Positions 1 through 64,000 of a stretch of 64,000 nt of DNA are shown in pieces. The notes under the pieces are model-generated. The model did not search any database and was not told the DNA's origin. It saw only the letters and a program-made list of their open reading frames with translations. Position 1 is the first letter of the stretch, and each line of letters starts with the position of its first letter. Origin of the DNA: Oscillospiraceae bacterium (GTDB lineage Bacteria > Bacillota > Clostridia > Oscillospirales > Oscillospiraceae). The DNA is taken from the NCBI GenBank assembly GCA_015067995.1, contig SVLJ01000004.1, positions 1 through 64,000 on the forward strand, written 5' to 3'. The position numbers were made by a program, and so were the translations under genes.

Positions 1-118
1 AATTTCAAACTTTTATCCTACAATTATATGCAATCTATACACATATTCCCTATAATATGAAACTTCTTTGCTGTAGTGGTTCGTGATAATAGGGATCATA
101 ACACTTCTATCTTGTATT
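1..118. other. AT-rich flank of unknown origin next to truncated spoIIIAC
   Basis: This stretch is visibly richer in A and T than the rest of the window and has no open reading frame on either strand. It sits exactly where the 3' part of spoIIIAC should be. An imperfect dyad (GTGATAATAG / ATCATAACAC, 83-104) lies about 15-20 bp from the point where spoIIIAC homology stops. That layout would suit one end of an integrated element carrying a recombinase attachment site, but no recombinase gene is in view. A contig-end assembly join is the other explanation. Confidence 0.45.
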
Positions 119-241
119 CCTAAGTCCGGCCAGCGTGGTCATCATGGCCTGTTCTTCCCGGCCGGATCGTACCAGCAGCTGATTCAGCACTGCTACAAGA
201 ATACCAATGGCCGCAATTTTGAAAATCAGATCCACATTCAT
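107..241 (-). pseudogene. spoIIIAC: spoIIIAC, 5' fragment (C-terminal part replaced)
   Basis: SpoIIIAC is a small membrane protein (about 65 residues) of the SpoIIIA-SpoIIQ channel between mother cell and forespore. The frame starts at ATG 241, 12 bp after spoIIIAB, with a weak GAGGAT ribosome site. Residues 1-40 read as a normal SpoIIIAC: MNVDLIFKIAAIGI, then NQLLVRSGREEQA, then TTLAGL. After Leu40 (codon 122-124) the family sequence stops, and RNTR plus a TAG at 107-109 follow. The second membrane helix is therefore missing. Either an element has inserted at about 119-124, or the contig is mis-joined there. spoIIIAD-AH should lie further downstream if the locus is otherwise intact. Confidence 0.7.
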
Positions 242-253
242 CTTCCGTCATCC

Positions 254-748
254 TCAAATCAGTAAAATAATCATCAGGGCAGCGCCGGAAAAGCAGAGCG
301 CACAGTTTCTTTTGGCCACTTCCGCTGCCGACTCATGACGTCTGTTCAGCTCCCTGTTCAACTGTGCGATGACCGAAAGCAGTCCTCTGCACGCCTGCTC
401 CTCATCTCCTGTCAAACAGTTTCCCAGTTCGGAAAGAGCTTGCGTTTCTTTTTCCGGCAGCGGCAGCGGCAACGCTGCCTGCCGCCATGCTGTCGAAAAC
501 CCCTTCTCTCCAGCCGACATCTGTACCATGTCAAAGAAGTCCTTGACATCTGCGTTGCGGTCAATCCCCGCTTTTACCAGCAGCCGCGGCATCGGCGTCC
601 GGTTCATCCGGATCTCATCCGCCATATTCTCCAATGCCGCCACCAAATCACGAAGCACAGTTATTCTGCGGCGTTCCTCGGCGGCGATCCGACAAAACAG
701 CCACGCTCCGGCAGTCATGACGCATCCGCCGCCTATCCACTTCAGCAT
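254..748 (-). CDS. spoIIIAB: Stage III sporulation protein AB
   Basis: The 164-residue protein is close to the usual 170 of SpoIIIAB. An N-terminal hydrophobic segment (about residues 1-22) is followed by a helical region resembling type II secretion GspF, with RRRITVLRDLVAALENMADE and conserved FSGAALMIILLI at the C-terminus. SpoIIIAB is part of the SpoIIIA-SpoIIQ complex in the mother-cell membrane, needed for engulfed forespore development and sigma-G activity. It overlaps spoIIIAA by 7 bp, so the two are translationally coupled, and is followed 12 bp later by the truncated spoIIIAC. The frame is intact. Identification rests on sequence features and gene order. Confidence 0.9.
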   Translation of the reverse strand: MLKWIGGGCVMTAGAWLFCRIAAEERRRITVLRDLVAALENMADEIRMNRTPMPRLLVKAGIDRNADVKDFFDMVQMSAGEKGFSTAWRQAALPLPLPEKETQALSELGNCLTGDEEQACRGLLSVIAQLNRELNRRHESAAEVAKRNCALCFSGAALMIILLI

Positions 749-1650
749 AAAAGCTCCTCCAGACGCCAGCTTCGCGCTCCTTTTTCTTCCTGAATCACCA
801 CGGCAAGCCGAAATACTTCTGCCGCCAGCAACTCTCTGTACAGCGGCTTGCGCAGCAGCTCCGCCGCATCTGCTGCGTGAATAGTGGCCAGAAGCCCTAC
901 ACCGCAGTTGGCAGCCATAGTCATAGCTTGAATATCTTCCCGCAGAGTAATTTCATCCACCGCCAGAATTTGTGGATTCATGCACCGCAGCATCATGGGA
1001 ATGGCTACCGCTTTCGGGCAGCCGTCCAGTACATCCGTGCGCTTTCCAACATCCATCTGCAGCACGCCTTGCCGTACAGCGGCCAGTTCTCCCCGCTCAT
1101 CCACCAATGCAACCCGCCGACCTTCGTTTCCATTGCATCCATCGGACAGACAGCGCACAAGCTCCCGCAGAAGCGTGGTTTTTCCGCCTCCGGGCGGCGC
1201 AAGAATCAACGTATTCACAAACCACCCATCGCGGAACAACCGTTCTGCCAATCCCTCCGCAATCCCGTGTTTTTCTCTGGCGATGCGGATCACCGCAGAA
1301 GAAAACTCTTTCATATTCATCACTGCCCCATCTTTGATCACCGCTGTGCCGCAGAAACCAACACGGCAGCCGCCCCGTATGGTCAGATAACCCTGCCGCA
1401 GCGTTTCCACCGCTGCGTACCGTGAAAACTCCGTCACCAGATTGCAAAGCGCCTCCAGATCCTCCTGTTCCACCGTCACGCCGCAGCCAAACTCCCGGCC
1501 AGACATCAGCACTGTCAGTTCCTGTCCCGCCCGCAGCCGGACTTCTTCCACTTGTCCGCGCTTTTCTGTCGGCAAAGCCAGTATTGCCCTGCGCAGACTT
1601 CCCGGCAGCACCGCAGCCGCGGACTCATAGCGCATATTCTCCTTGTCCAA
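742..1650 (-). CDS. spoIIIAA: Stage III sporulation protein AA, secretion-type ATPase
   Basis: SpoIIIAA is the cytoplasmic ATPase of the SpoIIIA-SpoIIQ channel, related to type II/IV secretion ATPases. Of 302 residues, the Walker A motif is APPGGGKTT (about 151-159), DERGE lies near 184, and the Walker B-like LAVDEIT is near 229-235, followed by ATIHA. The start used is TTG at 1650, preceded by a good AAGGGGGG site; an internal ATG at 1635 has AAGGAG too close to it, so the TTG is preferred but not certain. It is first in the locus, behind a sigma-E-like promoter. Transcription is expected only in the mother cell. Confidence 0.93.
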   Translation of the reverse strand: MDKENMRYESAAAVLPGSLRRAILALPTEKRGQVEEVRLRAGQELTVLMSGREFGCGVTVEQEDLEALCNLVTEFSRYAAVETLRQGYLTIRGGCRVGFCGTAVIKDGAVMNMKEFSSAVIRIAREKHGIAEGLAERLFRDGWFVNTLILAPPGGGKTTLLRELVRCLSDGCNGNEGRRVALVDERGELAAVRQGVLQMDVGKRTDVLDGCPKAVAIPMMLRCMNPQILAVDEITLREDIQAMTMAANCGVGLLATIHAADAAELLRKPLYRELLAAEVFRLAVVIQEEKGARSWRLEELLC

Positions 1651-1680
1651 GGGTTCCGCCCCCCTTTCCTTCGTGCTTCC

Positions 1681-1710
1681 AATCTATGACGGCTCGTCCG
1701 GCAGTATGAC
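1681..1710 (-). promoter_or_regulatory. Putative sigma-E promoter of the spoIIIA operon
   Basis: On the minus strand GTCATACT (1703-1710) and CATAGATT (1681-1688) are separated by 14 bp. They resemble the sigma-E consensus (KMATATT, 14-15 bp, CATACAMT). The predicted start of transcription is about 25 bp before the spoIIIAA start codon. Known spoIIIA operons are sigma-E driven, so the placement fits. The -35 side directly abuts the T-tract of the upstream terminator. Confidence 0.55.
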
Positions 1711-1740
1711 AAAAAGAAGAGCCGCGGTCGCGGCTCTTCT
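1711..1740 (-). terminator. Rho-independent terminator of the 276-residue hypothetical gene
   Basis: The inverted repeat AGAAGAGCCGC / GCGGCTCTTCT (1715-1740, 4-nt loop) is followed on the minus strand by five T. It lies 7 bp after the stop codon of the gene at 1748-2578 and separates it from spoIIIAA. Confidence 0.9.
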
Positions 1741-1747
1741 CGTGTGA

Positions 1748-2578
1748 TCAGGTGCAGCTGCAGAAGCTCTTGGTCTCCTCGTAGCTTTCCGGCATACGTA
1801 CCGTATTGGGCGGGAAGAATTCATTGGTGGGGAACGCAATGTTGCGGAACAGATTGCAGGGATTTTCTCCGCTTCCTCCGGCGCATTCCTTTTCCGGCAT
1901 GCAGTAATCATACATTGGGATCAGCAGCTGAGAGTCCCGCTCCAGTCTCACCAGTGAGAACTGCCCCAGCGTCACATAGATCCTGCGCATATCGTTTCCA
2001 GAACAAAGCTCACCGTCAAAAAAGCCGTTGATATAGGCGGGGATCTCCGTCAGATCACAGTCGCAGCGCATATCGCAGGACTCCACCATTCTGGCATCCA
2101 GAACCAGAGGATCGACTGCTTCCGCGACAGCAACAGGCAAGTTGCTCTTGCGCATCAGCTGATGATCCGGTGCTTCGGCACGCATTTCGGACGAGAAGAT
2201 CTTGGCGTTCCCCTCGCTGCCAAACAGGATCACACGCTTGTCAAAGACGCACAGGCCCTCCACCGGCACAGGGATGGGACTGGTCAGATAGGCCTGCAGG
2301 GTGACGCAGTAGAAAAACCGCAGATCCACCGTATAGAAACCACGGTTGAAGGACACGGGCTCCACGTCCACATAGATGTGCAGCAGCTTGGCGGAACCAC
2401 CTTTGACAGACATGGCGCGGTTCAGCACATCCGCATACTGCAGCTTCGGGTAAAAACGAAGATCCTCGATGCAGTCTTTATCACGACACGAGTCATAGAT
2501 CTTCCTCGTGTGAATACACACTGCCTCCCGGATGCAGCCGGGCCCATCCACTGGACCGGGCATAACTCTTTCGGGCAT
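1748..2578 (-). CDS. Conserved hypothetical protein, cysteine-containing, possibly sporulation-linked
   Basis: The 276-residue product carries no domain I can name, though the sequence resembles conserved proteins of unknown role that I recall from other Clostridia. The ATG at 2578 is chosen over the longer open frame because AGGAGG lies 7 bp before it. The sequence begins MPERVMPGPVDGPGC. It contains clustered cysteines (CRDKDC near residue 31, CDMRCDCD near 170) and is mostly soluble beta-type sequence with no signal peptide or membrane segment. A CATACAAT element upstream matches a sigma-E -10 box, and the spoIIIA operon follows. A spore-coat or mother-cell role is a guess from that context. 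Confidence 0.75.
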   Translation of the reverse strand: MPERVMPGPVDGPGCIREAVCIHTRKIYDSCRDKDCIEDLRFYPKLQYADVLNRAMSVKGGSAKLLHIYVDVEPVSFNRGFYTVDLRFFYCVTLQAYLTSPIPVPVEGLCVFDKRVILFGSEGNAKIFSSEMRAEAPDHQLMRKSNLPVAVAEAVDPLVLDARMVESCDMRCDCDLTEIPAYINGFFDGELCSGNDMRRIYVTLGQFSLVRLERDSQLLIPMYDYCMPEKECAGGSGENPCNLFRNIAFPTNEFFPPNTVRMPESYEETKSFCSCT

Positions 2579-2629
2579 TGCAATACCTCCTACTAAGTAC
2601 TGAGCAGGGCGTTCTTCCCTGTTCACTCC

Positions 2630-2637
2630 ATTGTATG
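2630..2637 (-). promoter_or_regulatory. Possible sporulation-sigma -10 element
   Basis: CATACAAT on the minus strand matches the sigma-E -10 consensus exactly and lies about 52 bp upstream of the start codon at 2578. No convincing -35 (KMATATT) sits 14-15 bp further up; TTCACCA is the nearest. No vegetative TTGACA/TATAAT pair was seen for this gene. Confidence 0.35.
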
Positions 2638-2684
2638 CCGCAGGTATGGGATGGTGAATGGGCAGAAGAATTTCCACTTTTCTC

Positions 2685-2713
2685 TGTACAAGCACACAGG
2701 AAAACGTTATAAT
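2685..2713 (+). promoter_or_regulatory. Vegetative promoter of the DUF4364 gene
   Basis: TGTACA (2685-2690), a 17-bp spacer and a perfect TATAAT (2708-2713) lie 38 bp before the start codon at 2751. The -35 is a 4 of 6 match. Confidence 0.65.
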
Positions 2714-2750
2714 AAAGTGACTTTCTATGTGAACATCCGGAGGCGATATT

Positions 2751-3284
2751 ATGGCTGGACATGGCTTTATTCACGATAAGCTGGAGATCAAATTCCTTAT
2801 TCTCTATATCACAGCACGGGTCATCGAGCCCATTCCCTTTGATACCGTACTGGATTTGACTCTGTGCGACGACGCCATCGACTATTTTGATTTCTCAGAA
2901 TGTCTGGCCGACCTGGTGAAGACCGAGCATCTGACACTGTCTGAGGAAGGGTTGTACACCATCACCGAAAAGGGTCTCAAGAACAGCCAGATCTGCGAAA
3001 CCAGTCTTCCCTATTCCGTGCGCCTCCGCTGCGATAAGAATCTGGCCGCCTGCAACCGTAAGCTCCGCCGCAAAAGTCAGGTGCGGGCCACCACTACCCG
3101 CCGTCCCAACGGCACCTTCACGGTGAACCTCTCTCTGGACGACGACATGGGCAGCGTCATGGATCTCAACCTGATGATCCCCCACGAGGGTATGGCACGG
3201 GAGATATCCGAAAAGTTCCGCACGGCCCCCGAAGATCTGTACGGGCAGATCATCAATCTGCTGCTGGCAGACGAGAAAAAGTAA
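2751..3284 (+). CDS. DUF4364 family protein
   Basis: The 177-residue soluble protein begins MAGHGFIHDKLEIKFLILYI, with GGAGG 7 bp upstream. The N-terminal 75 residues look like a winged helix-turn-helix (FLILYITARV ... LTLSEEGLYTITEKG), followed by a basic stretch (RKLRRKSQ) and a beta-rich C-terminal part. This matches DUF4364, a Firmicutes family assumed to bind DNA but without a known target. It is a single gene with its own promoter, divergent from the hypothetical gene at 1748-2578 and closed by a strong terminator. Confidence 0.85.
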   Translation: MAGHGFIHDKLEIKFLILYITARVIEPIPFDTVLDLTLCDDAIDYFDFSECLADLVKTEHLTLSEEGLYTITEKGLKNSQICETSLPYSVRLRCDKNLAACNRKLRRKSQVRATTTRRPNGTFTVNLSLDDDMGSVMDLNLMIPHEGMAREISEKFRTAPEDLYGQIINLLLADEKK

Positions 3285-3297
3285 GCGAAATATGTGT

Positions 3298-3329
3298 AAA
3301 GGGACACACCTGTACAGGTGTGTCCCTTT
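3298..3329. terminator. Bidirectional terminator
   Basis: A perfect 32-bp palindrome with arms AAAGGGACACACCTGT / ACAGGTGTGTCCCTTT is flanked by A and T runs. It serves the DUF4364 gene (plus) and the solute-binding protein gene (minus), which converge here. Confidence 0.9.
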
Positions 3330-3362
3330 CTTATGTTTGGTTTTTACAGTGTTGCGAAAAGC

Positions 3363-5114
3363 TTACTTTCTGGCCTCTGCGTCCATGTAGTAGTTCCAGT
3401 AATAGGTGGTCTGACCCACATGGTTGATGTAGACACCCGGCTGGGCCCAGATGGTGCCCATGGGATGGCCGAACAGAACGAAGGGAACCTCGTCGACAAC
3501 AGCCTGGCACCAGTCCTCATAGGCCTTAATGCTCTCGGGAGAGCCGGTGGGAGCAGCCTTCATGGCAGCGATGGCAGCGTCCTTGGCGTCGCTCTTCCAC
3601 CAGCCCTGAGAGCCGGTGACCATGGTGGACTGCAGCACGGGGTTGATCTCGTTCTTCTGGGTCTCCCAAACGCCAATGTCGTGGCCGGTGGCGGGGTCCT
3701 TACGCAGAGCGCCGTGAGAGCCGCCGTCAACGGCCATCAGCTCCACCTTCATACCGGCGGCCTCCAGCATGGGAATGACAGCCATGGTGGCATTGTAGAA
3801 GTTGCCGGTGGCATTGGTCAGATACTTGATGGGAGTGCCGTCATAGTTGGCCTTCTTCAAATATTCCTTGGCCAGCTCCACATTGGCGATGTTCCACTCG
3901 TTGTCGGCAATGATGGTGTTGTGATAAACGCTGGTGGAAACGATGGGGGTGGGCTCCAGGAAGAGGACACGCTCCTGACGACCTCCCGTGACTGCCATCA
4001 GAACAGCCTTGCAGTCGATAGCGGCACGGATGGCCTTGCGGACATTCACATTGTAAACAGGACTGTCGCTGTTGGACTCGTCCAGGTTGAAGAAAATGCC
4101 ATGGGTCCATGCAGTACCGGCATCGTTGAGCTTGATGCCCTGAGCCAGAGCGGTCTCCCACATAGCGGCCTGGATATCAGAGACGTGGTATTCACCGGCG
4201 ATCATGGCGGCGGTGCGGGAGGAAGCATCGGGGTTGTAAGACAGGGTAATGGTATCCACATATGCCTTCACGGGAGCGGCGACACCCAGCGCATCCTCAT
4301 TGCCCACAGTGTGGGGCTGATAATTCTCGTTGCGGGTGAGGACGATCTCCTCAGTGGTGTACTTGGTCAGCTTGTAGGGGCCGGAACCGATGACGTCTGC
4401 CTCGACGCCGATCATCTCGGCTGTGCCGCCGCGGATCAGGCCGTTGGGCTGCACCTCGCCGCCGGTAACGGGATACTTGTCACAGATCTCCTTGGGCATG
4501 ATCTTATAATCGCCCTGAGAGCCGCACAGTGCGTTCAGGAAATTCAGGTTCAGGGTACTGTTCTTGAAAGTGATGGTGTTGCCCTCCACGGTCATGGTGG
4601 CATCCTTCCAGTTCTTGTCATAGTTGGCGGAAGTGGCCAGACCGATGGCGCGACGCAGGGATGCCTCCACGTCCTCGATGGTGATCTTCTTGCCGTTGGA
4701 GAAATAACGCTCGCGGAGAGTCAGCTTGATGGTGAGGCCGTCTGCAGACTCTTCATAGTCGCAGACCTGACCGTAGATCTTGCCGTTGACGTCACGGAGG
4801 CAGGTGTTCTCGTAGATGTGGGACAGATAGCGGGTATTGCCCAGAGCACCGTTGGTCTGGTGAACGTCCATAGTGTTGGTGGCGTTGGAACTGCCGATAA
4901 TGAGGTTACCGCCGTAGCGAGCCTTCTCTTCATCCTCGGTCTCCGCGTCCTTGGGGGTCTCGATCTGCTCCAGGGTGACGCCGCCGGAGCTGGCAGGCTT
5001 GCTGGGCTCGCTGGGGGTAGTGCCGGGAGTACTGGTGGTGGGCTTATCGCCGCCGCAGGCCACCAGTGCCATGGTCATGACCAGGGCAAGAATCAGTGCG
5101 ATGGTTCTTTTCAT
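3363..5114 (-). CDS. Family-5 ABC transporter substrate-binding lipoprotein (peptide type)
   Basis: The 583-residue protein starts with a lipoprotein signal peptide (MKRTIALILALVMTMALVAC, lipobox LVAC, Cys20), then a low-complexity Thr/Ser/Pro linker. The rest reads as a SBP_bac_5 fold of the OppA/DppA type, with YGGNLIIGSSN, a central RENYQPHTVG and IRAAIDCKAVL. Such proteins capture oligopeptides, nickel complexes or sugars outside the cell for an Opp-type permease. No permease or ATPase gene is adjacent, so it is an orphan that must share a transporter encoded elsewhere. AGGAGG precedes the start. The divergent LysR gene is a likely regulator. Substrate unknown. Confidence 0.88.
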   Translation of the reverse strand: MKRTIALILALVMTMALVACGGDKPTTSTPGTTPSEPSKPASSGGVTLEQIETPKDAETEDEEKARYGGNLIIGSSNATNTMDVHQTNGALGNTRYLSHIYENTCLRDVNGKIYGQVCDYEESADGLTIKLTLRERYFSNGKKITIEDVEASLRRAIGLATSANYDKNWKDATMTVEGNTITFKNSTLNLNFLNALCGSQGDYKIMPKEICDKYPVTGGEVQPNGLIRGGTAEMIGVEADVIGSGPYKLTKYTTEEIVLTRNENYQPHTVGNEDALGVAAPVKAYVDTITLSYNPDASSRTAAMIAGEYHVSDIQAAMWETALAQGIKLNDAGTAWTHGIFFNLDESNSDSPVYNVNVRKAIRAAIDCKAVLMAVTGGRQERVLFLEPTPIVSTSVYHNTIIADNEWNIANVELAKEYLKKANYDGTPIKYLTNATGNFYNATMAVIPMLEAAGMKVELMAVDGGSHGALRKDPATGHDIGVWETQKNEINPVLQSTMVTGSQGWWKSDAKDAAIAAMKAAPTGSPESIKAYEDWCQAVVDEVPFVLFGHPMGTIWAQPGVYINHVGQTTYYWNYYMDAEARK

Positions 5115-5413
5115 TTGGTTTCCTCCTATTGTTTTTATCTATCATTCACCCCGCCATACGCGGGGGGATGACCGGTTGAAAGGAAGTGTCTATTTATCTG
5201 GAAACGGCGGCAGAAACGGCATGAAAAGAGCACACGACACGGATGGGAACCCAAAACCATCATATCAGGAGGCCCGTCTCTGCCGCCGTTGTCCACGCGA
5301 AAAATGGAAATTCTGTCTGTCCGCGGCTTGACATACGCCGCAGGAATTTCTATAATCAATTAAAATACATAAACATCTATTTATTTTTACCACGCTTGGA
5401 GGAGGGTTCTTTT
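5115..5413. other. Divergent intergenic region between binding protein and LysR genes
   Basis: These 299 bases hold no gene. A hairpin CCCCGC-CATAC-GCGGGG (5149-5165) lies in the leader of the binding-protein gene, 35 bp before its start. The lysR promoter is at 5328-5356. I did not find a consensus promoter for the binding-protein gene, which would fit activation by the LysR protein. No clear T-N11-A LysR box could be singled out. Confidence 0.5.
5328..5356 (+). promoter_or_regulatory. Consensus vegetative promoter of the lysR-type gene
   Basis: TTGACA (5328-5333), 17 bp, TATAAT (5351-5356): a perfect sigma-A promoter, with the start codon 57 bp further on. Confidence 0.85.
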
Positions 5414-6349
5414 ATGAACTATCAGGGTGCCAAAATCTTCCTGTCCATTGTGGAGCATCAGAGCATTTCCGCTGCTGCAAGGGCGCTGTATATCACCCAG
5501 CCGGCCGTTTCCGCCCAGCTGAAAACACTGGAGGATGAGTTGGGCGTCCAGCTTCTGCAGCGGCAGCGGGGCCGAAGCAAAATCATACTAACGCAGGAGG
5601 GCGCAAGGTTTATTTCCGTGGCCAAATCGTGGGTTCAGGCAGAGAAGGAACTGCAGCAGTTCAAGGATTCCTGCAGCTATGCGTCCTTTCGAATCGGCGC
5701 CACCCGTAAAGTGCACGAATATCTCGTTTCTCCGATCGTTGAAAAGCTGCAGAAAGCACTCCCGCATCTGGATATACAGTTATACATCATCCCGGATGAT
5801 GAACTCAACGCCATGTACCATCCGCCGCATTTTGATGTTGCTTTCCGTTTCTATTATGCAGTTTATACCCGCCCCGATGCCACACAGTACTGTACACGCA
5901 CCAACCTCTTTAAAGACCCTTTCCGCATTCTCTGTCCTGCGAACACCGTGCTGCCGGATCGGCTGCTTGCTCCGGAAGACCTTGACCCGGTCTATCAGGT
6001 CCGGCATGCATATCCTTCTGAAACCACGGTGTTCTGGCAGCAGCATTTCCCAGAAAATCTCATACCGCAATACCCGCTGCTGCGGAATATGCTGAATGCC
6101 GGCAACTACTTTAACGATCCCCGATGCTGGGCACTCGTCTCTGCCAGTATGGTGGGTTATCTGTTGGAGCAGCACCCGGGCCAGCTGGCTGTGCGCCGTA
6201 TTGCTCCTGAACCCATCTCCTGCAACTGCAATCTGATCGTTTCCAAAGCCTGTACCCGCTCGGATGTTGTCAACACGCTGCTGAATTGCTGCCGGGAATA
6301 TCTGGCAGAGCGGCCATATCTGGAAAGTCTTTTACCGGACAATATCTGA
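5414..6349 (+). CDS. LysR-family transcriptional regulator
   Basis: The 311-residue regulator starts at ATG 5414, with GGAGGAGGG just upstream; the longer open frame has no ribosome site and includes the promoter. The N-terminal winged helix-turn-helix is typical: FLSIVEHQSISAAARALYI (about residues 9-27), then TQPAVSAQLKTLEDELG. A periplasmic-binding-like effector domain follows from about residue 90. It is divergent from the family-5 binding-protein gene, the usual arrangement of a LysR protein and its target. The effector is not predictable from sequence alone. Confidence 0.92.
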   Translation: MNYQGAKIFLSIVEHQSISAAARALYITQPAVSAQLKTLEDELGVQLLQRQRGRSKIILTQEGARFISVAKSWVQAEKELQQFKDSCSYASFRIGATRKVHEYLVSPIVEKLQKALPHLDIQLYIIPDDELNAMYHPPHFDVAFRFYYAVYTRPDATQYCTRTNLFKDPFRILCPANTVLPDRLLAPEDLDPVYQVRHAYPSETTVFWQQHFPENLIPQYPLLRNMLNAGNYFNDPRCWALVSASMVGYLLEQHPGQLAVRRIAPEPISCNCNLIVSKACTRSDVVNTLLNCCREYLAERPYLESLLPDNI

Positions 6350-6456
6350 ACGTTTTCTTACGTCAAAGTCTAACATGCGCACGAAAGAATTGGAAGGATT
6401 TCGCCCGTTTTCAAATAGTCCGATTTTCCATCTTCAAAATAAATAACTGTTTATAT

Positions 6457-6499
6457 AACAACACTCCTCCGGCGAAGATTTCGCCGGAGGAGCGTTGTT
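6457..6499. terminator. Bidirectional terminator between lysR-type gene and dnaE
   Basis: Long stem AACAAC-a-CTCCTCCGGCGAA / TTCGCCGGAGGAG-c-GTTGTT with a short loop, just after dnaE (minus, stop at 6514) and about 110 bp after the lysR-type gene (plus). Confidence 0.8.
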
Positions 6500-6513
6500 A
6501 TATTGTCGTTTCC

Positions 6514-9500
6514 TTACTTGATCATCACGTTGTCTGCGCCAAGGACTTCCTTCATTTCGTCAATCAGTGCCTGATGCAGCACACATGCGCCGCCATAGAC
6601 CTTGCGGGTGTCTGCCGCCACGATCTTCACCTGTGTTTTTCCCGGAAAAAGCTTGAAAACACGGTTAATGTGCAGCATCTGTGGGCTGGCCACAGATGGT
6701 ACTTTCAGATACAGCACACCGCCCTGCAGGAACTTCCCGCTGCTCCGCCGCTCTTTCTCCGGCGCCGGGGGCAGGACTGCCGTATCCAGCGGATAGGCGC
6801 TGTCGCACATGATCTGGGGCGCCTTCTCATCCCGGACGGAGAGCTTACCCTGAATAATCACCGGTTGGTTCTCTTTGAGATAGCTGCCGCAGCGCTCCAA
6901 CACACGTGAGAAGCAAAGCAGTTCAATGGAAGCTGTATCATCCTCCACCGTTACATAAGCCATGAGGCTGTTGTTCTTGGTGGTCTTGGTTTTGCTGGAG
7001 GTGACAACACCGGCAATGGTGATGCGCTGCTCGTCAGCAAACTGCACAGGACCTTCTTCACGGGCAAAGTCCGCAAGAATGGTGCCGATAGGCGGCGCGC
7101 CCAGCTTTCGCAGCTGCCCCCGATAGGCGTCCATAGGATGGCCGGAAAGATAGAGACCGGTGGTCTCCTTTTCCATGGTCATCAGCTCCTGAGGGGTAAA
7201 CTCCGGAATATCCGGCAGCGGCGTTTCCCGCACCGCAGGCGTAGATTCCGCAGCCCCCATTGCCATGGAGAAGAAGTCCATCTGTCCTTCAATATTCTGC
7301 TTTCGTGTGGAGGCGATGGAGTCCATCACTTTTTCATATACAGCGATCAGCTGAGAACGCCGTGCGCCGGTAGAATCAAACGCACCGCTGCGGATGAGAT
7401 TTTCCACCGCTCGCTTGTTCATGTCGCTGCCCAGCATCCGCTGGCAAAAATCATGCAGGGAGGCAAAATCGCCGTTCTGACGCTCACGCACCACCGCCTG
7501 TATGAAGCCGCGGCCAATATTCTTCACCGCAGCCAGGCCGAAACGGATGCCCTCCCCTTCCACAGCAAAGCTGTCATAGGAGCGGTTGATATCCGGCGGC
7601 AGCAGCTGAATGCCGCAGTCACGGCACTCATTGATATAGCCTGCGATCTTTTCCGTATTGTCCAGTACGCTGGTCATCAGCGCGGCCATGTATTCCTTGC
7701 AATAATGGCACTTGAGATATGCCGTCTGATAAGCCACCACAGCGTAGCTGACGGCGTGGGCCTTGTTAAAGGCGTAGTTTGCGAAATCGTAAATTTCCTG
7801 ATAGATGGCCTCTGCCACGGGAGCGGGGATGCCGCCCGCCACGCAGCCGGGGATCTTCCGCTCCGGATCACCGTGGATAAAGGTGTCCTTCTCCTTCTGG
7901 ATCTGGGCAGCCTTCTTCTTGGAGATAGCGCGGCGCACCATGTCCGCCTGCCCCAGTGAGTAACCCGCCAGCTTGCGGAAGATCTCGATGACCTGCTCCT
8001 GATAAACGATACAGCCATAGGTGATGGACAGGATCGGCTCCAAAGAGGGGTGCTTATAGGTGATCAGCGAAGGATCGTGCTTACAGGCGATGAATCTGGG
8101 AATAGAGTCCATGGGGCCTGGGCGATACAGCGCAATGATAGCGGTGATATCCTCAATGCTGTGGGGCTTCAAACCCACGCATACGCCGGTCATACCCGTG
8201 GATTCCATCTGGAACACACCGGAGGTCTTGCCCTGTCCGATCATCTCAAAGGTAGCCGGATCGTGTTCAGGAATCTCCTCCAGCCGGAATTCCGGATGCT
8301 CACGCTGCACCGCTTTCACGGCATCATCCAGTACCGTCAGGTTCCGCAGACCAAGGAAGTCCATCTTCAGCAGGCCAAGCTCTTCCAGCGTGGTCATGAT
8401 GTACTGGCAAACAACCGACTCATCGTTCTTCGCCAGCGGCACGTACTCATATACAGGACGCTTGGTTATGACAACGCCCGCCGCATGGGTAGATGCGTTG
8501 CGAGGCATACCTTCCAGCTTCCGGGCGGTATCGATGAGCTTTCGCACACGCTCGTCCGCATCATACATATCGGAAAGTGGCTTACTAAGCCGCAGGGCAT
8601 CGTCCAGTGTGATGTGCAGAGCATTTGGTACCTGCTTGGCAATGACATCCACATCTGCGTATGGCATACCCAAAACGCGGCCCACATCGCGGATAACGCC
8701 CCGGGCGGCCATGGTGCCGAAGGTGATAATCTGCGCTACATGGTCGTCACCGTATTTGCGGCGGACATAATCCACCACCTCGCCGCGGCGGGTATCGCCG
8801 AAGTCCATATCAATATCCGGCATGCTGACACGCTCCGGATTCAGGAAGCGCTCGAAATACAGACTGTATTCCATGGGATCCACATCCGTGATGTCCAGAC
8901 AGTAGGACACGATGCTGCCTGCCGCGCTGCCGCGCCCCGGCCCAACGGGAATTCCGCGGCTTTTTGCGTAGCGCACAAAGTCGGACACGATGAGAAAATA
9001 GTCCGTAAAGCCCATTTTTTCGATCATGTCAATCTCATATTCCATCTGCCTGCGATATTCCGGCGTCCCTTCGCCGTAGCGGGCCGTATAACCCTCCGCA
9101 CACAGCTTTCGCAGATAGGACGGAGAATCATACCCCTCCGGCAGCTTGAATTCCGGCAAGTGGTATTTACCGAAGGTAAACTCCACATTGCACATATCGG
9201 CGATCTTCGCCGTATTTTCCACTGCGTCCGTATACCCGGCGAACAACGCCCGCATTTCCTCCTCTGACCGGAGATAGAAGTTCTGAGGCTCATAGCGCAT
9301 ACGGCTCTCGTCATCCACCGTTTTGCCGGTCTGGATACACATGAGGATATCGTGGGCCTCAGCGTCTTCCTTTCGGAGATAGTGAGCGTCATTGGTACAC
9401 ACCAGCGGCAATCCGGTTTCCTGATGTATGCGCAGCAGAAGGCGGTTTACTTCCACCTGCTCCCGGATACCGTGATCCTGCAGTTCCAGATAAAAGTGCT

Positions 9501-10008
9501 CCGGCCCGAAGATGTCTGCCAGTTCCAGCGCATACGACCTGGCGTTCTCATATTCTCCGTTACGCAGGCGGCGGGGGATCTCACCAGCCAGACAGGCACT
9601 GAGGGCGATCAGTCCCTCGCTGTGCTCGCGCAGCAGCTGCATGTCAATGCGGGGGCGGATATAAAACCCTTCTGTCCACGCCATGGATACCATATAGGAG
9701 AGATTTCGGTAGCCGATCTCATTTTCACACAGCAGCACCAGATGACGGCTTTCGGCATCAAATTCATGCTGCTTGTCAAACCGAGAACGGCCCCGGGGCG
9801 TCACATATACCTCACAGCCGATGACAGGCTTGATCCCCTCCGCCTTACAGGCGCGGTAGAAATCAATGACGCCGTACATGACACCATGATCTGTGATGGC
9901 GCAGGCAGTCTGCCCCATCTCCTTCACGACTTTCGGAAGATCCTTGATGCGGCAGGCGCCGTCCAGCAGGCTGAACTCCGTATGTACATGTAAATGGACG
10001 AAGGACAT
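6514..10008 (-). CDS. dnaE: DNA polymerase III subunit alpha, DnaE type
   Basis: The 1164-residue C-family polymerase has an N-terminal PHP domain (HLHVHTEFSLLDG near residue 5, ITDHG near 39). The catalytic centre PDIDMDF has aspartates at 398 and 400, and VGPGRGSAAGS lies just before it. A helix-hairpin-helix region and a C-terminal OB fold (about 1000-1060) follow. In Firmicutes with PolC (also in this window), DnaE extends RNA primers on the lagging strand before handing over to PolC. It is the last gene of the hprK-murB-rapZ-yvcK-whiA cluster. Length is normal and no catalytic motif is lost. Confidence 0.97.
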   Translation of the reverse strand: MSFVHLHVHTEFSLLDGACRIKDLPKVVKEMGQTACAITDHGVMYGVIDFYRACKAEGIKPVIGCEVYVTPRGRSRFDKQHEFDAESRHLVLLCENEIGYRNLSYMVSMAWTEGFYIRPRIDMQLLREHSEGLIALSACLAGEIPRRLRNGEYENARSYALELADIFGPEHFYLELQDHGIREQVEVNRLLLRIHQETGLPLVCTNDAHYLRKEDAEAHDILMCIQTGKTVDDESRMRYEPQNFYLRSEEEMRALFAGYTDAVENTAKIADMCNVEFTFGKYHLPEFKLPEGYDSPSYLRKLCAEGYTARYGEGTPEYRRQMEYEIDMIEKMGFTDYFLIVSDFVRYAKSRGIPVGPGRGSAAGSIVSYCLDITDVDPMEYSLYFERFLNPERVSMPDIDMDFGDTRRGEVVDYVRRKYGDDHVAQIITFGTMAARGVIRDVGRVLGMPYADVDVIAKQVPNALHITLDDALRLSKPLSDMYDADERVRKLIDTARKLEGMPRNASTHAAGVVITKRPVYEYVPLAKNDESVVCQYIMTTLEELGLLKMDFLGLRNLTVLDDAVKAVQREHPEFRLEEIPEHDPATFEMIGQGKTSGVFQMESTGMTGVCVGLKPHSIEDITAIIALYRPGPMDSIPRFIACKHDPSLITYKHPSLEPILSITYGCIVYQEQVIEIFRKLAGYSLGQADMVRRAISKKKAAQIQKEKDTFIHGDPERKIPGCVAGGIPAPVAEAIYQEIYDFANYAFNKAHAVSYAVVAYQTAYLKCHYCKEYMAALMTSVLDNTEKIAGYINECRDCGIQLLPPDINRSYDSFAVEGEGIRFGLAAVKNIGRGFIQAVVRERQNGDFASLHDFCQRMLGSDMNKRAVENLIRSGAFDSTGARRSQLIAVYEKVMDSIASTRKQNIEGQMDFFSMAMGAAESTPAVRETPLPDIPEFTPQELMTMEKETTGLYLSGHPMDAYRGQLRKLGAPPIGTILADFAREEGPVQFADEQRITIAGVVTSSKTKTTKNNSLMAYVTVEDDTASIELLCFSRVLERCGSYLKENQPVIIQGKLSVRDEKAPQIMCDSAYPLDTAVLPPAPEKERRSSGKFLQGGVLYLKVPSVASPQMLHINRVFKLFPGKTQVKIVAADTRKVYGGACVLHQALIDEMKEVLGADNVMIK

Positions 10009-10035
10009 TCTCCGACTCCCCTTACTGTTGGATTC

Positions 10036-10341
10036 TCATTCCTTGGTAGACTGACCGCAATGAGGGCAGATCTTGGGCAGATGCAGGGGCAGCAGTGTCC
10101 CCTGCAGCAGCGATTCGTGGCAATGCGGACACTTCACATGCACCATGGCAAACATCATGCCTCCGGCTGTACCCACAACAGCAAGCGCTGCCGCCACATA
10201 GGCCGCAATCCCCATCTTCCCATTCTTAAACAGCAGCACCAGTGTAGCCACCATAGCAACGACACCGATGTAAAACATAAGATTGGCAGCCGCCAGACCC
10301 ACACCATTGCTGACAATAATGGTTTTTTTCTTTCTGCTCAT
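10036..10341 (-). CDS. Small membrane protein with C-terminal zinc ribbon
   Basis: The 101-residue product starts at ATG 10341, with GGGAGG upstream; the longer frame reads into the preceding gene. After MSRKKKTIIVSNG come two hydrophobic segments (about residues 12-36 and 43-66). The tail holds CPHCHES ... CPHCGQS, two CxxC knuckles 21 residues apart that suit a zinc ribbon. It lies between the C_GCAxxG_C_C gene and dnaE in the same operon. I do not recognise a family with a known role. Confidence 0.75.
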   Translation of the reverse strand: MSRKKKTIIVSNGVGLAAANLMFYIGVVAMVATLVLLFKNGKMGIAAYVAAALAVVGTAGGMMFAMVHVKCPHCHESLLQGTLLPLHLPKICPHCGQSTKE

Positions 10342-10360
10342 CAGGTAACGCCTCCCTTTC

Positions 10361-10816
10361 TTACGCTTGCTCCGCCGCTTCACGCTGCGCCAGCATTGCT
10401 TCCACAATCTCCACCGCCGTTACGATCATCACAGCACAATGGCCGGAAAGTCCCATGTCCGCAGCAGCAGGCGTCTTCTCGTCAGGTACATACTTTTTTT
10501 TGATCAAATCACCGCAGCGAAGACCGTCAAAAACTTCTGAGAACCGCTTCTGGAACTCCTTGGACAGCTCCAGCGTGCGTTTTTTGCTGGCAACAGGTTC
10601 TGCCAGATCCACAGGCGTCAAAAGTCCCAGAGCCATCACAGCACCGCTGACAGCACCGCACAGCTCACCCGTGCCTGTACCGGCGCCAAAACCACCGGCC
10701 AAGCTCATCAATTCCTGTTCCGGCATTCCGATTTTATCCGCGAAAGCAGCCAGTACGGACTGCGCGCAGTTGAATCCGCGATCATGACATTCATTTGCAA
10801 TTCTACAGCGTTCCAT
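10361..10816 (-). CDS. C_GCAxxG_C_C family protein
   Basis: The 151-residue protein carries the cysteine pattern that names this family: FNCAQSVLAAF (near residue 15), then GTGTGELCGAVSGAVMALG (about 47-65), then RCGDL (near 100) and HCAVMI near 126. Family members are thought to be redox-active or metal-binding, often beside oxidoreductases or transporters, but no enzymatic role is settled. It directly follows whiA with 1 bp between them, so it is co-transcribed. Confidence 0.85.
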   Translation of the reverse strand: MERCRIANECHDRGFNCAQSVLAAFADKIGMPEQELMSLAGGFGAGTGTGELCGAVSGAVMALGLLTPVDLAEPVASKKRTLELSKEFQKRFSEVFDGLRCGDLIKKKYVPDEKTPAAADMGLSGHCAVMIVTAVEIVEAMLAQREAAEQA

Positions 10817-10817
10817 A

Positions 10818-11735
10818 TTACGTATCCTCTCTCTTTTCCAAATCTTTTGCCAAAGCCTGCAGCTTACGCAGCCGATGATTCAGGCAGGATTTTGTCAACG
10901 GCGGATCGAACTCTTCCGCCAGTTCTGTCAGGGTCAGTTCCGGATTCAAAAGACGCAGCGATGCCGTGTGCCGCAGCTTGTCCGGTAATCTGTCAAGCAC
11001 TTCCGCCTCCTCCAGACGCCGGATCGCCTCCAGCTGTTCCTGAGACGCACTGACAGTTTTGCTGAGATTTGCACTATCGCAATTCAGGCGGCGATTGACC
11101 CGGTTGCTGAGTTCCTTTTCCATCTTCGCCGTCATAATCTTCATGGCAGCCACCGGTGCACCAATCAGCGTCAGGTAATCCTCAATATGTTCACTTTGCT
11201 TGAAGTAAGTAATATAGCCGCCGTTCCGACGCACACTCTTAGGTAAGAAACCGGTATCCTGCAGCAGCGGATCCATTTCCTGACTGACGTGACGATGCGA
11301 TGTATTCAGTTCCAGATGATAGCTCTTCAGCGGGTCGGTAATGCTTCCGCCTGCGAAGAATACACCCCGCAGAAATGCGGCTCTGCAGCACTCATCTTCC
11401 AATATGCCGAAATTGATGTGCAGCGCAGCATTCTGCTGCGGATCATAGCCAAAGGTATTGATGATATGATCCAGCTTTTTTTGCTCGGTAATCTGAAAAA
11501 TCAGTTTTCCCGGCTGTTCAGGCAGCGGCAGGCGGTCAAATTTCAAGCCAAACGCCTTGTGGAAAAGTCTCGGGATTCTCCCTGCAAACTGCGGATTTTC
11601 CGTAATGATCCGTACTTCTCTGGATGAGAACGTATTACAGTACAGCAAAATCCCATACGCTTCCGCCCTGGCGCAGCATTGCCGCTGAACCGGCAGTCGG
11701 CACAATTCATTTTTGGTATCGTAGGAAAAAGACAC
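10818..11735 (-). CDS. whiA: DNA-binding protein WhiA
   Basis: WhiA combines a degenerate LAGLIDADG homing-endonuclease fold with a C-terminal helix-turn-helix. It affects cell division and chromosome segregation in Bacillus and sporulation in Streptomyces. The 305-residue protein starts at a GTG (11735) with GGGAGG 5 bp before it. It shows SFSYDTKNELC at the N-terminus, FLRGVFFAGGSITDP in the LAGLIDADG part (about residues 119-133), and LRLLNPELTLTELAEEF in the HTH. It follows yvcK with 23 bp between, the conserved rapZ-yvcK-whiA order. Confidence 0.97.
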   Translation of the reverse strand: MSFSYDTKNELCRLPVQRQCCARAEAYGILLYCNTFSSREVRIITENPQFAGRIPRLFHKAFGLKFDRLPLPEQPGKLIFQITEQKKLDHIINTFGYDPQQNAALHINFGILEDECCRAAFLRGVFFAGGSITDPLKSYHLELNTSHRHVSQEMDPLLQDTGFLPKSVRRNGGYITYFKQSEHIEDYLTLIGAPVAAMKIMTAKMEKELSNRVNRRLNCDSANLSKTVSASQEQLEAIRRLEEAEVLDRLPDKLRHTASLRLLNPELTLTELAEEFDPPLTKSCLNHRLRKLQALAKDLEKREDT

Positions 11736-11758
11736 GGCATCCTCCCATATGTCCTCGA

Positions 11759-12805
11759 TCAGCGATCCTTCTGTTCCAGTCGGTAGCCATTTTCACCCGC
11801 AATGCGGATTGCACGATCCGTGTAAATCTGCATCAGTTCTCTGGCCAGTCCTGCTGCTTCATGACGTACAAACCCATCTTTGATGACAGCAACATGACGG
11901 CACAGAATCTCCACATGCGTTTTCGGACAAATCCCCTCTTCGCAAAGGATCGGTTCCGCACCCTCAAGCGCATAACGCTCTGCAATTTCCCGAGGAACGG
12001 GCATGGAGTTGGTAAGGCAAACATCGAAGAGCCCCTTCCCTCCATGCTGAAACAGTGCTGAAATGTGGTCAGAAACCGTATATCCCTCGGTCTCTCCATC
12101 CTGAGTCATCACATTGCAGACGTATACCTTCAGGGCGTCCGACTGGTGTATCGCCTCCGGGATCCCGTCTACCAAAAGATTCGGAATAATGCTGGTATAC
12201 AGACTGCCCGGACCAAGTACAATCATATCCGCCTCACGAATGGCCTCCAGCGCCTCCGGCAATGCTCTCGGTTTTTCCGGACACAAACGCACACAGCGAA
12301 TGCGGCAATCCTGCTCTTTTTTGCAGCGGAAAATTTTGGACTCCCCCATCACCGACGCACCGTTTTCAAACTCTGCTTCCAACTGTACATCCGCAGTGGT
12401 TACCGGCAGAACTCTGCCGGTGATCGCCAGCACCTGACTCATTCTTTGTACCGCCACATCAAAGGACGGCGACACACCATTCATCGCCGCCAAAAAGAGA
12501 TTACCAAAGCTCTGTCCTGCCAGCTCTCCCTCTGAAAACCGATAATTCAGCAGTTCCCGCATAATGGGCTCCGTATTTGCCAGCGCCACCATGCAGTTAC
12601 GGATATCGCCCGGCGGCAGCATTCCCAGATCCTCTCTCAGACGGCCAGAGCCACCGCCGTCATCAGCCACAGTTACAATGGCAGTGAGATTCTCTGTATG
12701 GTTTTTCAGGCCACGCAGCATATTGGCCAGCCCATGGCCGCCGCCAATTACAGCAACCTTCGGGCCATTGACCCGGGAATAACTGTAATCCTTCTGTTCC
12801 ATCAT
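11759..12805 (-). CDS. yvcK: YvcK/CofD-like gluconeogenesis factor
   Basis: YvcK proteins belong to the CofD fold and are needed for growth on gluconeogenic carbon and for cell-wall homeostasis; they bind UDP-sugars. The sequence has VAVIGGGHGLANMLRGLK near the start, VTVADDGGGSGRLREDL (about residues 44-60), and LGPGSLYTSIIPNLLV (about 196-211), all family hallmarks. ATG 12805 (348 residues) is chosen because AAAGGTGA lies upstream; a GTG at 12820 has no ribosome site. It sits between rapZ and whiA as in Bacillus. Confidence 0.93.
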   Translation of the reverse strand: MMEQKDYSYSRVNGPKVAVIGGGHGLANMLRGLKNHTENLTAIVTVADDGGGSGRLREDLGMLPPGDIRNCMVALANTEPIMRELLNYRFSEGELAGQSFGNLFLAAMNGVSPSFDVAVQRMSQVLAITGRVLPVTTADVQLEAEFENGASVMGESKIFRCKKEQDCRIRCVRLCPEKPRALPEALEAIREADMIVLGPGSLYTSIIPNLLVDGIPEAIHQSDALKVYVCNVMTQDGETEGYTVSDHISALFQHGGKGLFDVCLTNSMPVPREIAERYALEGAEPILCEEGICPKTHVEILCRHVAVIKDGFVRHEAAGLARELMQIYTDRAIRIAGENGYRLEQKDR

Positions 12806-12836
12806 AGCCGTATCTCTCACCTTTCAGACTTGCAGT

Positions 12837-13700
12837 TCAACCTCTTGTCATATCACGATGATTCTCGGAAACGGAATAGCCCAAGGTGCGTATGTACCCC
12901 GCCAGTTCTCTTGCAACTGCGACAGACCGATGGTGTCCGCCGGTACAGCCAATGGCAATGACCAGTACGGTTTTCCCCTCTTCCACATAGTGCGGCAGAG
13001 AGAAATGAATGAGATCCTTCAGCTTTTCCACATACTCGCAGGTCTGCGGAAAGCTGAACACATAGTCCCGCACCTCCGGATCTGCTCCGGTTTTGCTGCG
13101 AAGCGATTCTACATAATAAGGGTTTGGCATAAAGCGGACATCCAGCACCAGGTCCGCCTCCATGGGAAGACCGTATTTGAAGCCAAAAGACGTCACGCTC
13201 ACGGCCATTTTTCCTTTTTCGCCATGGGCATCAAAAAGCCGCAGCACCTCACCGCGCAGCTGCGCCGTGCTGATATGCGAGGTGTCAATTACATGGTCTG
13301 CGCGCTGGAGCAGCGGCTCCATCAACTCCCGCTCACGAAGCACAGCCTCCTCCAATGACACGCTCTCGTTGCTGAGAGGATGCCGCCGGCGGGTTTCCTT
13401 ATACCGCTTGATCACCGTTTCCGGTGTTGCATTCATAAACAGCATGCGGGAGGCAACACCCATTTCCTTCAGCTTTTCCATCACATCGAAAAGTTCTGTA
13501 GGAGAATTGGTGGTACGCACGTCGTATACCAGCGCGATCCGGTCATAGCGGCTGTTGATGCCCTTGGTGCAAAACTCCGCAAACTTCAGCATCATAACGG
13601 CAGGCATGTTATCCACGATATAAAACCCGATATCCTCCATAAAGGACGCGGCTTTACTTTTTCCCGCACCGGACAGGCCGGATATAATCAGAAATTCCAT
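12837..13700 (-). CDS. rapZ: RNase adapter / nucleotide-binding protein RapZ (YvcJ)
   Basis: The 287-residue P-loop protein has Walker A GLSGAGKS at residues 8-15 and IGFYIVDNMP next to it. The C-terminal domain contains IGCTGGHHRSVAVARELA, the small-molecule-binding part. In E. coli RapZ controls GlmZ decay; the Bacillus homologue YvcJ binds GTP and affects competence, so the precise role here is open. It lies 25 bp after murB and 31 bp before yvcK in one operon. Confidence 0.95.
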   Translation of the reverse strand: MEFLIISGLSGAGKSKAASFMEDIGFYIVDNMPAVMMLKFAEFCTKGINSRYDRIALVYDVRTTNSPTELFDVMEKLKEMGVASRMLFMNATPETVIKRYKETRRRHPLSNESVSLEEAVLRERELMEPLLQRADHVIDTSHISTAQLRGEVLRLFDAHGEKGKMAVSVTSFGFKYGLPMEADLVLDVRFMPNPYYVESLRSKTGADPEVRDYVFSFPQTCEYVEKLKDLIHFSLPHYVEEGKTVLVIAIGCTGGHHRSVAVARELAGYIRTLGYSVSENHRDMTRG

Positions 13701-13725
13701 ACCATTTCACCCGTTCTTTCTTCTC

Positions 13726-14652
13726 TTAGCAGTCATGCGTCACGATCCGAACCTCTGGCTCCAGATCAACTCCCGTTTCTTCCCTGACACGTTCCTGCAC
13801 CTGCCGGATCAGTTCCAGAATATCGGCGCAGGTAGCTCCTCCCCGGTTGATCACAAATCCGGCATGCTTTTCTGACACCTGCGCGCCGCCAACTGTCAGC
13901 CCCTTGAGACCGCACTGGTCTATGAGCCCACCGGCATAATGCCCCACCGGTCGCTTAAAGGTGCTGCCGGCGCTATGAAACTCCAGCGGCTGGCTGGATC
14001 TTCGTCGGTTCATCAGCTCTGCCATTCGCCCGCGAATCGCCTCCGGATCGCCCGGCTGCAGCACCACTTCCACAGACAGCACCACCCAATCCGGATGATC
14101 TGTCAGGATGCTGCGGCGATAAGCAAATTCCATTTCTTCATTGGAGAGCGTGCATACGCCGATCTCAGGCTTCAGCAGCGTCACACTGCGCACCACCTGC
14201 TTCATCTCTCCGTCGTAGGCACCGGCGTTCATACACATGGCGCCGCCAACAGTACCCGGAATCCCATGCGCAAATTCCAGACCCGTCCAACCGTGCTGCT
14301 GTGCGGACAAAGCCAGCTGCGCAAGAGAAACGCCGGATTCTGCACGCAGGACACACATCTCCGCTTCTTCAATCTGTGTCATCGCCTTCGACGTGTCGAT
14401 TACCAGCCGATCCAGTCCTTCATCCGCCACCAGCAAATTGGAGCCTTTGCCAATGACCAGCGGACGTGCCTGAGAGGCCGCGGCAATCTCCATCAACCGA
14501 ATCAGCTGTTCTGCGCCATCAGGGAATGCCATTCTTTTTGCCGGGCCGCCGACAGCAAAGGATGTATGTCGGCTCATAGGTTCATCGTTTACGATCTGCA
14601 GCGTCGGCAGCTCTGCTGCCAGCATGGTATCCAGTTTCTCAAACCAACTCAC
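13726..14652 (-). CDS. murB: UDP-N-acetylenolpyruvoylglucosamine reductase MurB
   Basis: MurB reduces UDP-GlcNAc-enolpyruvate to UDP-MurNAc with NADPH and FAD, an essential cytoplasmic step in peptidoglycan synthesis. The GTG at 14652 is the start because AGGAGG lies 6 bp before it; the longer frame overlaps hprK. The 308-residue protein shows HTSFAVGGPAKRM, the FAD-binding VIGKGSNLLVADEG (about 75-88), GIPGTVGGAMCMNAGAYDGE (about 127-146), and the catalytic loop SAGSTFKRP with its serine. Length is that of type II MurB. Confidence 0.96.
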   Translation of the reverse strand: MSWFEKLDTMLAAELPTLQIVNDEPMSRHTSFAVGGPAKRMAFPDGAEQLIRLMEIAAASQARPLVIGKGSNLLVADEGLDRLVIDTSKAMTQIEEAEMCVLRAESGVSLAQLALSAQQHGWTGLEFAHGIPGTVGGAMCMNAGAYDGEMKQVVRSVTLLKPEIGVCTLSNEEMEFAYRRSILTDHPDWVVLSVEVVLQPGDPEAIRGRMAELMNRRRSSQPLEFHSAGSTFKRPVGHYAGGLIDQCGLKGLTVGGAQVSEKHAGFVINRGGATCADILELIRQVQERVREETGVDLEPEVRIVTHDC

Positions 14653-14680
14653 AGGCGTCCTCCTGATATCAAAATACTTC

Positions 14681-15619
14681 TCAGCCCATTCCTTTGGCAC
14701 GCTCATCCACGCGGCGCACCAGTTCCTCCGCCGCATTATAGCCGTAGCGGCGATGGCGGTTGTTCATGGCCGCCACCTCCACGATACTGGCCAGATTTCT
14801 GCCGGGACGCACCGGGATCGTAACCCAAGGAATCTTTACATCCATGATGTCCATATACTGGATATCAATACCCAGCCGATCATAAAACTTCGTGTCGTCC
14901 CAAGGTTCCAGCGTCACCACCAGCGTAATCTGCGCATCATCCTTGATGGCACGCATACCAAACAGCTGCCGCACATCAATCACGCCGATTCCACGCAGTT
15001 CGATATAATGACGGATGATTTCAGGCGCACAGCCCACCAGTTCATTGGATATACGGCGAATCTCCACTGCATCGTCGGCCACCAGACGGTGACCGCGCAT
15101 AATCAGCTCAATGGCGGCTTCGCTCTTGCCTACGCCGGAGTCGCCCATGATCATCACACCCTCACCATGAACGTCAATCAAAACGCCGTGGCGGGTAATA
15201 CAGGGTGCCAGCTCACGGCCCAGAAATTCAATGGTACGGCTGGTAAACTTCACCGTCATTTCGTCCGTGCGCAGCAGGGTTTTATCATGCTCCCGCGCAC
15301 TTTCCAGACATTCCGGAAAACACTCCAGTCCACGGGCGATCACCAGTGCGGGAATATCATACAAAAACAGATTATCAAGCCGACGTTTTCTTTCCTTTGG
15401 CTCCATCATCCGCAGGAACTCAAATTCCGCCTTGCCGATCACCTGAAGGCGCTGAGGATCAAAATAATCAAAAAAGCCCTGAAACTGCAGACCGGGACGA
15501 TTCACATCCACAACTGTCAGCAAAGCATTGTCATAGTCGCAGCCTTTATTTAAAATTTCCAAAGAGAACAGCTCCGCAAACCGGCTGATCCTGAATCCTT
15601 TCTCAGTCATAGCTTCCAT
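14681..15619 (-). CDS. hprK: HPr kinase/phosphorylase
   Basis: HprK phosphorylates HPr on Ser46 in response to glycolytic state and so triggers CcpA-dependent carbon catabolite repression. The 312-residue protein carries Walker A GDSGVGKSE and the HprK signature LRGIGVIDVRQLFG. ATG 15619 is used, with AAAGGA 8 bp upstream; ATG 15610 is an alternative. It is first in the operon leading to murB, behind a sigma-A promoter. Confidence 0.95.
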   Translation of the reverse strand: MEAMTEKGFRISRFAELFSLEILNKGCDYDNALLTVVDVNRPGLQFQGFFDYFDPQRLQVIGKAEFEFLRMMEPKERKRRLDNLFLYDIPALVIARGLECFPECLESAREHDKTLLRTDEMTVKFTSRTIEFLGRELAPCITRHGVLIDVHGEGVMIMGDSGVGKSEAAIELIMRGHRLVADDAVEIRRISNELVGCAPEIIRHYIELRGIGVIDVRQLFGMRAIKDDAQITLVVTLEPWDDTKFYDRLGIDIQYMDIMDVKIPWVTIPVRPGRNLASIVEVAAMNNRHRRYGYNAAEELVRRVDERAKGMG

Positions 15620-15680
15620 CCCCTTTTTCCTTTGTACACCCGCCTTAACTGCTCTTTCGCGGGTATCTATAATCTTTGAT

Positions 15681-15710
15681 ATTATACTATGAAACCACCA
15701 CTTTTCGCAA
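15681..15710 (-). promoter_or_regulatory. Promoter of the hprK-murB-rapZ-yvcK-whiA operon
   Basis: On the minus strand TTGCGA (15705-15710), an 18-bp spacer and TATAAT (15681-15686) lie about 60 bp upstream of hprK. No other promoter was seen between hprK and dnaE. Confidence 0.65.
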
Positions 15711-15776
15711 CACTTTCCCTTTCTTTTTCCTTTTATGAAGATTTTGCATTTTTTCAAAATTTTTTGAAGAAAATAC

Positions 15777-15805
15777 TTGCATTTCTCGTTTCAATCTGTT
15801 AGTAT
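15777..15805 (+). promoter_or_regulatory. Promoter of rpmB
   Basis: TTGCAT (15777-15782), 17 bp, TAGTAT (15800-15805) lie 58 bp upstream of the rpmB start codon in an AT-rich divergent region shared with the hprK promoter. Confidence 0.65.
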
Positions 15806-15863
15806 ATCAGTCGTGCCTGTTTAGGTGCACACAAAAATGATTTACAGCAAGGAGGTGCAACGG

Positions 15864-16052
15864 ATGGCTAAGTGCGAGTTTTGCGATAAGGGCGTGACTT
15901 TTGGCATCAAGGTTTCCCACTCTCATAGACGTTCCAATCGTCCCTGGAAGCCCAATGTGAAGCGTGTCAGAGCTATTGTCAACGGTACTCCTCGCCATGT
16001 ATATGTTTGTACCCGGTGTCTGCGCTCTGGTAAGGTTACCCGCGCAATCTGA
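15864..16052 (+). CDS. rpmB: 50S ribosomal protein L28
   Basis: The 62-residue protein starts at ATG 15864 behind GGAGG (15851-15855). It is a zinc-binding (C+) L28: CEFC near residue 4 and CTRC near residue 49 give the four cysteines. GVTFGIKVSHSHRRSNRPWKPN is written here as GVTFGIKVSHSHRRS followed by NRPWKPN, the usual rRNA-binding part. It is monocistronic with its own promoter and terminator. Confidence 0.97.
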   Translation: MAKCEFCDKGVTFGIKVSHSHRRSNRPWKPNVKRVRAIVNGTPRHVYVCTRCLRSGKVTRAI

Positions 16053-16062
16053 TTCCAACAGT

Positions 16063-16092
16063 AAAACTCCGAACTTCGGTTCGGAGTTTTTT
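16063..16092 (+). terminator. Terminator of rpmB
   Basis: Stem AAAACTCCGAAC-TTCG-GTTCGGAGTTTT with a UUCG-type tetraloop and extra T, 10 bp after the rpmB stop. Confidence 0.93.
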
Positions 16093-16107
16093 CTGTTTCT
16101 GTGGATA

Positions 16108-16135
16108 AAACCGGCAGAATTGCTTCTGCCGGTTT
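16108..16135. terminator. Terminator of gpsA, probably bidirectional
   Basis: Stem AAACCGGCAGAA-TTGC-TTCTGCCGGTTT directly after the gpsA stop (minus), followed by T on both strands. Confidence 0.85.
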
Positions 16136-16138
16136 CTT

Positions 16139-17152
16139 TTATTCGCCGGGATACACCCAGTCAGAATCATATTCACCCTTTTTGGTACGGGTCATCAGTT
16201 CTGTTGTCACATCCTGAATCCGCTTTCCCTGATACAATACTTCATAGGCACAGCGGCAGATGGGCAGTTCCAGCCCCTTGCGCTCAGCCAGCTGCTTTAC
16301 GCTTTCTGCGGCATAGTAGCCTTCCACAACAGCTCCCACTTGTTCCATGGCTTCCTTCGGAGAGAGTCCCTGACCAATCAGGATACCTGCTCTACGATTG
16401 CGGGAATGCATGGATGTACAGGTAACAATGAGATCTCCCATGCCCGCCAGTCCACCGAAGGTACGGCGGTCTCCCCCCAGCGCTTCTCCCAGTCTGGCCA
16501 GCTCTGCCATGGCACGGGTCATCAGCAACGCCTTAGTATTGTCCTGATATCCCATACCGTCACAGATACCGCAGCTGAGTGCTACCACGTTTTTCAGTGC
16601 ACCAGACAATTCCACACCTACAATATCCGTACTGGTATAAACACGGAACACCTCATTCATGAACGCATCCTGCACCAGCATGGCAGCCGTCCCATCCGGA
16701 CATGCTGCGACACAGCCAGTTGGCATATGCGTAGCTACTTCCTCTGCATGAGAAGGGCCAGAAAGCGCAACCACTTTACACCTGTTTCCTGTGGTTTCCT
16801 GAATAATTTCACTCATACGAAGGTTCGTATCCCGTTCCACACCTTTGGAAACCGACACCAGAACCGCATCACTCCGCAAATACGGAGCAGCTTTTGCGCT
16901 GATAGTACGCATGGCATAGGATGGCGGAGCAAACACCACCAGTTCCGCCTCCCGCAAGCACAACAGATCTCCAGAGATTTTCAGATCGTCCGGCAGGCGT
17001 ACACCCTTGAGCAGGGGATTTTCCCTGCTCTGAAGCAATGCAGCAGCCTTTTCCGGATTGTGTGACCACAAGGTCACCTCATGTCCATTGGCGCAGAGCA
17101 CCAGCGCCAGAGCTGTACCCCAGCCGCCGCTGCCCATAACAACAGCTTTCAT
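16139..17152 (-). CDS. gpsA: NAD(P)H-dependent glycerol-3-phosphate dehydrogenase
   Basis: GpsA makes sn-glycerol-3-phosphate from dihydroxyacetone phosphate for phospholipid synthesis. The 337-residue protein starts MKAVVMGSGGWGTALALVLC, a Rossmann nucleotide-binding motif at the very N-terminus, which fixes the start at ATG 17152 despite a weak ribosome site. VSKGVERDTNLRMSE, GPSHAEEVA and the catalytic-lysine segment SGALKNVVAL are present. It follows plsY by 59 bp, and the two act in sequence: GpsA makes the acceptor that PlsY acylates. Confidence 0.96.
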   Translation of the reverse strand: MKAVVMGSGGWGTALALVLCANGHEVTLWSHNPEKAAALLQSRENPLLKGVRLPDDLKISGDLLCLREAELVVFAPPSYAMRTISAKAAPYLRSDAVLVSVSKGVERDTNLRMSEIIQETTGNRCKVVALSGPSHAEEVATHMPTGCVAACPDGTAAMLVQDAFMNEVFRVYTSTDIVGVELSGALKNVVALSCGICDGMGYQDNTKALLMTRAMAELARLGEALGGDRRTFGGLAGMGDLIVTCTSMHSRNRRAGILIGQGLSPKEAMEQVGAVVEGYYAAESVKQLAERKGLELPICRCAYEVLYQGKRIQDVTTELMTRTKKGEYDSDWVYPGE

Positions 17153-17211
17153 ACGTTTCTTTGCCTTTCCCCGCCGCCCAGCTTCTTTGCAGCGGAAATC
17201 CAGAGTATTCT

Positions 17212-17862
17212 TTATCCCTGCTTTTTGGAGTGCAGATGGAATTTGCTTTCTGTTCCGTTCAGAAGCCGCTGAATATTGCCCCTGTGCTTCCAAACCACAA
17301 GGCCGCCGCACAGGAACGCCAACACCACGATGAACGGATCTGGATAACAATACCAGCTGATAAACGGGAACGAACCACCGGCCCACACGGAACCGAGAGA
17401 GACATATCTGGTCAGCAGCACAAGGATGATAAAGCCGCCCCATACCACCAGTGCGATCCGCCAATCAAGCATGATAGCGATCATACCGCCGGAAAGAATA
17501 CCCTTGCCTCCCCTGAATCCGAACATACACGGAAACATATGCCCCAGAAGACAGAACAATGCAGCCCAGTACTTGCCATAAAGCGCAAACGCCGGACTCA
17601 GCCACCCGAGCCAAGTACTTCCGAGCCAAACCGCCAGCGCTGCCTTCAGCATATCACAAAGAATGACCACGGTCATCAGGCCACTTCCAAAGGTTCTGTG
17701 GAAATTGGTCAGGCCAGCATTGCCGCTGCCATGATTTCGGACATCATCCCGCAGGATGTATTTGGAAACAATGACTGCACCGTTAAAGCACCCAAGGAAA
17801 TACGAAATCACTGCCAGACCGCCACAACAAGCCAGAAACGTCAGCCACCAGTGTACTCCCAT
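17212..17862 (-). CDS. plsY: Acyl-phosphate:glycerol-3-phosphate acyltransferase PlsY
   Basis: PlsY transfers acyl groups from acyl-phosphate to glycerol-3-phosphate at the membrane, the first step of phospholipid synthesis in most Gram-positives. The 216-residue protein has several hydrophobic segments and the conserved loop HGSGNAGLTNFHRTFG (about residues 43-58), then FRGGKGILSG (near 115-124). It sits between der and gpsA with a 3-bp gap to der. Confidence 0.95.
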   Translation of the reverse strand: MGVHWWLTFLACCGGLAVISYFLGCFNGAVIVSKYILRDDVRNHGSGNAGLTNFHRTFGSGLMTVVILCDMLKAALAVWLGSTWLGWLSPAFALYGKYWAALFCLLGHMFPCMFGFRGGKGILSGGMIAIMLDWRIALVVWGGFIILVLLTRYVSLGSVWAGGSFPFISWYCYPDPFIVVLAFLCGGLVVWKHRGNIQRLLNGTESKFHLHSKKQG

Positions 17863-17865
17863 GGC

Positions 17866-19194
17866 TTACTCCTCCTTTTCGCCCTTCTGACGAATGCTCA
17901 GCACAATGGGCGTTCCGGTCAGTCCAAAAGTATTGCGCAGACAGTTTTCCAGATATCTCTGATAGGAGAAGTGAAACAGCCTTGCGTCGTTGCAGAAAAA
18001 GACAAAATGAGGCGGACGGATACCCACCTGCGTCATATAGTAGATCTTCAGGCGGCGGCCCTTGTCGGTAGGCGGCTGCACGCGGGTCTGGGCATCCTCA
18101 AGCACACTGTTGAGCATGCCGGTGGTAATGCGCAGAGATGCCTGATTGCTGACCGCTACGATCATATCAAACAGCTTTTCCACACGCTGACCGGTCAATG
18201 CAGAGATAAACAGAATGGGTGCATAGGTCATGAAACCCAGATCGCGGCGGATTTCCTCCGTCATGCGATCCATGGTCTTGGAATCCTTATCCACAAGATC
18301 CCACTTGTTGACCACGATGATGCACGCCTTGCCGGCTTCATGAGCCAAACCGGCCACCTTGGTATCCTGCTCAGTGACACCCTCCGTGCCATCAATGAGA
18401 ATCAGACACACATCACACCGGTCGATAGCCATGGTAGAGCGCAGCACGCTGTACTTTTCGATGTCCTCGTCTACCTTGGATTTCCGGCGCATACCGGCAG
18501 TATCGATGAGCACAAAGCTTCCCTTCTCGTTGGTAAAACGAGAGTCAATGGCGTCACGGGTAGTTCCGGCTACATTGCTGACGATGACACGGTTCTCGCC
18601 CAGAATTTTGTTTACCAAAGAGGATTTTCCCACATTGGGCTTGCCGATGAGCGCCACCTTGATGGCGTCATCTTCCTCTTCCTCCTCTTCTTCAGGAGGG
18701 AAATACTGTACACAGGCATCCAGCAGGTCGCCGGTTCCGTGACCGTGCACAGCAGAAACAGCGATGGGATCTCCAAGACCAAGATTGTAGAACTCATAGA
18801 AATCAGGGTTCACTGTACCGGTGGAGTCCATCTTGTTGACACCCAGAACAATGGGCTTCTTGCTGCGCAGCAGCATATTGGCCACCTCGTGATCGGCAGC
18901 AGTCAGTCCTGTGCGGATATCCGTCAGGAAAATGATAACATTGGCGTTATCAATGGCAATCTTGGCCTGCTCACGCATAAAACCAAGAATCTGATCATCG
19001 GTACGGGGTTCAATACCGCCGGTATCAATGAGGGTAAACTTTCGGCCGCACCAGTCGGTCTCGCCGTAAATACGGTCACGGGTAACACCCGGCGTATCCT
19101 CCACAATAGACACGCGCTGACCGATGAGCTTGTTAAACAGCATGGACTTGCCTACATTGGGGCGTCCCACAATGGCAACGATGGGTTTTGACAT
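17866..19194 (-). CDS. der: Ribosome biogenesis GTPase Der (EngA)
   Basis: Der has two consecutive GTPase domains and a KH-like C-terminal domain and helps assemble the 50S subunit. The first G1 motif is VGRPNVGKSMLFN (about residues 8-20) with DTGGIE. The second is IGKPNVGKSSLVN (about 180-192) with DTAGMRRKSKV, separated by an acidic linker rich in glutamate (EEEEEEEDD). Start is ATG 19194 with GGAGGAG upstream (442 residues). It is first in a der-plsY-gpsA operon. Confidence 0.97.
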   Translation of the reverse strand: MSKPIVAIVGRPNVGKSMLFNKLIGQRVSIVEDTPGVTRDRIYGETDWCGRKFTLIDTGGIEPRTDDQILGFMREQAKIAIDNANVIIFLTDIRTGLTAADHEVANMLLRSKKPIVLGVNKMDSTGTVNPDFYEFYNLGLGDPIAVSAVHGHGTGDLLDACVQYFPPEEEEEEEDDAIKVALIGKPNVGKSSLVNKILGENRVIVSNVAGTTRDAIDSRFTNEKGSFVLIDTAGMRRKSKVDEDIEKYSVLRSTMAIDRCDVCLILIDGTEGVTEQDTKVAGLAHEAGKACIIVVNKWDLVDKDSKTMDRMTEEIRRDLGFMTYAPILFISALTGQRVEKLFDMIVAVSNQASLRITTGMLNSVLEDAQTRVQPPTDKGRRLKIYYMTQVGIRPPHFVFFCNDARLFHFSYQRYLENCLRNTFGLTGTPIVLSIRQKGEKEE

Positions 19195-19275
19195 CTTTGA
19201 TCTCCTCCGTTCCGGGAAGCGCTTTGCCGGAATTCCCCGAAAAGCAGATTCCGGCATAGTATCATAATAATTTCT

Positions 19276-19305
19276 ATTATACGCACATTTTACCAAAAAC
19301 CGCAA
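19276..19305 (-). promoter_or_regulatory. Promoter of der-plsY-gpsA
   Basis: On the minus strand TTGCGG (19300-19305), 18 bp, TATAAT (19276-19281). The 5' leader of about 75 bases contains an 8-bp inverted repeat GCCGGAAT / ATTCCGGC (19226-19255) of unknown meaning. Confidence 0.6.
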
Positions 19306-19310
19306 CACAA

Positions 19311-19342
19311 AAAAGTAAGGAGGGAAGAAAACTCTTCCCTCC
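19311..19342 (-). terminator. Terminator of yceD-rpmF
   Basis: Stem GGAGGGAAGA / TCTTCCCTCC (19319-19342, loop of 4) followed on the minus strand by TTACTTTTTT, 20 bp after the rpmF stop. Confidence 0.9.
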
Positions 19343-19362
19343 TCACACATTTGCAGTCAGAC

Positions 19363-19557
19363 TTACTTCGCAGCGACGGACTTGACGGTCTTGACTACGC
19401 GGCCATTGTAATAGCCGCACTCAGGGCACATTCTGTGGGGCAGATGCTGGGCACCGCACTTAGCGCATGCAACAAGACCGGGAGTTGCCAACTTCCAGGT
19501 GGAGCTCCGTCTTTTATCGCGTCTTGCCTTGGATACTTTTCCCTTAGGGACTGCCAT
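19363..19557 (-). CDS. rpmF: 50S ribosomal protein L32
   Basis: The 64-residue protein starts MAVPKGKVSKARRDKRRS and carries a zinc ribbon: CAKC near residue 31 and CPEC near 44. This is the zinc-binding (C+) form. It follows yceD by 45 bp, the widespread yceD-rpmF pairing. Confidence 0.97.
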   Translation of the reverse strand: MAVPKGKVSKARRDKRRSSTWKLATPGLVACAKCGAQHLPHRMCPECGYYNGRVVKTVKSVAAK

Positions 19558-19602
19558 GGTGACACCTCCTTGATCTTCAAAAGCAGCGATCGCTGCTCTT
19601 AT

Positions 19603-20112
19603 TCATTCTTGATCGCTGTTCTCCAAAAGCTTTGCGAGGACAGCCAGCCGGGGGTCGGCTTCCTTTCTGCAGGAGCAGGGGCCGAGGTTCAGATCGGCAC
19701 CGCAGCGGCTGCAAAGTCCTTTGCAGTCTTCGGAGCAAAGCGTCTTTGTGTCCATTTCCAGAATGAATACCGTTCTGGCCAGATCTTCCAGATCGACAAA
19801 CTCGCCGTCTTCCAGAAGAACGATATCCTCATTGCTCTCGTCCTGCTTTTCTTCAGCCAGAACGCAGTCATAGAAGACTTCCTTCTCCCGCCGGAATTCC
19901 TTTGCACAGCGGTCACATACGCAGTCCAGCGTGGTCCAGACTCGGAGCGCCAGCTCCAGCATCCCCGCAGTATTCCGCACCGCTCCTTCCGCCATAACCG
20001 GCTCCTGAGCAGGGCATCTGCCGTTGAAATCCATGTCCGTGAGATCCATGGAAAACTGGAACATCAGGGACTTTCCGGGGGAATGTAAAATCGGTTTTAC
20101 GCTAAACAGCAT
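19603..20112 (-). CDS. yceD: YceD family (DUF177) protein
   Basis: The 169-residue YceD/DUF177 protein is encoded just before rpmF, as in most bacteria; family members affect 23S rRNA accumulation in E. coli and plants. The family core lies in the middle and C-terminal parts: CDRCAKEFRREKEVFYDC (about residues 66-83), LARTVFILEM (about 111-120), then CSEDCKGLCSRCGADLN with paired cysteines near the C-terminus. A consensus promoter lies directly upstream. Confidence 0.88.
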   Translation of the reverse strand: MLFSVKPILHSPGKSLMFQFSMDLTDMDFNGRCPAQEPVMAEGAVRNTAGMLELALRVWTTLDCVCDRCAKEFRREKEVFYDCVLAEEKQDESNEDIVLLEDGEFVDLEDLARTVFILEMDTKTLCSEDCKGLCSRCGADLNLGPCSCRKEADPRLAVLAKLLENSDQE

Positions 20113-20139
20113 ACTTCACCTCGCAATGACACGGATGTT

Positions 20140-20168
20140 ATTATATAAGACCTTTGGCCCGTTGTCAA
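20140..20168 (-). promoter_or_regulatory. Consensus promoter of yceD-rpmF
   Basis: On the minus strand TTGACA (20163-20168), 17 bp, TATAAT (20140-20145): a perfect match with optimal spacing, 27 bp before the yceD start codon. Confidence 0.88.
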
Positions 20169-20257
20169 ACATTATTTTCATATTTTTCTTGTTTTTCACC
20201 AAAAACTTGATAGAATGTCCATATACAGAATACCACATCTGGTACGGAGGATGCAAT

Positions 20258-21220
20258 ATGCGGGAATTTACCATCGGAAAAAATGATGCCGGACAGCGGC
20301 TGGATCGGTTTGTATCCAAAACGCTGCCCCTGCTCCCCCCTGCTCTCCTGCAGAAATACATCCGCCTCAAGCGCATTAAAGTTAACGGCAAGGGCTCTGC
20401 CCGGGATGTACGCCTTGCAGTTGGTGATGTTCTGCAGCTCTACATCAATGATGAATTTTTTGAACAGCCCAACGATGAAAACCGTTTTCTCTCCATTTTT
20501 ACCCCCAATCTGGACATCGTATACGAGGACGAAAACCTGCTGCTGGTAAACAAACGCCCCGGTCTGGTTGTTCACGCAGATGAAACTGAGAAGGTTAACA
20601 CCCTCATCAACCATATTCAGGCCTATCTTTACCAAAAGCGGGAGTGGAATCCCCGCTGGGAAAACGCCTTCGCCCCCGCCCTGTGCAACCGCATCGACAG
20701 AAACACCGGCGGCATCGTGATCGCCGCAAAAAACGCGGAAACCCTGCGGATCATCAATGACAAAATCCGGGAACACGAGCTGCGCAAATCCTACCTCTGC
20801 ATCACGGTGGGACGCCCCAATCCTCCCCAGGGCCGCATTGAAGGCTTTTTGCGCAAGGATGAGGCAAAAAAGCTTGTGACCTTCCATCACAAGCCTGTCA
20901 CCGGCGGCAAGACGGCCGTTACCTTGTATAAAACACTACAGACACGCGGCGAGCTTTCTTTGGTGGAGTGCGAGCTGCTCACCGGCAGGACCCATCAGAT
21001 CCGCGTTTCCATGGCCGAGATCGGTTGTCCGCTGCTGGGTGACGGAAAGTACGGCCTGGGGAATAAAAACCGCGCATACCACGAGGAAAAACAGCTGCTC
21101 TACTCCTATAAGCTCTCCTTCGCCTACACCTCCGACGCCGGCATTCTGGAGTATCTGAGAAACAAGGAATTCACCGTGGCAGATGTGCCCTTCCGCACCC
21201 AGTATTTCCCCGCCAAATAA
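20258..21220 (+). CDS. RluA-family pseudouridine synthase
   Basis: The 320-residue protein starts at ATG 20258, with GGAGG 7 bp upstream. An S4 RNA-binding domain occupies about residues 1-75 (DAGQRLDRFVSK, IRLKRIKVNGK). The catalytic domain follows: LLLVNKRPGLVVH, then CNRIDRNTGGIVIAAK with the catalytic aspartate in the RIDRNT motif, then LLTGRTHQIRV. It isomerises uridines in rRNA or tRNA; RluC/RluD-like, but the target base cannot be assigned. A weak TTGTTT-16-TAGAAT promoter may lie about 50 bp upstream. Confidence 0.93.
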   Translation: MREFTIGKNDAGQRLDRFVSKTLPLLPPALLQKYIRLKRIKVNGKGSARDVRLAVGDVLQLYINDEFFEQPNDENRFLSIFTPNLDIVYEDENLLLVNKRPGLVVHADETEKVNTLINHIQAYLYQKREWNPRWENAFAPALCNRIDRNTGGIVIAAKNAETLRIINDKIREHELRKSYLCITVGRPNPPQGRIEGFLRKDEAKKLVTFHHKPVTGGKTAVTLYKTLQTRGELSLVECELLTGRTHQIRVSMAEIGCPLLGDGKYGLGNKNRAYHEEKQLLYSYKLSFAYTSDAGILEYLRNKEFTVADVPFRTQYFPAK

Positions 21221-21236
21221 TTTTCAACGCCTTTTT

Positions 21237-21278
21237 CCGCGCACAGAGATCGCTTTTTATCTCCGTGCGCGGTGTTTT
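21237..21278 (+). terminator. Terminator of the pseudouridine synthase gene
   Basis: Stem CCGCGCAC-A-GAGAT / ATCTC-C-GTGCGCGG (21237-21272, one mismatch) followed by TGTTTTTT, 16 bp after the stop. Confidence 0.9.
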
Positions 21279-21321
21279 TTAATTTCATTCCGGATTTCCT
21301 CGCACCGCCCCCCGGAATCCC

Positions 21322-21350
21322 TTGACTTTTAAAGGTATTTCCTTTATCAT
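21322..21350 (+). promoter_or_regulatory. Promoter of the polyamine transporter operon
   Basis: TTGACT (21322-21327), 17 bp, TATCAT (21345-21350) lie 93 bp before potA. No operator or riboswitch was recognised in the leader. Confidence 0.65.
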
Positions 21351-21443
21351 TTTATTGCTGAATTTCGACGAGAAAGGTTCCCCCTTAACAGAGAAAAGAG
21401 GCGCATAAACCAAGCAAAATACACACGAAATGGGGGAGGATAC

Positions 21444-22628
21444 ATGTCCAAAGAGTTGATTCGCCTGCAGGATGTCTGCATGGCTTTCGACGACGAGCTG
21501 GTTCTCGATCACATAAACCTCTATATCAAAGACAAAGAATTCCTCACACTTCTGGGACCCAGCGGGTGCGGCAAAACCACCACGCTGCGGATCATTGGCG
21601 GCTTTATGACCCCAACATCCGGCGATGTCCTGTTTGACGGTGTGAGGATTAATGACATCCCGCCTTACCAGCGTCAGATCAACACCGTATTCCAGAAGTA
21701 CGCACTGTTCCCGCATTTGAACGTATACGAGAACATTGCTTTTGGTCTGCGAATGCAGCGCCGCCCGGATCCAAAGGATCCCACCGGCAAACGCAAGATC
21801 AGAATTCCCGAGGATGAGATCCACCAGCGTGTTATGGAGATGCTGGAAGTCATCAATCTGAAGGGCTTTGAACATCGCAAGCCAGACGCCCTTTCCGGCG
21901 GCCAGCAACAGCGTGTAGCCATCGCCCGCGCACTGGTAAACCGGCCCAAGGTCCTGCTGCTGGACGAACCTCTGGCCGCTCTGGATCTGAAGCTGCGCAA
22001 GGATATGCAGATCGAGCTGAAGCGTATCCAGCAGCAGGTGGGCATCACTTTTATCTTCGTCACCCACGATCAGGAAGAAGCCCTCACCATGTCCGACACA
22101 GTGGTGGTCATGAACAAGGGCACCATCCAGCAGATCGGCACTCCCGAAGATATCTATAACGAGCCTAAAAATGCCTTCGTGGCAGACTTCATCGGCGAGT
22201 CCAATATCATTGACGGCGTTATGGTACGCGACAATTACGTCAAAATGTATGGCCGTGAATTCTACTGTCTGGACAGCGGCTTCGCCCCCAACGAGCCTGT
22301 GGATGTGGTCATCCGCCCCGAGGACATCGATATTGTCCCCGTGGAGCAGGGACAGATCACAGGCACTGTCACCACTGTGACCTTCAAGGGCATGCAGTAC
22401 GACATCATTGTGGATTTCAAGGGCTTCAAGTGGCTGATTCAGACCACAGACTACTCCCCTGTCGGCGCCCGCATCGGCATCAAACTGGATCCGGACAGCA
22501 TCCACGTGATGAAGAAGAGCGAGTACTCCGGCATGTTCGGCGACTATTCCTCCTTCTCCGAGGAATACGACGAACTGGACGACGCCAGCACTGGGTCGGA
22601 CGAGGAGGGGAACGGGGATGAGACGTAA
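21444..22628 (+). CDS. potA: Spermidine/putrescine ABC transporter ATPase
   Basis: The 394-residue ATPase drives polyamine uptake. Walker A is GPSGCGKTT (about residues 38-46), the signature [10 protein letters not shown] (about 151-160), Walker [13 protein letters not shown] (about 171-182), and the switch histidine follows in [10 protein letters not shown]-terminal TOBE-type domain lies after about residue 260. The last 30 residues are acidic ([11 protein letters not shown] ... [10 protein letters not shown]), which is unusual. It overlaps potB by 11 bp in one operon with the fused potC-potD gene. Confidence 0.93.
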
Positions 22629-23472
22629 ACTTTCTTTCCTGTCCATCCCCTACACAGTCTGGATGGCTTTCTTTGTGGTGGCTCCCATCATCATGGTGGT
22701 TGTCTACGCCTTCTCTGCCGATGCCGGTGGCTTTACCCTGTCCCACTTCGCCGGCATGGGCACTTACGCCGTGGTATTCGGCCGTTCCTTCAAGCTGGCG
22801 TTCATCGCCACAGTGATCTGCCTGCTCATCGGTTATCCTGTTTCCTATATGATGAGCAAGGAAGGCCCCGGTTTTCAGCGGATCGCCATGGTGCTGATCA
22901 TGCTGCCCATGTGGATCAACTTCCTGCTGCGCACCTACTCCTGGATGTCCATTCTGGAAAACAACGGCCTGCTGAACACCCTGTTCCGCAATATCGGTCT
23001 GCTGGATCTCTACAACAACATCTTCGGGACCAGTCTGGAATACTTTCCCATGCTGAATACCCAGGGTGCCGTGATTCTGGGCATGGTCTACAACTACCTG
23101 CCCTTCATGATTCTCCCCATCTATTCCGTCATCGTGAAGCTGGATCGCTCCCTCATTGAAGCAGCCCGTGATCTGGGTGCAAACTCCTTCAATGTGTTCC
23201 GTCGCGTCATCCTGCCTCTGAGCTTCCCCGGAATCCTCTCGGGCATCACGATGGTGTTTGTCCCTTCCGTTTCTACCTTCGCCATCAGCAAGATGCTGGG
23301 CGGCGGCACAGAGCTTCTGCTGGGCGACCTCATTGAACAGCAGTTCCTGGGCGGCGCGTACAACCCGCATCTGGGCGCGGCCATCTCTCTGGTGATGATG
23401 GTCATCGTTGTCGTCTGTATGGTCGTGATGAATCGCTTCGGTGAAGGCGAGGAACAGGCGGTGATGCTGTGA
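22618..23472 (+). CDS. potB: Spermidine/putrescine ABC transporter permease PotB
   Basis: The 284-residue integral membrane permease shows about six hydrophobic segments. The cytoplasmic EAA loop that contacts PotA reads [20 protein letters not shown] (about residues 181-200). [20 protein letters not shown] is typical of PotB. It overlaps potA at its start and the fused potC-potD gene by 4 bp at its end, so the three are co-translated. Confidence 0.93.
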
Positions 23473-25469
23473 AAACCAGAAATTCTGCGTTCAACCGTAT
23501 CTTTACCTTCCTGGTGTTCCTGTTCCTCTATGCGCCCATTCTGGTGCTGATTGTCTTTTCCTTCAACGAAGGCAACAGCAATACGGTCTGGACCGGTTTC
23601 TCACTGAACTGGTACAAAGAACTGTTTCAGGATCGGCTGATCATGCGCAGCGTATATACCACACTGCTGGTCTCCCTGCTGGCCACGGTGATCTCCACCT
23701 TTGCCGGCACCTTCGCTGCCATCGGCTTTTACAACCTGCGCCGCAAAAAGCGTGCTGTGCTGAACACCATCAACAACATCCCCATGATGAACGCCGATAT
23801 CGTCACCGGCGTTGCCATGTGTTTGTTCTTCGTGGCCTTTTTCGGACTGTGGAGCAGCTTTGCCGAATGGATCAACAGCGTACAAACCCTCGTACAGCTG
23901 CCGGAACGTCTGACACTTGGCTTCGGCACTCTGCTCATCGCCCACATTTCCTTCAATATCCCCTACGTCATCCTGTCTGTCAGCCCCAAGCTGCGGCAAA
24001 TGGATAAGAATCTGGTGGATGCCGCCATGGATCTGGGCTGCACCTGGATGCAGGCCTTCTGGAAGGTCATCCTGCCGGAGATCAAGCCCGGTATCGTATC
24101 CGGTGCTCTGACAGCCTTCACCATGAGCGTGGATGACTTTATCATCAGCTACTTTACAGCAGGTTCTTCCTCCTCCACGCTGGCCATGACCATCTATGGC
24201 ATGACCAAAAAGCGGGTAACACCTGAGATTAACGCCATCTCCACCCTGCTGTTCGTCACGGTGCTTCTGCTGTTGGTTATCACCAACATCCGCGAGGCAC
24301 GGCAGGAACAGCTGGCACTCCGCCGTCGGAAAATACCTACCGTCACAGCTGCCGAAGCTGCCCGGTACGACAAGCCCAACCGTTTCCGTGGTGTACCCAA
24401 ATATGTGGGCGCAGCGGCAGTAGCAGTCCTGCTGGTGGGAACCGTGGTGGTTGCTGGACGCAATGCCGGTCAGCCGGTGGTAAATGTATGCAGCTGGGGT
24501 GAGTATATTGACGAATCACTCATCACGCAGTTCGAGGAGGAAACCGGCATTCTGGTAAACTACCAGACTGCCGAGAGCAACGAGGCTCTCTATTCTCTCC
24601 TCAAAAGCGGCGCCGGTGATTACGACGTCATCGTTCCCTCCGACTATATGATTTCTCAGCTCATCGAAGAGGATATGCTGGAAAAGTTGGACTACAGAAA
24701 CATCCCCAACTTTGAGCAGATTGCCGACCGGTTCAAGAATCTGCCTTATGATCCCAACAACGAATACACCGTCCCCTACATGTGGGGCACTGTCGGCATC
24801 ATCTATAACACCACGCTGGTGGATAAGCCCATTACCAGCTGGGAGGTCATGTTCAGCGACGAGTATGCCGGCAATGTTCTGATGTTCCGAAACTCCCGGG
24901 ACGCCATGGCCACAGCTCTGCTCTGCCTGGGCTACGATCTCAACACCACCGACGAGATGAAGCTGCGGGAAGCACAACAGCTGCTGGTAGACGCCAAAAA
25001 GCGCGGCGTATATCAATCCTTCGTCATGGATGAGATCTATGGCAAAATGGAGGGCGGCAACGCCGCCATCGGCGCTTACTATGCCGGCGACTTCCTGAGC
25101 ATGCGGGACAACAACGAGGATCTTGCATTTGTAATTCCGGACGAAGGCTCCAACTGGTTTGTGGACGCTATGTGCGTGCTGAAGGACGCTCCCCACAAGG
25201 AGGAAGCGGAAGCATGGATCAACTTCATCGCATCCAAGGAAGCCAATCTGGCCAACATGGACTTCATCTGGTACGCTTCTCCTAACGAAGAAGCACTGGA
25301 AGAATATCCAGCCTACTATGAAGCGGAATACGAGGAAGCACTGGATCAGGAAACCTTTGAAATCATTGCTGCTCCTCAGGAAACGCTGGATCGCTGCCAG
25401 ATGTATGTGGTCCTTCCCGCTGAAACCCGCGCCCTGTACACCAAGCTGTGGACAGAGCTGGGTATCTGA
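23469..25469 (+). CDS. potCD: Fused polyamine ABC permease and substrate-binding protein (PotC-PotD)
   Basis: The 666-residue product joins two transporter parts in one frame. Residues 1 to about 280 are a PotC permease: six hydrophobic segments and the EAA loop DAAMDLGCTWMQAFWKVILP (about 184-203). A short basic linker is followed by one more hydrophobic segment (about 312-332, VGAAAVAVLLVGTVVVAG). From about residue 336 the sequence is a PotD polyamine-binding protein: VNVCSWGEYIDESLI, YDVIVPSDYMI, WFVDAMCVLKDAPH. The binding domain is thus tethered outside the membrane by the extra helix instead of a lipid. No frame break is seen at the joint. Overlaps potB by 4 bp. Confidence 0.93.
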   Translation: MKTRNSAFNRIFTFLVFLFLYAPILVLIVFSFNEGNSNTVWTGFSLNWYKELFQDRLIMRSVYTTLLVSLLATVISTFAGTFAAIGFYNLRRKKRAVLNTINNIPMMNADIVTGVAMCLFFVAFFGLWSSFAEWINSVQTLVQLPERLTLGFGTLLIAHISFNIPYVILSVSPKLRQMDKNLVDAAMDLGCTWMQAFWKVILPEIKPGIVSGALTAFTMSVDDFIISYFTAGSSSSTLAMTIYGMTKKRVTPEINAISTLLFVTVLLLLVITNIREARQEQLALRRRKIPTVTAAEAARYDKPNRFRGVPKYVGAAAVAVLLVGTVVVAGRNAGQPVVNVCSWGEYIDESLITQFEEETGILVNYQTAESNEALYSLLKSGAGDYDVIVPSDYMISQLIEEDMLEKLDYRNIPNFEQIADRFKNLPYDPNNEYTVPYMWGTVGIIYNTTLVDKPITSWEVMFSDEYAGNVLMFRNSRDAMATALLCLGYDLNTTDEMKLREAQQLLVDAKKRGVYQSFVMDEIYGKMEGGNAAIGAYYAGDFLSMRDNNEDLAFVIPDEGSNWFVDAMCVLKDAPHKEEAEAWINFIASKEANLANMDFIWYASPNEEALEEYPAYYEAEYEEALDQETFEIIAAPQETLDRCQMYVVLPAETRALYTKLWTELGI

Positions 25470-25477
25470 CCCAACCA

Positions 25478-25508
25478 AAAACGGCGCCGGAAGTTCCGGC
25501 GCCGTTTT
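25478..25508 (+). terminator. Terminator of the polyamine transporter operon
   Basis: Near-perfect inverted repeat AAAACGGCGCCGGAA-G-TTCCGGCGCCGTTTT, 8 bp after the stop. The next gene starts 26 bp further on, so read-through may supply it. Confidence 0.88.
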
Positions 25509-25534
25509 CACGAAAATATACGGAGGTATTTCCC

Positions 25535-25930
25535 ATGATCATGATTGGCATGAAATGTCAGGTCCAGCAGCCCGTTACCGAGGCTTTGACGGCTGCATCC
25601 ATCGGTTCCGGCTCTCTGCCGGTATTTGGCACTCCCTACATGCTGGCCATGATGGAGAACGCCGCCCTCACCTGCCTGCAGACCTTCCTGCCGGAAGGCC
25701 GGAGCAGCGTCGGCACCCATCTGGACGTAAAACACACCGCCCCGTCCCCCGTCGGAATCATCGTTACCGCAGAAGCGGAAATCACCAGCGTCTCCGAAAA
25801 TGGGCGAATGGTGGATTTCGCTGTCCGTGCCTGGGATGAGAAGGGGCCCATCGGCGAGGGCACTCATACCCGCGCCATTATTGACTGCGAAAAATTCCTC
25901 AACAAATGCATTGCAAGGCTTGACAAGTAA
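25535..25930 (+). CDS. FlK-like hotdog thioesterase
   Basis: The 131-residue protein starts at ATG 25535 (GGAGG 8 bp before). It resembles fluoroacetyl-CoA thioesterase FlK and its many uncharacterised relatives. The residues matching the FlK triad are present: Thr33 in VFGTPYML, Glu41 in MMENAA and His67 in VKHTAP. The glycine-rich G(T)H turn (SSVGTHLDV) supports the hotdog fold. The substrate is probably an acyl-CoA, but fluoroacetyl-CoA is unlikely outside Streptomyces cattleya. No close functional neighbour hints at the pathway. Confidence 0.85.
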   Translation: MIMIGMKCQVQQPVTEALTAASIGSGSLPVFGTPYMLAMMENAALTCLQTFLPEGRSSVGTHLDVKHTAPSPVGIIVTAEAEITSVSENGRMVDFAVRAWDEKGPIGEGTHTRAIIDCEKFLNKCIARLDK

Positions 25931-25941
25931 ATTTACTTGTC
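25922..25941. repeat. Perfect 20-bp palindrome over a stop codon
   Basis: GACAAGTAAA / TTTACTTGTC spans the last codons and stop (TAA, 25928-25930) of the thioesterase gene, 2 bp before the terminator hairpin. It could form a second stem that assists termination, or be a chance operator-like site. Confidence 0.6.
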
Positions 25942-25943
25942 GC

Positions 25944-25980
25944 AAAAATGACCTCCGGAAAATTTCCGGAGGTCATTTTT
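25944..25980. terminator. Bidirectional terminator between thioesterase gene and polC
   Basis: Stem AAAAATGACCTCCGGAAA / TTTCCGGAGGTCATTTTT, 13 bp after the thioesterase stop and 4 bp from the polC stop on the other strand. Confidence 0.93.
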
Positions 25981-25984
25981 ATAT

Positions 25985-28900
25985 TCAGAACAGCGTCATC
26001 TGGCTGGTGTCCGCCATGCCAGCGAAGGCACCCAGCTTCTTCAGGGACTCAATATGCGCTTTGGACAGCTTGTTGCAGCACATGGAGAATTCTTCCACGG
26101 AGATGAAGGACTTCCCTTTCCGCTTCTCCACCGTGTCTAATGCCGCCGATTCGCCCAAGCCGTGAACAGAGGTGAACGGCGGGAGCAGGCCGCCTTCCAC
26201 CACCTTGAAATTGATGGCGTCAGACTCATAGATGTTGATGGGATAGAAGGTGAAGCCCCGGAGATAGAACTCATAGCATACCTCCAGCGTGGTCATCAGA
26301 TCCTGTTCCACAGCAGTGGCATCTTTGTTATTCTCGATCTCACGAATTTTTCGCTTCACTGCCTGTAAGCCGGCACAGCAGTATTCTGCGTCAAAGGCCT
26401 TTGCACGCACTGAGAAGAAGGTCGCATAGAACGCCAGCGGCTCATGCACTTTGAACCATGCAATACGGAAAGCCATCATAACATACGCCACTGCATGGGC
26501 TTTGGGGAACAGATAGCCAATTTTGGCCAGAGACTCAATATACCACTGAGGTACGTTATGTTCCTCCATGGCCTCTCTCCACCCCGGCTCAAAGCCGCCC
26601 TTCTTGACCTTGCCCTTTCGCACCGACTCCATGATCTTGAAGGACATCTTCGCCTCCAATCCCATAGAAATCAGATACAGCATAATATCGTCACGGCAGC
26701 CCACCGTTTCCGTAACGCTGGCAGTGCCGCTGACGATGAGGTCACGGGCGTTGCCGATCCATACGTCAGTACCGTGGGAGAAGCCGGAAAGCCGCACCAG
26801 CGTGTTGAAATCTTTTGGCTGGGTATCCATCAGCATCTGACGAGTAAACCGGGTATTGAACTCCGGGATGGCCACTGCACCGGTAGGGCCCAGAATCTCA
26901 TCATTTTCATAGCCCAGAACCTTGCTGTTGGTGAATATAGACATGGTGTCCGGATCATCCAAACGAATCTTTCGGGCATTGACACCGGTGAGATCCTCCA
27001 TCATACGTACCATGGTAGGGTCATCGTGTCCCAGCATATCCAGCTTCAGGAGGTTATCCTCCATACAGTGATATTCAAAATGCGTCGTGATGATATCAGA
27101 ATCCGCAGCTTCTGCCGGATGCTGCACCGGGCAGAAATCCTCCACATCCAGATCATCCGGCACTACCACCAGACCGCCGGGATGCTGACCGGTTGTCCGG
27201 CGCACACCAACGCAGCCCAGCGTCAGCCGGTTTTCCTCAGCTTTGCCGGCAGACATGCCGTTTTCCTCCAGATACTTGCGTACGAATCCGTAAGCCGTCT
27301 TTTCCGCCAGCGTACCGATGGTACCGGCACGGAACACCTGCGTCTCGCCGAACATCTCAATAGCGTGACGATGCGCTCTGGCCTGATATTCGCCGGAGAA
27401 GTTCAGGTCAATGTCAGGCACCTTGCCGCCGCCATAGCCCAGGAAGGTCTCAAAAGGAATATCAAATCCATCCTTGATGTATTCCGTTCCGCAGACAGGA
27501 CAGATTTTGTCCGGCATATCCGCACCGCAGCCGTAAGAACCATCCATAACAAACTCATGGTGCTTGCAGTTGGGACAGCGGTAGTGGGGCGGCAAAGCGT
27601 TTACCTCCGTGATCCCGGACATATACGCCACCAATGAGGAACCCACCGAGCCACGTGAGCCTACCAGATATCCGTTCTCCAGAGAGCGCTGCACCAGCTT
27701 CTGAGCAGACATATAAACCACGTCATACTTGCCCAGAATACCGCCCAGCTCCACATTCAGACGATCCGTGATCAGCGCCGGCAGTTCCTCACCGTACAGC
27801 TCATGGGCCTTACCCCAGACCATGTTGTTCAGATCCTCGCGGGAATTCTCCAGACGGGGCGGGTACAGCTTGCCGCCGGGCAGCAGCTCGTTGTTTTCCA
27901 CCATATCGGCAATCATCCTGGGGTTGGTGACTACCACTTCCATAGCCTTTTCCTTGCCCAGATAGGAGAATTCCTCCAGCATTTCGTCGGTGGTCTTAAA
28001 GTAAATGGGCAGCGGCTCGTTGGCATCCGGAAACTTCTTGGACGCCAGCAGAATATGACGGTACACCTCATCCTCCGGTTCCAGAAAATGCACGTCACCG
28101 GTGGCACACACAGGCTTACCCAACTCCTCGCCCAGACGAACTACGGTTCGGTTAAACTCCCGCAGTTCCTCCTCGGAATGCACCGTACCGTCCCGCAGCA
28201 TGAAGGCGTTGTTGCACAGTGGCTGGATCTCCAGGAAGTCGTAATAGGACGCGATACGTTTCAGCTCGTCCCAGTCCTTGTGATCCACCACCGCCTTGAA
28301 CAGCTCGCCCGCTTCGCAGGCAGAACCTACGATCAGACCTTCCCGGTGCTGGTTCAATTCGCTCTTGGGAATAATGGGCACACGCTTAAAATACTTCAGA
28401 TTGGACATAGAAATCAGCTGATAGAGATTCTTCATGCCCATCTTGTTTCTGGCAATAAGGATGATGTGCTTTGGGAAACGGTTGCTTTTGGAGCCTTGCG
28501 GCCGCAGCTTCTCCATCTCCCGATTGATGGCCTGCAGTGTGTGGATTCCCCGTTCATGGAGCATCTTCCAGAATGGAATCAGCATATATCCCACCGTAGC
28601 CGCGTCATCCGACGCACGATGATGATTAAAGTTGGGCAGATCCAGAGCATCCGCCACAATATTCAGCTTGTATTTCCCCAGATCCGGCAGCAGATTCTGT
28701 GCCAGAATCAGGGAGTCGATATATGTGGGGTGGAACTCCAGCCCCACTTGCCTGCAGCCGGCACGGATGAAGCTGATGTCAAACTCCGCGTTATGAGCCG
28801 CCAGAGGACGCCCATCCACGAAATTCAAAAATTCTGTCAGTGCATCCTTCAGATCCGGTGCATCTTTCAGCATCTCATCCGTAATACCGGTGAGACCGAT

Positions 28901-29968
28901 GATCTCCGGCGTCAGCTTTCTATGGGGATTCACAAAGGTCTGGAAACGCTCTGTGATCTCACCATTGCGCAGTACCACAGCGCCGATCTCCGTAATGGTC
29001 TCCGCATTGAGATTCAAGCCGGTGGTCTCGATGTCAAAGCAGACGATATCATCCTCCAGAGAACCATCCCGCTGCCCGTGAACAACAATACGGTCATCCA
29101 GATTGTTGATAAAATAGCCTTCCATGCCATAGAGGATTTTGATCTTACCGCCGGCGGCCTTCATAGCATCCGGGTAGGACTGTGCCACGCCGTGATCGGT
29201 AATCGCAACAGCAGGATGTCCCCATTTAATGGCCTGCTTCACCATGGCCTTGGTATCTGTCAGAGCATCCATATTGCTCATGCGGGTATGCATGTGCAGT
29301 TCCACACGCTTGACTTCTGCCTTGTCTTCCCTGCTTTTATGCTCAGCCTTATTGACGTTATAGGGATTCATCTGGATATCCTTACCATCCCATGTAGGCT
29401 CCATCTTTCCCTGCACCGTCAGCCACATACCAGGCTGGATGGCATTGCCAAAGGTCTCCGCTTCTTTCGCCGTCAGATTCTTACAGACGCTCACCGAATT
29501 GGTATAATCCGTCATATCGAAGCTCAGCCGCCACATGCCAGGACGCCGGGTCTCACGGCACTCCACAAAGAATACCTGTCCCGTAACCACTGCATTGCCC
29601 ATCTTGAGGCTCAAATCCCGCATAGGAACGCTCTTTGCCTTGATGGGTTTGCCCAACAGCACATCGCCGGTTGGAACAGAAGGTTTGCCTCCTGTGGGAA
29701 TATCCGCAGCAGGCAGCGTCGGTAGGGGCTCTGAGCACTCCGCCTGAATCTTCACTGCAGAAAAACCGTATGTAGCAGCAATGATCCGCTGCAGAACCTC
29801 CACATCTTCCGCCGTCAGCAATTGGCGGGTCGTGATCTGCAGTTCCATGACAAAGCTGCTCTGGTCGATGACCGCACCAGTGATGACGGCACCACCCAAC
29901 CGGATCTTCAGTTCCGGAGGCGGCAGCAAGTCCGCAAACATATTAAAAAATGGTATCTTCTGAGCCAT
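25985..29968 (-). CDS. polC: DNA polymerase III PolC-type
   Basis: PolC is the main replicative polymerase of Firmicutes. The 1327-residue protein shows, in order: an N-terminal region and an OB fold (to about residue 215), the PHP domain split around an exonuclease (ELHMHTRMSNMDALTD near 223; ITDHG), and the DEDD proofreading exonuclease (FDIETTGLN, Asp312 and Glu314). A zinc module follows (CPNCKHHE ... CPVCGTEY), then the polymerase active site PDIDLNFSG (Asp852, Asp854). It is about 100 residues shorter than the Bacillus enzyme, mostly at the N-terminus. It is the last gene of the pyrH-to-polC cluster. Confidence 0.97.
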   Translation of the reverse strand: MAQKIPFFNMFADLLPPPELKIRLGGAVITGAVIDQSSFVMELQITTRQLLTAEDVEVLQRIIAATYGFSAVKIQAECSEPLPTLPAADIPTGGKPSVPTGDVLLGKPIKAKSVPMRDLSLKMGNAVVTGQVFFVECRETRRPGMWRLSFDMTDYTNSVSVCKNLTAKEAETFGNAIQPGMWLTVQGKMEPTWDGKDIQMNPYNVNKAEHKSREDKAEVKRVELHMHTRMSNMDALTDTKAMVKQAIKWGHPAVAITDHGVAQSYPDAMKAAGGKIKILYGMEGYFINNLDDRIVVHGQRDGSLEDDIVCFDIETTGLNLNAETITEIGAVVLRNGEITERFQTFVNPHRKLTPEIIGLTGITDEMLKDAPDLKDALTEFLNFVDGRPLAAHNAEFDISFIRAGCRQVGLEFHPTYIDSLILAQNLLPDLGKYKLNIVADALDLPNFNHHRASDDAATVGYMLIPFWKMLHERGIHTLQAINREMEKLRPQGSKSNRFPKHIILIARNKMGMKNLYQLISMSNLKYFKRVPIIPKSELNQHREGLIVGSACEAGELFKAVVDHKDWDELKRIASYYDFLEIQPLCNNAFMLRDGTVHSEEELREFNRTVVRLGEELGKPVCATGDVHFLEPEDEVYRHILLASKKFPDANEPLPIYFKTTDEMLEEFSYLGKEKAMEVVVTNPRMIADMVENNELLPGGKLYPPRLENSREDLNNMVWGKAHELYGEELPALITDRLNVELGGILGKYDVVYMSAQKLVQRSLENGYLVGSRGSVGSSLVAYMSGITEVNALPPHYRCPNCKHHEFVMDGSYGCGADMPDKICPVCGTEYIKDGFDIPFETFLGYGGGKVPDIDLNFSGEYQARAHRHAIEMFGETQVFRAGTIGTLAEKTAYGFVRKYLEENGMSAGKAEENRLTLGCVGVRRTTGQHPGGLVVVPDDLDVEDFCPVQHPAEAADSDIITTHFEYHCMEDNLLKLDMLGHDDPTMVRMMEDLTGVNARKIRLDDPDTMSIFTNSKVLGYENDEILGPTGAVAIPEFNTRFTRQMLMDTQPKDFNTLVRLSGFSHGTDVWIGNARDLIVSGTASVTETVGCRDDIMLYLISMGLEAKMSFKIMESVRKGKVKKGGFEPGWREAMEEHNVPQWYIESLAKIGYLFPKAHAVAYVMMAFRIAWFKVHEPLAFYATFFSVRAKAFDAEYCCAGLQAVKRKIREIENNKDATAVEQDLMTTLEVCYEFYLRGFTFYPINIYESDAINFKVVEGGLLPPFTSVHGLGESAALDTVEKRKGKSFISVEEFSMCCNKLSKAHIESLKKLGAFAGMADTSQMTLF

Positions 29969-30017
29969 TGATTTTCTCCGTTATATTTCCTTATGCCGAA
30001 GTCCCCTCTTGCGCAGG

Positions 30018-30040
30018 AATCCCGTCCACAGGACGGGATT
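30018..30040. other. Hairpin between ispG and polC
   Basis: Perfect inverted repeat AATCCCGTCC-ACA-GGACGGGATT in the 92-bp gap between two genes of the same direction. It lacks a T-tract on the minus strand, so it may be a processing or stability element, not a strong terminator. Confidence 0.5.
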
Positions 30041-30060
30041 TTCCAGCCTGATGCGGGAGA

Positions 30061-31098
30061 TCACAGCTTCTGAATTTCTTCCATCAACGCATCTACAAGT
30101 CGCTCCTGCGGTACTTTGTAAAGGACTTCCCCTTTGCGGAACAACAATCCCTCTCCCTTACCGCCAGCAATGCCGATATCTGCAGCTGCAGCTTCTCCTG
30201 GGCCGTTCACCACGCACCCCATCACCGCAACGGTGATATTTTTATCGCAGTTAGCCAGCCGTCTCTCCACTTCCTCCGCGATGGGGATCAGATCGATACG
30301 GGTGCGGCCGCAGGTAGGACAGGCAATCAGATTCACGCCCTCTTTCCGCAATCCGGCAGCCTTCAGGATCTTCTGTGCGGCATAAATCTCCTCCACAGGA
30401 TCTGCCGTCAGCGTTACACGGATCGTATCTCCGATCCCCATGCACAGCAGGCCGCCAATGCCCATGGCAGATTTCACCATGCCCATGGATGGCGTTCCCG
30501 CCTCGGTTACACCCAAATGCAGCGGATAGTCGGTTTGATCACTGAGCAGCCTGTAAGCCGCCATCGTCAACGGCACATCCGAGCATTTCACGCTGATGCA
30601 GATATCATCAAAGTCAAAACGGTTCAGCAGCGCCACATGACCCATGGCACTTTCCACCAGCGCCTCTGCCGTGACACCGCCATATTTGGCACGCAGCTCC
30701 TTTTCCAGAGAACCGCCGTTGACACCGATGCGAATGGGAATATTCCTCTGACGACACGCATCCGCTACCGCCTTTACATTTTCCACCGCACCGATATTGC
30801 CGGGATTGATACGGATGGCATCGATTCCCCGCTCTGCACACATCAAAGCATAGCGGAAATTGAAATGGATGTCTGCGATCAGCGGAATGTGGATCTTCTC
30901 TTTGATACGATCCACCGCCAATGCCGCAGCTTCATCGGGAATGGCCACGCGAATGATCTCGCAGCCAGCATCCTCCAGACGGAGGATCTGCTCCACGGTG
31001 GCATCCACATCATGCGTTTTGGTATTGCACATGGACTGAATGGAGACCGGAGCACCTCCGCCCACCGGCACGTTGCCTACAAACAGTTGCTTTGTCAC
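30061..31098 (-). CDS. ispG: 4-hydroxy-3-methylbut-2-enyl-diphosphate synthase
   Basis: IspG (GcpE) is an iron-sulfur enzyme of the MEP isoprenoid pathway converting MEcPP to HMBPP with reduced flavodoxin or ferredoxin. The 345-residue protein contains IQSMCNTKTHD at the N-terminus, IRINPGNIG, and the cluster ligands in ACPTCGRTRIDL and VAVMGCVVNGPGEA. Its length fits the two-domain bacterial form. It shares the operon with dxr, so two MEP enzymes are encoded together; uppS, using the product of the pathway, is in the same operon. Confidence 0.96.
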   Translation of the reverse strand: MTKQLFVGNVPVGGGAPVSIQSMCNTKTHDVDATVEQILRLEDAGCEIIRVAIPDEAAALAVDRIKEKIHIPLIADIHFNFRYALMCAERGIDAIRINPGNIGAVENVKAVADACRQRNIPIRIGVNGGSLEKELRAKYGGVTAEALVESAMGHVALLNRFDFDDICISVKCSDVPLTMAAYRLLSDQTDYPLHLGVTEAGTPSMGMVKSAMGIGGLLCMGIGDTIRVTLTADPVEEIYAAQKILKAAGLRKEGVNLIACPTCGRTRIDLIPIAEEVERRLANCDKNITVAVMGCVVNGPGEAAAADIGIAGGKGEGLLFRKGEVLYKVPQERLVDALMEEIQKL

Positions 31099-31110
31099 GG
31101 TCGTTCCTCC

Positions 31111-32187
31111 TTATCCAAACAGCTTCCGCACATCATTCACTGCAACCACTGCCATGAAAATCAGCAGCAAAACCAGAAACGCAGAGGTGACAGCCATTTC
31201 AAACTTCTCAGGAATCTTTTTCTGAAACAACTTATATGCAATAGCATCCAGCACCAAAAACAGAATGTGACCGCCATCCAGCGCCGGAATCGGCAGCAGA
31301 TTCATCACAGAGAGATTGATGGCAATCAGCGCCGCAATAAACAGGATATTGTCTGCGGCGGCTCTTGGTGTCTCCGCCTGCGTCCCCGCCTGCGTAATGG
31401 TTCCCACGATGGCCACCGGGCCGCCGATATCGTCCATACCGGCATCGCCGGTAATCATCTGAACCAGACTGAAACGCACCATCTGCACGAAATCCAATGC
31501 CGTATACCACACATATTTCAGACGCACTCCGAAGTTCGCCGTTACTTTGGCACGACCGACATAAAGGCCAAAGCCACGATACGTGGAGCCATCATTACCG
31601 GTATAGTCATCACGATACATGGGGAAATCGTTCAGAACTACCTTTTTGCCGTCACGGAGTACCACCAGATCCATCCCCCGGCCGTCGTTGTAGGTAAGAT
31701 AGAGGCTGGCGTCTCCGGCCATATAGGTCCTGTATCCATCAATGGAATAGAATCGGTCGCCCACCATCAGGCCATTTTCTCCCTCGTGGGGAAACCCTTC
31801 CGCAAACCCAGCCACTTCATCCACATAGAATGCCGCCGCGCCCGCATAGAGGATTGCGATAATCAGCACACCGGTGAGGAAATTCATGGCCGATCCCGCC
31901 ACAAAAATCAGTAGCTTTTTCCAGAAGCCCTGTTTCATCAGCGCTCGGGGGCTATCGGATTCCTCACTTTCGCCCTCCATGGCACAATAGCCGCCAATGG
32001 GCAGAAGGCGAAGAGAATACTGCGTTTCTTCCGTATCCTTTTTCCAGATGGCAGGCCCCATTCCGATGGAAAACTCATTGACCTGCACGCCGCAGAGTTT
32101 TGCGGCCAGAAAATGTCCCAGCTCGTGTACGGCAATCAATACGCCGAACACCAGCAAAGCCACAAGGATAAACAGGATGGTCGTCAT
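31111..32187 (-). CDS. rseP: Site-2 intramembrane zinc metalloprotease RseP/RasP
   Basis: The 358-residue membrane protease has the zinc site HELGH at residues 21-25 in the first membrane helix, and the third ligand in NLLPIPALDGGH near residue 300. A single PDZ domain lies between. Further membrane helices follow the LDGGH motif. Family members cut signal-peptide remnants and anti-sigma factors; RasP acts on RsiW in Bacillus. It is 12 bp from ispG and 19 bp after dxr. Confidence 0.95.
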   Translation of the reverse strand: MTTILFILVALLVFGVLIAVHELGHFLAAKLCGVQVNEFSIGMGPAIWKKDTEETQYSLRLLPIGGYCAMEGESEESDSPRALMKQGFWKKLLIFVAGSAMNFLTGVLIIAILYAGAAAFYVDEVAGFAEGFPHEGENGLMVGDRFYSIDGYRTYMAGDASLYLTYNDGRGMDLVVLRDGKKVVLNDFPMYRDDYTGNDGSTYRGFGLYVGRAKVTANFGVRLKYVWYTALDFVQMVRFSLVQMITGDAGMDDIGGPVAIVGTITQAGTQAETPRAAADNILFIAALIAINLSVMNLLPIPALDGGHILFLVLDAIAYKLFQKKIPEKFEMAVTSAFLVLLLIFMAVVAVNDVRKLFG

Positions 32188-32206
32188 ATACAGCTCCTTA
32201 CATCAC

Positions 32207-33358
32207 TCAGGGATTCTGATATTCCAAAACAGCACGGCGTGCTGCCGCATCTGCCGCCAGAATATCTTCCAGCGATGGAGTCTTCTCCACCGTTACCAAC
32301 GCTCTGGCAGCAGCGATTCTGCGTGGAATGTCGTTAAAGCCGATGCGTTTCTCCAGAAACAGGCGCACAGCCTCTTCATTGGCACCATTGAGAATGGCAC
32401 AAGCCGTCCCCCCCTCCTCTGCCGCCTCGCGAGCCATCCGCAGGCAGGGGAACGCATCCATATCAGGCTGGGCAAAGCTCAGCGGCGGACAGCGCAGCAG
32501 ATCCAGAGGCTCCGCAGCAGACTCTGCACGCAATGGATAGGTCATGGCATAGCGGATGGGCAGACGCATATCCGGCGTACCAAGCTGTGCCAGCACCGCA
32601 CCATCCTTGAATTCCACCATGGAATGCACAATACTCTGGCGATGGACGATGGCATCCACACGCTCCAACGGCAGACGATAGAGCCGCATGGCTTCGATAA
32701 TCTCCAAGCCTTTGTTCATCAGGGTAGCACTGTCGATGGTGATTTTTGCACCCATGGTCCAGTTGGGATGCCGCAGTGCATCCTCTCTTGTCATGTTTTC
32801 CAGCTCGTCAAAGGATTTGCCAAAAAACGGGCCGCCGGAGCAGGTCAGCAGCAAGCGGCGAATTTCGCTTCTGTCGCGGCAGCCCTGCAGACACTGAAAG
32901 ATGGCGGAATGTTCGCTGTCCACCGGAATAATCTCCGTGCCCCAGGTATCCGCCGCATCCATCACCAGCTCACCGGCACATACCAGTGTCTCCTTATTGG
33001 CCAATGCAATACGCTTCTTCTCACGAATGGCAGCCAAAGTTGGCTTCAGTCCCACCATGCCCACCACGGCTGTTACCACAGTATCTGCCTCAGGGTGCAC
33101 CGCCGCTTCGCACAGCGCCTCAAAACCACCCAGCACCCGGGTGTTCGTATCTGCCAGACGCACCTTCAAGTCTTCTGCAGCCTTCTCATCGGTCATGACA
33201 GCCAGCGCAGGACGAAATTTACGCACCTGCTCCTCCATGCGTTCCACACTGGAATTGGCAGTGATGGCAGCTACACGCAGTCCCAGTTCCTCTGCCACTT
33301 TCAGCGTCTGCCGACCAATGGAGCCGGTAGATCCCAGTATCGAAATTGTATTCGTCAT
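32207..33358 (-). CDS. dxr: 1-deoxy-D-xylulose 5-phosphate reductoisomerase
   Basis: Dxr converts DXP to MEP with NADPH, the committed step of the MEP pathway. The 383-residue protein begins with the nucleotide-binding ISILGSTGSIGRQTLKVAEE. It has the metal-site stretch VDSEHSAIFQCLQG, the loop TCSGGPFFGK and WTMGAKITIDSATLMNKGLE, all hallmarks of Dxr. It is placed between cdsA and rseP, the order seen in many Firmicutes. Confidence 0.97.
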   Translation of the reverse strand: MTNTISILGSTGSIGRQTLKVAEELGLRVAAITANSSVERMEEQVRKFRPALAVMTDEKAAEDLKVRLADTNTRVLGGFEALCEAAVHPEADTVVTAVVGMVGLKPTLAAIREKKRIALANKETLVCAGELVMDAADTWGTEIIPVDSEHSAIFQCLQGCRDRSEIRRLLLTCSGGPFFGKSFDELENMTREDALRHPNWTMGAKITIDSATLMNKGLEIIEAMRLYRLPLERVDAIVHRQSIVHSMVEFKDGAVLAQLGTPDMRLPIRYAMTYPLRAESAAEPLDLLRCPPLSFAQPDMDAFPCLRMAREAAEEGGTACAILNGANEEAVRLFLEKRIGFNDIPRRIAAARALVTVEKTPSLEDILAADAAARRAVLEYQNP

Positions 33359-33367
33359 ACTCGTCCC

Positions 33368-34174
33368 TTATTTCATCAGATTCAGCACGATCTCAATCAC
33401 CGGCGCCACAAACAGCACACTGTCAAACCGATCCAGTATGCCGCCATGTGCCAGAAACAGCTTGCCATAGTCCTTTACGCCAAATTCCCGCTTGATGAGA
33501 GAAAAGCTCAGATCACCGATCTGCGCCACTACGCCGCAAACCAGTGCCAACAGGCACATAGAGCCGTATGCGATGCTGCCGCCAAACCAACGGTTCATCA
33601 CAAATGCAAACAGCAGTCCGCATACTATATTGCCAATCAGACCGCCAACGGAGCCTTCCACGCTCTTTTTCGGACTGACCTTGGGTGCCAGCTTATGCTT
33701 GCCAATGGTACAGCCCACAAAATACGCAAAGGTATCGCAGGCAAAGCTGAGGATAAAAGGCAGCAGCAGGTATGCGCGATGCAGTCCGGCACTTTCCATT
33801 CGCAAAAACGCAGAAAAGGAATAGCCGATGGCAATACTGCCAAACAGCGCCGCCATGATCTGCGCAAACTTAATCTCACTTGCTTTAATAATGGCATAGC
33901 CAAACACACAAATCGCCTCTGCCACAAACAACAAGGCCATGCTGTACGGCTGCTGATCGCACCAATATGCGGTAACAGCAGCACAAATCGCGCTAATCAC
34001 ACACATATCCGTGCGCTTTTCACCACTGACACACTGCTGCAGTTCAACAGCACCAAAACCGGCCAGTATGCACAACGCTGCCAGTATCACAAACACCGGC
34101 GCACCCAATACCACCCACAGCAGCAGCGGTACGCCAACTACGGAAACCAGCAGTCTCGATTTCAGAGAACTCAT
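33368..34174 (-). CDS. cdsA: Phosphatidate cytidylyltransferase CdsA
   Basis: CdsA makes CDP-diacylglycerol from phosphatidic acid and CTP at the membrane. The 268-residue protein has about eight hydrophobic segments, SPKKSVEGSVGG and the C-terminal signature with KREFGVKDYGKLFLAHGG followed by ILDRFDS. It overlaps uppS by 4 bp (ATGA). Confidence 0.95.
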   Translation of the reverse strand: MSSLKSRLLVSVVGVPLLLWVVLGAPVFVILAALCILAGFGAVELQQCVSGEKRTDMCVISAICAAVTAYWCDQQPYSMALLFVAEAICVFGYAIIKASEIKFAQIMAALFGSIAIGYSFSAFLRMESAGLHRAYLLLPFILSFACDTFAYFVGCTIGKHKLAPKVSPKKSVEGSVGGLIGNIVCGLLFAFVMNRWFGGSIAYGSMCLLALVCGVVAQIGDLSFSLIKREFGVKDYGKLFLAHGGILDRFDSVLFVAPVIEIVLNLMK

Positions 34175-34926
34175 TTCTTTACGCCTCCAAATCGTCTGTC
34201 TCTCGCCTGATATGCCACGATGGCCTTCTCCAGTTCAGCCTCGTCAAAATCAGGCCACAGCACATCGGTATAGTAAAACTCGGAATAGGCACACTGCCAC
34301 AGCAGAAAGTTGCTCAGACGCAGTTCTCCGCTGGGACGAATGATCAGCTCCGGGTCTGGGATTCCGGCAGAATCCAGATAGGAGGAAAACAGTGCGTCAT
34401 CCAGCTCGTCGGCAGCACACTTCCCTGCTGCACAGTCCTCCGCAAAACGGCGGGCAGCACGCAGGATCTCATCCCGGCCACCGTAATTGAGACACACATT
34501 GGCCTGAAACGCATCTGCACCCAGATGCTCTGTGATTTCATCCGTTTCCCGAGCCAGCGCCTGCAGTTCCGGATCGATGGGGGACATATCTCCAAAAAAG
34601 TGCAGACGGATATTGTCCCGCTCCATAGTGGCCACCGCCTCCTGCAGATATCTCTTCAGCAGCCCCATGATGGTTCCCACTTCATCAGCGGAACGCTTCC
34701 AGTTTTCTGTGGAAAACGCATAGACGGTCAGATACTGCACACCCAGATTCTTACAGTAGGTGGCGATGCGGCGGAAGGTCTCCGCCCCGGCCTTGTGACC
34801 TGCCGTACGGGGCAATCCCCGCCGGGTTGCCCACCTGCCGTTGCCGTCCATAATAATAGCGATGTGGCGAGGCAGGCGATCCACATCCACCTGCCCCGCC
34901 GTTACGGTTTTTAAAATATCCGCCAT
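34171..34926 (-). CDS. uppS: Undecaprenyl diphosphate synthase
   Basis: UppS builds the C55 lipid carrier precursor for cell-wall polymers from farnesyl and isopentenyl diphosphates. The 251-residue cis-prenyltransferase has IAIIMDGNGRWATRRG with the catalytic Asp27, then YLTVYAFSTENWKRS and ELIIRPSGELRLSNFLLWQ, the conserved regions. It overlaps frr by 1 bp and cdsA by 4 bp. Confidence 0.97.
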   Translation of the reverse strand: MADILKTVTAGQVDVDRLPRHIAIIMDGNGRWATRRGLPRTAGHKAGAETFRRIATYCKNLGVQYLTVYAFSTENWKRSADEVGTIMGLLKRYLQEAVATMERDNIRLHFFGDMSPIDPELQALARETDEITEHLGADAFQANVCLNYGGRDEILRAARRFAEDCAAGKCAADELDDALFSSYLDSAGIPDPELIIRPSGELRLSNFLLWQCAYSEFYYTDVLWPDFDEAELEKAIVAYQARDRRFGGVKK

Positions 34927-35486
34927 CAGACTGCCATCAATTCCTTTTCCTTCTTGGCCAGCAGTTCATCCAGCTGCTTGCAGCTGTCGTCCGTGATCTT
35001 CTGCAGATCCTTCTCGGCCTGCTTCAGATCGTCCTCGGTGATCTCAGAAGCCTTCTGCTTCTTCTTGAAGGCTTCCACTGCATCGCGGCGGATGTTGCGG
35101 ATAGCCACCTTGCCGTTTTCAGCATACTTGCGGATCTGCTTCACCAGCTCCTTACGGCGCTCCTCCGTCAGCTGGGGGAAAGCCAGACGCAGGCAGCGGC
35201 CGTCATCCGCAGGATTGATTCCCAGATCAGAGGTCTCGATGGCCTTCTTGATAAGCTTCAGCACGCTGGCATCCCAGGGCTGGATCACCAGAGTACGGGG
35301 ATCGGGAGAGGAAATGGAAGCGATCTGCTGGATGGGAGTGGGAGAACCATAATAGTCCACGGTGATGCGATCCAGCACAGCAGCGTTTGCACGGCCTGCG
35401 CGCACGGAAGCAAAGTCCGCGGCAACGGAGTCAATGCTCTTCTTCATTTTCTCCTGATAAACTTTGTAATCGTCCTTGGTCATCAT
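34926..35486 (-). CDS. frr: Ribosome recycling factor
   Basis: RRF, with EF-G, splits the post-termination ribosome. The 186-residue protein matches the family length. It has SVRAGRANAAVLDRITVDYY near the N-terminus (about 25-44), then LTEERRKELVKQIRKYAE and IRNIRRDAVEAFKK. A double Met start gives ATG 35486 or 35483; AAAGGAAG precedes both. It lies 45 bp after pyrH. Confidence 0.97.
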   Translation of the reverse strand: MMTKDDYKVYQEKMKKSIDSVAADFASVRAGRANAAVLDRITVDYYGSPTPIQQIASISSPDPRTLVIQPWDASVLKLIKKAIETSDLGINPADDGRCLRLAFPQLTEERRKELVKQIRKYAENGKVAIRNIRRDAVEAFKKKQKASEITEDDLKQAEKDLQKITDDSCKQLDELLAKKEKELMAV

Positions 35487-35531
35487 AGTTGTTTTCTTCC
35501 TTTCAGCAAATTCTATATAAAATTCCGGGGA

Positions 35532-36248
35532 TTATTCGCCAACAATGGTGCCGATCTTCTCGCCCTTGAGCACGCGGATGATATTTTCCGGCTCCTTCAG
35601 CGCGAACAGCAGCACAGGGATATGGTTATCCATGGCAAGAGAGGTAGCGGTGGAATCCATCACCATCAGGCGCTGAGCCAGCACTTCATCATATGTGATA
35701 GCATCATACTTCACGGCAGTGGGATCCTTCACAGGATCGGCAGAATACACGCCGTCCACATTCTTGGCAAGCAGAATCACCTCTGCACCAATCTCCACGG
35801 CACGCAGCACCGCTGCGGTATCGGTGGAGAAATAGGGATTGCCGGTACCGGCTCCGAAAATAACCACCCTTCCCTTTTCCAGATGCCGCACAGCGCGGGA
35901 ACGGATGTAGGGCTCAGCGAATGCACGCATCTCAATAGCAGTCTGCACCCGGACGGGAATGCCCTTCTGCTCCATCACGTCCGCCACAGCCAGACAGTTC
36001 ATCACCGTGGCCAGCATGCCCATGTGGTCGGCACGGGTGCGTTCCATCTTGCCGCCGGCGTTCTTGGCGCCCCGCCAGAAGTTGCCGCCGCCAACCACCA
36101 GACCGACCTCAACGCCCATGGCCAGGCATTCCTTGATAACGTCACAGACATGGCCAATCATTTCAAAGTCCAGACCGGTTCCTTTGCCGCCAGCCAGCGC
36201 CTCACCGCTGATCTTCAGCAACACGCGTTTATATGCAGGTTTTTCCAC
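35532..36248 (-). CDS. pyrH: UMP kinase
   Basis: PyrH phosphorylates UMP to UDP, feeding RNA, DNA and cell-wall precursor synthesis. The 238-residue protein belongs to the amino acid kinase fold: [20 protein letters not shown] at the start, [14 protein letters not shown], and [18 protein letters not shown]. It is first in the operon that continues through frr, uppS, cdsA, dxr, rseP, ispG and probably polC. I could not settle on a promoter in the 120 bp upstream. Confidence 0.97.
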
Positions 36249-36373
36249 AGAAATCCCCTCCCATAATTATGGCATATTATCATGAGTATTCTAACGCAAT
36301 TTCTTCCTTTTGCATAGAGGAAAAACAAAAAATTCACGAAAACTTCCACATTCTTCTCCAATCTTATCCTTAG

Positions 36374-36409
36374 AAAGGGAGAGCCGTCATTTCTGACAGC
36401 TCTCCCTTT
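36374..36409 (-). terminator. Terminator of the two-component operon
   Basis: Stem AAAGGGAGAGC-(CGTCATTTCTGACA)-GCTCTCCCTTT, just after the stop of the downstream sensor kinase gene. Confidence 0.85.
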
Positions 36410-36414
36410 GTCTT

Positions 36415-38394
36415 TCAGATGGCGAACCGGAATTCCACCCCGGTGACCGTGTTTTGAACACCCACCTTTCCGCCGTGAAGCTCCACGATGCTTCTGGCAA
36501 TGGCAAGGCCCAGCCCTGTGCCAACTCCTCCGGTACGGGATTCATCCGCACGCCAGAAGGTGTCCCACACCTTTTCCAGTGCCTCATCGGAAAGCGGACG
36601 GCTTTCGTTCTCCACAGAAAATACCGTCTTCCCGCCTTCCCGGAAGATCCGGGCGGCGACCGTGCCGCCCTCCGGGGTATACTTCACCGCGTTGGAGGCA
36701 AAGTTCTCCACCACCTGTCGGATGCGGCCCTCGTCCGCCGCCAGCATGGCTTTCTCCGGGAGATTCAGCGTCACTCGCAGACCTTTTTCCGCCGCCTTGA
36801 TGGACAGCGTATCAAACACCGATTTAGCCAGTTCCACAAGGTCAAAATCATCCCGGGCCAGCTTCACCTTGCCGGCCTCCAGCCGGGAGAGGTCCAGCAT
36901 TTCCAGCACCATGGTGTCCATCCGCTCCGTTTCCGCGAGGATGGTCTCCAGATACTTCTCGCGCTTCTCCTCCGCGATATGCTCCTGCAGCCCCTCGGCA
37001 TAGCTGTGCACCACTGCCAGCGGAGTCTTCAGCTCATGGGCAATGTTGGAGGTCATCTGCCGCCGGTGCTCCTCGGCAGTCCTGACGTATTCCAGCGCCG
37101 TTTCCAGCCGCTTGACTTCGTTTCCTTTCATTCGCCGGTATTCGCGGGAGTCCACATAATGGTTCTGTATTTCCCAAGCCTCCTGCCAACGAGGCGGATC
37201 ATTGTCGAAGTTGATGACCGCCCAGTCCCGCTGCCGGGCACCGCTGACCTCCCGGATGGGTGCAATGAGATTATCCCGGATACGGCTGCGGATCACCAAC
37301 AGGCAGATCAGCCCCAGCAGGAAGGTAACGAGATAGACATACCACAGGCTCTTCATGGCGCCCAGCAGCGGGGACGCCTGAATGGCGGCATATGCGAAAA
37401 ATTCCAGCTTTGGTTCTTCTCCGCCGGTGTTCCAGTATTCTCTGGCGTCCAGATGCACGATATTCAGCAGATCCCACTCGGTTTTGCGACCATACAGAAA
37501 GTTCTCCGCGTTGTCACGGGCAAGCTCACTGCGTAACAGGGACAGGAGATTTTCATGCTTCTTATCCCGATACCAGACAGCCCCGCCGGGCTCATAGGTA
37601 ATAAAGTCCACGTACATGCCGTAGATGGTCACCAGTTTTTCCGGCTCCTGCACCGTGTCCGAAACATCAAACTCCACATGCCATGTATCATCGTTGCTGA
37701 AATGCATCCGATATTCAAATTTGACAGGCTCCAGCTGTGTGCCGTTCAGATATCCGGTGATCCGGGTATCACGGTATCTCATCGGACCCAGCGTGCCGCC
37801 ATTCTCCTCGATGGCTTTCCACAGGATCGCATATCGCGGATCTTCCCGGTCTGAAATATCGATCCATGCATAGTGACTTCCGGCATGACTGGAACCGCGC
37901 TCCTGCCACTCCTCCTCCGTCTGGTACTGAACGGTCAGGTAATCTCCGCTTTCCCGGAGGATATTTCCCTCCGGGTCACAGTAGATCACCGCGGTCTGAT
38001 ACTCCGCCCCACCCCGGAGGAGCCCCAGTCCTTCCAGTCTCAGGTCATATCCGAAGTCAAAATTTCTGCCCGGCCCCGAAATGCCTACCGTAACAAAGCG
38101 CGATCTGGTGCTCTGGATCATGGCGTTGTCCATGGCTCCGCTTTCCCAGGACTCCTCCCAGCGCGGGTTGTCGCGCTCCTCTCCGGTAACATGGCCCATG
38201 AGCCCCAGCCGGTCCACTACGTCTGTATATCTGGCAAAATCTTCACGGAAGATATCCCGAAACGGAATGGCCACCGCCACGGTGACGCACCCCATGCACC
38301 CCAGCCACAACGCCAAAAACCCCGCTGTCAGCATCCATGTGATCCGTCCCAATGCACCGGGGCGCTTTGGTTCCCGTCGTCGTTTCATGGTCAC
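36415..38394 (-). CDS. Sensor histidine kinase with large extracellular domain (downstream paralogue)
   Basis: The 659-residue kinase has one membrane segment near the N-terminus (about 18-45), an extracellular region of about 300 residues with no domain I recognise, and a second segment (about 350-370). The HisKA phospho-acceptor is His453 in SNIAHELKTPLAVVHSYAEG. The ATPase domain has N-box FASNAVKYTPEGG and GVGTGLGLAIA. It overlaps the response regulator gene by 4 bp. The other kinase of the operon (39084-41237) is related along its whole length, including the sensor (TAVIYCDPEGNILRESGDYL here, TAILYTDAQGNILHEAGDFL there). Signal unknown. Confidence 0.92.
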   Translation of the reverse strand: MTMKRRREPKRPGALGRITWMLTAGFLALWLGCMGCVTVAVAIPFRDIFREDFARYTDVVDRLGLMGHVTGEERDNPRWEESWESGAMDNAMIQSTRSRFVTVGISGPGRNFDFGYDLRLEGLGLLRGGAEYQTAVIYCDPEGNILRESGDYLTVQYQTEEEWQERGSSHAGSHYAWIDISDREDPRYAILWKAIEENGGTLGPMRYRDTRITGYLNGTQLEPVKFEYRMHFSNDDTWHVEFDVSDTVQEPEKLVTIYGMYVDFITYEPGGAVWYRDKKHENLLSLLRSELARDNAENFLYGRKTEWDLLNIVHLDAREYWNTGGEEPKLEFFAYAAIQASPLLGAMKSLWYVYLVTFLLGLICLLVIRSRIRDNLIAPIREVSGARQRDWAVINFDNDPPRWQEAWEIQNHYVDSREYRRMKGNEVKRLETALEYVRTAEEHRRQMTSNIAHELKTPLAVVHSYAEGLQEHIAEEKREKYLETILAETERMDTMVLEMLDLSRLEAGKVKLARDDFDLVELAKSVFDTLSIKAAEKGLRVTLNLPEKAMLAADEGRIRQVVENFASNAVKYTPEGGTVAARIFREGGKTVFSVENESRPLSDEALEKVWDTFWRADESRTGGVGTGLGLAIARSIVELHGGKVGVQNTVTGVEFRFAI

Positions 38395-39062
38395 ACCTCC
38401 AGTTTGTAACCCGCCTTGATGACCGTCTTGATACAGCCCGCGTAATCGCCCAGCTTCTCCCGCAGGCGCTTGATGTGGGTATCCACCGCCCGGGACTCGC
38501 CCTCATAATCATAGCCCCAGCACTTCACCAAAAGCTGCTCCCGGCTCATGACCACGTTGCGGTTCCGCAGCAGACATACCAGCAGCGCATACTCTTTTGG
38601 TGTTAAGGTAATTTCCTTTCCACCCGCGTGTACTTGGCGCGTAGAAAGCCGTATGGATATCCCCGCTCCCTCCAGTCGGTCGCCGGAAAGCATGCTGCCC
38701 CGGCTGCGCTTGATAAGTGCCGCTGTCTTGGCGTACAGCACCGACATGGTAAAGGGCTTTGTCACATAATCATCCGCTCCCAGCTCATAACCCAGCAGCT
38801 TGTCGTCCTCATCAGACAAAGCCGTCAGAAAAATAATGGGCACATCGCTGGTCTTTCGCAGCGCCCGGCAGACGGACAGTCCGTCCAGTTCCGGCATCAT
38901 GATATCCAGCAGCACGGCGTCAAACTCCTGTTCTTCTGCCAATTCCAGCGCCTGCAGGCCGTCCGCCGCCTCCACGGGGATCTCACCCTTACTGCGGAAA
39001 TAATCGCACAAGACCTCCCGCAGCTTTGCCTCATCCTCCACGATCAGAACTCTGCTGTTCAT
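38391..39062 (-). CDS. OmpR/PhoB-family response regulator
   Basis: The 223-residue protein has a receiver domain with Asp53 as phosphorylation site (VLLDIMMPELDGLS), the acidic pair in VEDEAK, and the conserved FLTALSDEDD and DDYVTKPF. A winged-helix DNA-binding domain follows (LTPKEYALLVCLLRNRN, then RAVDTHIKRLREKLG). It is the only regulator between two sensor kinase genes, 21 bp after the first and overlapping the second by 4 bp, so both kinases probably act on it. Confidence 0.95.
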   Translation of the reverse strand: MNSRVLIVEDEAKLREVLCDYFRSKGEIPVEAADGLQALELAEEQEFDAVLLDIMMPELDGLSVCRALRKTSDVPIIFLTALSDEDDKLLGYELGADDYVTKPFTMSVLYAKTAALIKRSRGSMLSGDRLEGAGISIRLSTRQVHAGGKEITLTPKEYALLVCLLRNRNVVMSREQLLVKCWGYDYEGESRAVDTHIKRLREKLGDYAGCIKTVIKAGYKLEV

Positions 39063-39083
39063 GGGATTTCCTCCCTTCTAAGC

Positions 39084-41237
39084 TTAAATGGTAAACCGGA
39101 ATTCCACACCGGTCTTTGTGTTTCTTACGTCCACACTGCCGCCATGCAGCTCCACGATGCTTTTGGCAATGGCCAGCCCCAGTCCGGTGCCGGAACGCCC
39201 TGTGCGGGAATCGTCCACCCGGTAGAAGCTGTCCCAGACCCTGACCAGCGCCTCAGGCGGCAGCGGCGCGCTTTCGTTTTCCAACAGGAATGTGGTCTTC
39301 CCCCGATCCTGCCGGATCTTCGCGGTGACCTTCCCGCTCTCCGGGGTATATTTCACGGCGTTGGAAGCATAGTTTTCCAGAACCTGACGGATGCGGCTCT
39401 CATCTGCCGATACCATTACCGGTTCATCCAGTTCCAAAGTCAGCTGCAAGCCCTTTTCCTCCGCCTTGATAGCCAACGCATCAAACACGGACTTTGCCAG
39501 TGCAGCCAGATCAAAATCGTCTCGCGCCAGCTTCACCTTACCGGCCTCCAGACGGGAAAGATCCAGCATTTCCAGCACCATGGCATCCATGCGCTCCGTT
39601 TCCGAAAGAATGGTCCGGAGATACTGCTCCCGCTTTTCCTCGGCAATATGTTCCTGCAAACCCTCAGCATAGCTGTGTACCACCGCCAACGGCGTTTTCA
39701 GCTCATGGGCAATGTTGGAGGTCATCTGCCGCCGCTTGGCCTCGGCGCGTTTGGCATAGTCCAACGAGGTTTCCAGCCGTGTGATCTCATTTTTTCGCAT
39801 TCGCAGCTGTTCCCGCATTTCTTTGTAATTCTCTACCAGTTCATAACCACCAGCCCATTCGGGATCAAAATCCTGATAGTAATGCGGGTATTGATAATTC
39901 TCCCGCATAGCACGATTGACCTCAGCAACAGGCTGCACAAGATGCTCACGGAAGCTTTTGCGCAGCTGCCAGAACACCACCAGTGCCAGCAGAAATGTAC
40001 CGATATACACATTTCGCAGCAACATCATGGCAGAACGCAGCGGTGTGGATCGGATGGCGCCGGTCATGAGAATCCTGGGTGTAGGATATTCTTCTCCAGA
40101 TGTCCAATCATAGCTGCGCGTATCGCGAAAAAAAGCCTTCTTAAGCACGATGATTTCATCCAGTCCGCAGCGGTAGAAGCATACATTGCCCCAATGTTCG
40201 TCTAAAGACGCCTGCGTGATTTCCTTTAACAATTCATTCAGGCTCCCGTACTCAACGCCGTTCTTTGTCTCATCAGCAGTCAGTCCATGATGGGATGCAT
40301 AGCGATCCCAGTACTCCGGCTGATCCCAAACTGCCGGCCCGCCTTCTCCTTCCCAGATGCTCATATCAACACGACTGGCATAAACAGTCACCAGCGCTTC
40401 ATCTGCAGCCGCGGTATGATCAAATAGATTGTTCCAGGACAGCAATCCCTGGTCGATCAAATCATGGATCGTCTGATCATACTTCTGTACCAAAGCTCCA
40501 TCACTGTCCGTATACTCCTTGACGGGACCGGCTTTTTCTCTGGCCTCCATCCATGCATCATCGGTGATATAATCCATCTTTACCGGCTCTATACGATGAC
40601 CGTCCCAGATTCCGGTGATCTTTAAATACCCCATATCGATTGCCATAAAATTATGGTCTTCTGCATGCCATTCACGTAAAAGCGTATACCGGTCGTCCGT
40701 TTCATCATTCAGATCAATCCAGCCATAGCCTTCCCATACAGCAGCTTCGGAAGCTGCCCATGTTTCTTCCGACAGATAGCCAAAAAAGAGAAAATCACCG
40801 GCTTCGTGCAGGATATTGCCCTGTGCATCCGTGTACAGGATCGCCGTTTCCATGGGAACACTCTCATCCCGCAAAAGCAGCAGGCTACCGCCTATGCCGC
40901 CATGCTTCCCGTCATCCAGATACCACCGTTTATCACGCCAACTAGCCCCGTTTTGATAGTTGCCCAGCGTCTGCAGCATCAGGTAGTCCAGATATCCCGG
41001 AGAGCGTTCCTCCGATTCCCAGAGTCCGTTCATATCGTAACGGGCCGTTGAATGCAGTGAGCTGTTTTCGATGAAATCGACAGACACATCCAACAGTTCG
41101 TCAAACAGCAGCTGCGCCGTTGCCAGCGTTGTCACCGCCATACACACCAGCCACACCGCCAAAATACCTGCCGCCAATCGAATGGTCATCGCTTGCAAGG
41201 TTTTAGGGTGCTTTTTGCTCCTCTCTTTGATTCTCAT
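39084..41237 (-). CDS. Sensor histidine kinase with large extracellular domain (upstream paralogue)
   Basis: ATG 41237 is chosen because GGAGG lies 8 bp before it, giving 717 residues. Membrane segments lie near residues 18-42 and 415-435, leaving a sensor of about 370 residues outside the cell. The HisKA domain has His511 in SNIAHELKTPLAVVHSYAEG; the ATPase domain has YASNAVKYTPESG and GTGLGLAIAKS. The 20 residues around the phospho-acceptor are identical to those of the downstream kinase, which points to duplication. It is first in the kinase-regulator-kinase operon. Confidence 0.92.
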   Translation of the reverse strand: MRIKERSKKHPKTLQAMTIRLAAGILAVWLVCMAVTTLATAQLLFDELLDVSVDFIENSSLHSTARYDMNGLWESEERSPGYLDYLMLQTLGNYQNGASWRDKRWYLDDGKHGGIGGSLLLLRDESVPMETAILYTDAQGNILHEAGDFLFFGYLSEETWAASEAAVWEGYGWIDLNDETDDRYTLLREWHAEDHNFMAIDMGYLKITGIWDGHRIEPVKMDYITDDAWMEAREKAGPVKEYTDSDGALVQKYDQTIHDLIDQGLLSWNNLFDHTAAADEALVTVYASRVDMSIWEGEGGPAVWDQPEYWDRYASHHGLTADETKNGVEYGSLNELLKEITQASLDEHWGNVCFYRCGLDEIIVLKKAFFRDTRSYDWTSGEEYPTPRILMTGAIRSTPLRSAMMLLRNVYIGTFLLALVVFWQLRKSFREHLVQPVAEVNRAMRENYQYPHYYQDFDPEWAGGYELVENYKEMREQLRMRKNEITRLETSLDYAKRAEAKRRQMTSNIAHELKTPLAVVHSYAEGLQEHIAEEKREQYLRTILSETERMDAMVLEMLDLSRLEAGKVKLARDDFDLAALAKSVFDALAIKAEEKGLQLTLELDEPVMVSADESRIRQVLENYASNAVKYTPESGKVTAKIRQDRGKTTFLLENESAPLPPEALVRVWDSFYRVDDSRTGRSGTGLGLAIAKSIVELHGGSVDVRNTKTGVEFRFTI

Positions 41238-41335
41238 ATATCGTACCTCCAGACTATTGTTTCGGGATGACGCAGTTTGCACCGCGCCCCTCCCTTTGCC
41301 TGTATCATAACAATCGGATTTGTATTTCCTGTGTC

Positions 41336-41341
41336 AGTATA
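41336..41341 (-). promoter_or_regulatory. Extended -10 promoter of the two-component operon
   Basis: TGGTATACT on the minus strand is an extended -10 (TGN-TATACT). There is no good -35 at 17 bp, where the A-tract of the ysxC terminator lies. The leader would be about 90 bases. Confidence 0.4.
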
Positions 41342-41357
41342 CCATATTTTTGAAATC

Positions 41358-41393
41358 AAAAAAAGACGCGCCGCCCGAAACAGGCAGCGCGTC
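41358..41393 (-). terminator. Terminator of the clp-lon-ysxC cluster
   Basis: Stem GACGCGC-c-GCC / GGC-a-GCGCGTC (41365-41393) followed on the minus strand by seven T, 12 bp after the ysxC stop. Confidence 0.9.
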
Positions 41394-41405
41394 CGAAGGT
41401 CATAT

Positions 41406-42005
41406 TCAATTCTGGCGGCAGGCGTCGTTGAGAAGACCCAGCACAGTGTCCTTACCGTCACCCTTTTCCGCGGAGAACGGCACCAGAATATCTCTGCCCG
41501 TCAGCTCCAGCGTCTGGGAGATCAGATCCAGCGCGGGCTGCACCTGACTCTTTTTCAGCTTGTCCAGCTTATTGGCCACCACGATCTCCGGGCAGCCGCT
41601 TTCCCTGAACCAGCTGTGCATAGTGATGTCATCGGCAGTGGGCTTATGGCGAATGTCCACGATCAGAACGCCCAAGGTGATGATCTCGCCCTCGTCCTGA
41701 AAGTAGCTCTCCATGAGCTTACCCCAGCGATCCCGCTCTGCCTGGCTGACCTTGGCATAGCCGTAGCCAGGCAGATCCACCAGATACGCCTTGTTATCGA
41801 TGCGGAAGTAGTTGATCTGGGTGGTTTTACCAGGAGTGTTGCCTACATAGGCAAGATTTTTCCGGTTCACCAACCGATTGATCACGGAGGACTTGCCCAC
41901 GTTGGAGCGTCCGGCAAACACAAACTGCGGCAGACCGTCCCGGAGGAAGTCGGCAGGCTTTGTAGCCGCCCGTACAAATTCTGCCTTGGCAAAATTCAGC
42001 GCCAT
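41406..42005 (-). CDS. ysxC: Ribosome biogenesis GTPase YsxC/EngB
   Basis: EngB-type GTPase needed for 50S assembly. The 199-residue protein (start ATG 42005, GAGGG upstream) has G1 GRSNVGKSS, G3 DLPGYG, and G4 NKLDK. It follows lon by 10 bp, the conserved lon-ysxC pairing of Firmicutes. Confidence 0.95.
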   Translation of the reverse strand: MALNFAKAEFVRAATKPADFLRDGLPQFVFAGRSNVGKSSVINRLVNRKNLAYVGNTPGKTTQINYFRIDNKAYLVDLPGYGYAKVSQAERDRWGKLMESYFQDEGEIITLGVLIVDIRHKPTADDITMHSWFRESGCPEIVVANKLDKLKKSQVQPALDLISQTLELTGRDILVPFSAEKGDGKDTVLGLLNDACRQN

Positions 42006-42015
42006 AATTCTTCCC

Positions 42016-44439
42016 TCACTGCCGCAGCGCGGCACTTTCATTGTTCTCCCGTGCCAGCGGTGCAAACGCCGTCAGAGGCTGTTCCTGTTCGTCACAGACA
42101 GCTTTGGCTGCAGTCGGCAAAGGCATCAGCGCCTCAGCAAGTACCTGATCCGCTTCCTTCACCGGCACGAAATGCAGAGCCGCTCGCACCGTCTGGTCGA
42201 TCTCTTCCAGATCTCGGATATTGTCCGCCGGAATGATGACTGTATGAATACCGTTACGAAGAGCCGCCATGGTCTTTTCCTTCAAACCGCCGATGGCCAA
42301 CACACGGCCGCGCAGGGTGACTTCTCCGGTCATGGCAATGCCCGCCTTGACCTTCCGTCCAGTCAGAGCGGAGGTCAGTGCCGTGGTGATGGCAATACCG
42401 GCAGAAGGGCCGTCCTTGGGGACAGCGCCTTCAGGGAAATGCACATGGATATCCTTGTTCTTATAGAACTCACTGTCGATTCCCAGCTGCTCCGTGCGGG
42501 TGCGCAGGCAGCTCAGTGCCGCGTGGACAGACTCCTTCATTACGTCGCCCAGATTGCCGGTCAGCTCCAGCTTACCGCTGCCGTCCATGACGTTGACTTC
42601 CACTTCCAGAATCTCGCCGCCGGACTCCGTCCATGCAAGGCCGTTGACCACGCCGATCTCCTCACGCTCCGAATAGAGTGCAGGAGGAATCCGCTCCACA
42701 CCCAACAACTCTCGCAGATCTTTTTCTGTAATGTTAATCCGCTTCACAGTCCCTGTCAGCAGGCGCATATCCGCCTTCCTGCACAGTGCAGCGATCTGAC
42801 GTTCCAGCTTACGGACACCGGACTCGCGGGTATAGTCCCGGATGATGGCGCGGATAGCGTCATCCGTCACGCGCAGCTGGGTTTTCTTCAGGCCGTGCTC
42901 CTTCAACTGCTTGGGCAGCAGATGCTGTTTCGCGATCTGCAGTTTCTCCTCGTCGGTATAGCTGCTCAACTCAATAACCTCCATGCGATCCAGCAGAGGT
43001 CTTGGAATGGTGGAGGTGGTATTTGCCGTGGTAATGAACATCACCTTGGAAAGATCCACCGGGATCTCCAGGAAATGATCGCGGAATGCATAGTTCTGCT
43101 CGGAATCCAGCACCTCCAGCAGTGCAGAGGCAGGATCGCCCCGCTGATCGCTGGCCATCTTGTCGATCTCATCCAGCACCAGCAGCGGATTCATGGTACC
43201 GCTGCGGCTGATGGCTTCGATGATGCGGCCGGGCATGGAGCCTATGTAGGTTTTGCGATGGCCGCGGATATCCGCCTCGTCCCGCACGCCACCCAGAGAA
43301 ATGCGGCTGAGCTTGCGATTCAGTGCCGTTGCCACGGAGATGGCGATAGAGGTCTTGCCTACACCGGGCGGACCCACCAGACAAATGATCTGTCCCTTTC
43401 CCTCCGGATTCATCTGGCGGACAGCCAGCGTTTCCAGCACACGCTCCTTAACCTTCTCCAGACCGTAATGGTCATGGTCCAGCACCTTGCGGGCAGTGTT
43501 GATATTCAGGCGTTCTTTACTGTAAGTGTTCCACGGCATTTCCAGACATACATCCAGATAGTTGCGGATCACTGAGGCCTCAGCGCTGGCAAAGGGCTGC
43601 TTTGACAGGCGATTGACTTCTTTGAGAAGACGCTTCTCCGTATCTTCCGGCAGCTTCAGCTCCAAGATCTTCTGACGGTAGGCATCCAGCTCATCGTCAT
43701 CATCCTCGCCCAGTTCATTCTGCAGCACACGGATCTGGGTACGCAGGATATGCTCCTTGTGCCCCTGCTCCAGCTGACCGCGAACTTTACCTTCCATTTC
43801 CCGTTCAAAGGAAAGGACGTCGGTTTCCCGGGCCAGCAGCTTGTTCATACGCCGTAGGCGGGCATAGGGATCGATCTCTGCCAGAATAGCCTGCTTTTCT
43901 TCCATCCGCAGGTTGATGTTCTGGGCAATGAAATCTGCCAGATATCCCACATCCCGGTTGTCCATCACCGTAGCCAGCACCTCGTCCGGCAGGTTGGGGA
44001 TCAGTTCTGCATATTCGCCGAACAGCGTAATGGTTTGGCGCAGCAGAGCTTCCGTTCGGGGACTATTGCGGAACGCTTCCGACGGCATCGCCTCACAAAC
44101 CTCTTCCACATTGCCCTGCAGATATGGTGTCACCTGCCACAGACGGCGCAGCTGAGCACGGCACTCACCCTCCACCATGATTCGTACTGTGGTGGGATTG
44201 ATGCGAAGCACCTGCTTGATTCGGGATACTGTGCCTACCGCAAAGAGATCCTCCTCTTTTGGTTCATTGACGGAAATGGACTTCTGTGTCACCAGAAAAA
44301 TCCGCTGATCCATCTCCATGGCATGCTCCAGAGCGCGGATAGAGAAGGGACGTTCCACGTCAAAGGTAAGGCTCATATGGGGAAATACCGTTATGCCGCG
44401 CATGGCCATAATGGGGATATTCCACGTTCTCATTTCCAT
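42016..44439 (-). CDS. lon: ATP-dependent protease Lon (LonA)
   Basis: Lon degrades damaged and regulatory proteins in the cytoplasm. The 807-residue protein contains the N-terminal substrate-binding LON domain (IPIMAMRGITVFPHMSLTF near the start), an AAA+ module with Walker A VGPPGVGKTS and Walker B LLVLDEIDKM, and the serine-lysine protease domain with Ser679 in KDGPSAGIAI and the lysine in GGLKEK. Length is normal for LonA; no membrane segment, so it is not LonB. It lies between clpX and ysxC. Confidence 0.97.
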   Translation of the reverse strand: MEMRTWNIPIMAMRGITVFPHMSLTFDVERPFSIRALEHAMEMDQRIFLVTQKSISVNEPKEEDLFAVGTVSRIKQVLRINPTTVRIMVEGECRAQLRRLWQVTPYLQGNVEEVCEAMPSEAFRNSPRTEALLRQTITLFGEYAELIPNLPDEVLATVMDNRDVGYLADFIAQNINLRMEEKQAILAEIDPYARLRRMNKLLARETDVLSFEREMEGKVRGQLEQGHKEHILRTQIRVLQNELGEDDDDELDAYRQKILELKLPEDTEKRLLKEVNRLSKQPFASAEASVIRNYLDVCLEMPWNTYSKERLNINTARKVLDHDHYGLEKVKERVLETLAVRQMNPEGKGQIICLVGPPGVGKTSIAISVATALNRKLSRISLGGVRDEADIRGHRKTYIGSMPGRIIEAISRSGTMNPLLVLDEIDKMASDQRGDPASALLEVLDSEQNYAFRDHFLEIPVDLSKVMFITTANTTSTIPRPLLDRMEVIELSSYTDEEKLQIAKQHLLPKQLKEHGLKKTQLRVTDDAIRAIIRDYTRESGVRKLERQIAALCRKADMRLLTGTVKRINITEKDLRELLGVERIPPALYSEREEIGVVNGLAWTESGGEILEVEVNVMDGSGKLELTGNLGDVMKESVHAALSCLRTRTEQLGIDSEFYKNKDIHVHFPEGAVPKDGPSAGIAITTALTSALTGRKVKAGIAMTGEVTLRGRVLAIGGLKEKTMAALRNGIHTVIIPADNIRDLEEIDQTVRAALHFVPVKEADQVLAEALMPLPTAAKAVCDEQEQPLTAFAPLARENNESAALRQ

Positions 44440-44459
44440 GGGTCGATTCCTTTCTGCGC

Positions 44460-44491
44460 ACAGGAGGGGCGCCGGTCAGCGTCCCTCCTGT
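44460..44491. other. Intercistronic hairpin between clpX and lon
   Basis: Arms ACAGGAGGG / CCCTCCTGT pair perfectly over 9 bp across a GC-rich loop. No T-tract follows on the minus strand. It could adjust clpX to lon read-through or mRNA stability. Confidence 0.5.
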
Positions 44492-44510
44492 CATAGGGTC
44501 CTAACAGCGC

Positions 44511-45788
44511 TCAGGAAGCAGACTTCCTGTCGCTCTCTTTGTTTTCTTGTTTTTCGGGATTGCGGAGGATCATAGGCTCCTCGCTCCCATCCACACAGCC
44601 TTTGGTGATGATCACCTTTTCCGTGCTGCGGTCGGAGGGAATGTCGTACATGATCTCCGTCAGCATCCCTTCCATAACAGCACGCAGGCCGCGGGCACCG
44701 ATGTTGCGCTCAATGGCGCGGTCAGCCACCGCCTCCAGCGCCTCAGGCGCAAACTCCAGCTCCACGCCGTCGTATTCCATCAGCTTGCGATACTGCTTTA
44801 CCAGAGCATTCTTGGGCTCCTGCAGAATGCGCACCAGATCCTCACGGGTCAGACTGTTCAAAGAAGCAATCACCGGCAGACGACCCACCAGTTCGGGAAT
44901 AATACCGAACTTCAGCAGATCCTGAGGCTGCACCTGACGGAACAGCTCACCAACAGCCTTCTCCTTCTTGCTGTAGACAGGAGCATCAAAACCGATGCTC
45001 TTCTGTTCCACACGGCGCTCAATGATCTTTTCCAGACCGTCAAATGCGCCACCGCAAATGAAGAGGATGTTCTTGGTGTTGATCTGAATAAACTCCTGAT
45101 GCGGATGCTTCCGTCCACCCTGAGGCGGAACATTGGCAACAGTGCCCTCCACAATCTTCAGCAGCGCCTGCTGCACGCCTTCGCCGGAAACATCGCGGGT
45201 GATGGAGGTATTCTCACTCTTGCGGGCGATCTTGTCAATCTCATCCACATAGATGATACCGTGTTCAGCACGCTCCACATCGAAATCGGCAGACTGCAGC
45301 AGACGCAGCAGGATGTTTTCCACGTCGTCGCCCACATAGCCGGCCTCCGTCAGAGTGGTGGCGTCAGCGATGGCGAAGGGTACTTGCAGCACACGCGCCA
45401 GTGTCTGGGCAAAGAGCGTCTTGCCGGAGCCGGTGGGTCCAATGAGCAGGATGTTGCTCTTCTGCAGCTCCACGTCCTCGTCGCCGCCGAACATGATGCG
45501 CTTATAATGATTGTAAACCGCCACGGAGAGAGAGACCTTCGCCTCATCCTGACCGATGACATACTGATCCAGCACATCCTTGATCTCTCTGGGGATGGGC
45601 AGACGATCCGGCAGGTCGGCAGCCTGTCCGCCGTGGGTCTGGTCATAGCCGTCCTCCAGAATACTCATGCACAGACGCACACACTCGTCACAAATCTGCA
45701 CACCGGGGCCCTGGATCATGCGGTTGGCCTGCTGCTCATGCTTTCCGCAGAAAGAACAGCGCAGCGCCTTTTTTCCGTCGTTACTCAT
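44511..45788 (-). CDS. clpX: ATP-dependent Clp protease ATPase subunit ClpX
   Basis: ClpX unfolds substrates for ClpP. The 425-residue protein has the N-terminal zinc-binding domain (CSFCGKH near residue 11, CDECVRLC near 33) that selects substrates. The AAA+ module has Walker [12 protein letters not shown], Walker [11 protein letters not shown], the pore loop GYVGDD, and the ClpP-docking IGF loop (SIGFDAP). It follows clpP by 42 bp. Confidence 0.97.
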
Positions 45789-45830
45789 AAGTTGCTACCT
45801 CACAGGCACGATGCAAACGCACCGCGTCGT

Positions 45831-46412
45831 TTATCTCTTGTAGATGACCTTATCGATCAGGCCAAATTCCCTGGCCTCTTCCGCACTCATGAAGTTATCG
45901 CGCTCACAGGCAGCGGTGACTTCCTCCACACTGCGGCCGGTATTCTCGGCCATGATGTGGTTCATGCGCTTTTTGATGGTCTCCAGACGCTTCAGATGGA
46001 TGGCCATGTCCGTGATCTGCCCCTGCGTACCTGCAGAGGGCTGATGAATCATAATCTCGGCATTGGGCAGCGCAATGCGCTTGCCCTTGGTGCCGGCAGA
46101 CAACAGGAATGCACCCATACTGGCCGCCATGCCCACACAGATGGTGGACACATCACACTTGATATACTGCATGGTATCATAGATGGCCATGCCATCGGTC
46201 ACAGAGCCACCGGGACTGTTGATATACAGCTGGATGTCCTTATCGGGATCCTGTGCCTCCAGATAAAGGAGCTGGGCTACCACAAGACTTGCTGTGGTTG
46301 CATTTACCTCTTCTCCCAGAAAAATGATGCGATCATTCAGCAGTCGGGAGAAGATGTCATAGGACCGCTCACCGCGGCTGGTCTGTTCAACTACGTACGG
46401 AACTAAGCTCAT
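45831..46412 (-). CDS. clpP: ATP-dependent Clp protease proteolytic subunit ClpP
   Basis: The 193-residue serine peptidase forms the proteolytic barrel used by ClpX. The catalytic serine lies in [13 protein letters not shown], the histidine in [13 protein letters not shown], and the aspartate in the [11 protein letters not shown] segment. Length and start ([20 protein letters not shown]) are typical. AAGGAGG precedes the start. No CtsR-type operator was seen upstream. Confidence 0.97.
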
Positions 46413-46472
46413 GGATAATCCTCCTTGTTACGATATTCCCCGTTATTGGATACCTCCGCCCACACACCGGCG

Positions 46473-46523
46473 AAAAACGGCGTCAGCGCCTCAGCCCCGC
46501 TGTCGGAGCATCCGGCGCTGACG
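46473..46523 (-). terminator. Probable terminator between tig and clpP
   Basis: Arms CGTCAGCGCC / GGCGCTGACG (46481-46490, 46514-46523) with a GC-rich loop. GTTTTT follows on the minus strand. It lies 125 bp after the tig stop, and the stretch between holds no gene. Confidence 0.65.
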
Positions 46524-46647
46524 TCCCCGCAGCATCAGGCCTGTAGAGACATGATACTACGATACCTTGAGAGAATTTGTAGAATCCTTGCAGGATGCGC
46601 CGGTCCTCTGCTTAGTATACCCGGAAATATGCGGATTCCTTCGCTTT

Positions 46648-47964
46648 TTACTCGGCCTTTTCTGCTTCCTCGGTCTTCTCCTCAGCGGGAGCAGCCACGG
46701 TAGCACTGGAGGTAACGATACGGATTGCCTTCTGGGACTTGATCTGATCCTCCACCACATCGTGGGTCAGATACTTCTTGACAGTCTCCACATCCATGCC
46801 GTACTTCTCGGCCATGTCAGCGTATTCCTTCTCGACCTCAGCCTCGGTAGCCTCGATCTTCTCAGCCTCGATGATGGCGGTCATGGCCAGATCCATGCGC
46901 ACCTGACGCAGAGCGGGTTCCTTGGCCTGCTGCAGCATATCCTCGGGATCAGCGTTGGTGATCTCCAGATACTGCTCATAGCTCATACCCTGCTGCTGCA
47001 GCTGCATGCGGAAGTTGTCCAGGAAGTGACGAGCCTGGCTCTCCACCATGGCGTCGGGCACATCACAGGTGATGTTCTCAGCCACCTGAGTCATCAGAGC
47101 ATCCTCGAAAGCCTTCTCGGCAGTCTCCTTGCGCTCAGCAGTGATCTTCTTCTTCAGATCGGCCTTCAGTTCCTTCAGAGTGTCAAACTCAGAAACGTCC
47201 TTGGCGAACTCATCGTCAATGACGGGAACTTCCTTGGCCTTGACCTCGTTGACCTTCACGTGGAAGACCACGGGCTTGCCAGCCAGGCCCTCATGATACT
47301 GCTCAGGGAAGGTGATGTCGATATCCTTCTCCTCGCCGGCGTTCATGCCAACCAGCTGATCCTCGAAACCAGGGACGAAGGAGCCGGAGCCGATCTCCAG
47401 GCTGAAGTTCTCGCCCTTGCCGCCCTCGAAGGGAACGCCCTGATCAAAGCCCTCAAAATCGATAACAGCGGTATCGCCCATAGCGACAGCACGCTCAACG
47501 CTCACCATGCGGGAGTTGCGCTCAGCCATCTCCTTCAGGCGGGCATTGACATCGGCAGCCAGAACCTTGACCTCTGCCTTGGGAGCAGAGAGACCCTTGT
47601 ACTGACCCAGAGTAACCTCGGGATAGACGGGAACCTTTGCAGTGAAGGTGAAGCCAGCCTTGGTGACTTCGCCAACCAGCTCCACAGCGGGCTCGCCCAC
47701 AACGCGCAGCTCCTGCTCCTGGACGGCAGCCTTATATGCATCGAACCAGCAGTTGTCGATGGCATCAGAATAGAACACGCCCTCGCCGTACATCTTCTCA
47801 ATGAGGTTGCGGGGAGCCTTGCCCTTGCGGAAGCCGGGGACGTTGATCTCGCGGCGCTTCTGACGATAGGCCTTCTCAACGGCAGCTTCAAACTCCTCTG
47901 CGCCCACTTCGATGGTCAGCAGAACTTCGTTCTTCTCCAGTTTTTCACAATTCTTGACACTCAT
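46648..47964 (-). CDS. tig: Trigger factor
   Basis: Trigger factor is the ribosome-bound chaperone and peptidyl-prolyl isomerase. The 438-residue protein starts at ATG 47964 (GGAGGAATAAACTAC just upstream). It has the ribosome-binding signature NVPGFRKGKAPRNLIEKMYG (about residues 39-58), an FKBP-type isomerase domain (AVIDFEGFDQGVPFEGGKG, about 160-178), and the long helical chaperone domain. The C-terminal tail is rich in Glu, Lys and Ala. A small hairpin CACCGG / CCGGTG lies in the leader (47987-48004). Confidence 0.96.
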   Translation of the reverse strand: MSVKNCEKLEKNEVLLTIEVGAEEFEAAVEKAYRQKRREINVPGFRKGKAPRNLIEKMYGEGVFYSDAIDNCWFDAYKAAVQEQELRVVGEPAVELVGEVTKAGFTFTAKVPVYPEVTLGQYKGLSAPKAEVKVLAADVNARLKEMAERNSRMVSVERAVAMGDTAVIDFEGFDQGVPFEGGKGENFSLEIGSGSFVPGFEDQLVGMNAGEEKDIDITFPEQYHEGLAGKPVVFHVKVNEVKAKEVPVIDDEFAKDVSEFDTLKELKADLKKKITAERKETAEKAFEDALMTQVAENITCDVPDAMVESQARHFLDNFRMQLQQQGMSYEQYLEITNADPEDMLQQAKEPALRQVRMDLAMTAIIEAEKIEATEAEVEKEYADMAEKYGMDVETVKKYLTHDVVEDQIKSQKAIRIVTSSATVAAPAEEKTEEAEKAE

Positions 47965-48050
47965 GTAGTTTATTCCTCCGTTCATCCACCGGTTCATACC
48001 GGTGCATCGTGATATTTTAGCAGATTTCTGCAAGAAAAGCTATACCTTTT

Positions 48051-48740
48051 TTACATTTCGCAAATTTTTTTCGGAATAAATCCGAGAAAATCTGCCGAAA
48101 TCAAAGAAAACTCCGTGTCTCCAACAGTTCCGTCCATCCTTCTTCGGATTGTCGGGCCATGGAGATGCCCGTAAAAGCATTTTTCCACTGAATAATTTCT
48201 CAGCATATTCAGGATCTCAGGACACTGATACCCCTGATACAACGGCGGATAATGCAGGAAGCAGAGAATGGGACGCTCCCCCGCTGCTTTCAAAGAGGTT
48301 TCCAGCCGCCCCACTTCCCTGGCCAGCACCTTGGCATTGTGCGGTTTCTGATCTTCCTCCAGAAACCATCCGCGGGTACCGCAGAGGGCATAATCGCCGT
48401 AAGTGAAGGCGTTGTTGTGCAGGAAATCCAGTGACCGGATCTCCTTCTCCTCCAAAAAACGCTTCATCTTGGATACCGTCGTCCACCAGTAGTCGTGGTT
48501 TCCCTTCAGCAACAGCTTTTTCCCGGGAAATGCATCCAGAAAACGGAAATCCGCCTCCGCTTCCTCCAGACTCATGCCCCATGAGGTATCGCCCGCCAGA
48601 ATAAGGGTGTCCTCCTCTGTCAGCATCCCCAGTGAGGCTTCCAGACGGGAGACATAGTCCTTCCACGCATCACCAAAGACCTCCATGGACTTGTCACAGC
48701 TGAAACTCAGATGCAGATCACCGATAGCATAAAGCGCCAT
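48051..48740 (-). CDS. Calcineurin-type metallophosphoesterase
   Basis: The 229-residue soluble protein has the di-metal phosphoesterase pattern: AIGDLHLSF (Asp, His), LAGDTSWG, KGNHDYWW and FLHYPPLYQG, then YGHLHGPT. Relatives are annotated only as serine/threonine phosphatase-like or YkuE-like, so the substrate is unknown. It follows thrC by 34 bp and ends the lepB-to-phosphoesterase gene run. Confidence 0.88.
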   Translation of the reverse strand: MALYAIGDLHLSFSCDKSMEVFGDAWKDYVSRLEASLGMLTEEDTLILAGDTSWGMSLEEAEADFRFLDAFPGKKLLLKGNHDYWWTTVSKMKRFLEEKEIRSLDFLHNNAFTYGDYALCGTRGWFLEEDQKPHNAKVLAREVGRLETSLKAAGERPILCFLHYPPLYQGYQCPEILNMLRNYSVEKCFYGHLHGPTIRRRMDGTVGDTEFSLISADFLGFIPKKICEM

Positions 48741-48774
48741 ATGTCTCCCTCCCTCCTTTTCGCCTTAATTGCGG

Positions 48775-50262
48775 TTACTTCAAGAATTCCAGCACGGTCT
48801 CTTCCATTTCAAGCTTTTCGCAAACCTGATGGAATCGACGCTCCTTGCCCCGCAAGGCAGCCAGACGCCGGGGCACCGCAACACCGGTAACAGCGTGCAT
48901 CTGCTCCAGACGCTCCAGACTGTTCTCCACGGGCTGCTCACCGATGGCCTCCAGTACACTGTCGCCGAACTTGTAAGGCGATGCCGTGGAAACGAACACC
49001 GTGACCGTCTCGTCGCCGGTGGCGGCACGGTACTGCTCCATGACATTCACAGCCACTGCTGTATGGGGATCGATGAGATAGTGATGGTTCTTCCAGTAAG
49101 CAGCCATAGTTGCGGCGCAGTCCTCCTCACCGCAGCAGCCGCCCCAATACTCCGCAGCCAGGGCAGCCTTGATTGCGTCGGACACCTCATAGCGTCCTTC
49201 TTCACTGAGAGACTTCATGTAACCACGGACCTCCGCGTCGTTTCCGCCGGACAGATCGAAGATCAGCCGCTCCATATTGCTGGAAATCAGGATATCCATG
49301 GAGGGGCTCATGGTGGTGTGGAAGGGACGGTTCCGATCATACACGCCAGTGCGCAGGAAGTCCGTCAGAACGTTGTTGCTGTTGGAGGCACAGATCAGCA
49401 TATTCACCGGCAGACCCATACGCTTGGCATAGTATGCCGCCAGAATATCACCGAAATTGCCGGTAGGTACGCAGAAGTTCACCTTCGCGCCCATTTCCAG
49501 CCTGCCATCCCGCACCAGATCGCAGTAAGCGGAGATATAATACACCACCTGCGGCAAAATACGCCCCCAGTTGATGGAATTGGCAGAAGACAGGAAATAC
49601 CCGCGCTCTGCCAGAATCTCCCGGATCTTCAGATCGGAGAAGATTCGCTTAACACCACTCTGTGCGTCATCAAAATTCCCCACCACGGAGCAAACACCTA
49701 CATTAGCGCCGTCCTGCGTGACCATCTGCAGCTCCTGAATAGCCGAAACGCCGTCCTTGGGATAGAACACCATGATCTTCGTCTGAGGCACATCGGCAAA
49801 GCCTTCCAGAGCCCCCTTACCGGTGTCGCCGGAGGTTGCCACCAGAATACAGGCGGTCTTCTCTTCCCCGGTTTTCCGCAGAGCGGCGGACAGCAGCTGG
49901 GGCAGCATCTGCAGCGCCATGTCCTTGAATGCACTGGTAGGTCCATGCCACAGCTCCAGGCTGTGGGTCTTCGCATCCACTGTACGCACAGGCGCAACAG
50001 CGGCGGTATCATACTTGTCCGGTCCATAAGCATTCTCTGCAAATCCCAGCAGCTCTTCCTGTGTATAATCTGTCAAGTAAAATCCCATGACACGTGCCGT
50101 CCGCTCCTGATAGGACAGCGTCATCATCTCCCGCAAAAATCTCTCATCGATCTGCGGGATCTCCATGGGCGTTAGCAGGCCACCGTCACGGCTCAGCCCC
50201 ATTTGAATCGCCTCCGCAGCATCATAGCGCAGGGAGGTATCTCGCGTGCTGTAATACTTCAT
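48775..50262 (-). CDS. thrC: Threonine synthase
   Basis: ThrC converts O-phosphohomoserine to threonine using PLP. The 495-residue length fits the longer (yeast/E. coli-type) class. The PLP lysine lies in WHGPTSAFKDMALQ, and the phosphate-binding loop in VATSGDTGKGALEGF. FCVPTGNFGDILAAYYAKRM is also typical. Start ATG 50262 (MKYYSTRDTSLRYDAAEAI); the ribosome site AAAGGA is rather far at 13 bp. No attenuator or T-box was seen in the 44-bp gap after yraN. Confidence 0.95.
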   Translation of the reverse strand: MKYYSTRDTSLRYDAAEAIQMGLSRDGGLLTPMEIPQIDERFLREMMTLSYQERTARVMGFYLTDYTQEELLGFAENAYGPDKYDTAAVAPVRTVDAKTHSLELWHGPTSAFKDMALQMLPQLLSAALRKTGEEKTACILVATSGDTGKGALEGFADVPQTKIMVFYPKDGVSAIQELQMVTQDGANVGVCSVVGNFDDAQSGVKRIFSDLKIREILAERGYFLSSANSINWGRILPQVVYYISAYCDLVRDGRLEMGAKVNFCVPTGNFGDILAAYYAKRMGLPVNMLICASNSNNVLTDFLRTGVYDRNRPFHTTMSPSMDILISSNMERLIFDLSGGNDAEVRGYMKSLSEEGRYEVSDAIKAALAAEYWGGCCGEEDCAATMAAYWKNHHYLIDPHTAVAVNVMEQYRAATGDETVTVFVSTASPYKFGDSVLEAIGEQPVENSLERLEQMHAVTGVAVPRRLAALRGKERRFHQVCEKLEMEETVLEFLK

Positions 50263-50306
50263 GCTATGTTGGTTATCCTTTCTCTTCACAGGCCGGATCA
50301 GCCTGT

Positions 50307-50663
50307 TCAAAATGCGTTTTCTATGTATTCCACCTTCAGAACGCGTCCGCTCTCATCGGCATAAACCTCCGCCACATCAAAGCGGACCGGAACATCCAGT
50401 TCATATCTGCTCATGTAGGCAGACGCCGCCATCCGCAGTTTCTCCTGCTTTCGGCTGTCTACAAATTCACGGGGCAAGCCATGGGAAAGATTGCTTCGCA
50501 GCTTCACTTCCACAAAGCACAGCATTCCCTGACGATCTCTGGCAACCAGATCGATTTCCCCGAACCGGCAGCGCCATTGGCTGGCCAGCAGCGCATATCC
50601 CTGTTTCCGCAGGTAACGGGCAACCTCCGCCTCACCCCGGTTTCCGGAAGCTCTGGTGCTCAC
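50307..50663 (-). CDS. yraN: UPF0102 (YraN) nuclease-fold protein
   Basis: The 118-residue protein has the endonuclease-like core of UPF0102: GNRGEAEVARYLRKQGY, then CRFGEIDLVARDRQGMLCFVEVK, where E, D and EVK form the PD-(D/E)XK-like site. Start is GTG 50663: GGGAGG lies 7 bp before it and the start overlaps the rnhB stop as GTGA; an ATG 15 bp earlier would contain its own ribosome site. Next to rnhB as in many bacteria; function in DNA repair is suspected but unproven. Confidence 0.92.
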   Translation of the reverse strand: MSTRASGNRGEAEVARYLRKQGYALLASQWRCRFGEIDLVARDRQGMLCFVEVKLRSNLSHGLPREFVDSRKQEKLRMAASAYMSRYELDVPVRFDVAEVYADESGRVLKVEYIENAF

Positions 50664-51280
50664 TTCTTTGCCTCCCATTTTTTCAGGAAGCTTTTCCGGT
50701 GTACCGGTGACGGGCCGTAGGTATCCAGCATTTCATAATGGAGCTTCGTCCCGTAGCCCTTATGCTTTGCAAACCGATACTGCGGATATTCCCCATCCAG
50801 AACTTCCGTCACAAAGCGGTCACGGCTCACCTTGGCCAGTATGGATGCCGCCGCTATGGAAGCACTCTTTCCGTCTCCGCCTACCACCAGCACATGGGGC
50901 GTGGTGACGGCATGGCGGCTGCCGTGGTCGCGGTTTCCGTCGATCAAAGCAATATCCGGGCGGATATGCAATGCATCGATGGCACGTTGCATAGACAGCA
51001 TCCGAGCGTTGAGGATATCCATTTCGTCGATCTCCTCCGCCTCTACCCACGCCACAGCCCAGGCCTCCGCCCGTGCAATGATGACATCATACAGTGCTTC
51101 CCGTTTTTTCTCTGTGAGCTTTTTGGAATCGTCCAGTCCCGGGATCTCCAATCCACGGGGCAAAATCACTGCCGCAGCATACACCGGCCCGGCCAGCGGG
51201 CCTGCGCCGGCCTCATCCACACCACAGACAAATTCCGCGCCCTTCTCCCACTGTTCTCGTTCAAACTCCCAGAAACTCAT
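50660..51280 (-). CDS. rnhB: Ribonuclease HII
   Basis: RNase HII removes misincorporated ribonucleotides and RNA primers. The 206-residue enzyme carries CGVDEAGAGPLAGPVYAAAV with the Asp-Glu pair (about residues 19-38), DDSKKLTEKKRE, and LIDGNRDHGS with a catalytic aspartate, and the final aspartate in SRDRFV. It overlaps rbgA and yraN by 4 bp each. Confidence 0.96.
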   Translation of the reverse strand: MSFWEFEREQWEKGAEFVCGVDEAGAGPLAGPVYAAAVILPRGLEIPGLDDSKKLTEKKREALYDVIIARAEAWAVAWVEAEEIDEMDILNARMLSMQRAIDALHIRPDIALIDGNRDHGSRHAVTTPHVLVVGGDGKSASIAAASILAKVSRDRFVTEVLDGEYPQYRFAKHKGYGTKLHYEMLDTYGPSPVHRKSFLKKWEAKK

Positions 51281-52164
51281 ACACTTTCCTCCGGCAGTTC
51301 CAGTGTGAATCGGCCCAGCTTGCTGCCCCGGAATTCGTCCAGAAGAATCTTGGCCATCCGTTCCGTATCGATCTCGCCGCCGGAAATCAGGAATCCGCGT
51401 TTGCGGCCCGCCGCCTGCAGCAAGCGATAGCCCCAGGCCACATCACCCTCTTCGCCTTCCTCTTCCTCCCGCACCGGGATCGAGGACAGCTTGTAAGCCA
51501 CTTTCAGCGCTTCCGGATAGCGTTCTGCCAGATAAGCCATCAGGTGACAGCCCAGCGTCTCCACATCCAGAATATCGTCCTTCACTGCGCCGGTGAATGC
51601 CAGATTCATACCTACGCTCTGATCCTCAAATTTAGGCCACAGGATACCGGGAGTATCCAGCAGCTCCAAATATGCGTCAATGGGCACCCACTGCTTGGAA
51701 CGGGTAACACCGGGGCGATCCTCCGTCTTCGCAGTCTTGCGCCCGGCAATCTTGTTGATAAACGTAGACTTTCCCACATTGGGGATTCCCAGAATCATGA
51801 CGCGGATCACACGGTTCTGCCCCTTCTCCGCATAGGCTTTCAGCTTTTCCGCCAACAGAGTCCGGACGGCCACTGCAAACTTTGCCGTTCCGCTGCCACT
51901 CTTGGCATCGGTTTCCAGCACAGCGTAGCCCTTGCTGCGGAAATAGGCAGTCCAGAGCTTTGTGGCTGCCGGATCCGCCTGATCTACACGGTTGAGCACA
52001 ACCAGCCGGGGTTTTCCTACCGTCAGCTCATCCACATCAGGGTTCCGGCTGGACACAGGAATGCGGGCATCGATGATCTCGCACACAGCGTCCACATTTC
52101 TGATCTGATCCGCAATCATGCGCCGGGTCTTGGTCATATGCCCCGGATACCATTGAATGTTCAT
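51277..52164 (-). CDS. rbgA: Ribosome biogenesis GTPase RbgA (YlqF)
   Basis: The 295-residue circularly permuted GTPase has its motifs out of the usual order: G4 NRVDQAD (about residue 56) comes before G1 GIPNVGKSTF (about 123) and G3 DTPG (about 166). It begins MNIQWYPGHMTKTRRMI, the RbgA signature. It acts late in 50S assembly. It follows lepB by 3 bp and overlaps rnhB, as in the lepB-rbgA-rnhB order of Bacillus. Confidence 0.96.
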   Translation of the reverse strand: MNIQWYPGHMTKTRRMIADQIRNVDAVCEIIDARIPVSSRNPDVDELTVGKPRLVVLNRVDQADPAATKLWTAYFRSKGYAVLETDAKSGSGTAKFAVAVRTLLAEKLKAYAEKGQNRVIRVMILGIPNVGKSTFINKIAGRKTAKTEDRPGVTRSKQWVPIDAYLELLDTPGILWPKFEDQSVGMNLAFTGAVKDDILDVETLGCHLMAYLAERYPEALKVAYKLSSIPVREEEEGEEGDVAWGYRLLQAAGRKRGFLISGGEIDTERMAKILLDEFRGSKLGRFTLELPEESV

Positions 52165-52167
52165 GCT

Positions 52168-52785
52168 TTACTCCAATCCACGGATGATTCCAATACGGGA
52201 ATAGTCCGGTTTCTTTGTCACGCTGTCTCTGCCCGGAAACAGCATAAATACCGCCCTACCCAACACATACCGCTCATCCACAACGCCCAGTCTGGGATTA
52301 CGGCTGTCATCGCTGGCATTCCGGTTATCGCCCATCACAAAAATGCAGCCTTCCTCCACCGTCACAGGAAACTCCAGTCCCTCGTCATCGAAGGTGAGGT
52401 CATTGATATACTCCTCTTCCAGCAGTTTGCCATCCACATAGACGCTGCCGGTGGAGTAATCGATATCCACCGTCTGTCCACCCACGGCAATGATGCGTTT
52501 GACAATAGGTTCATAGTAAAATGTTTCCTTCCGCAAAACCACAATATCTCCGTATTGCAGCTCACCGCACCAGGCAGCGTCCAGTACCAGCAGGCGGTCG
52601 CCGTCCTGCAGTGTGGGCAGCATAGACGTTCCGTCCACACTGATCATCCGGATCACAAAAGTAAACAGCAGCATTACGGCCAGCACAGAAACCACAAGGG
52701 CCTGCACCCATTCATATAAGTTCCGGTCAACTTTTTCCTGCTGCGGCTGCGCGGCATTCTCCGGTATATTCGGCATCTCGTTCAT
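52168..52785 (-). CDS. lepB: Signal peptidase I
   Basis: SPase I removes signal peptides outside the membrane. The 205-residue protein has a short cytoplasmic N-terminus, one membrane helix (about 27-48), then the catalytic serine Ser54 in GTSMLPTLQ, the lysine Lys96 in VKRIIAVGG and the C-terminal MGDNRNASDDSR. This is the single-helix Gram-positive type. It is first in a run through rbgA, rnhB, yraN, thrC and the phosphoesterase. Confidence 0.96.
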   Translation of the reverse strand: MNEMPNIPENAAQPQQEKVDRNLYEWVQALVVSVLAVMLLFTFVIRMISVDGTSMLPTLQDGDRLLVLDAAWCGELQYGDIVVLRKETFYYEPIVKRIIAVGGQTVDIDYSTGSVYVDGKLLEEEYINDLTFDDEGLEFPVTVEEGCIFVMGDNRNASDDSRNPRLGVVDERYVLGRAVFMLFPGRDSVTKKPDYSRIGIIRGLE

Positions 52786-52874
52786 TCTATGCTCCCTCCA
52801 AAGATCGGCTGCGGCACAGAAAAGCCATACCCTTCCGTTTCCGCTGATCCGCTGATCGTATAACTTGACATATT

Positions 52875-52903
52875 AGTATACCAAATTTCTTCTCTGCCTA
52901 CAA
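52875..52903 (-). promoter_or_regulatory. Promoter of the lepB gene run
   Basis: On the minus strand TTGTAG (52898-52903), 17 bp, extended TGG-TATACT (52875-52880), with the lepB start about 90 bp further on. Confidence 0.55.
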
Positions 52904-52970
52904 GTTCCGGAACTGATGAAAAGAAAGCTTTTTCACATTTGTTTTCCAATCTTTTTGCGCTGTATGCACA

Positions 52971-53002
52971 AAAAAGCTCCCCGGATCGAGAAATCCGGGG
53001 AG
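52971..53002 (-). terminator. Terminator of infC-rpmI-rplT
   Basis: Stem CTCCCCGGAT / ATCCGGGGAG (52977-53002, 6-nt loop) followed on the minus strand by CTTTTTT, 18 bp after the rplT stop. Confidence 0.92.
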
Positions 53003-53020
53003 TTTTGTACGCTTACGAAA

Positions 53021-53374
53021 TTAGTTTGCCTTCTTGGCGATCTCAACCAGCTGAGTGAAAGCAGCTGCGTCGTTGATAGCCATCTCGGCCAGCATCTTGC
53101 GGTTGATGGCGATGCCGGCAACCTTCAGGCCATGCATAAAGGTGGAGTAGTTCATGCCGTTCATCTTGCAGGCGGCAGAAATACGGGTGATCCACAGAGA
53201 GCGGAAATCTCTCTTCTTCAGCTTACGGCCGACATAAGCATAGGTCAGGGACTTCATGACTGCCTCGTTGGCAATTCTGAAGTGCTTGGACTTGTCGCCC
53301 CAGTAGCCCTTGGCCAGCTTCATGATCTTATTTCTTCTCTTGCGCGTCATCATCGCGCCCTTAACTCTTGCCAT
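53021..53374 (-). CDS. rplT: 50S ribosomal protein L20
   Basis: The 117-residue protein starts [20 protein letters not shown] and has the basic N-terminal tail and globular C-terminal domain ([20 protein letters not shown]) of L20. L20 is also the repressor of its own operon in Firmicutes, by binding the infC leader. It is the third gene of infC-rpmI-rplT. Confidence 0.97.
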
Positions 53375-53408
53375 TTTGCAAATCCTCCTATTCTAAACGT
53401 CTCGTATC

Positions 53409-53606
53409 TTACTTGTAAGGGATCATCTCGCGGATGGTAGCCGCATTGGTAACATCGGCATAACCGCCGGCACGCAGACGACGAGTACGTTTGGTGTCCT
53501 TCTTGGTGAGGATGTGGCTCTTATAAGCCTTGGCGCGCTTGACCTTGCCGGTCTTGGTCAGATTGAATCTCTTCTTTGCACCGCTATGGGTCTTCAGCTT
53601 GGGCAT
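53409..53606 (-). CDS. rpmI: 50S ribosomal protein L35
   Basis: The 65-residue basic protein starts [20 protein letters not shown] and has the family length. It lies 41 bp after infC and 34 bp before rplT. Confidence 0.97.
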
Positions 53607-53647
53607 AATTGAAATCTCCTTCCGTATGATAAAAAACGTGCTGTGTT

Positions 53648-54166
53648 TTACTTACCGGTCTTGGGTGACAGGAAGATGGACATCATACGCCCCTCCAGCT
53701 TGGCACCCTTATCCAAATTTGCGGTCTCGGCACACTGGTCGGCAAAGCGCTCCAGCAGCTCCTTACCGATGTCGGTATGAGCCATCTCGCGGCCGCGGAA
53801 GCGGACGGAGACCTTTACGCGGTTGCCATCGGCAATGAACTTCTGGGCATTCTTGAGCTTCGTGTTGAAATCGCCGATATCAATACCGGGAGACATGCGG
53901 ATCTCCTTGATTTCCACAACGTGCTGATTCTTCTTCGCTTCCTTCTCCCGCTTACCCTGCTCAAAGCGGAACTTACCGTAGTTCATGAGCTTGCACACAG
54001 GGGGCGTAGCCTGGGGAGAGATCTTCACCAGATCCAAACCCTTCTCATCAGCGATGGCCAGAGCGGCATCTGCGGACATAATTCCCAGCTGCTCACCGTC
54101 ATCTCCGATCAGACGGATTTCTTTGTCGCGAATTTCTTCATTCAGTTCGTGCACTGCCTTACTAAT
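53648..54166 (-). CDS. infC: Translation initiation factor IF-3, AUU start
   Basis: IF-3 checks start codons and keeps 30S subunits free. The 172-residue protein begins at ATT 54166: GGAGG lies 10 bp before it, the codon after reads [20 protein letters not shown] (normal IF-3 N-terminus), and no ATG is available between the leader hairpin and the conserved region. An AUU start is known for infC in E. coli and Geobacillus and lets IF-3 repress its own synthesis. [17 protein letters not shown] and the C-terminal [14 protein letters not shown] are typical. Confidence 0.93.
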
Positions 54167-54371
54167 GGTCGAAGCACCTCCATTCAGAAAATACAAAACG
54201 CGGATCCCTTCCGGCATCCGCGCAATCCTCCAGTCAAGCCGCCCCTTCCGCCTGCAGGCAGAACGACAGCCGACAACAAACCGCTTTCGCGATTCGATTA
54301 CGATGTAAACCTCTTTGCTGTTTCGCGGGAGGTGAGGCGGATGCAATCAGCCTACTTTGTTTTGCTGGATT
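54167..54371 (-). promoter_or_regulatory. infC leader, probable L20 autoregulatory element
   Basis: About 200 untranslated bases separate the promoter from the infC start. Near the 3' end a stem CGCGGAT / ATCCGCG (54199-54222) is followed on the minus strand by GTTTTGTATTTT, which looks like an intrinsic terminator just before the ribosome site. In Firmicutes the infC-rpmI-rplT leader binds L20 and terminates early when L20 is in excess, so this leader probably does the same. The long open frame across it has no ribosome site. Confidence 0.7.
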
Positions 54372-54400
54372 AGTATATCAGCACGCACCCGCTTTGTCAA
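54372..54400 (-). promoter_or_regulatory. Promoter of infC-rpmI-rplT
   Basis: On the minus strand TTGACA (54395-54400), 17 bp, TATACT (54372-54377): 11 of 12 consensus bases. Confidence 0.85.
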
Positions 54401-54442
54401 CACCTTTTTGTATGTTTTTTCTGAATTTCTTTTCCGATTTCC

Positions 54443-54472
54443 GCATAGAACATTCTCTTTCTGCGCAGAATA
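54443..54472 (+). promoter_or_regulatory. Possible sigma-G promoter of the Asn/Gln-rich small protein
   Basis: GCATA (54443-54447), 18 bp, CAGAATA (54466-54472). The forespore sigma-G consensus is GHATR, 18 bp, CATAMTA, so the -35 fits, the spacing is exact and the -10 has one mismatch. The ribosome site begins about 15 bp after the -10. No sigma-A promoter pair was found for this gene. Confidence 0.45.
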
Positions 54473-54503
54473 CGCGTCGTACGCAGGAAAGGAGGTGTGC
54501 TTC

Positions 54504-54620
54504 ATGTCTCAGAACAAGCAGAACAACCAGAACCGTCAGGACCAGAACAATCAGAACAACAACCAGAACAAGAACCAGAACGAGAATCGCCAGAATCAGA
54601 ACAACCGCAACGAGCGCTGA
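54504..54620 (+). CDS. 38-residue Asn/Gln-rich small protein
   Basis: A very strong ribosome site, AAAGGAGGTG, lies 7 bp before ATG 54504, and a hairpin terminator follows the stop by 8 bp, so this is a real short gene. 17 of 38 residues are Asn and 10 are Gln; most others are Arg, Lys, Glu or Asp. There is no hydrophobic segment and no cysteine. Composition recalls gamma-type small acid-soluble spore proteins, which are also Asn/Gln-rich, but no family motif is seen. With the sigma-G-like promoter, a forespore role is plausible. A different function cannot be excluded. Confidence 0.8.
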   Translation: MSQNKQNNQNRQDQNNQNNNQNKNQNENRQNQNNRNER

Positions 54621-54628
54621 ACATGACC

Positions 54629-54668
54629 AGCAGGCGTCCGGGAGATCTTCTCTCAGACGCCTGCTTTT
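54629..54668 (+). terminator. Terminator of the Asn/Gln-rich gene
   Basis: Arms AGCAGGCGTC / GACGCCTGCT (54629-54638, 54656-54665) with an inner stem in the loop, followed by TTTT reading plus. On the minus strand there is no T-tract, so it is not an obvious terminator for the converging gene. Confidence 0.85.
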
Positions 54669-54671
54669 CAT

Positions 54672-56318
54672 TTAAGCACTCTCCGCTTCCACCGGAATCA
54701 GCCACAGGTTGCCGTCCACCGGTCCATGGATACCCTTCACTGTCAGGCTGTCACTGTACTGCCACACGGTTACCTGATAGTAAAAGCTCGGAAACAGCAT
54801 GGCTTCCGTATTGGTGGTATAGCGGTATTCCGGATACCAGATGGGATAATCCTGCAGCGTGCTGAGATCCATTTTTTTGTATCCTACATATTTGCTGCAG
54901 TAGATCATAGCCTCATATCCGGCCTCTTCTATGCGCTCGCAGAACGCCTTGGCGCAGGCGGTAGCCACCGCCGGATCAATGCCGTAGACCCGATAGCTGC
55001 TGTCAAGCATCTCCCAGTCAAAGGCCACCGGCCCACTGATGGGATGACCGTCCAGCAGTTCAATGACAAAATTCGCTTCCTCAATGGCCTCTTCCACGGT
55101 AATGGCCTGAGAGAAGATGTATACGCCGGTGTCGATACCGGCAGCCATGGCGCCGTCGATGTTCTCCGCATAGTTCGCATCCGCATAGAGAAGTCCCTGA
55201 GACGTTCCACGGCTTCCCACACGCACCATGGCAAATTCCACGCCGTCCGCAGCCACAGCTTCCCAATCAATGGGACTATGTACGGTATCTATAATTTCGC
55301 CCTTATCATTCAGGACATTTTCATAGCACTGATAGCGCGACACATCAATGCCAAACCGGGTTGTGAAGTTCGGATTGGTGCAAACCAGACGCCCATTTTC
55401 CCAGCGGAAGTCTCCCGGCCCAAGGGTACTGGGTCTGACATCCTGCTTCACCGGGATATTTTCGCCATTATAGATGATCTCTGTCTGTGTATGCTCGTAA
55501 ACCGGAGACTTTGGCTCTGCGGTTTCCACCACGGCATCGCCGAGGTTGCGGAGCTCGCCCATTAGAGTGACTTCCTCCAGCTTCACCGTTCCCGTGACCC
55601 CGGGGCCGATGATGAGATCACCGTAAATCACCGCTTTTTTCAGGTAGACGCCCTCCGGTGCGGTAACCAGCAGGTTTCCCACCGTATCGGAAAACTCCCG
55701 ATATTCCCGCACCACAGTGAACACGATCTTGTCCAGCAGGTTGACCACCTCCGCGCGGGTGATAGCATCCTCAGGGCGAAACCGGTTATCCTCTCCCACA
55801 TCGGTGATACAGCCGCGCTCGGTCAGCGCCGCCAGATATTTCTTGGCGTATCCAGCCACTTCTCCGGCATCCGTATAGAAGACTTCGCTGTCCGACTCGG
55901 GGATCTGCAGCGCACGGCAGATCATGGTAAGCGCCTGCTGTCGGGAAATGCTGTTGCCAATCTGTGCCATTCCATGGTTTCCCAGATAGACTCCTGCTGC
56001 ATTGAGCTTCAGAATGTCGCTTTCCCATCGGCTTCCCGCCGTGTCGGAAAAGGTGTCTGCCGGTGACTCCTTCCAATAACCCAGAAAACGGCACAGGATA
56101 CCGGCAAAGGCGCCGCGGGTAATGGTGTTGTCCGGTCGGAAGGTATCGTCACCGTACCCGTTCAGAACACCATATTCCACGCTCCATTTTTCTATGGTCT
56201 CCTCTGCCCAGTGACCGCTGGTATCCTTGTAGGCCGCCGCGGACAGACCACACGGCAAAATCAGCGCAGCAGCCAGCATTCCCGCCAGTGCCCGCTTGAC
56301 CTGTCGAATTTTCTCCAT
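54672..56318 (-). CDS. Secreted SLH-domain GH25 lysozyme-like hydrolase
   Basis: The 548-residue protein has a signal peptide (about 1-28, ending LSAAA), then three S-layer homology domains (about 30-210), starting YKDTSGHWAEETIEKW with the conserved TITRGAFAGILCRFLGY. SLH domains bind secondary cell-wall polymers. A beta-rich spacer follows, then a C-terminal GH25 muramidase domain: FGIDVSRYQ (Asp325) and AFDWEML (Asp434, Glu436) give the expected catalytic acids. It probably acts in peptidoglycan remodelling at the cell surface. A promoter and a terminator hairpin both lie upstream, so leader-controlled expression is possible. Confidence 0.93.
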   Translation of the reverse strand: MEKIRQVKRALAGMLAAALILPCGLSAAAYKDTSGHWAEETIEKWSVEYGVLNGYGDDTFRPDNTITRGAFAGILCRFLGYWKESPADTFSDTAGSRWESDILKLNAAGVYLGNHGMAQIGNSISRQQALTMICRALQIPESDSEVFYTDAGEVAGYAKKYLAALTERGCITDVGEDNRFRPEDAITRAEVVNLLDKIVFTVVREYREFSDTVGNLLVTAPEGVYLKKAVIYGDLIIGPGVTGTVKLEEVTLMGELRNLGDAVVETAEPKSPVYEHTQTEIIYNGENIPVKQDVRPSTLGPGDFRWENGRLVCTNPNFTTRFGIDVSRYQCYENVLNDKGEIIDTVHSPIDWEAVAADGVEFAMVRVGSRGTSQGLLYADANYAENIDGAMAAGIDTGVYIFSQAITVEEAIEEANFVIELLDGHPISGPVAFDWEMLDSSYRVYGIDPAVATACAKAFCERIEEAGYEAMIYCSKYVGYKKMDLSTLQDYPIWYPEYRYTTNTEAMLFPSFYYQVTVWQYSDSLTVKGIHGPVDGNLWLIPVEAESA

Positions 56319-56359
56319 TTCGTTCCCTTTCTGTCAAAATCCGTCGAAAGCTTTCCTAT

Positions 56360-56391
56360 AAAAACTCCGCAGGCCAGCCAGCCTGCGGAGT
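56360..56391 (-). terminator. Terminator after the PadR-linked membrane genes
   Basis: Arms ACTCCGCAGG / CCTGCGGAGT (56364-56391) followed on the minus strand by TTTTTATAGG. It lies 100 bp after the stop at 56491 and 42 bp before the SLH-GH25 start. A second small hairpin, TTACAG-CAAAAA-CTGTAA, sits at 56401-56418. Confidence 0.85.
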
Positions 56392-56422
56392 CTCGGTTCC
56401 TTACAGCAAAAACTGTAAATTG

Positions 56423-56451
56423 ATGATAGCAAATCTTTTCCATGGGGTCAA
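56423..56451 (-). promoter_or_regulatory. Possible promoter upstream of the terminator before SLH-GH25
   Basis: On the minus strand TTGACC (56446-56451), 17 bp, TATCAT (56423-56428). Transcripts from here would meet the hairpins at 56401-56418 and 56360-56391 before reaching the gene, an attenuator-like layout. The match may be chance. Confidence 0.45.
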
Positions 56452-56490
56452 CTGGAATCTTATGTAAACTATGCCGAAATTGGATAGATG

Positions 56491-57129
56491 TTACGCCGCT
56501 TTTTGCTTCTCAGTATTGGTCCATGTACCGATCAGCCCTCCGGCTTCGTCATACAGCCGCAGGGTGTAATCGTAATACCCCTCCGGATAGACGGTCCTTC
56601 GCAAGATATCAGAAAACAACTTTTCCTCTCCTTCGTATGTTTCGGTAATCGAAAAAGAAATGACCTTGTCGGTTTTCCATGTCCCCTCCGCGGTATATTC
56701 CCAGACCTTTTCCTGATATATTCCCCAGCCTACCCGCAGCTCCAGCACCGCAGATGCCGCCTCCGGCAGCCGACCGATCACCAGAAGCTCTCCCGGGGTG
56801 CCGCTGGAGGGAACGCAGGTTACGCCCTTATATCCGTACAAAATATCGCTGTCCCACCGGGTATAATACAGAAGATTCCAATAATAGCTGGTTCGCAGCA
56901 CCGTATCTCCGCTCAGAATGTACATTTTATTGCGCCCCTGCCAGTCACGTTCTTTCCAGACAATCTCTCCTTCCTGCATCAGATTGTCTCGGAGTATCTC
57001 GTCGGCTAACGCACGCTTCGTCAGGGCAGGAAAATCGCCCAGTGCATACAGCACGCCTGCCAGCACCAGCACGATCAGCCAATTGCGGACAGTCTTATAC
57101 CGGCGGCTCCGTTTGATGCGTTTCCTCAT
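56491..57129 (-). CDS. Uncharacterised membrane-anchored protein of PadR module
   Basis: The 212-residue protein (ATG 57129, GGAGG upstream, 4-bp overlap with the preceding gene) starts with a basic stretch MRKRIKRSRRYKTVRN, then one membrane helix (about 17-33), then about 175 residues expected outside the cell. I recognise no domain. The outer part is rich in Tyr, Trp and Gly in beta-type sequence (YYWNLLYYTRWDSDILYGYKG is written here as YYWNLLYYTRWDS then DILYGYKG). It is the last gene of the PadR-led operon. Function unknown. Confidence 0.8.
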   Translation of the reverse strand: MRKRIKRSRRYKTVRNWLIVLVLAGVLYALGDFPALTKRALADEILRDNLMQEGEIVWKERDWQGRNKMYILSGDTVLRTSYYWNLLYYTRWDSDILYGYKGVTCVPSSGTPGELLVIGRLPEAASAVLELRVGWGIYQEKVWEYTAEGTWKTDKVISFSITETYEGEEKLFSDILRRTVYPEGYYDYTLRLYDEAGGLIGTWTNTEKQKAA

Positions 57130-57965
57130 GATGCCGCCTCCTTTTCCAAACGCAGACCCCACGGCTGATCACCGTAAGGCCAGGAGATCTCTACCCAGTC
57201 CGCTTCTCCCTTGACAGTGATGCCAATGTAATATGTATTCCGGCCAAAGGACCGCCTGCTGTCATCAACAAAAAACCATGGAAACCCACTGCTGCCAAGC
57301 CCCACATTCTTTCGGGCACTGAGATTCACAGCTTCGCCATGATCGCCGGCGGTCACCAGCAGTTCATCCGCGTTTTCAAAGGCGCTTCCATGCCAAATCC
57401 GGTCCGGTGTAACGGTCATCATGATGGCCACATAAGTAAATTTATCAAAGCGATCCCACCATACCGCCTTTGGAATCTCCACCGTCCAGTTTCCTGCATC
57501 CACAGCCTCCGCGCTGCTGATGGCGATGCAGGTATAATCAAACTCAGGCCCATATGCAGCCTTTGCATCGAAATTCTCGTCCAGCTCCACCCAATATTCC
57601 TCATACGGTTCAGGCATCACGGTCTCCATTACCTTTTCCCGAAAGCGCACAAGAGAGCCCGACGACAGCGGCATGTCCACCAATACCAAAACGACCATCA
57701 GCGCCATAGCTACAACAGAGGCGATCCACAGCCGTCCCAGCCAAAGAGAATGCTCTTTATTCAGTGCCTTGCCCACTGCCACGGGATCACCCATGGCAGC
57801 CAGCGTTCGCTCCGCCGCCAGTTCCGGCGGATAATTTAATGCCTCCAGCGCAAGACAGCGATCTTCGATGTGCTGCTCCAGTTCTTCCCGGATCCTGTTA
57901 TGATCCACCCAGCAGCATACCTCTCCGATCACCTGATCGCACCAGTTTTCCAATCGCCTGTCCAT
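57126..57965 (-). CDS. Uncharacterised membrane protein with permease-prefix-like N-terminus
   Basis: The 279-residue protein begins with a helical domain, MDRRLENWCDQVIGEVC ... IREELEQHIEDR ... LAAMGDPVAVGKALNKEH (about 1-70). This resembles the HAAS/permease-prefix domain (DUF1700-like) that often accompanies PadR regulators and membrane proteins under their control. One membrane helix (about 76-97) follows, then about 180 residues probably outside. It follows padR by 9 bp and overlaps the next gene by 4 bp. The N-terminal domain may bind the PadR protein. Role unknown. Confidence 0.8.
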   Translation of the reverse strand: MDRRLENWCDQVIGEVCCWVDHNRIREELEQHIEDRCLALEALNYPPELAAERTLAAMGDPVAVGKALNKEHSLWLGRLWIASVVAMALMVVLVLVDMPLSSGSLVRFREKVMETVMPEPYEEYWVELDENFDAKAAYGPEFDYTCIAISSAEAVDAGNWTVEIPKAVWWDRFDKFTYVAIMMTVTPDRIWHGSAFENADELLVTAGDHGEAVNLSARKNVGLGSSGFPWFFVDDSRRSFGRNTYYIGITVKGEADWVEISWPYGDQPWGLRLEKEAAS

Positions 57966-57974
57966 GGTGACTCC

Positions 57975-58316
57975 TTACGCCTGCCCGGGATTCGCGCAGC
58001 TTTCCAGCACCGCGTTCACCGCCCGGGCGTAGATCTTCCACTCCGTCTCCTTCTCTTTCAGCAGCAATGCACCTTTCTTGGTCAGATGATAGTATTTCCG
58101 CATCCGTCCGGTAGGGGCAGCCTGCTGGTAAACCTCCACCGCCCCCTGCCGCTCCAGGCCGTGAAGAACAGGATACAGTGTCCCCTCCTTCATGCTGAAG
58201 GTCTTGTCACTGCGGCGCTCCAGCTCCATAATCATCTGATAACCGTACATATCCTCACTGCTCAGCAGAGACAGCACCAGCAAGCCGGTATGCTCCATGT
58301 TTTTTCGTTTTTCCAT
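57975..58316 (-). CDS. PadR-family transcriptional regulator
   Basis: The 113-residue regulator starts at ATG 58316 (GGAGGAAG upstream). The winged helix-turn-helix is clear: LLVLSLLSSEDMYGYQMIMEL, written as LLVLSLLSSEDMYGYQ then MIMEL, then the PadR hallmark MKEGTLYPVLHGLERQGAV and GRMRKYYHLTKKG. The short C-terminal helix makes it a small (PadR-s2 type) protein. It lies first in an operon with two membrane proteins and has a large palindrome over its own promoter, so it almost certainly represses itself. Confidence 0.94.
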   Translation of the reverse strand: MEKRKNMEHTGLLVLSLLSSEDMYGYQMIMELERRSDKTFSMKEGTLYPVLHGLERQGAVEVYQQAAPTGRMRKYYHLTKKGALLLKEKETEWKIYARAVNAVLESCANPGQA

Positions 58317-58362
58317 AGCACTTCCTCCGTATACCTCCGTCGTCTCTTGCCTCGAACCACTT

Positions 58363-58413
58363 TGCATCGAACTTCTATGTATATAGTATACATAGAAGTT
58401 CGATGCATGTCAA
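58363..58413 (-). promoter_or_regulatory. padR promoter inside a 45-bp palindromic operator
   Basis: On the minus strand TTGACA (58408-58413), 17 bp, TATACT (58385-58390). The whole spacer and the -10 lie in a perfect inverted repeat: arms of 21 bp at 58363-58383 and 58387-58407 around a 3-bp centre TAG. The centre holds ATGT-N9-ACAT, close to the ATGT-N8-ACAT reported for PadR sites. Binding here would block RNA polymerase directly. Confidence 0.85.
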
Positions 58414-58492
58414 CAGAATTTCAACAATCCTTTTTGCCCAATTTTGCCTGAGCGCGCAAACGTTTTCTCTCAAAAACCAACAAAACCACCAA

Positions 58493-58521
58493 TTGCAAAC
58501 ATTTTTCTTCTTTGCTATAAT
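58493..58521 (+). promoter_or_regulatory. Promoter of thyA-folA
   Basis: TTGCAA (58493-58498), 17 bp, extended TGC-TATAAT (58516-58521), 51 bp before thyA. Confidence 0.8.
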
Positions 58522-58571
58522 ATTTTCGGCGTGATATGCGCCATCAACACAATTACAAGGAGGACGCATTC

Positions 58572-59405
58572 ATGAGCCGCGCAGATGAGATTTTCATTCA
58601 GAATTGCCGTGACATCCTTACCAATGGCGTTTGGGACACCGATCAGGCCGTGCGTCCCAAATGGGAGGACGACGGTTCTCCCGCACATACCGTCAAGAAG
58701 TTCGGCATTGTCAACCGTTACAACCTGCAGGAGGAGTTCCCCATCCTTACCATCCGCCGCACCTACTGGAAGACCGCTCTGAAGGAGCTTCTCTGGATCT
58801 GGCAGAAGAAGTCCAACAACATTCACGATCTGGATGCCAAGGTGTGGGATCAGTGGGCGGATGAGACCGGCTCCATCGGCAAAGCCTATGGTTATCAGCT
58901 GGGTGTCAAGCATCACTATCCCGAAGGAGACATGGATCAGGTGGATCGCGTGATTTACGACCTGAAGCACAATCCTGCCTCCCGCCGGATCATGACCAAC
59001 ATCTATAACTTTGCCGATCTCAGCGAGATGCACCTCTATCCCTGCGCATACTCCATGACCTTCAATGTCAGCGGCAATACCCTCAATGCCATCCTCAATC
59101 AGCGCTCTCAGGATATGCTGGCCGCCAACAACTGGAACGTGGTGCAGTACTCCATTCTGGTGCATATGATGGCACAGGTGGCCGGCCTTGTCCCCGGCGA
59201 GCTGGTACACGTGATCGCTGACGCACATATTTATGACCGCCACGTCCCCGTCGTGGAGGAGATGCTGAAGAGTCCCCAGAGCCCCGCGCCCAAGTTTATT
59301 ATGGACCCCGATGTGAAGGATTTCTATGCGTTTAATCTGGACCACTTCCGTGTGGAGGACTACACCCCCGCGCCCTTTAACGCAAAGATCCCCATCGCAG
59401 TCTGA
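58572..59405 (+). CDS. thyA: Thymidylate synthase ThyA
   Basis: ThyA methylates dUMP to dTMP with methylene-tetrahydrofolate, leaving dihydrofolate. The 277-residue protein starts at ATG 58572 (GGAGG upstream). Catalytic Cys158 lies in MHLYPCAYSMTF, with Ala where most ThyA have His after the cysteine. The phosphate-binding arginines are in SRRIM and QRSQDM; VHVIADAHIYDRH near the C-terminus is conserved. folA follows by 15 bp, so the dihydrofolate is recycled by the next enzyme. Confidence 0.96.
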   Translation: MSRADEIFIQNCRDILTNGVWDTDQAVRPKWEDDGSPAHTVKKFGIVNRYNLQEEFPILTIRRTYWKTALKELLWIWQKKSNNIHDLDAKVWDQWADETGSIGKAYGYQLGVKHHYPEGDMDQVDRVIYDLKHNPASRRIMTNIYNFADLSEMHLYPCAYSMTFNVSGNTLNAILNQRSQDMLAANNWNVVQYSILVHMMAQVAGLVPGELVHVIADAHIYDRHVPVVEEMLKSPQSPAPKFIMDPDVKDFYAFNLDHFRVEDYTPAPFNAKIPIAV

Positions 59406-59420
59406 GGAGGAAACCGAACC

Positions 59421-59915
59421 ATGAATGCCATTGTCGCAGTAGACCGTAAATGGGCTATTGGCCGTGATAACCAACTGTTGTTCACCTTCCCCGGTGATAT
59501 GAAGCGTTTCCGCGCCATTACCACCGGCGGTACCGTCCTTATGGGCCGCAAAACACTGGAGAGCTTCCCCGGCGGCCGCCCCTTGCCCAATCGCCGTAAT
59601 ATCGTTCTGACTTCCCACAACATCGAGATCGAAGGCGCCGAAGTGGTTCACACCACAGAAGAAATGCTCAAGGCTGTGGAGAACGAAAATACCGATAACG
59701 TATATGTCATCGGCGGCGGCAGCCTGTATACTGCCCTCCTCCCCCGCTGCAAGCGCGTCTATCTCACCAAGGTGGACGCCATCGGCGAAGGCGCTGACAC
59801 CTGGTTCCCAAATCTGGATAAGCTGCCCGGCTGGGAAGTGGAAAACGTTGGCGAAACACTCACCGAAAAGGACTGTACCTACCAGTTCATCGACTATATC
59901 AATACCCGCATCTGA
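59421..59915 (+). CDS. folA: Dihydrofolate reductase
   Basis: DHFR regenerates tetrahydrofolate with NADPH, the partner step to ThyA. The 164-residue protein has MNAIVAVDRKWAIGRDNQLL with the Met20-like loop, FRAITTGGTVLMGRKTLESF, and VIGGGSLYTALL, the cofactor-binding stretch. The active-site acid is Asp in FPGDMKRFRA. Standard chromosomal type. Confidence 0.96.
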   Translation: MNAIVAVDRKWAIGRDNQLLFTFPGDMKRFRAITTGGTVLMGRKTLESFPGGRPLPNRRNIVLTSHNIEIEGAEVVHTTEEMLKAVENENTDNVYVIGGGSLYTALLPRCKRVYLTKVDAIGEGADTWFPNLDKLPGWEVENVGETLTEKDCTYQFIDYINTRI

Positions 59916-59916
59916 G

Positions 59917-59955
59917 AACAGTGCCCACCGGAAAGCATTTCCGGTGGGCACTGTT
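59917..59955 (+). terminator. Hairpin after folA
   Basis: Arms AACAGTGCCCACCGGAAA / TTTCCGGTGGGCACTGTT over a 3-nt loop, starting 1 bp after the stop. No T-tract follows, so termination may be incomplete. Confidence 0.65.
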
Positions 59956-59997
59956 GCCCGTATTTCCGCATCACACCCATGTCTTTCCATAAAAAAC

Positions 59998-60026
59998 TTT
60001 TCAAATCTCCCTTTCCGTCTTATAAT
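59998..60026 (+). promoter_or_regulatory. Promoter of recG
   Basis: TTTTCA (59998-60003), 17 bp, TATAAT (60021-60026), 31 bp before the recG start. Confidence 0.65.
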
Positions 60027-60056
60027 GAAACAAATACTCTGCAAGGAGGCGAAACC

Positions 60057-62105
60057 ATGAGCGAGCTTTCCCGCGATGTCCGCTATATCAAGGGCATCGG
60101 TGAGCAGCGTGCCAAAGCGCTGGCAAAACTGGACATCCATACCCTGCGGGATCTTCTTACATGGTTTCCCAGGAAATATGATGACCGCCGGGTGGCAAAG
60201 CGCATCGCCGACCTGCAGCCGGGCGAGACTGCCTGTGTGGAAGCTTTGGTGGCTGCACCACCTACCCTGTCCCACATTCGCCGCGGTTTGGATCTTGTGA
60301 AGCTTCGGGCTGTGGATGAATCCGGCATTCTGGACGTTACATTTTTTAACCAATCCTGGCTGAAAAACAATCTTCAGCCGGGGGAAACCTACATCTTTTA
60401 CGGTACGGCTGAGGGCAATCTCCTGCGGCGGCAGATGGCCAATCCCGTTGTAGAGCCTGCCGGACGCCGTGAATTCACAGGACGCATTGTTCCGGTATAT
60501 CCACTCACCGCCGGTATCTCACAGCTGATCCTCTCACGTTCCATGCGTCAGGGGCTGGATGCCTGCCGGGATATCCTACCGGACATTCTCCCAGACGATC
60601 TTCGCATGCGGCATTCCCTGTGCCGCATCGGTTACGCGTATGAGAACATCCACTTCCCAGACTCACCGGAGGCTCTGGATATTGCCCGACGCCGACTGGC
60701 CTTCGAGGAACTGTTTTTATTTACCATCGGCTTGAAGCGGCTGCGCAGTCGCCGGGAAACAGTGTATGTCACGCCCTACAGTCATGTGGATATGACTCCC
60801 TTCTATGCCGCGCTCCCCTTCACACTTACCGGTGCCCAGCGCCGCAGCATTGACGAAGCCATTGCCAACATGAGCTCCGGTCGACCTATGAACCGTCTCT
60901 GTCAGGGTGACGTGGGCTCCGGCAAAACCATGGTGGCTGCCGCCTGTGTCTATTTCACGGTGCGCAATGGCCGACAGGCCGCGCTGATGGCACCTACAGA
61001 AATTCTGGCACAGCAGCATTACGCCGGTCTTGCTCCCCTGCTGGAAAATATGGGGATCCGCTGTGCCCTGCTCACTGGATCCACCACTGCCAAAACCAAA
61101 CGCTCCATCTGTGCTCAGCTGCTCTCCGGCGAGATTGATTTTGCCATCGGCACCCATGCTCTGATCTCCGAAGGGGTGGAATACGCGAATCTGGGTCTTG
61201 TGGTCACCGACGAACAGCATCGTTTCGGTGTCGCCCAGCGCTCTGCGCTCAGTGCCAAGGGACATACCCCCCATATGCTGGTCATGTCCGCCACCCCCAT
61301 CCCCCGGACACTGGCACTGATCCTGTACGGTGACCTGGATGTTTCCGTCATCGATGAGCTGCCTCCCGGTCGACAGCCGGTAGACACCTTTGCTGTATCC
61401 GGCAGCTATCGCCCCCGGCTGTATAATTTTATCCGAAAGTTGGCGGCAGAAGGCCGCCAGGCCTATATCGTCTGCTCCCTGGTGACAGAGAACGAAGATG
61501 CTCCTGACGAACGCAAAGCTGTTACAGAATACACAAAAGCGCTGCAGACAGGGGCTCTTTCCGATCTGCGTGTCGCCTGCGTCCACGGCAAGATGAAAGC
61601 AAAGGAAAAAGAAGCCGTGATGACCGCATTTGCCGCCCATGAAATCGACGTTCTGGTATCCACCACAGTTATCGAAGTGGGTGTAGACGTGCCCAACGCT
61701 GCCGTGATGGTCATTGAAAACGCAGAACACTTCGGTCTCAGTCAGCTGCACCAGCTGCGGGGGCGTGTAGGCCGCGGGAAGCACAAGTCCTACTGCGTGC
61801 TGGTATCTGACAACAAAAACGAAGATACCCGTGCGCGGCTGAAGATCATGACCCAGACGGGAGATGGCTTCCGCATCGCAGAAGAGGATCTTCGCCTGCG
61901 AGGTCCCGGCGACTTCTTCGGCGTCCGGCAACATGGTCTGCCCGGTCTGAGAATCGCCGATCTGGGCTGCGACACCCGGCTGCTGCAGGAGGCGCAGACC
62001 GCCGCTGAGGAGCTGCTGGCTGCCGATCCGGATTTGGACGGCTGTCCCGCTGTTCGGGAGCGCGTTGCTGCGTTGTTCACCCAGAATGCCAACACTCTGA
62101 ACTGA
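60057..62105 (+). CDS. recG: ATP-dependent DNA helicase RecG
   Basis: RecG remodels stalled forks and branched recombination intermediates. The 682-residue protein starts at ATG 60057 (AAGGAGG upstream). An N-terminal wedge/OB domain holds GIGEQRAKALAKL and the OB fold (about 55-150). The helicase part has Walker A GDVGSGKTM (about 283-291), the box VTDEQHRFG, ATPIPRTLAL, and the C-terminal HQLRGRVGRGKHKSYC. Length is normal. mnmM follows by 21 bp. Confidence 0.96.
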   Translation: MSELSRDVRYIKGIGEQRAKALAKLDIHTLRDLLTWFPRKYDDRRVAKRIADLQPGETACVEALVAAPPTLSHIRRGLDLVKLRAVDESGILDVTFFNQSWLKNNLQPGETYIFYGTAEGNLLRRQMANPVVEPAGRREFTGRIVPVYPLTAGISQLILSRSMRQGLDACRDILPDILPDDLRMRHSLCRIGYAYENIHFPDSPEALDIARRRLAFEELFLFTIGLKRLRSRRETVYVTPYSHVDMTPFYAALPFTLTGAQRRSIDEAIANMSSGRPMNRLCQGDVGSGKTMVAAACVYFTVRNGRQAALMAPTEILAQQHYAGLAPLLENMGIRCALLTGSTTAKTKRSICAQLLSGEIDFAIGTHALISEGVEYANLGLVVTDEQHRFGVAQRSALSAKGHTPHMLVMSATPIPRTLALILYGDLDVSVIDELPPGRQPVDTFAVSGSYRPRLYNFIRKLAAEGRQAYIVCSLVTENEDAPDERKAVTEYTKALQTGALSDLRVACVHGKMKAKEKEAVMTAFAAHEIDVLVSTTVIEVGVDVPNAAVMVIENAEHFGLSQLHQLRGRVGRGKHKSYCVLVSDNKNEDTRARLKIMTQTGDGFRIAEEDLRLRGPGDFFGVRQHGLPGLRIADLGCDTRLLQEAQTAAEELLAADPDLDGCPAVRERVAALFTQNANTLN

Positions 62106-62126
62106 AACCTGTATCAGGAGGTTCTC

Positions 62127-62684
62127 ATGCAGCTTAACACATTGCACATGGTTCATGAATTTCTCCGCCGACATGTAATGCCCGGCGCGTTCTGCATTGA
62201 CGCTACCGCCGGCAAGGGGCGGGATACCGCCCTGCTCTGCCGCCTTGCCGGTGAAAGCGGCCGGGTTCTTGCCTTTGATATTCAGGAGGACGCCATCCGG
62301 CAGACCCGCGCTCTGCTGGCACAGGAACGGCTTCACGCCGAAGTCCTTTTGGAAAGCCACGCCAATATGGCCCTCTACGCAGCAGAAAACACAGCAGACT
62401 GCATCGTTTTCAACTTCGGCAGACTGCCCGGCGGAGATCCGCATATTTTCACCGAAAGCGACTCGTCTGTAGCCGCCATCGATGCCGGTCTGCAGATTCT
62501 GCGTCCCGGCGGCGTCATGGCCATCGCCCTCTATTACGGCGGCGAAAACGGCTACGAGGAGCGGGATGCCATCCTGCAGCATCTGCAAACACTGGATGAC
62601 CGCATTTTCTCTGTTTTAACCTGCCAGTGGAGCAATCGCCGCAGCGATCCGCCCATGCCCATTTTTATCTGGAAAGAATACTGA
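62127..62684 (+). CDS. mnmM: tRNA methyltransferase MnmM-like (YtqB)
   Basis: The 185-residue class I SAM methyltransferase has motif I DATAGKGRDTALL (about 25-37), LAFDIQEDAI and the family stretch FNFGRLPGGD (about 95-104). This pattern matches YtqB, shown in Bacillus and Staphylococcus to be MnmM, which methylates nm5s2U34 of tRNA. ALYYGGENGYEERDAI is also typical. A ribosome site AGGAGG precedes the ATG. Possibly co-transcribed with recG. Confidence 0.87.
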   Translation: MQLNTLHMVHEFLRRHVMPGAFCIDATAGKGRDTALLCRLAGESGRVLAFDIQEDAIRQTRALLAQERLHAEVLLESHANMALYAAENTADCIVFNFGRLPGGDPHIFTESDSSVAAIDAGLQILRPGGVMAIALYYGGENGYEERDAILQHLQTLDDRIFSVLTCQWSNRRSDPPMPIFIWKEY

Positions 62685-62717
62685 CCACTTTTCATCAATC
62701 AACAAAAGGAGCTCGTC

Positions 62718-64000
62718 ATGGTGTATACCGAAGCGTTCAAATCGGCCCGCGAACCATCCGGCTACTGGTGGCTGAATGCCACGCCAAAACACTGGCGCTT
62801 CTCCGACATAGGGCTCGGCGAAGAATGTGCTTTTCCCCTATATGGCAGCAGAGGACACAAGCGTCGGATTTTTCGGCACTTTCTCTCCGCCAAGACCGGC
62901 GACATGGTGATCTGTTACGCCTCCTCCCCCATCCGTCAGGTGGTCTCTGTTGCACGGATCTCCCATGCAGCTGACGAAGAAAATTTATACTTTGAAAAGG
63001 CAGAAGACCTCTCCCACCCCATTGACTATTTTGATTTAAAGAACTGCCCGGAATTGGCACACATGGAGTTTTTCATTCAGCCGAAGGGCAGTCTTTTTCA
63101 GCTGACCAAAGCAGAATACAACTTCATCATGAAGAAAATCCGCGCCAGCAACCCCGCGCCATCGGTCAACGCATCCATAACACCTTACCGGAAAGAAGAT
63201 TTCCTGCGGGAAGTATATATGGACGAAACCCAATTCCGGAAGCTCACCACTCTGCTGCGGCGCAAACAGAATCTGATTCTGCAGGGCGCCCCCGGCGTAG
63301 GAAAAACCTTCACTGCCAAACGGCTGGCCTATGCCATGATGGGAGAAAAAGATGATTCCCGCATCCGGCTCATTCAGTTTCACCAGAACTACGCCTACGA
63401 GGACTTCATCATGGGCTATCGCCCTAACGAAGACACGTTTCATCTGACACCGGGTATCTTTTATCAATTTTGTCAGCAGGCAGCAGCGCATCCGGAAAAG
63501 GAACATTTCTTTATGATCGATGAGATCAACCGAGGTAATCTGAGCAAGATATTCGGCGAACTCCTGATGCTGATCGAACCCGAATATCGCGGCACAGATG
63601 TCACGCTTGCGTATAGTGGAAAGCCATTCTGTGTACCGAAAAATATATACATCATCGGTATGATGAACACCGCAGACCGTAGTCTTGCCATGATCGATTA
63701 CGCCTTACGCCGCCGTTTCAGCTTCTTTGAGATGACGCCCGGCTTCCAAAGCCAAGGCTTCCGTACATATCAGGAGTCACTGGGCAGCAAAACCATGAAT
63801 GCTCTGATTGAGAAAATCCAAATTCTAAATGCAGAAATTGCCTCCGATGATTCTCTGGGCACAGGCTGCTGCATCGGTCACAGCTATTTCTGTGGTCAGG
63901 AGCAAAGCACAGATGAATGGTTGGAGCAAGTAGTCGACTATGACATTCTCCCCATGCTGCAGGAATATTGGTTTGATGACAAACCCAGACTGCTGCGTTG
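62718..64000 (+). CDS. mcrB: EVE-domain McrB-type AAA+ ATPase (3' end outside the window)
   Basis: The open frame runs 427 codons from ATG 62718 (AAAGGAG upstream) off the right edge. Residues about 14-145 are an EVE domain, a PUA-like reader of modified bases: GYWWLNATPKHWRFSD, LSAKTGDMVICYASSPIRQV. The McrB AAA+ module follows: Walker A GAPGVGKT (190-197, Lys196), Walker B FFMIDEINRGN (Asp268, Glu269) and the McrB signature MNTADRS (Asn317). This is the motor and sensor half of a type IV restriction system that cuts modified phage DNA; a mcrC nuclease gene should follow outside the window. Confidence 0.92.
   Translation, partial: MVYTEAFKSAREPSGYWWLNATPKHWRFSDIGLGEECAFPLYGSRGHKRRIFRHFLSAKTGDMVICYASSPIRQVVSVARISHAADEENLYFEKAEDLSHPIDYFDLKNCPELAHMEFFIQPKGSLFQLTKAEYNFIMKKIRASNPAPSVNASITPYRKEDFLREVYMDETQFRKLTTLLRRKQNLILQGAPGVGKTFTAKRLAYAMMGEKDDSRIRLIQFHQNYAYEDFIMGYRPNEDTFHLTPGIFYQFCQQAAAHPEKEHFFMIDEINRGNLSKIFGELLMLIEPEYRGTDVTLAYSGKPFCVPKNIYIIGMMNTADRSLAMIDYALRRRFSFFEMTPGFQSQGFRTYQESLGSKTMNALIEKIQILNAEIASDDSLGTGCCIGHSYFCGQEQSTDEWLEQVVDYDILPMLQEYWFDDKPRLLR

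Follow-up and report, generated by a model that had tools for sequence, protein, structure and literature searches.

A mobile element interrupts the sporulation gene spoIIIAC at codon 39 in Oscillospiraceae and may restore it on excision

Background

Sporulation genes that are split by excised elements have been described in several cases, namely sigK, spsM, spoVFB, gerE and yabG (PMC10747680, PMC5595907, PMC6957869). The skin-type elements among them are skin in sigK, SPbeta in spsM, vfbin in spoVFB and yin in yabG (PMC10747680, PMC6957869), while gin, in gerE of Bacillus cereus ATCC10987, is 28.6 kb long and has no phage genes reported (PMC5595907). In the open-access literature searched, as far as those texts go, we found no description of spoIIIAC as the target of an element, nor of a natural tandem attP.

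The spoIIIAC gene is used earlier in sporulation than sigK, spsM, spoVFB and yabG; in B. subtilis the spoIIIA genes are expressed in the mother cell, and the SpoIIIA channel has a role in sigma-G activity. Also relevant are systems in which attP lies inside a coding gene and integration alters the protein, as with the SSV-type archaeal integrases and the integration-dependent immunity of mycobacteriophages, both of which use tyrosine integrases.

In this study, we describe an element that interrupts spoIIIAC in five Oscillospiraceae genomes, the recombinase at its border and the att sites through which it appears to enter the gene.

Results

An interrupted spoIIIAC at the edge of the window

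The window, by which we mean the whole stretch of 64,000 nucleotides that was analysed, starts at base 1 of contig C6 in an Oscillospiraceae genome of 40 contigs (G000) and carries on its minus strand the beginning of the spoIIIA operon, in the order spoIIIAA (1650-742), spoIIIAB (748-254) and spoIIIAC (from 241). The features considered here are as follows.

1..125, minus strand: AT-rich end of the integrated element, GC 0.296; together with the core, identical to G065 at 127/127 bases and different from An858 at 9/127
13..126, minus strand: putative C-terminal tail of the element's serine recombinase, 37 residues and a stop; frame open in 5 elements
105..123, minus strand: P' half-site of the element, TTAGGAATAC with arm AAGATAGAA, within a 24-base pattern at 100-123; the attP2 to which it belongs is intact in An858
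107..241, minus strand: truncated ORF of 44 residues, SpoIIIAC 1-40 followed by RNTR and a stop
126..127, minus strand: crossover dinucleotide GG of codon 39 (GGA), CC on the plus strand, placed by host/element differences in G000 and G065
128..241, minus strand: host 5' part of spoIIIAC, codons 1-38, within the ORF 107-241 that matches TIGR02848 (positions 1-40 of 64) and PF06686 (1-34)
254..748, minus strand: spoIIIAB, PF09548, E 5.1e-23, positions 1-170 of 170
742..1650, minus strand: spoIIIAA, PF19568, E 2.2e-69, positions 7-291 of 306
1681..1710, minus strand: sigma-E-like promoter of the spoIIIA operon, GTCATA-N15-TCATAGATT, a motif kept upstream of spoIIIAA

The truncated ORF matches TIGR02848 over model positions 1-40 of 64 with an E value of 1.3e-16 and PF06686 over positions 1-34 of 56, and the reading frames of spoIIIAA and spoIIIAB are open with Pfam matches over nearly their whole length, their NCBIfam matches both falling under the curated cut-off. 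The original prediction that codons 1-40 are those of a normal SpoIIIAC and that spoIIIAA and spoIIIAB are intact agrees with these matches. It had also placed the end of SpoIIIAC homology at 119-124 and called the stretch beyond it AT-rich and gene-free: the break exists, but the crossover lies a few bases away at 126-127, and the low GC content holds (0.296 in 1-125 versus 0.569 in 242-1650), but the stretch probably codes for the C-terminal tail of a recombinase, as described below.

The same codon is cut in five genomes

Searches of 86 genomes of the genus with the SpoIIIAC family profile and the element-end pattern found spoIIIAC broken at the same codon beside a homologous element end in four of them, G000 (the genome of the window), G008, G021 and G065. 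The 24-base pattern at 100-123 occurs in the same number of these genomes (4/86), always beside the 5' part of spoIIIAC, and the exact end pattern, searched in one genome per species across 84,980 species, returned four stretches, those of G021, G008, G065 and Pseudoflavonifractor phocaeensis An858, in a collection that may lack the record of the window itself. The cut falls within codon 39 in all five genomes, in keeping with the predicted insertion of an element at a precise site in spoIIIAC.

In An858 one contig of 167,731 bp holds, in the same orientation, the 5' part of spoIIIAC (2755-2865), its 3' part (129228-129308) and spoIIIAD (129329-129688), and the element that separates the two halves measures 126,386 bp from core to core. 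After the element, SpoIIIAD, AE and AH are named by Pfam and the frames taken as spoIIIAF and spoIIIAG are open, and a large serine recombinase is located at the element border; both the recombinase and the remainder of spoIIIAC with spoIIIAD to AH had been expected from the window before the far side was seen. Pfam also names spoIIIAD, AE and AH on the far side in the G065 contig, and spoIIIAD and AE lie on the far side of the element in G021; spoIIIAD and spoIIIAE gave no match in the bins of G000 or G008. An old, dead spoIIIAC is disfavoured by the intact downstream genes and the two intact halves in An858, G065 and G021, G000 and G008 excepted.

When the flanks were joined in script at the core, An858, G065 and G021 each gave a SpoIIIAC protein of 64 residues, that of An858 matching the whole PF06686 model with 72.3 bits versus 45.7 for the 5' half. 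Among the 120 database matches listed for the joined An858 protein (8000 candidates scored), none is identical and the best reaches 98%; the two best listed each show a single internal difference, which in one case is Gly in place of Ala at the crossover codon. We regard it as certain that spoIIIAC carries a true insertion, as opposed to an assembly join.

Between G000 and G065, which are two species, the element ends, core included, show 0/127 differences while their spoIIIAC 5' parts differ at 24/120 bases, which points to horizontal transfer, and comparison of the two loci suggests that the same element likely entered the two hosts separately. Past the GG, the contig of G000 and both contigs of G065 run for 125 bases, those of G021 for 118 and 93 and that of G008 for 423, the last of which include an ORF that by eye resembles An858 3130-3621. 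The 125 bases and GG together make 127, a common k-mer length, and such ends may reflect the same element end in two hosts, or in a host and a circle, within one assembly; the contig ends of G021 (118/93) and G008 (423) do not fit a k-mer explanation.

At the level of the family, PF06686 is present in 354 of 400 genomes with a completeness of 80% and up. The 12 with weak best PF06686 scores were re-searched, a set that excludes the other genomes with scores near 1e-14 and the 46/400 without a match, and of the 400 an interruption of this kind was found only in An858 (= G148) and G000. Matches to the 5' part of spoIIIAC only, at contig ends and without foreign DNA, were seen in G495 and G218; in G495, spoIIIAC is divided between contigs C47 and C38, whose overlap covers the attB region and contains no foreign DNA, simply a break between contigs. 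Within the genus, PF06686 (the SpoIIIAC/AD family) is absent from 7/86 genomes (G005, G016, G068, G090, G095, G103 and G105), among them G068 with 97% completeness, and these are possibly non-spore-forming lineages.

A recombinase lineage tied to spoIIIAC

The recombinase at the border, LSR-R (An858 127390-129258), has Resolvase (PF00239) and Recombinase (PF07508) domains and is 622 residues long from the first ATG, a length that, like others given for LSR-R, depends on the start chosen, since relatives start a few residues later. The gene is seen whole only in An858, and its 3' end lies inside attR, so that the protein ends in residues encoded by spoIIIAC in a different frame. Twenty database relatives (P0121-P0140) share at least 47% identity with it and score 931 bits and up, the next one scoring 733 bits. 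By a rule written after the tails had been seen, 13/20 of these relatives end in full in out-of-frame spoIIIAC (expected signature GGN-Leu-Val-Val-Val), compared with 0/100 of the next relatives; of the remainder, five fit partially (P0123, P0125, P0127, P0129, P0137), P0131 departs and P0133 is without its C-terminus. A tree of 31 rows, for which the program warned of long branches, places the clade on one side of a branch with support 86/75, and 19 of its 20 rows in a part with 100/99. A recombinase lineage specific to spoIIIAC is well supported.

LSR-R has a match at 1e-60 in 120 of the 400 family genomes, the nearest of these relatives, An858's own excepted, being at most 46% identical, and among 30 related loci viewed with ~1.5 kb on each side only An858's own adjoins spoIIIAC. 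Every match in the plasmid and phage collections is under 60% identity. Exact searches of IMG/VR with both att patterns gave no match, and a search with the single LSR-R sequence no relative; the clade alignment returned 21 loci there, with spoIIIAC or spoIIIAD in none of the stretches examined. The LSR loci found in G000, G008, G021, G065, G066 and G016 are at most 39% identical to LSR-R, so none of the LSR loci found in these bins is the element's recombinase.

A second large serine recombinase lies near the left border of the An858 element (4982-7132, locus L096) and is followed by two ORFs without a Pfam match and a DUF6551 protein. Just upstream of LSR-R are two small ORFs without a confident family (L102:6533-6817 and L102:6888-7415; 94 and 175 residues), one or other of which is a possible directionality factor or regulator.

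Crossover within codon 39 and tandem attP sites

The limits of the crossover can be read from positions where host and element differ. In G000 the base to the left of GG is the host's C where attP has A, and in the attR of G065 the base to the right of GG is the host's G where attP again has A; with differences on both sides, the exchanged unit is GG, the first two bases of codon 39. The An858 junctions (attL GGCGGC/ACTGG, attR TGAGC/TCTGG) place the exchange at GC in the same codon, in an alanine allele. The dinucleotide exchanged is therefore GG, from a glycine codon, in G000, G021 and G065, and GC, from an alanine codon, in An858.

Serine integrases require matching central dinucleotides, and the element carries both. 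An858 is integrated through the site with GC (attP1), which has left attP2 (TTCTATCTTCTTACCTAAGCAGGACTTAGGAATACAAGATAGAA, central GG) intact at 2899-2942, just inside the left border; G021 has beside attR a second complete att site, TTCTATCTTCTTGTCTCCTGAGCACTGGTCGCAACAAGATAGAA, with central GC, whose counterpart in G065 shows one substitution. The two sites, attP1 and attP2, agree at 30/44 positions (44 bases each) and have inverted arms in both cases. On the host side, 66 spoIIIAC loci have the core dinucleotide GG in 60 cases and GC in 1 (G445, from the genus of An858), with 5 unplaced (L015, L137, L138, L140, L144), and the crossover codon encodes Gly in 65, Ala in 52 and another residue in 3 of the 120 listed SpoIIIAC proteins nearest the joined An858 protein, so both target alleles are common around An858. 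Each of the two attP dinucleotides is seen used in a matching host, attP1 (GC) only in An858. From these sequences it seems likely that the tandem attP, with central GG and GC, fits the two alleles, glycine and alanine, found at the target codon.

A motif that we read as the upstream attP is encoded in the tails of P0121-P0131 (11/20 clade members), and some of the nine members without it show, by eye, a different repeat. In P0122 the last 60 residues apparently encode three consecutive att sites, and the core of the first may be neither GG nor GC.

The recombinase gene is probably split as well

If the ends of the An858 element are joined as in a circle, the LSR-R frame stays open across attP1 and attP2, enters the left end and reaches a stop at a length of 676 residues, its last part being the complement of window 126-13. 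Between the tails of G000 and An858, four codons have changed, all synonymous in the LSR-R frame and all non-synonymous in the other two, a test that consists of four codon changes between near copies; the comparison of G000 with G021 (one synonymous, two non-synonymous) and that of G021 with An858 (three and two) are pairs that are not decisive. The diverged end in G008 is also open in the LSR-R frame, with a tail alignment score of 55 versus a maximum of 20 in 2000 shuffles, and as the DNA itself is also alike there we take the coding evidence as good, not final. The circular-form tail is absent from all 19 clade members that retain their C-terminus.

The AT-rich end of the element is thus probably the recombinase's own C-terminal tail, which would be continuous with its gene only when the element is circular. 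On this reading of the frames, integration would probably split both spoIIIAC and the recombinase gene, and excision would mend both.

Gene content of the An858 element

The element encodes a VirD4-type coupling protein (PF02534, E 8.4e-54) and a TraG/VirB4-like P-loop ORF of only 257 residues. The Pfam scan covered 49 of the 120 ORFs of at least 80 residues, and among these 49 it found neither a relaxase nor virion or packaging genes. The site-specific integrase expected of an ICE is predicted from the domain content of LSR-R and the second serine recombinase.

Other cargo includes a DISARM-like region (L099:9369 to L100:6792; An858 69369-86792) with a DrmD-like helicase, a methylase matching type IIG and DrmMI models and a UvrD-like helicase, a 2128-residue ORF lying between the DISARM-like genes. 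There are also a CARF-nuclease-like ORF (L098:13448-14626, minus strand) matching Card1/Csx1-type models and a surface protein of 1981 residues (L097:4773-10718) with 15 SpaA stretches and a thioester domain.

Sigma-E-like motifs

Upstream of spoIIIAA, a sharply conserved motif with the same spacing is found in 20 genomes of the genus and in An858, which, from the B. subtilis consensus, we take to be a sigma-E promoter. A first scan with that consensus missed An858's own spoIIIA promoter at up to two mismatches and was set aside. The scan of the An858 element for the sigma-E motif gave 199 matches versus 189-231 in four simulated sequences, which is chance level, and the highest-scoring site ahead of the LSR-R operon, at 126470, reaches 12.1, within the range of the simulated sequences.

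Discussion

The reading that we favour, and hold with moderate confidence, is that of an ICE-like element belonging to a lineage specialised on spoIIIAC, which restores the gene when it is excised. Integration would take place by a two-base crossover in codon 39, through the attP whose dinucleotide matches the host, and excision would join the flanks so that spoIIIAC is restored exactly and in frame. In a sporulating mother cell the element would be cut out and SpoIIIAC, and thus the SpoIIIA channel, could be made, while the copy in the forespore would stay integrated, as with skin, gin and yin. Programmed excision during sporulation is plausible, and its timing in the mother cell is suggested by the pattern of the known cases sigK, spsM, spoVFB, gerE and yabG.

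A smaller but appreciable chance belongs to the view that the same site-specific element has no programmed excision, sporulation staying off until a chance departure of the element for transfer and spoIIIAC being targeted only as a gene that is conserved and dispensable for growth. The chance level of sigma-E motifs in the element is consistent with this, as are the circular-form tail, shown by 0/19 clade members with a C-terminus, the bins of G000 and G008 without spoIIIAD and AE, and the seven genus genomes without any PF06686 match. Against this view stands that spoIIIAD-AH are intact in An858, and AD, AE and AH in G065, that the restoration of spoIIIAC is exact and in frame, and that a clade diverse enough to range down to 47% identity has most of its members ending in a gene that spore formers need, although none of these three points proves the timing.

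More tentative still is a developmental switch built on the two split genes, with long and short recombinase tails, an attP array for either allele and excision gating sigma-G in the forespore. The circular form would make a recombinase with a long tail (676 residues, counted from the start chosen) that integrates, and the integrated form a short-tailed one (622 residues in An858) that has its end read from spoIIIAC out of frame and is poised for excision; the array of two attP sites (three in P0122), with central dinucleotides that match alternative target codons, would permit entry into either allele, and early excision in the mother cell would gate sigma-G activity in the forespore.

The tandem attP could instead be a relic of recombination between elements, or an extra binding site for the recombinase, with no adaptation to two alleles involved. 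We think this rather unlikely, as the upstream motif is kept in 11/20 clade members (P0121-P0131) and the sole host in which attP1 was used carries the matching GC allele, even if that single natural integration in An858 is all that is known for attP1, the upstream cores of P0130 and P0122, read from protein only, need not be GC, and the remaining 9/20 lack the motif in this form. It is improbable, in turn, that the recombinase at the left end (An858 4982-7132, with its accessory ORFs) is the integrase and LSR-R a passenger or excision enzyme; Resolvase and Recombinase domains are present in the former too, which is ~2 kb away from the left border, but it is LSR-R that sits directly against the att sites, and the majority of its 20 nearest database relatives read on into spoIIIAC. 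An assembly artefact, which the original prediction kept as an alternative and for which one might cite the contig end at window base 1 and the ends that fall 125 bases beyond the core in the contig of G000 and the two of G065, has a negligible chance given one An858 isolate contig that spans the whole element with both junctions and five genomes with the element in the same codon.

As a new and early target, spoIIIAC would join the few sporulation genes known to be split by mobile DNA, here in Oscillospiraceae as opposed to Bacillus or Clostridium. The locus offers a natural integration system whose alternative attP cores appear matched to target alleles, which makes the purpose of the array directly testable, and the tail switch, if real, would be a simple means for a serine recombinase to sense its own state of integration. 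For genome annotation and the prediction of sporulation, spoIIIAC may be scored as broken in genomes where it is merely interrupted.

Comparison with known systems

In its relation to host and recombinase genes the element can be set beside four kinds of described system. Like ICEs, the An858 element has serine recombinases and a VirD4-type coupling protein; unlike them, it shows no relaxase in the ORFs scanned and its TraG/VirB4-like ORF has only 257 residues. In the SSV-type and mycobacteriophage systems integration likewise alters the protein, whereas here the protein shortened at its C-terminus would be a serine recombinase, and a host gene would be split in the same event.

The likeness to gin lies in a non-prophage intervening element with several serine recombinases that splits a very small gene (PMC5595907). 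Unlike gin, at 28.6 kb, the An858 element has 126 kb, a conjugation coupling protein and a recombinase lineage tied to spoIIIAC. Like the skin-type elements, it lies inside the coding frame of a sporulation gene, has a large serine recombinase at its border and leaves the gene restored when its flanks are joined. It differs from them in its target, spoIIIAC, in the tandem attP, in a recombinase gene that itself crosses the att site, in having no virion gene in the 49/120 ORFs scanned and in a sporulation-specific excision that is proposed here by analogy. By that analogy, the element would behave as skin-type elements do, with spoIIIAC as its new target and excision expected during sporulation.
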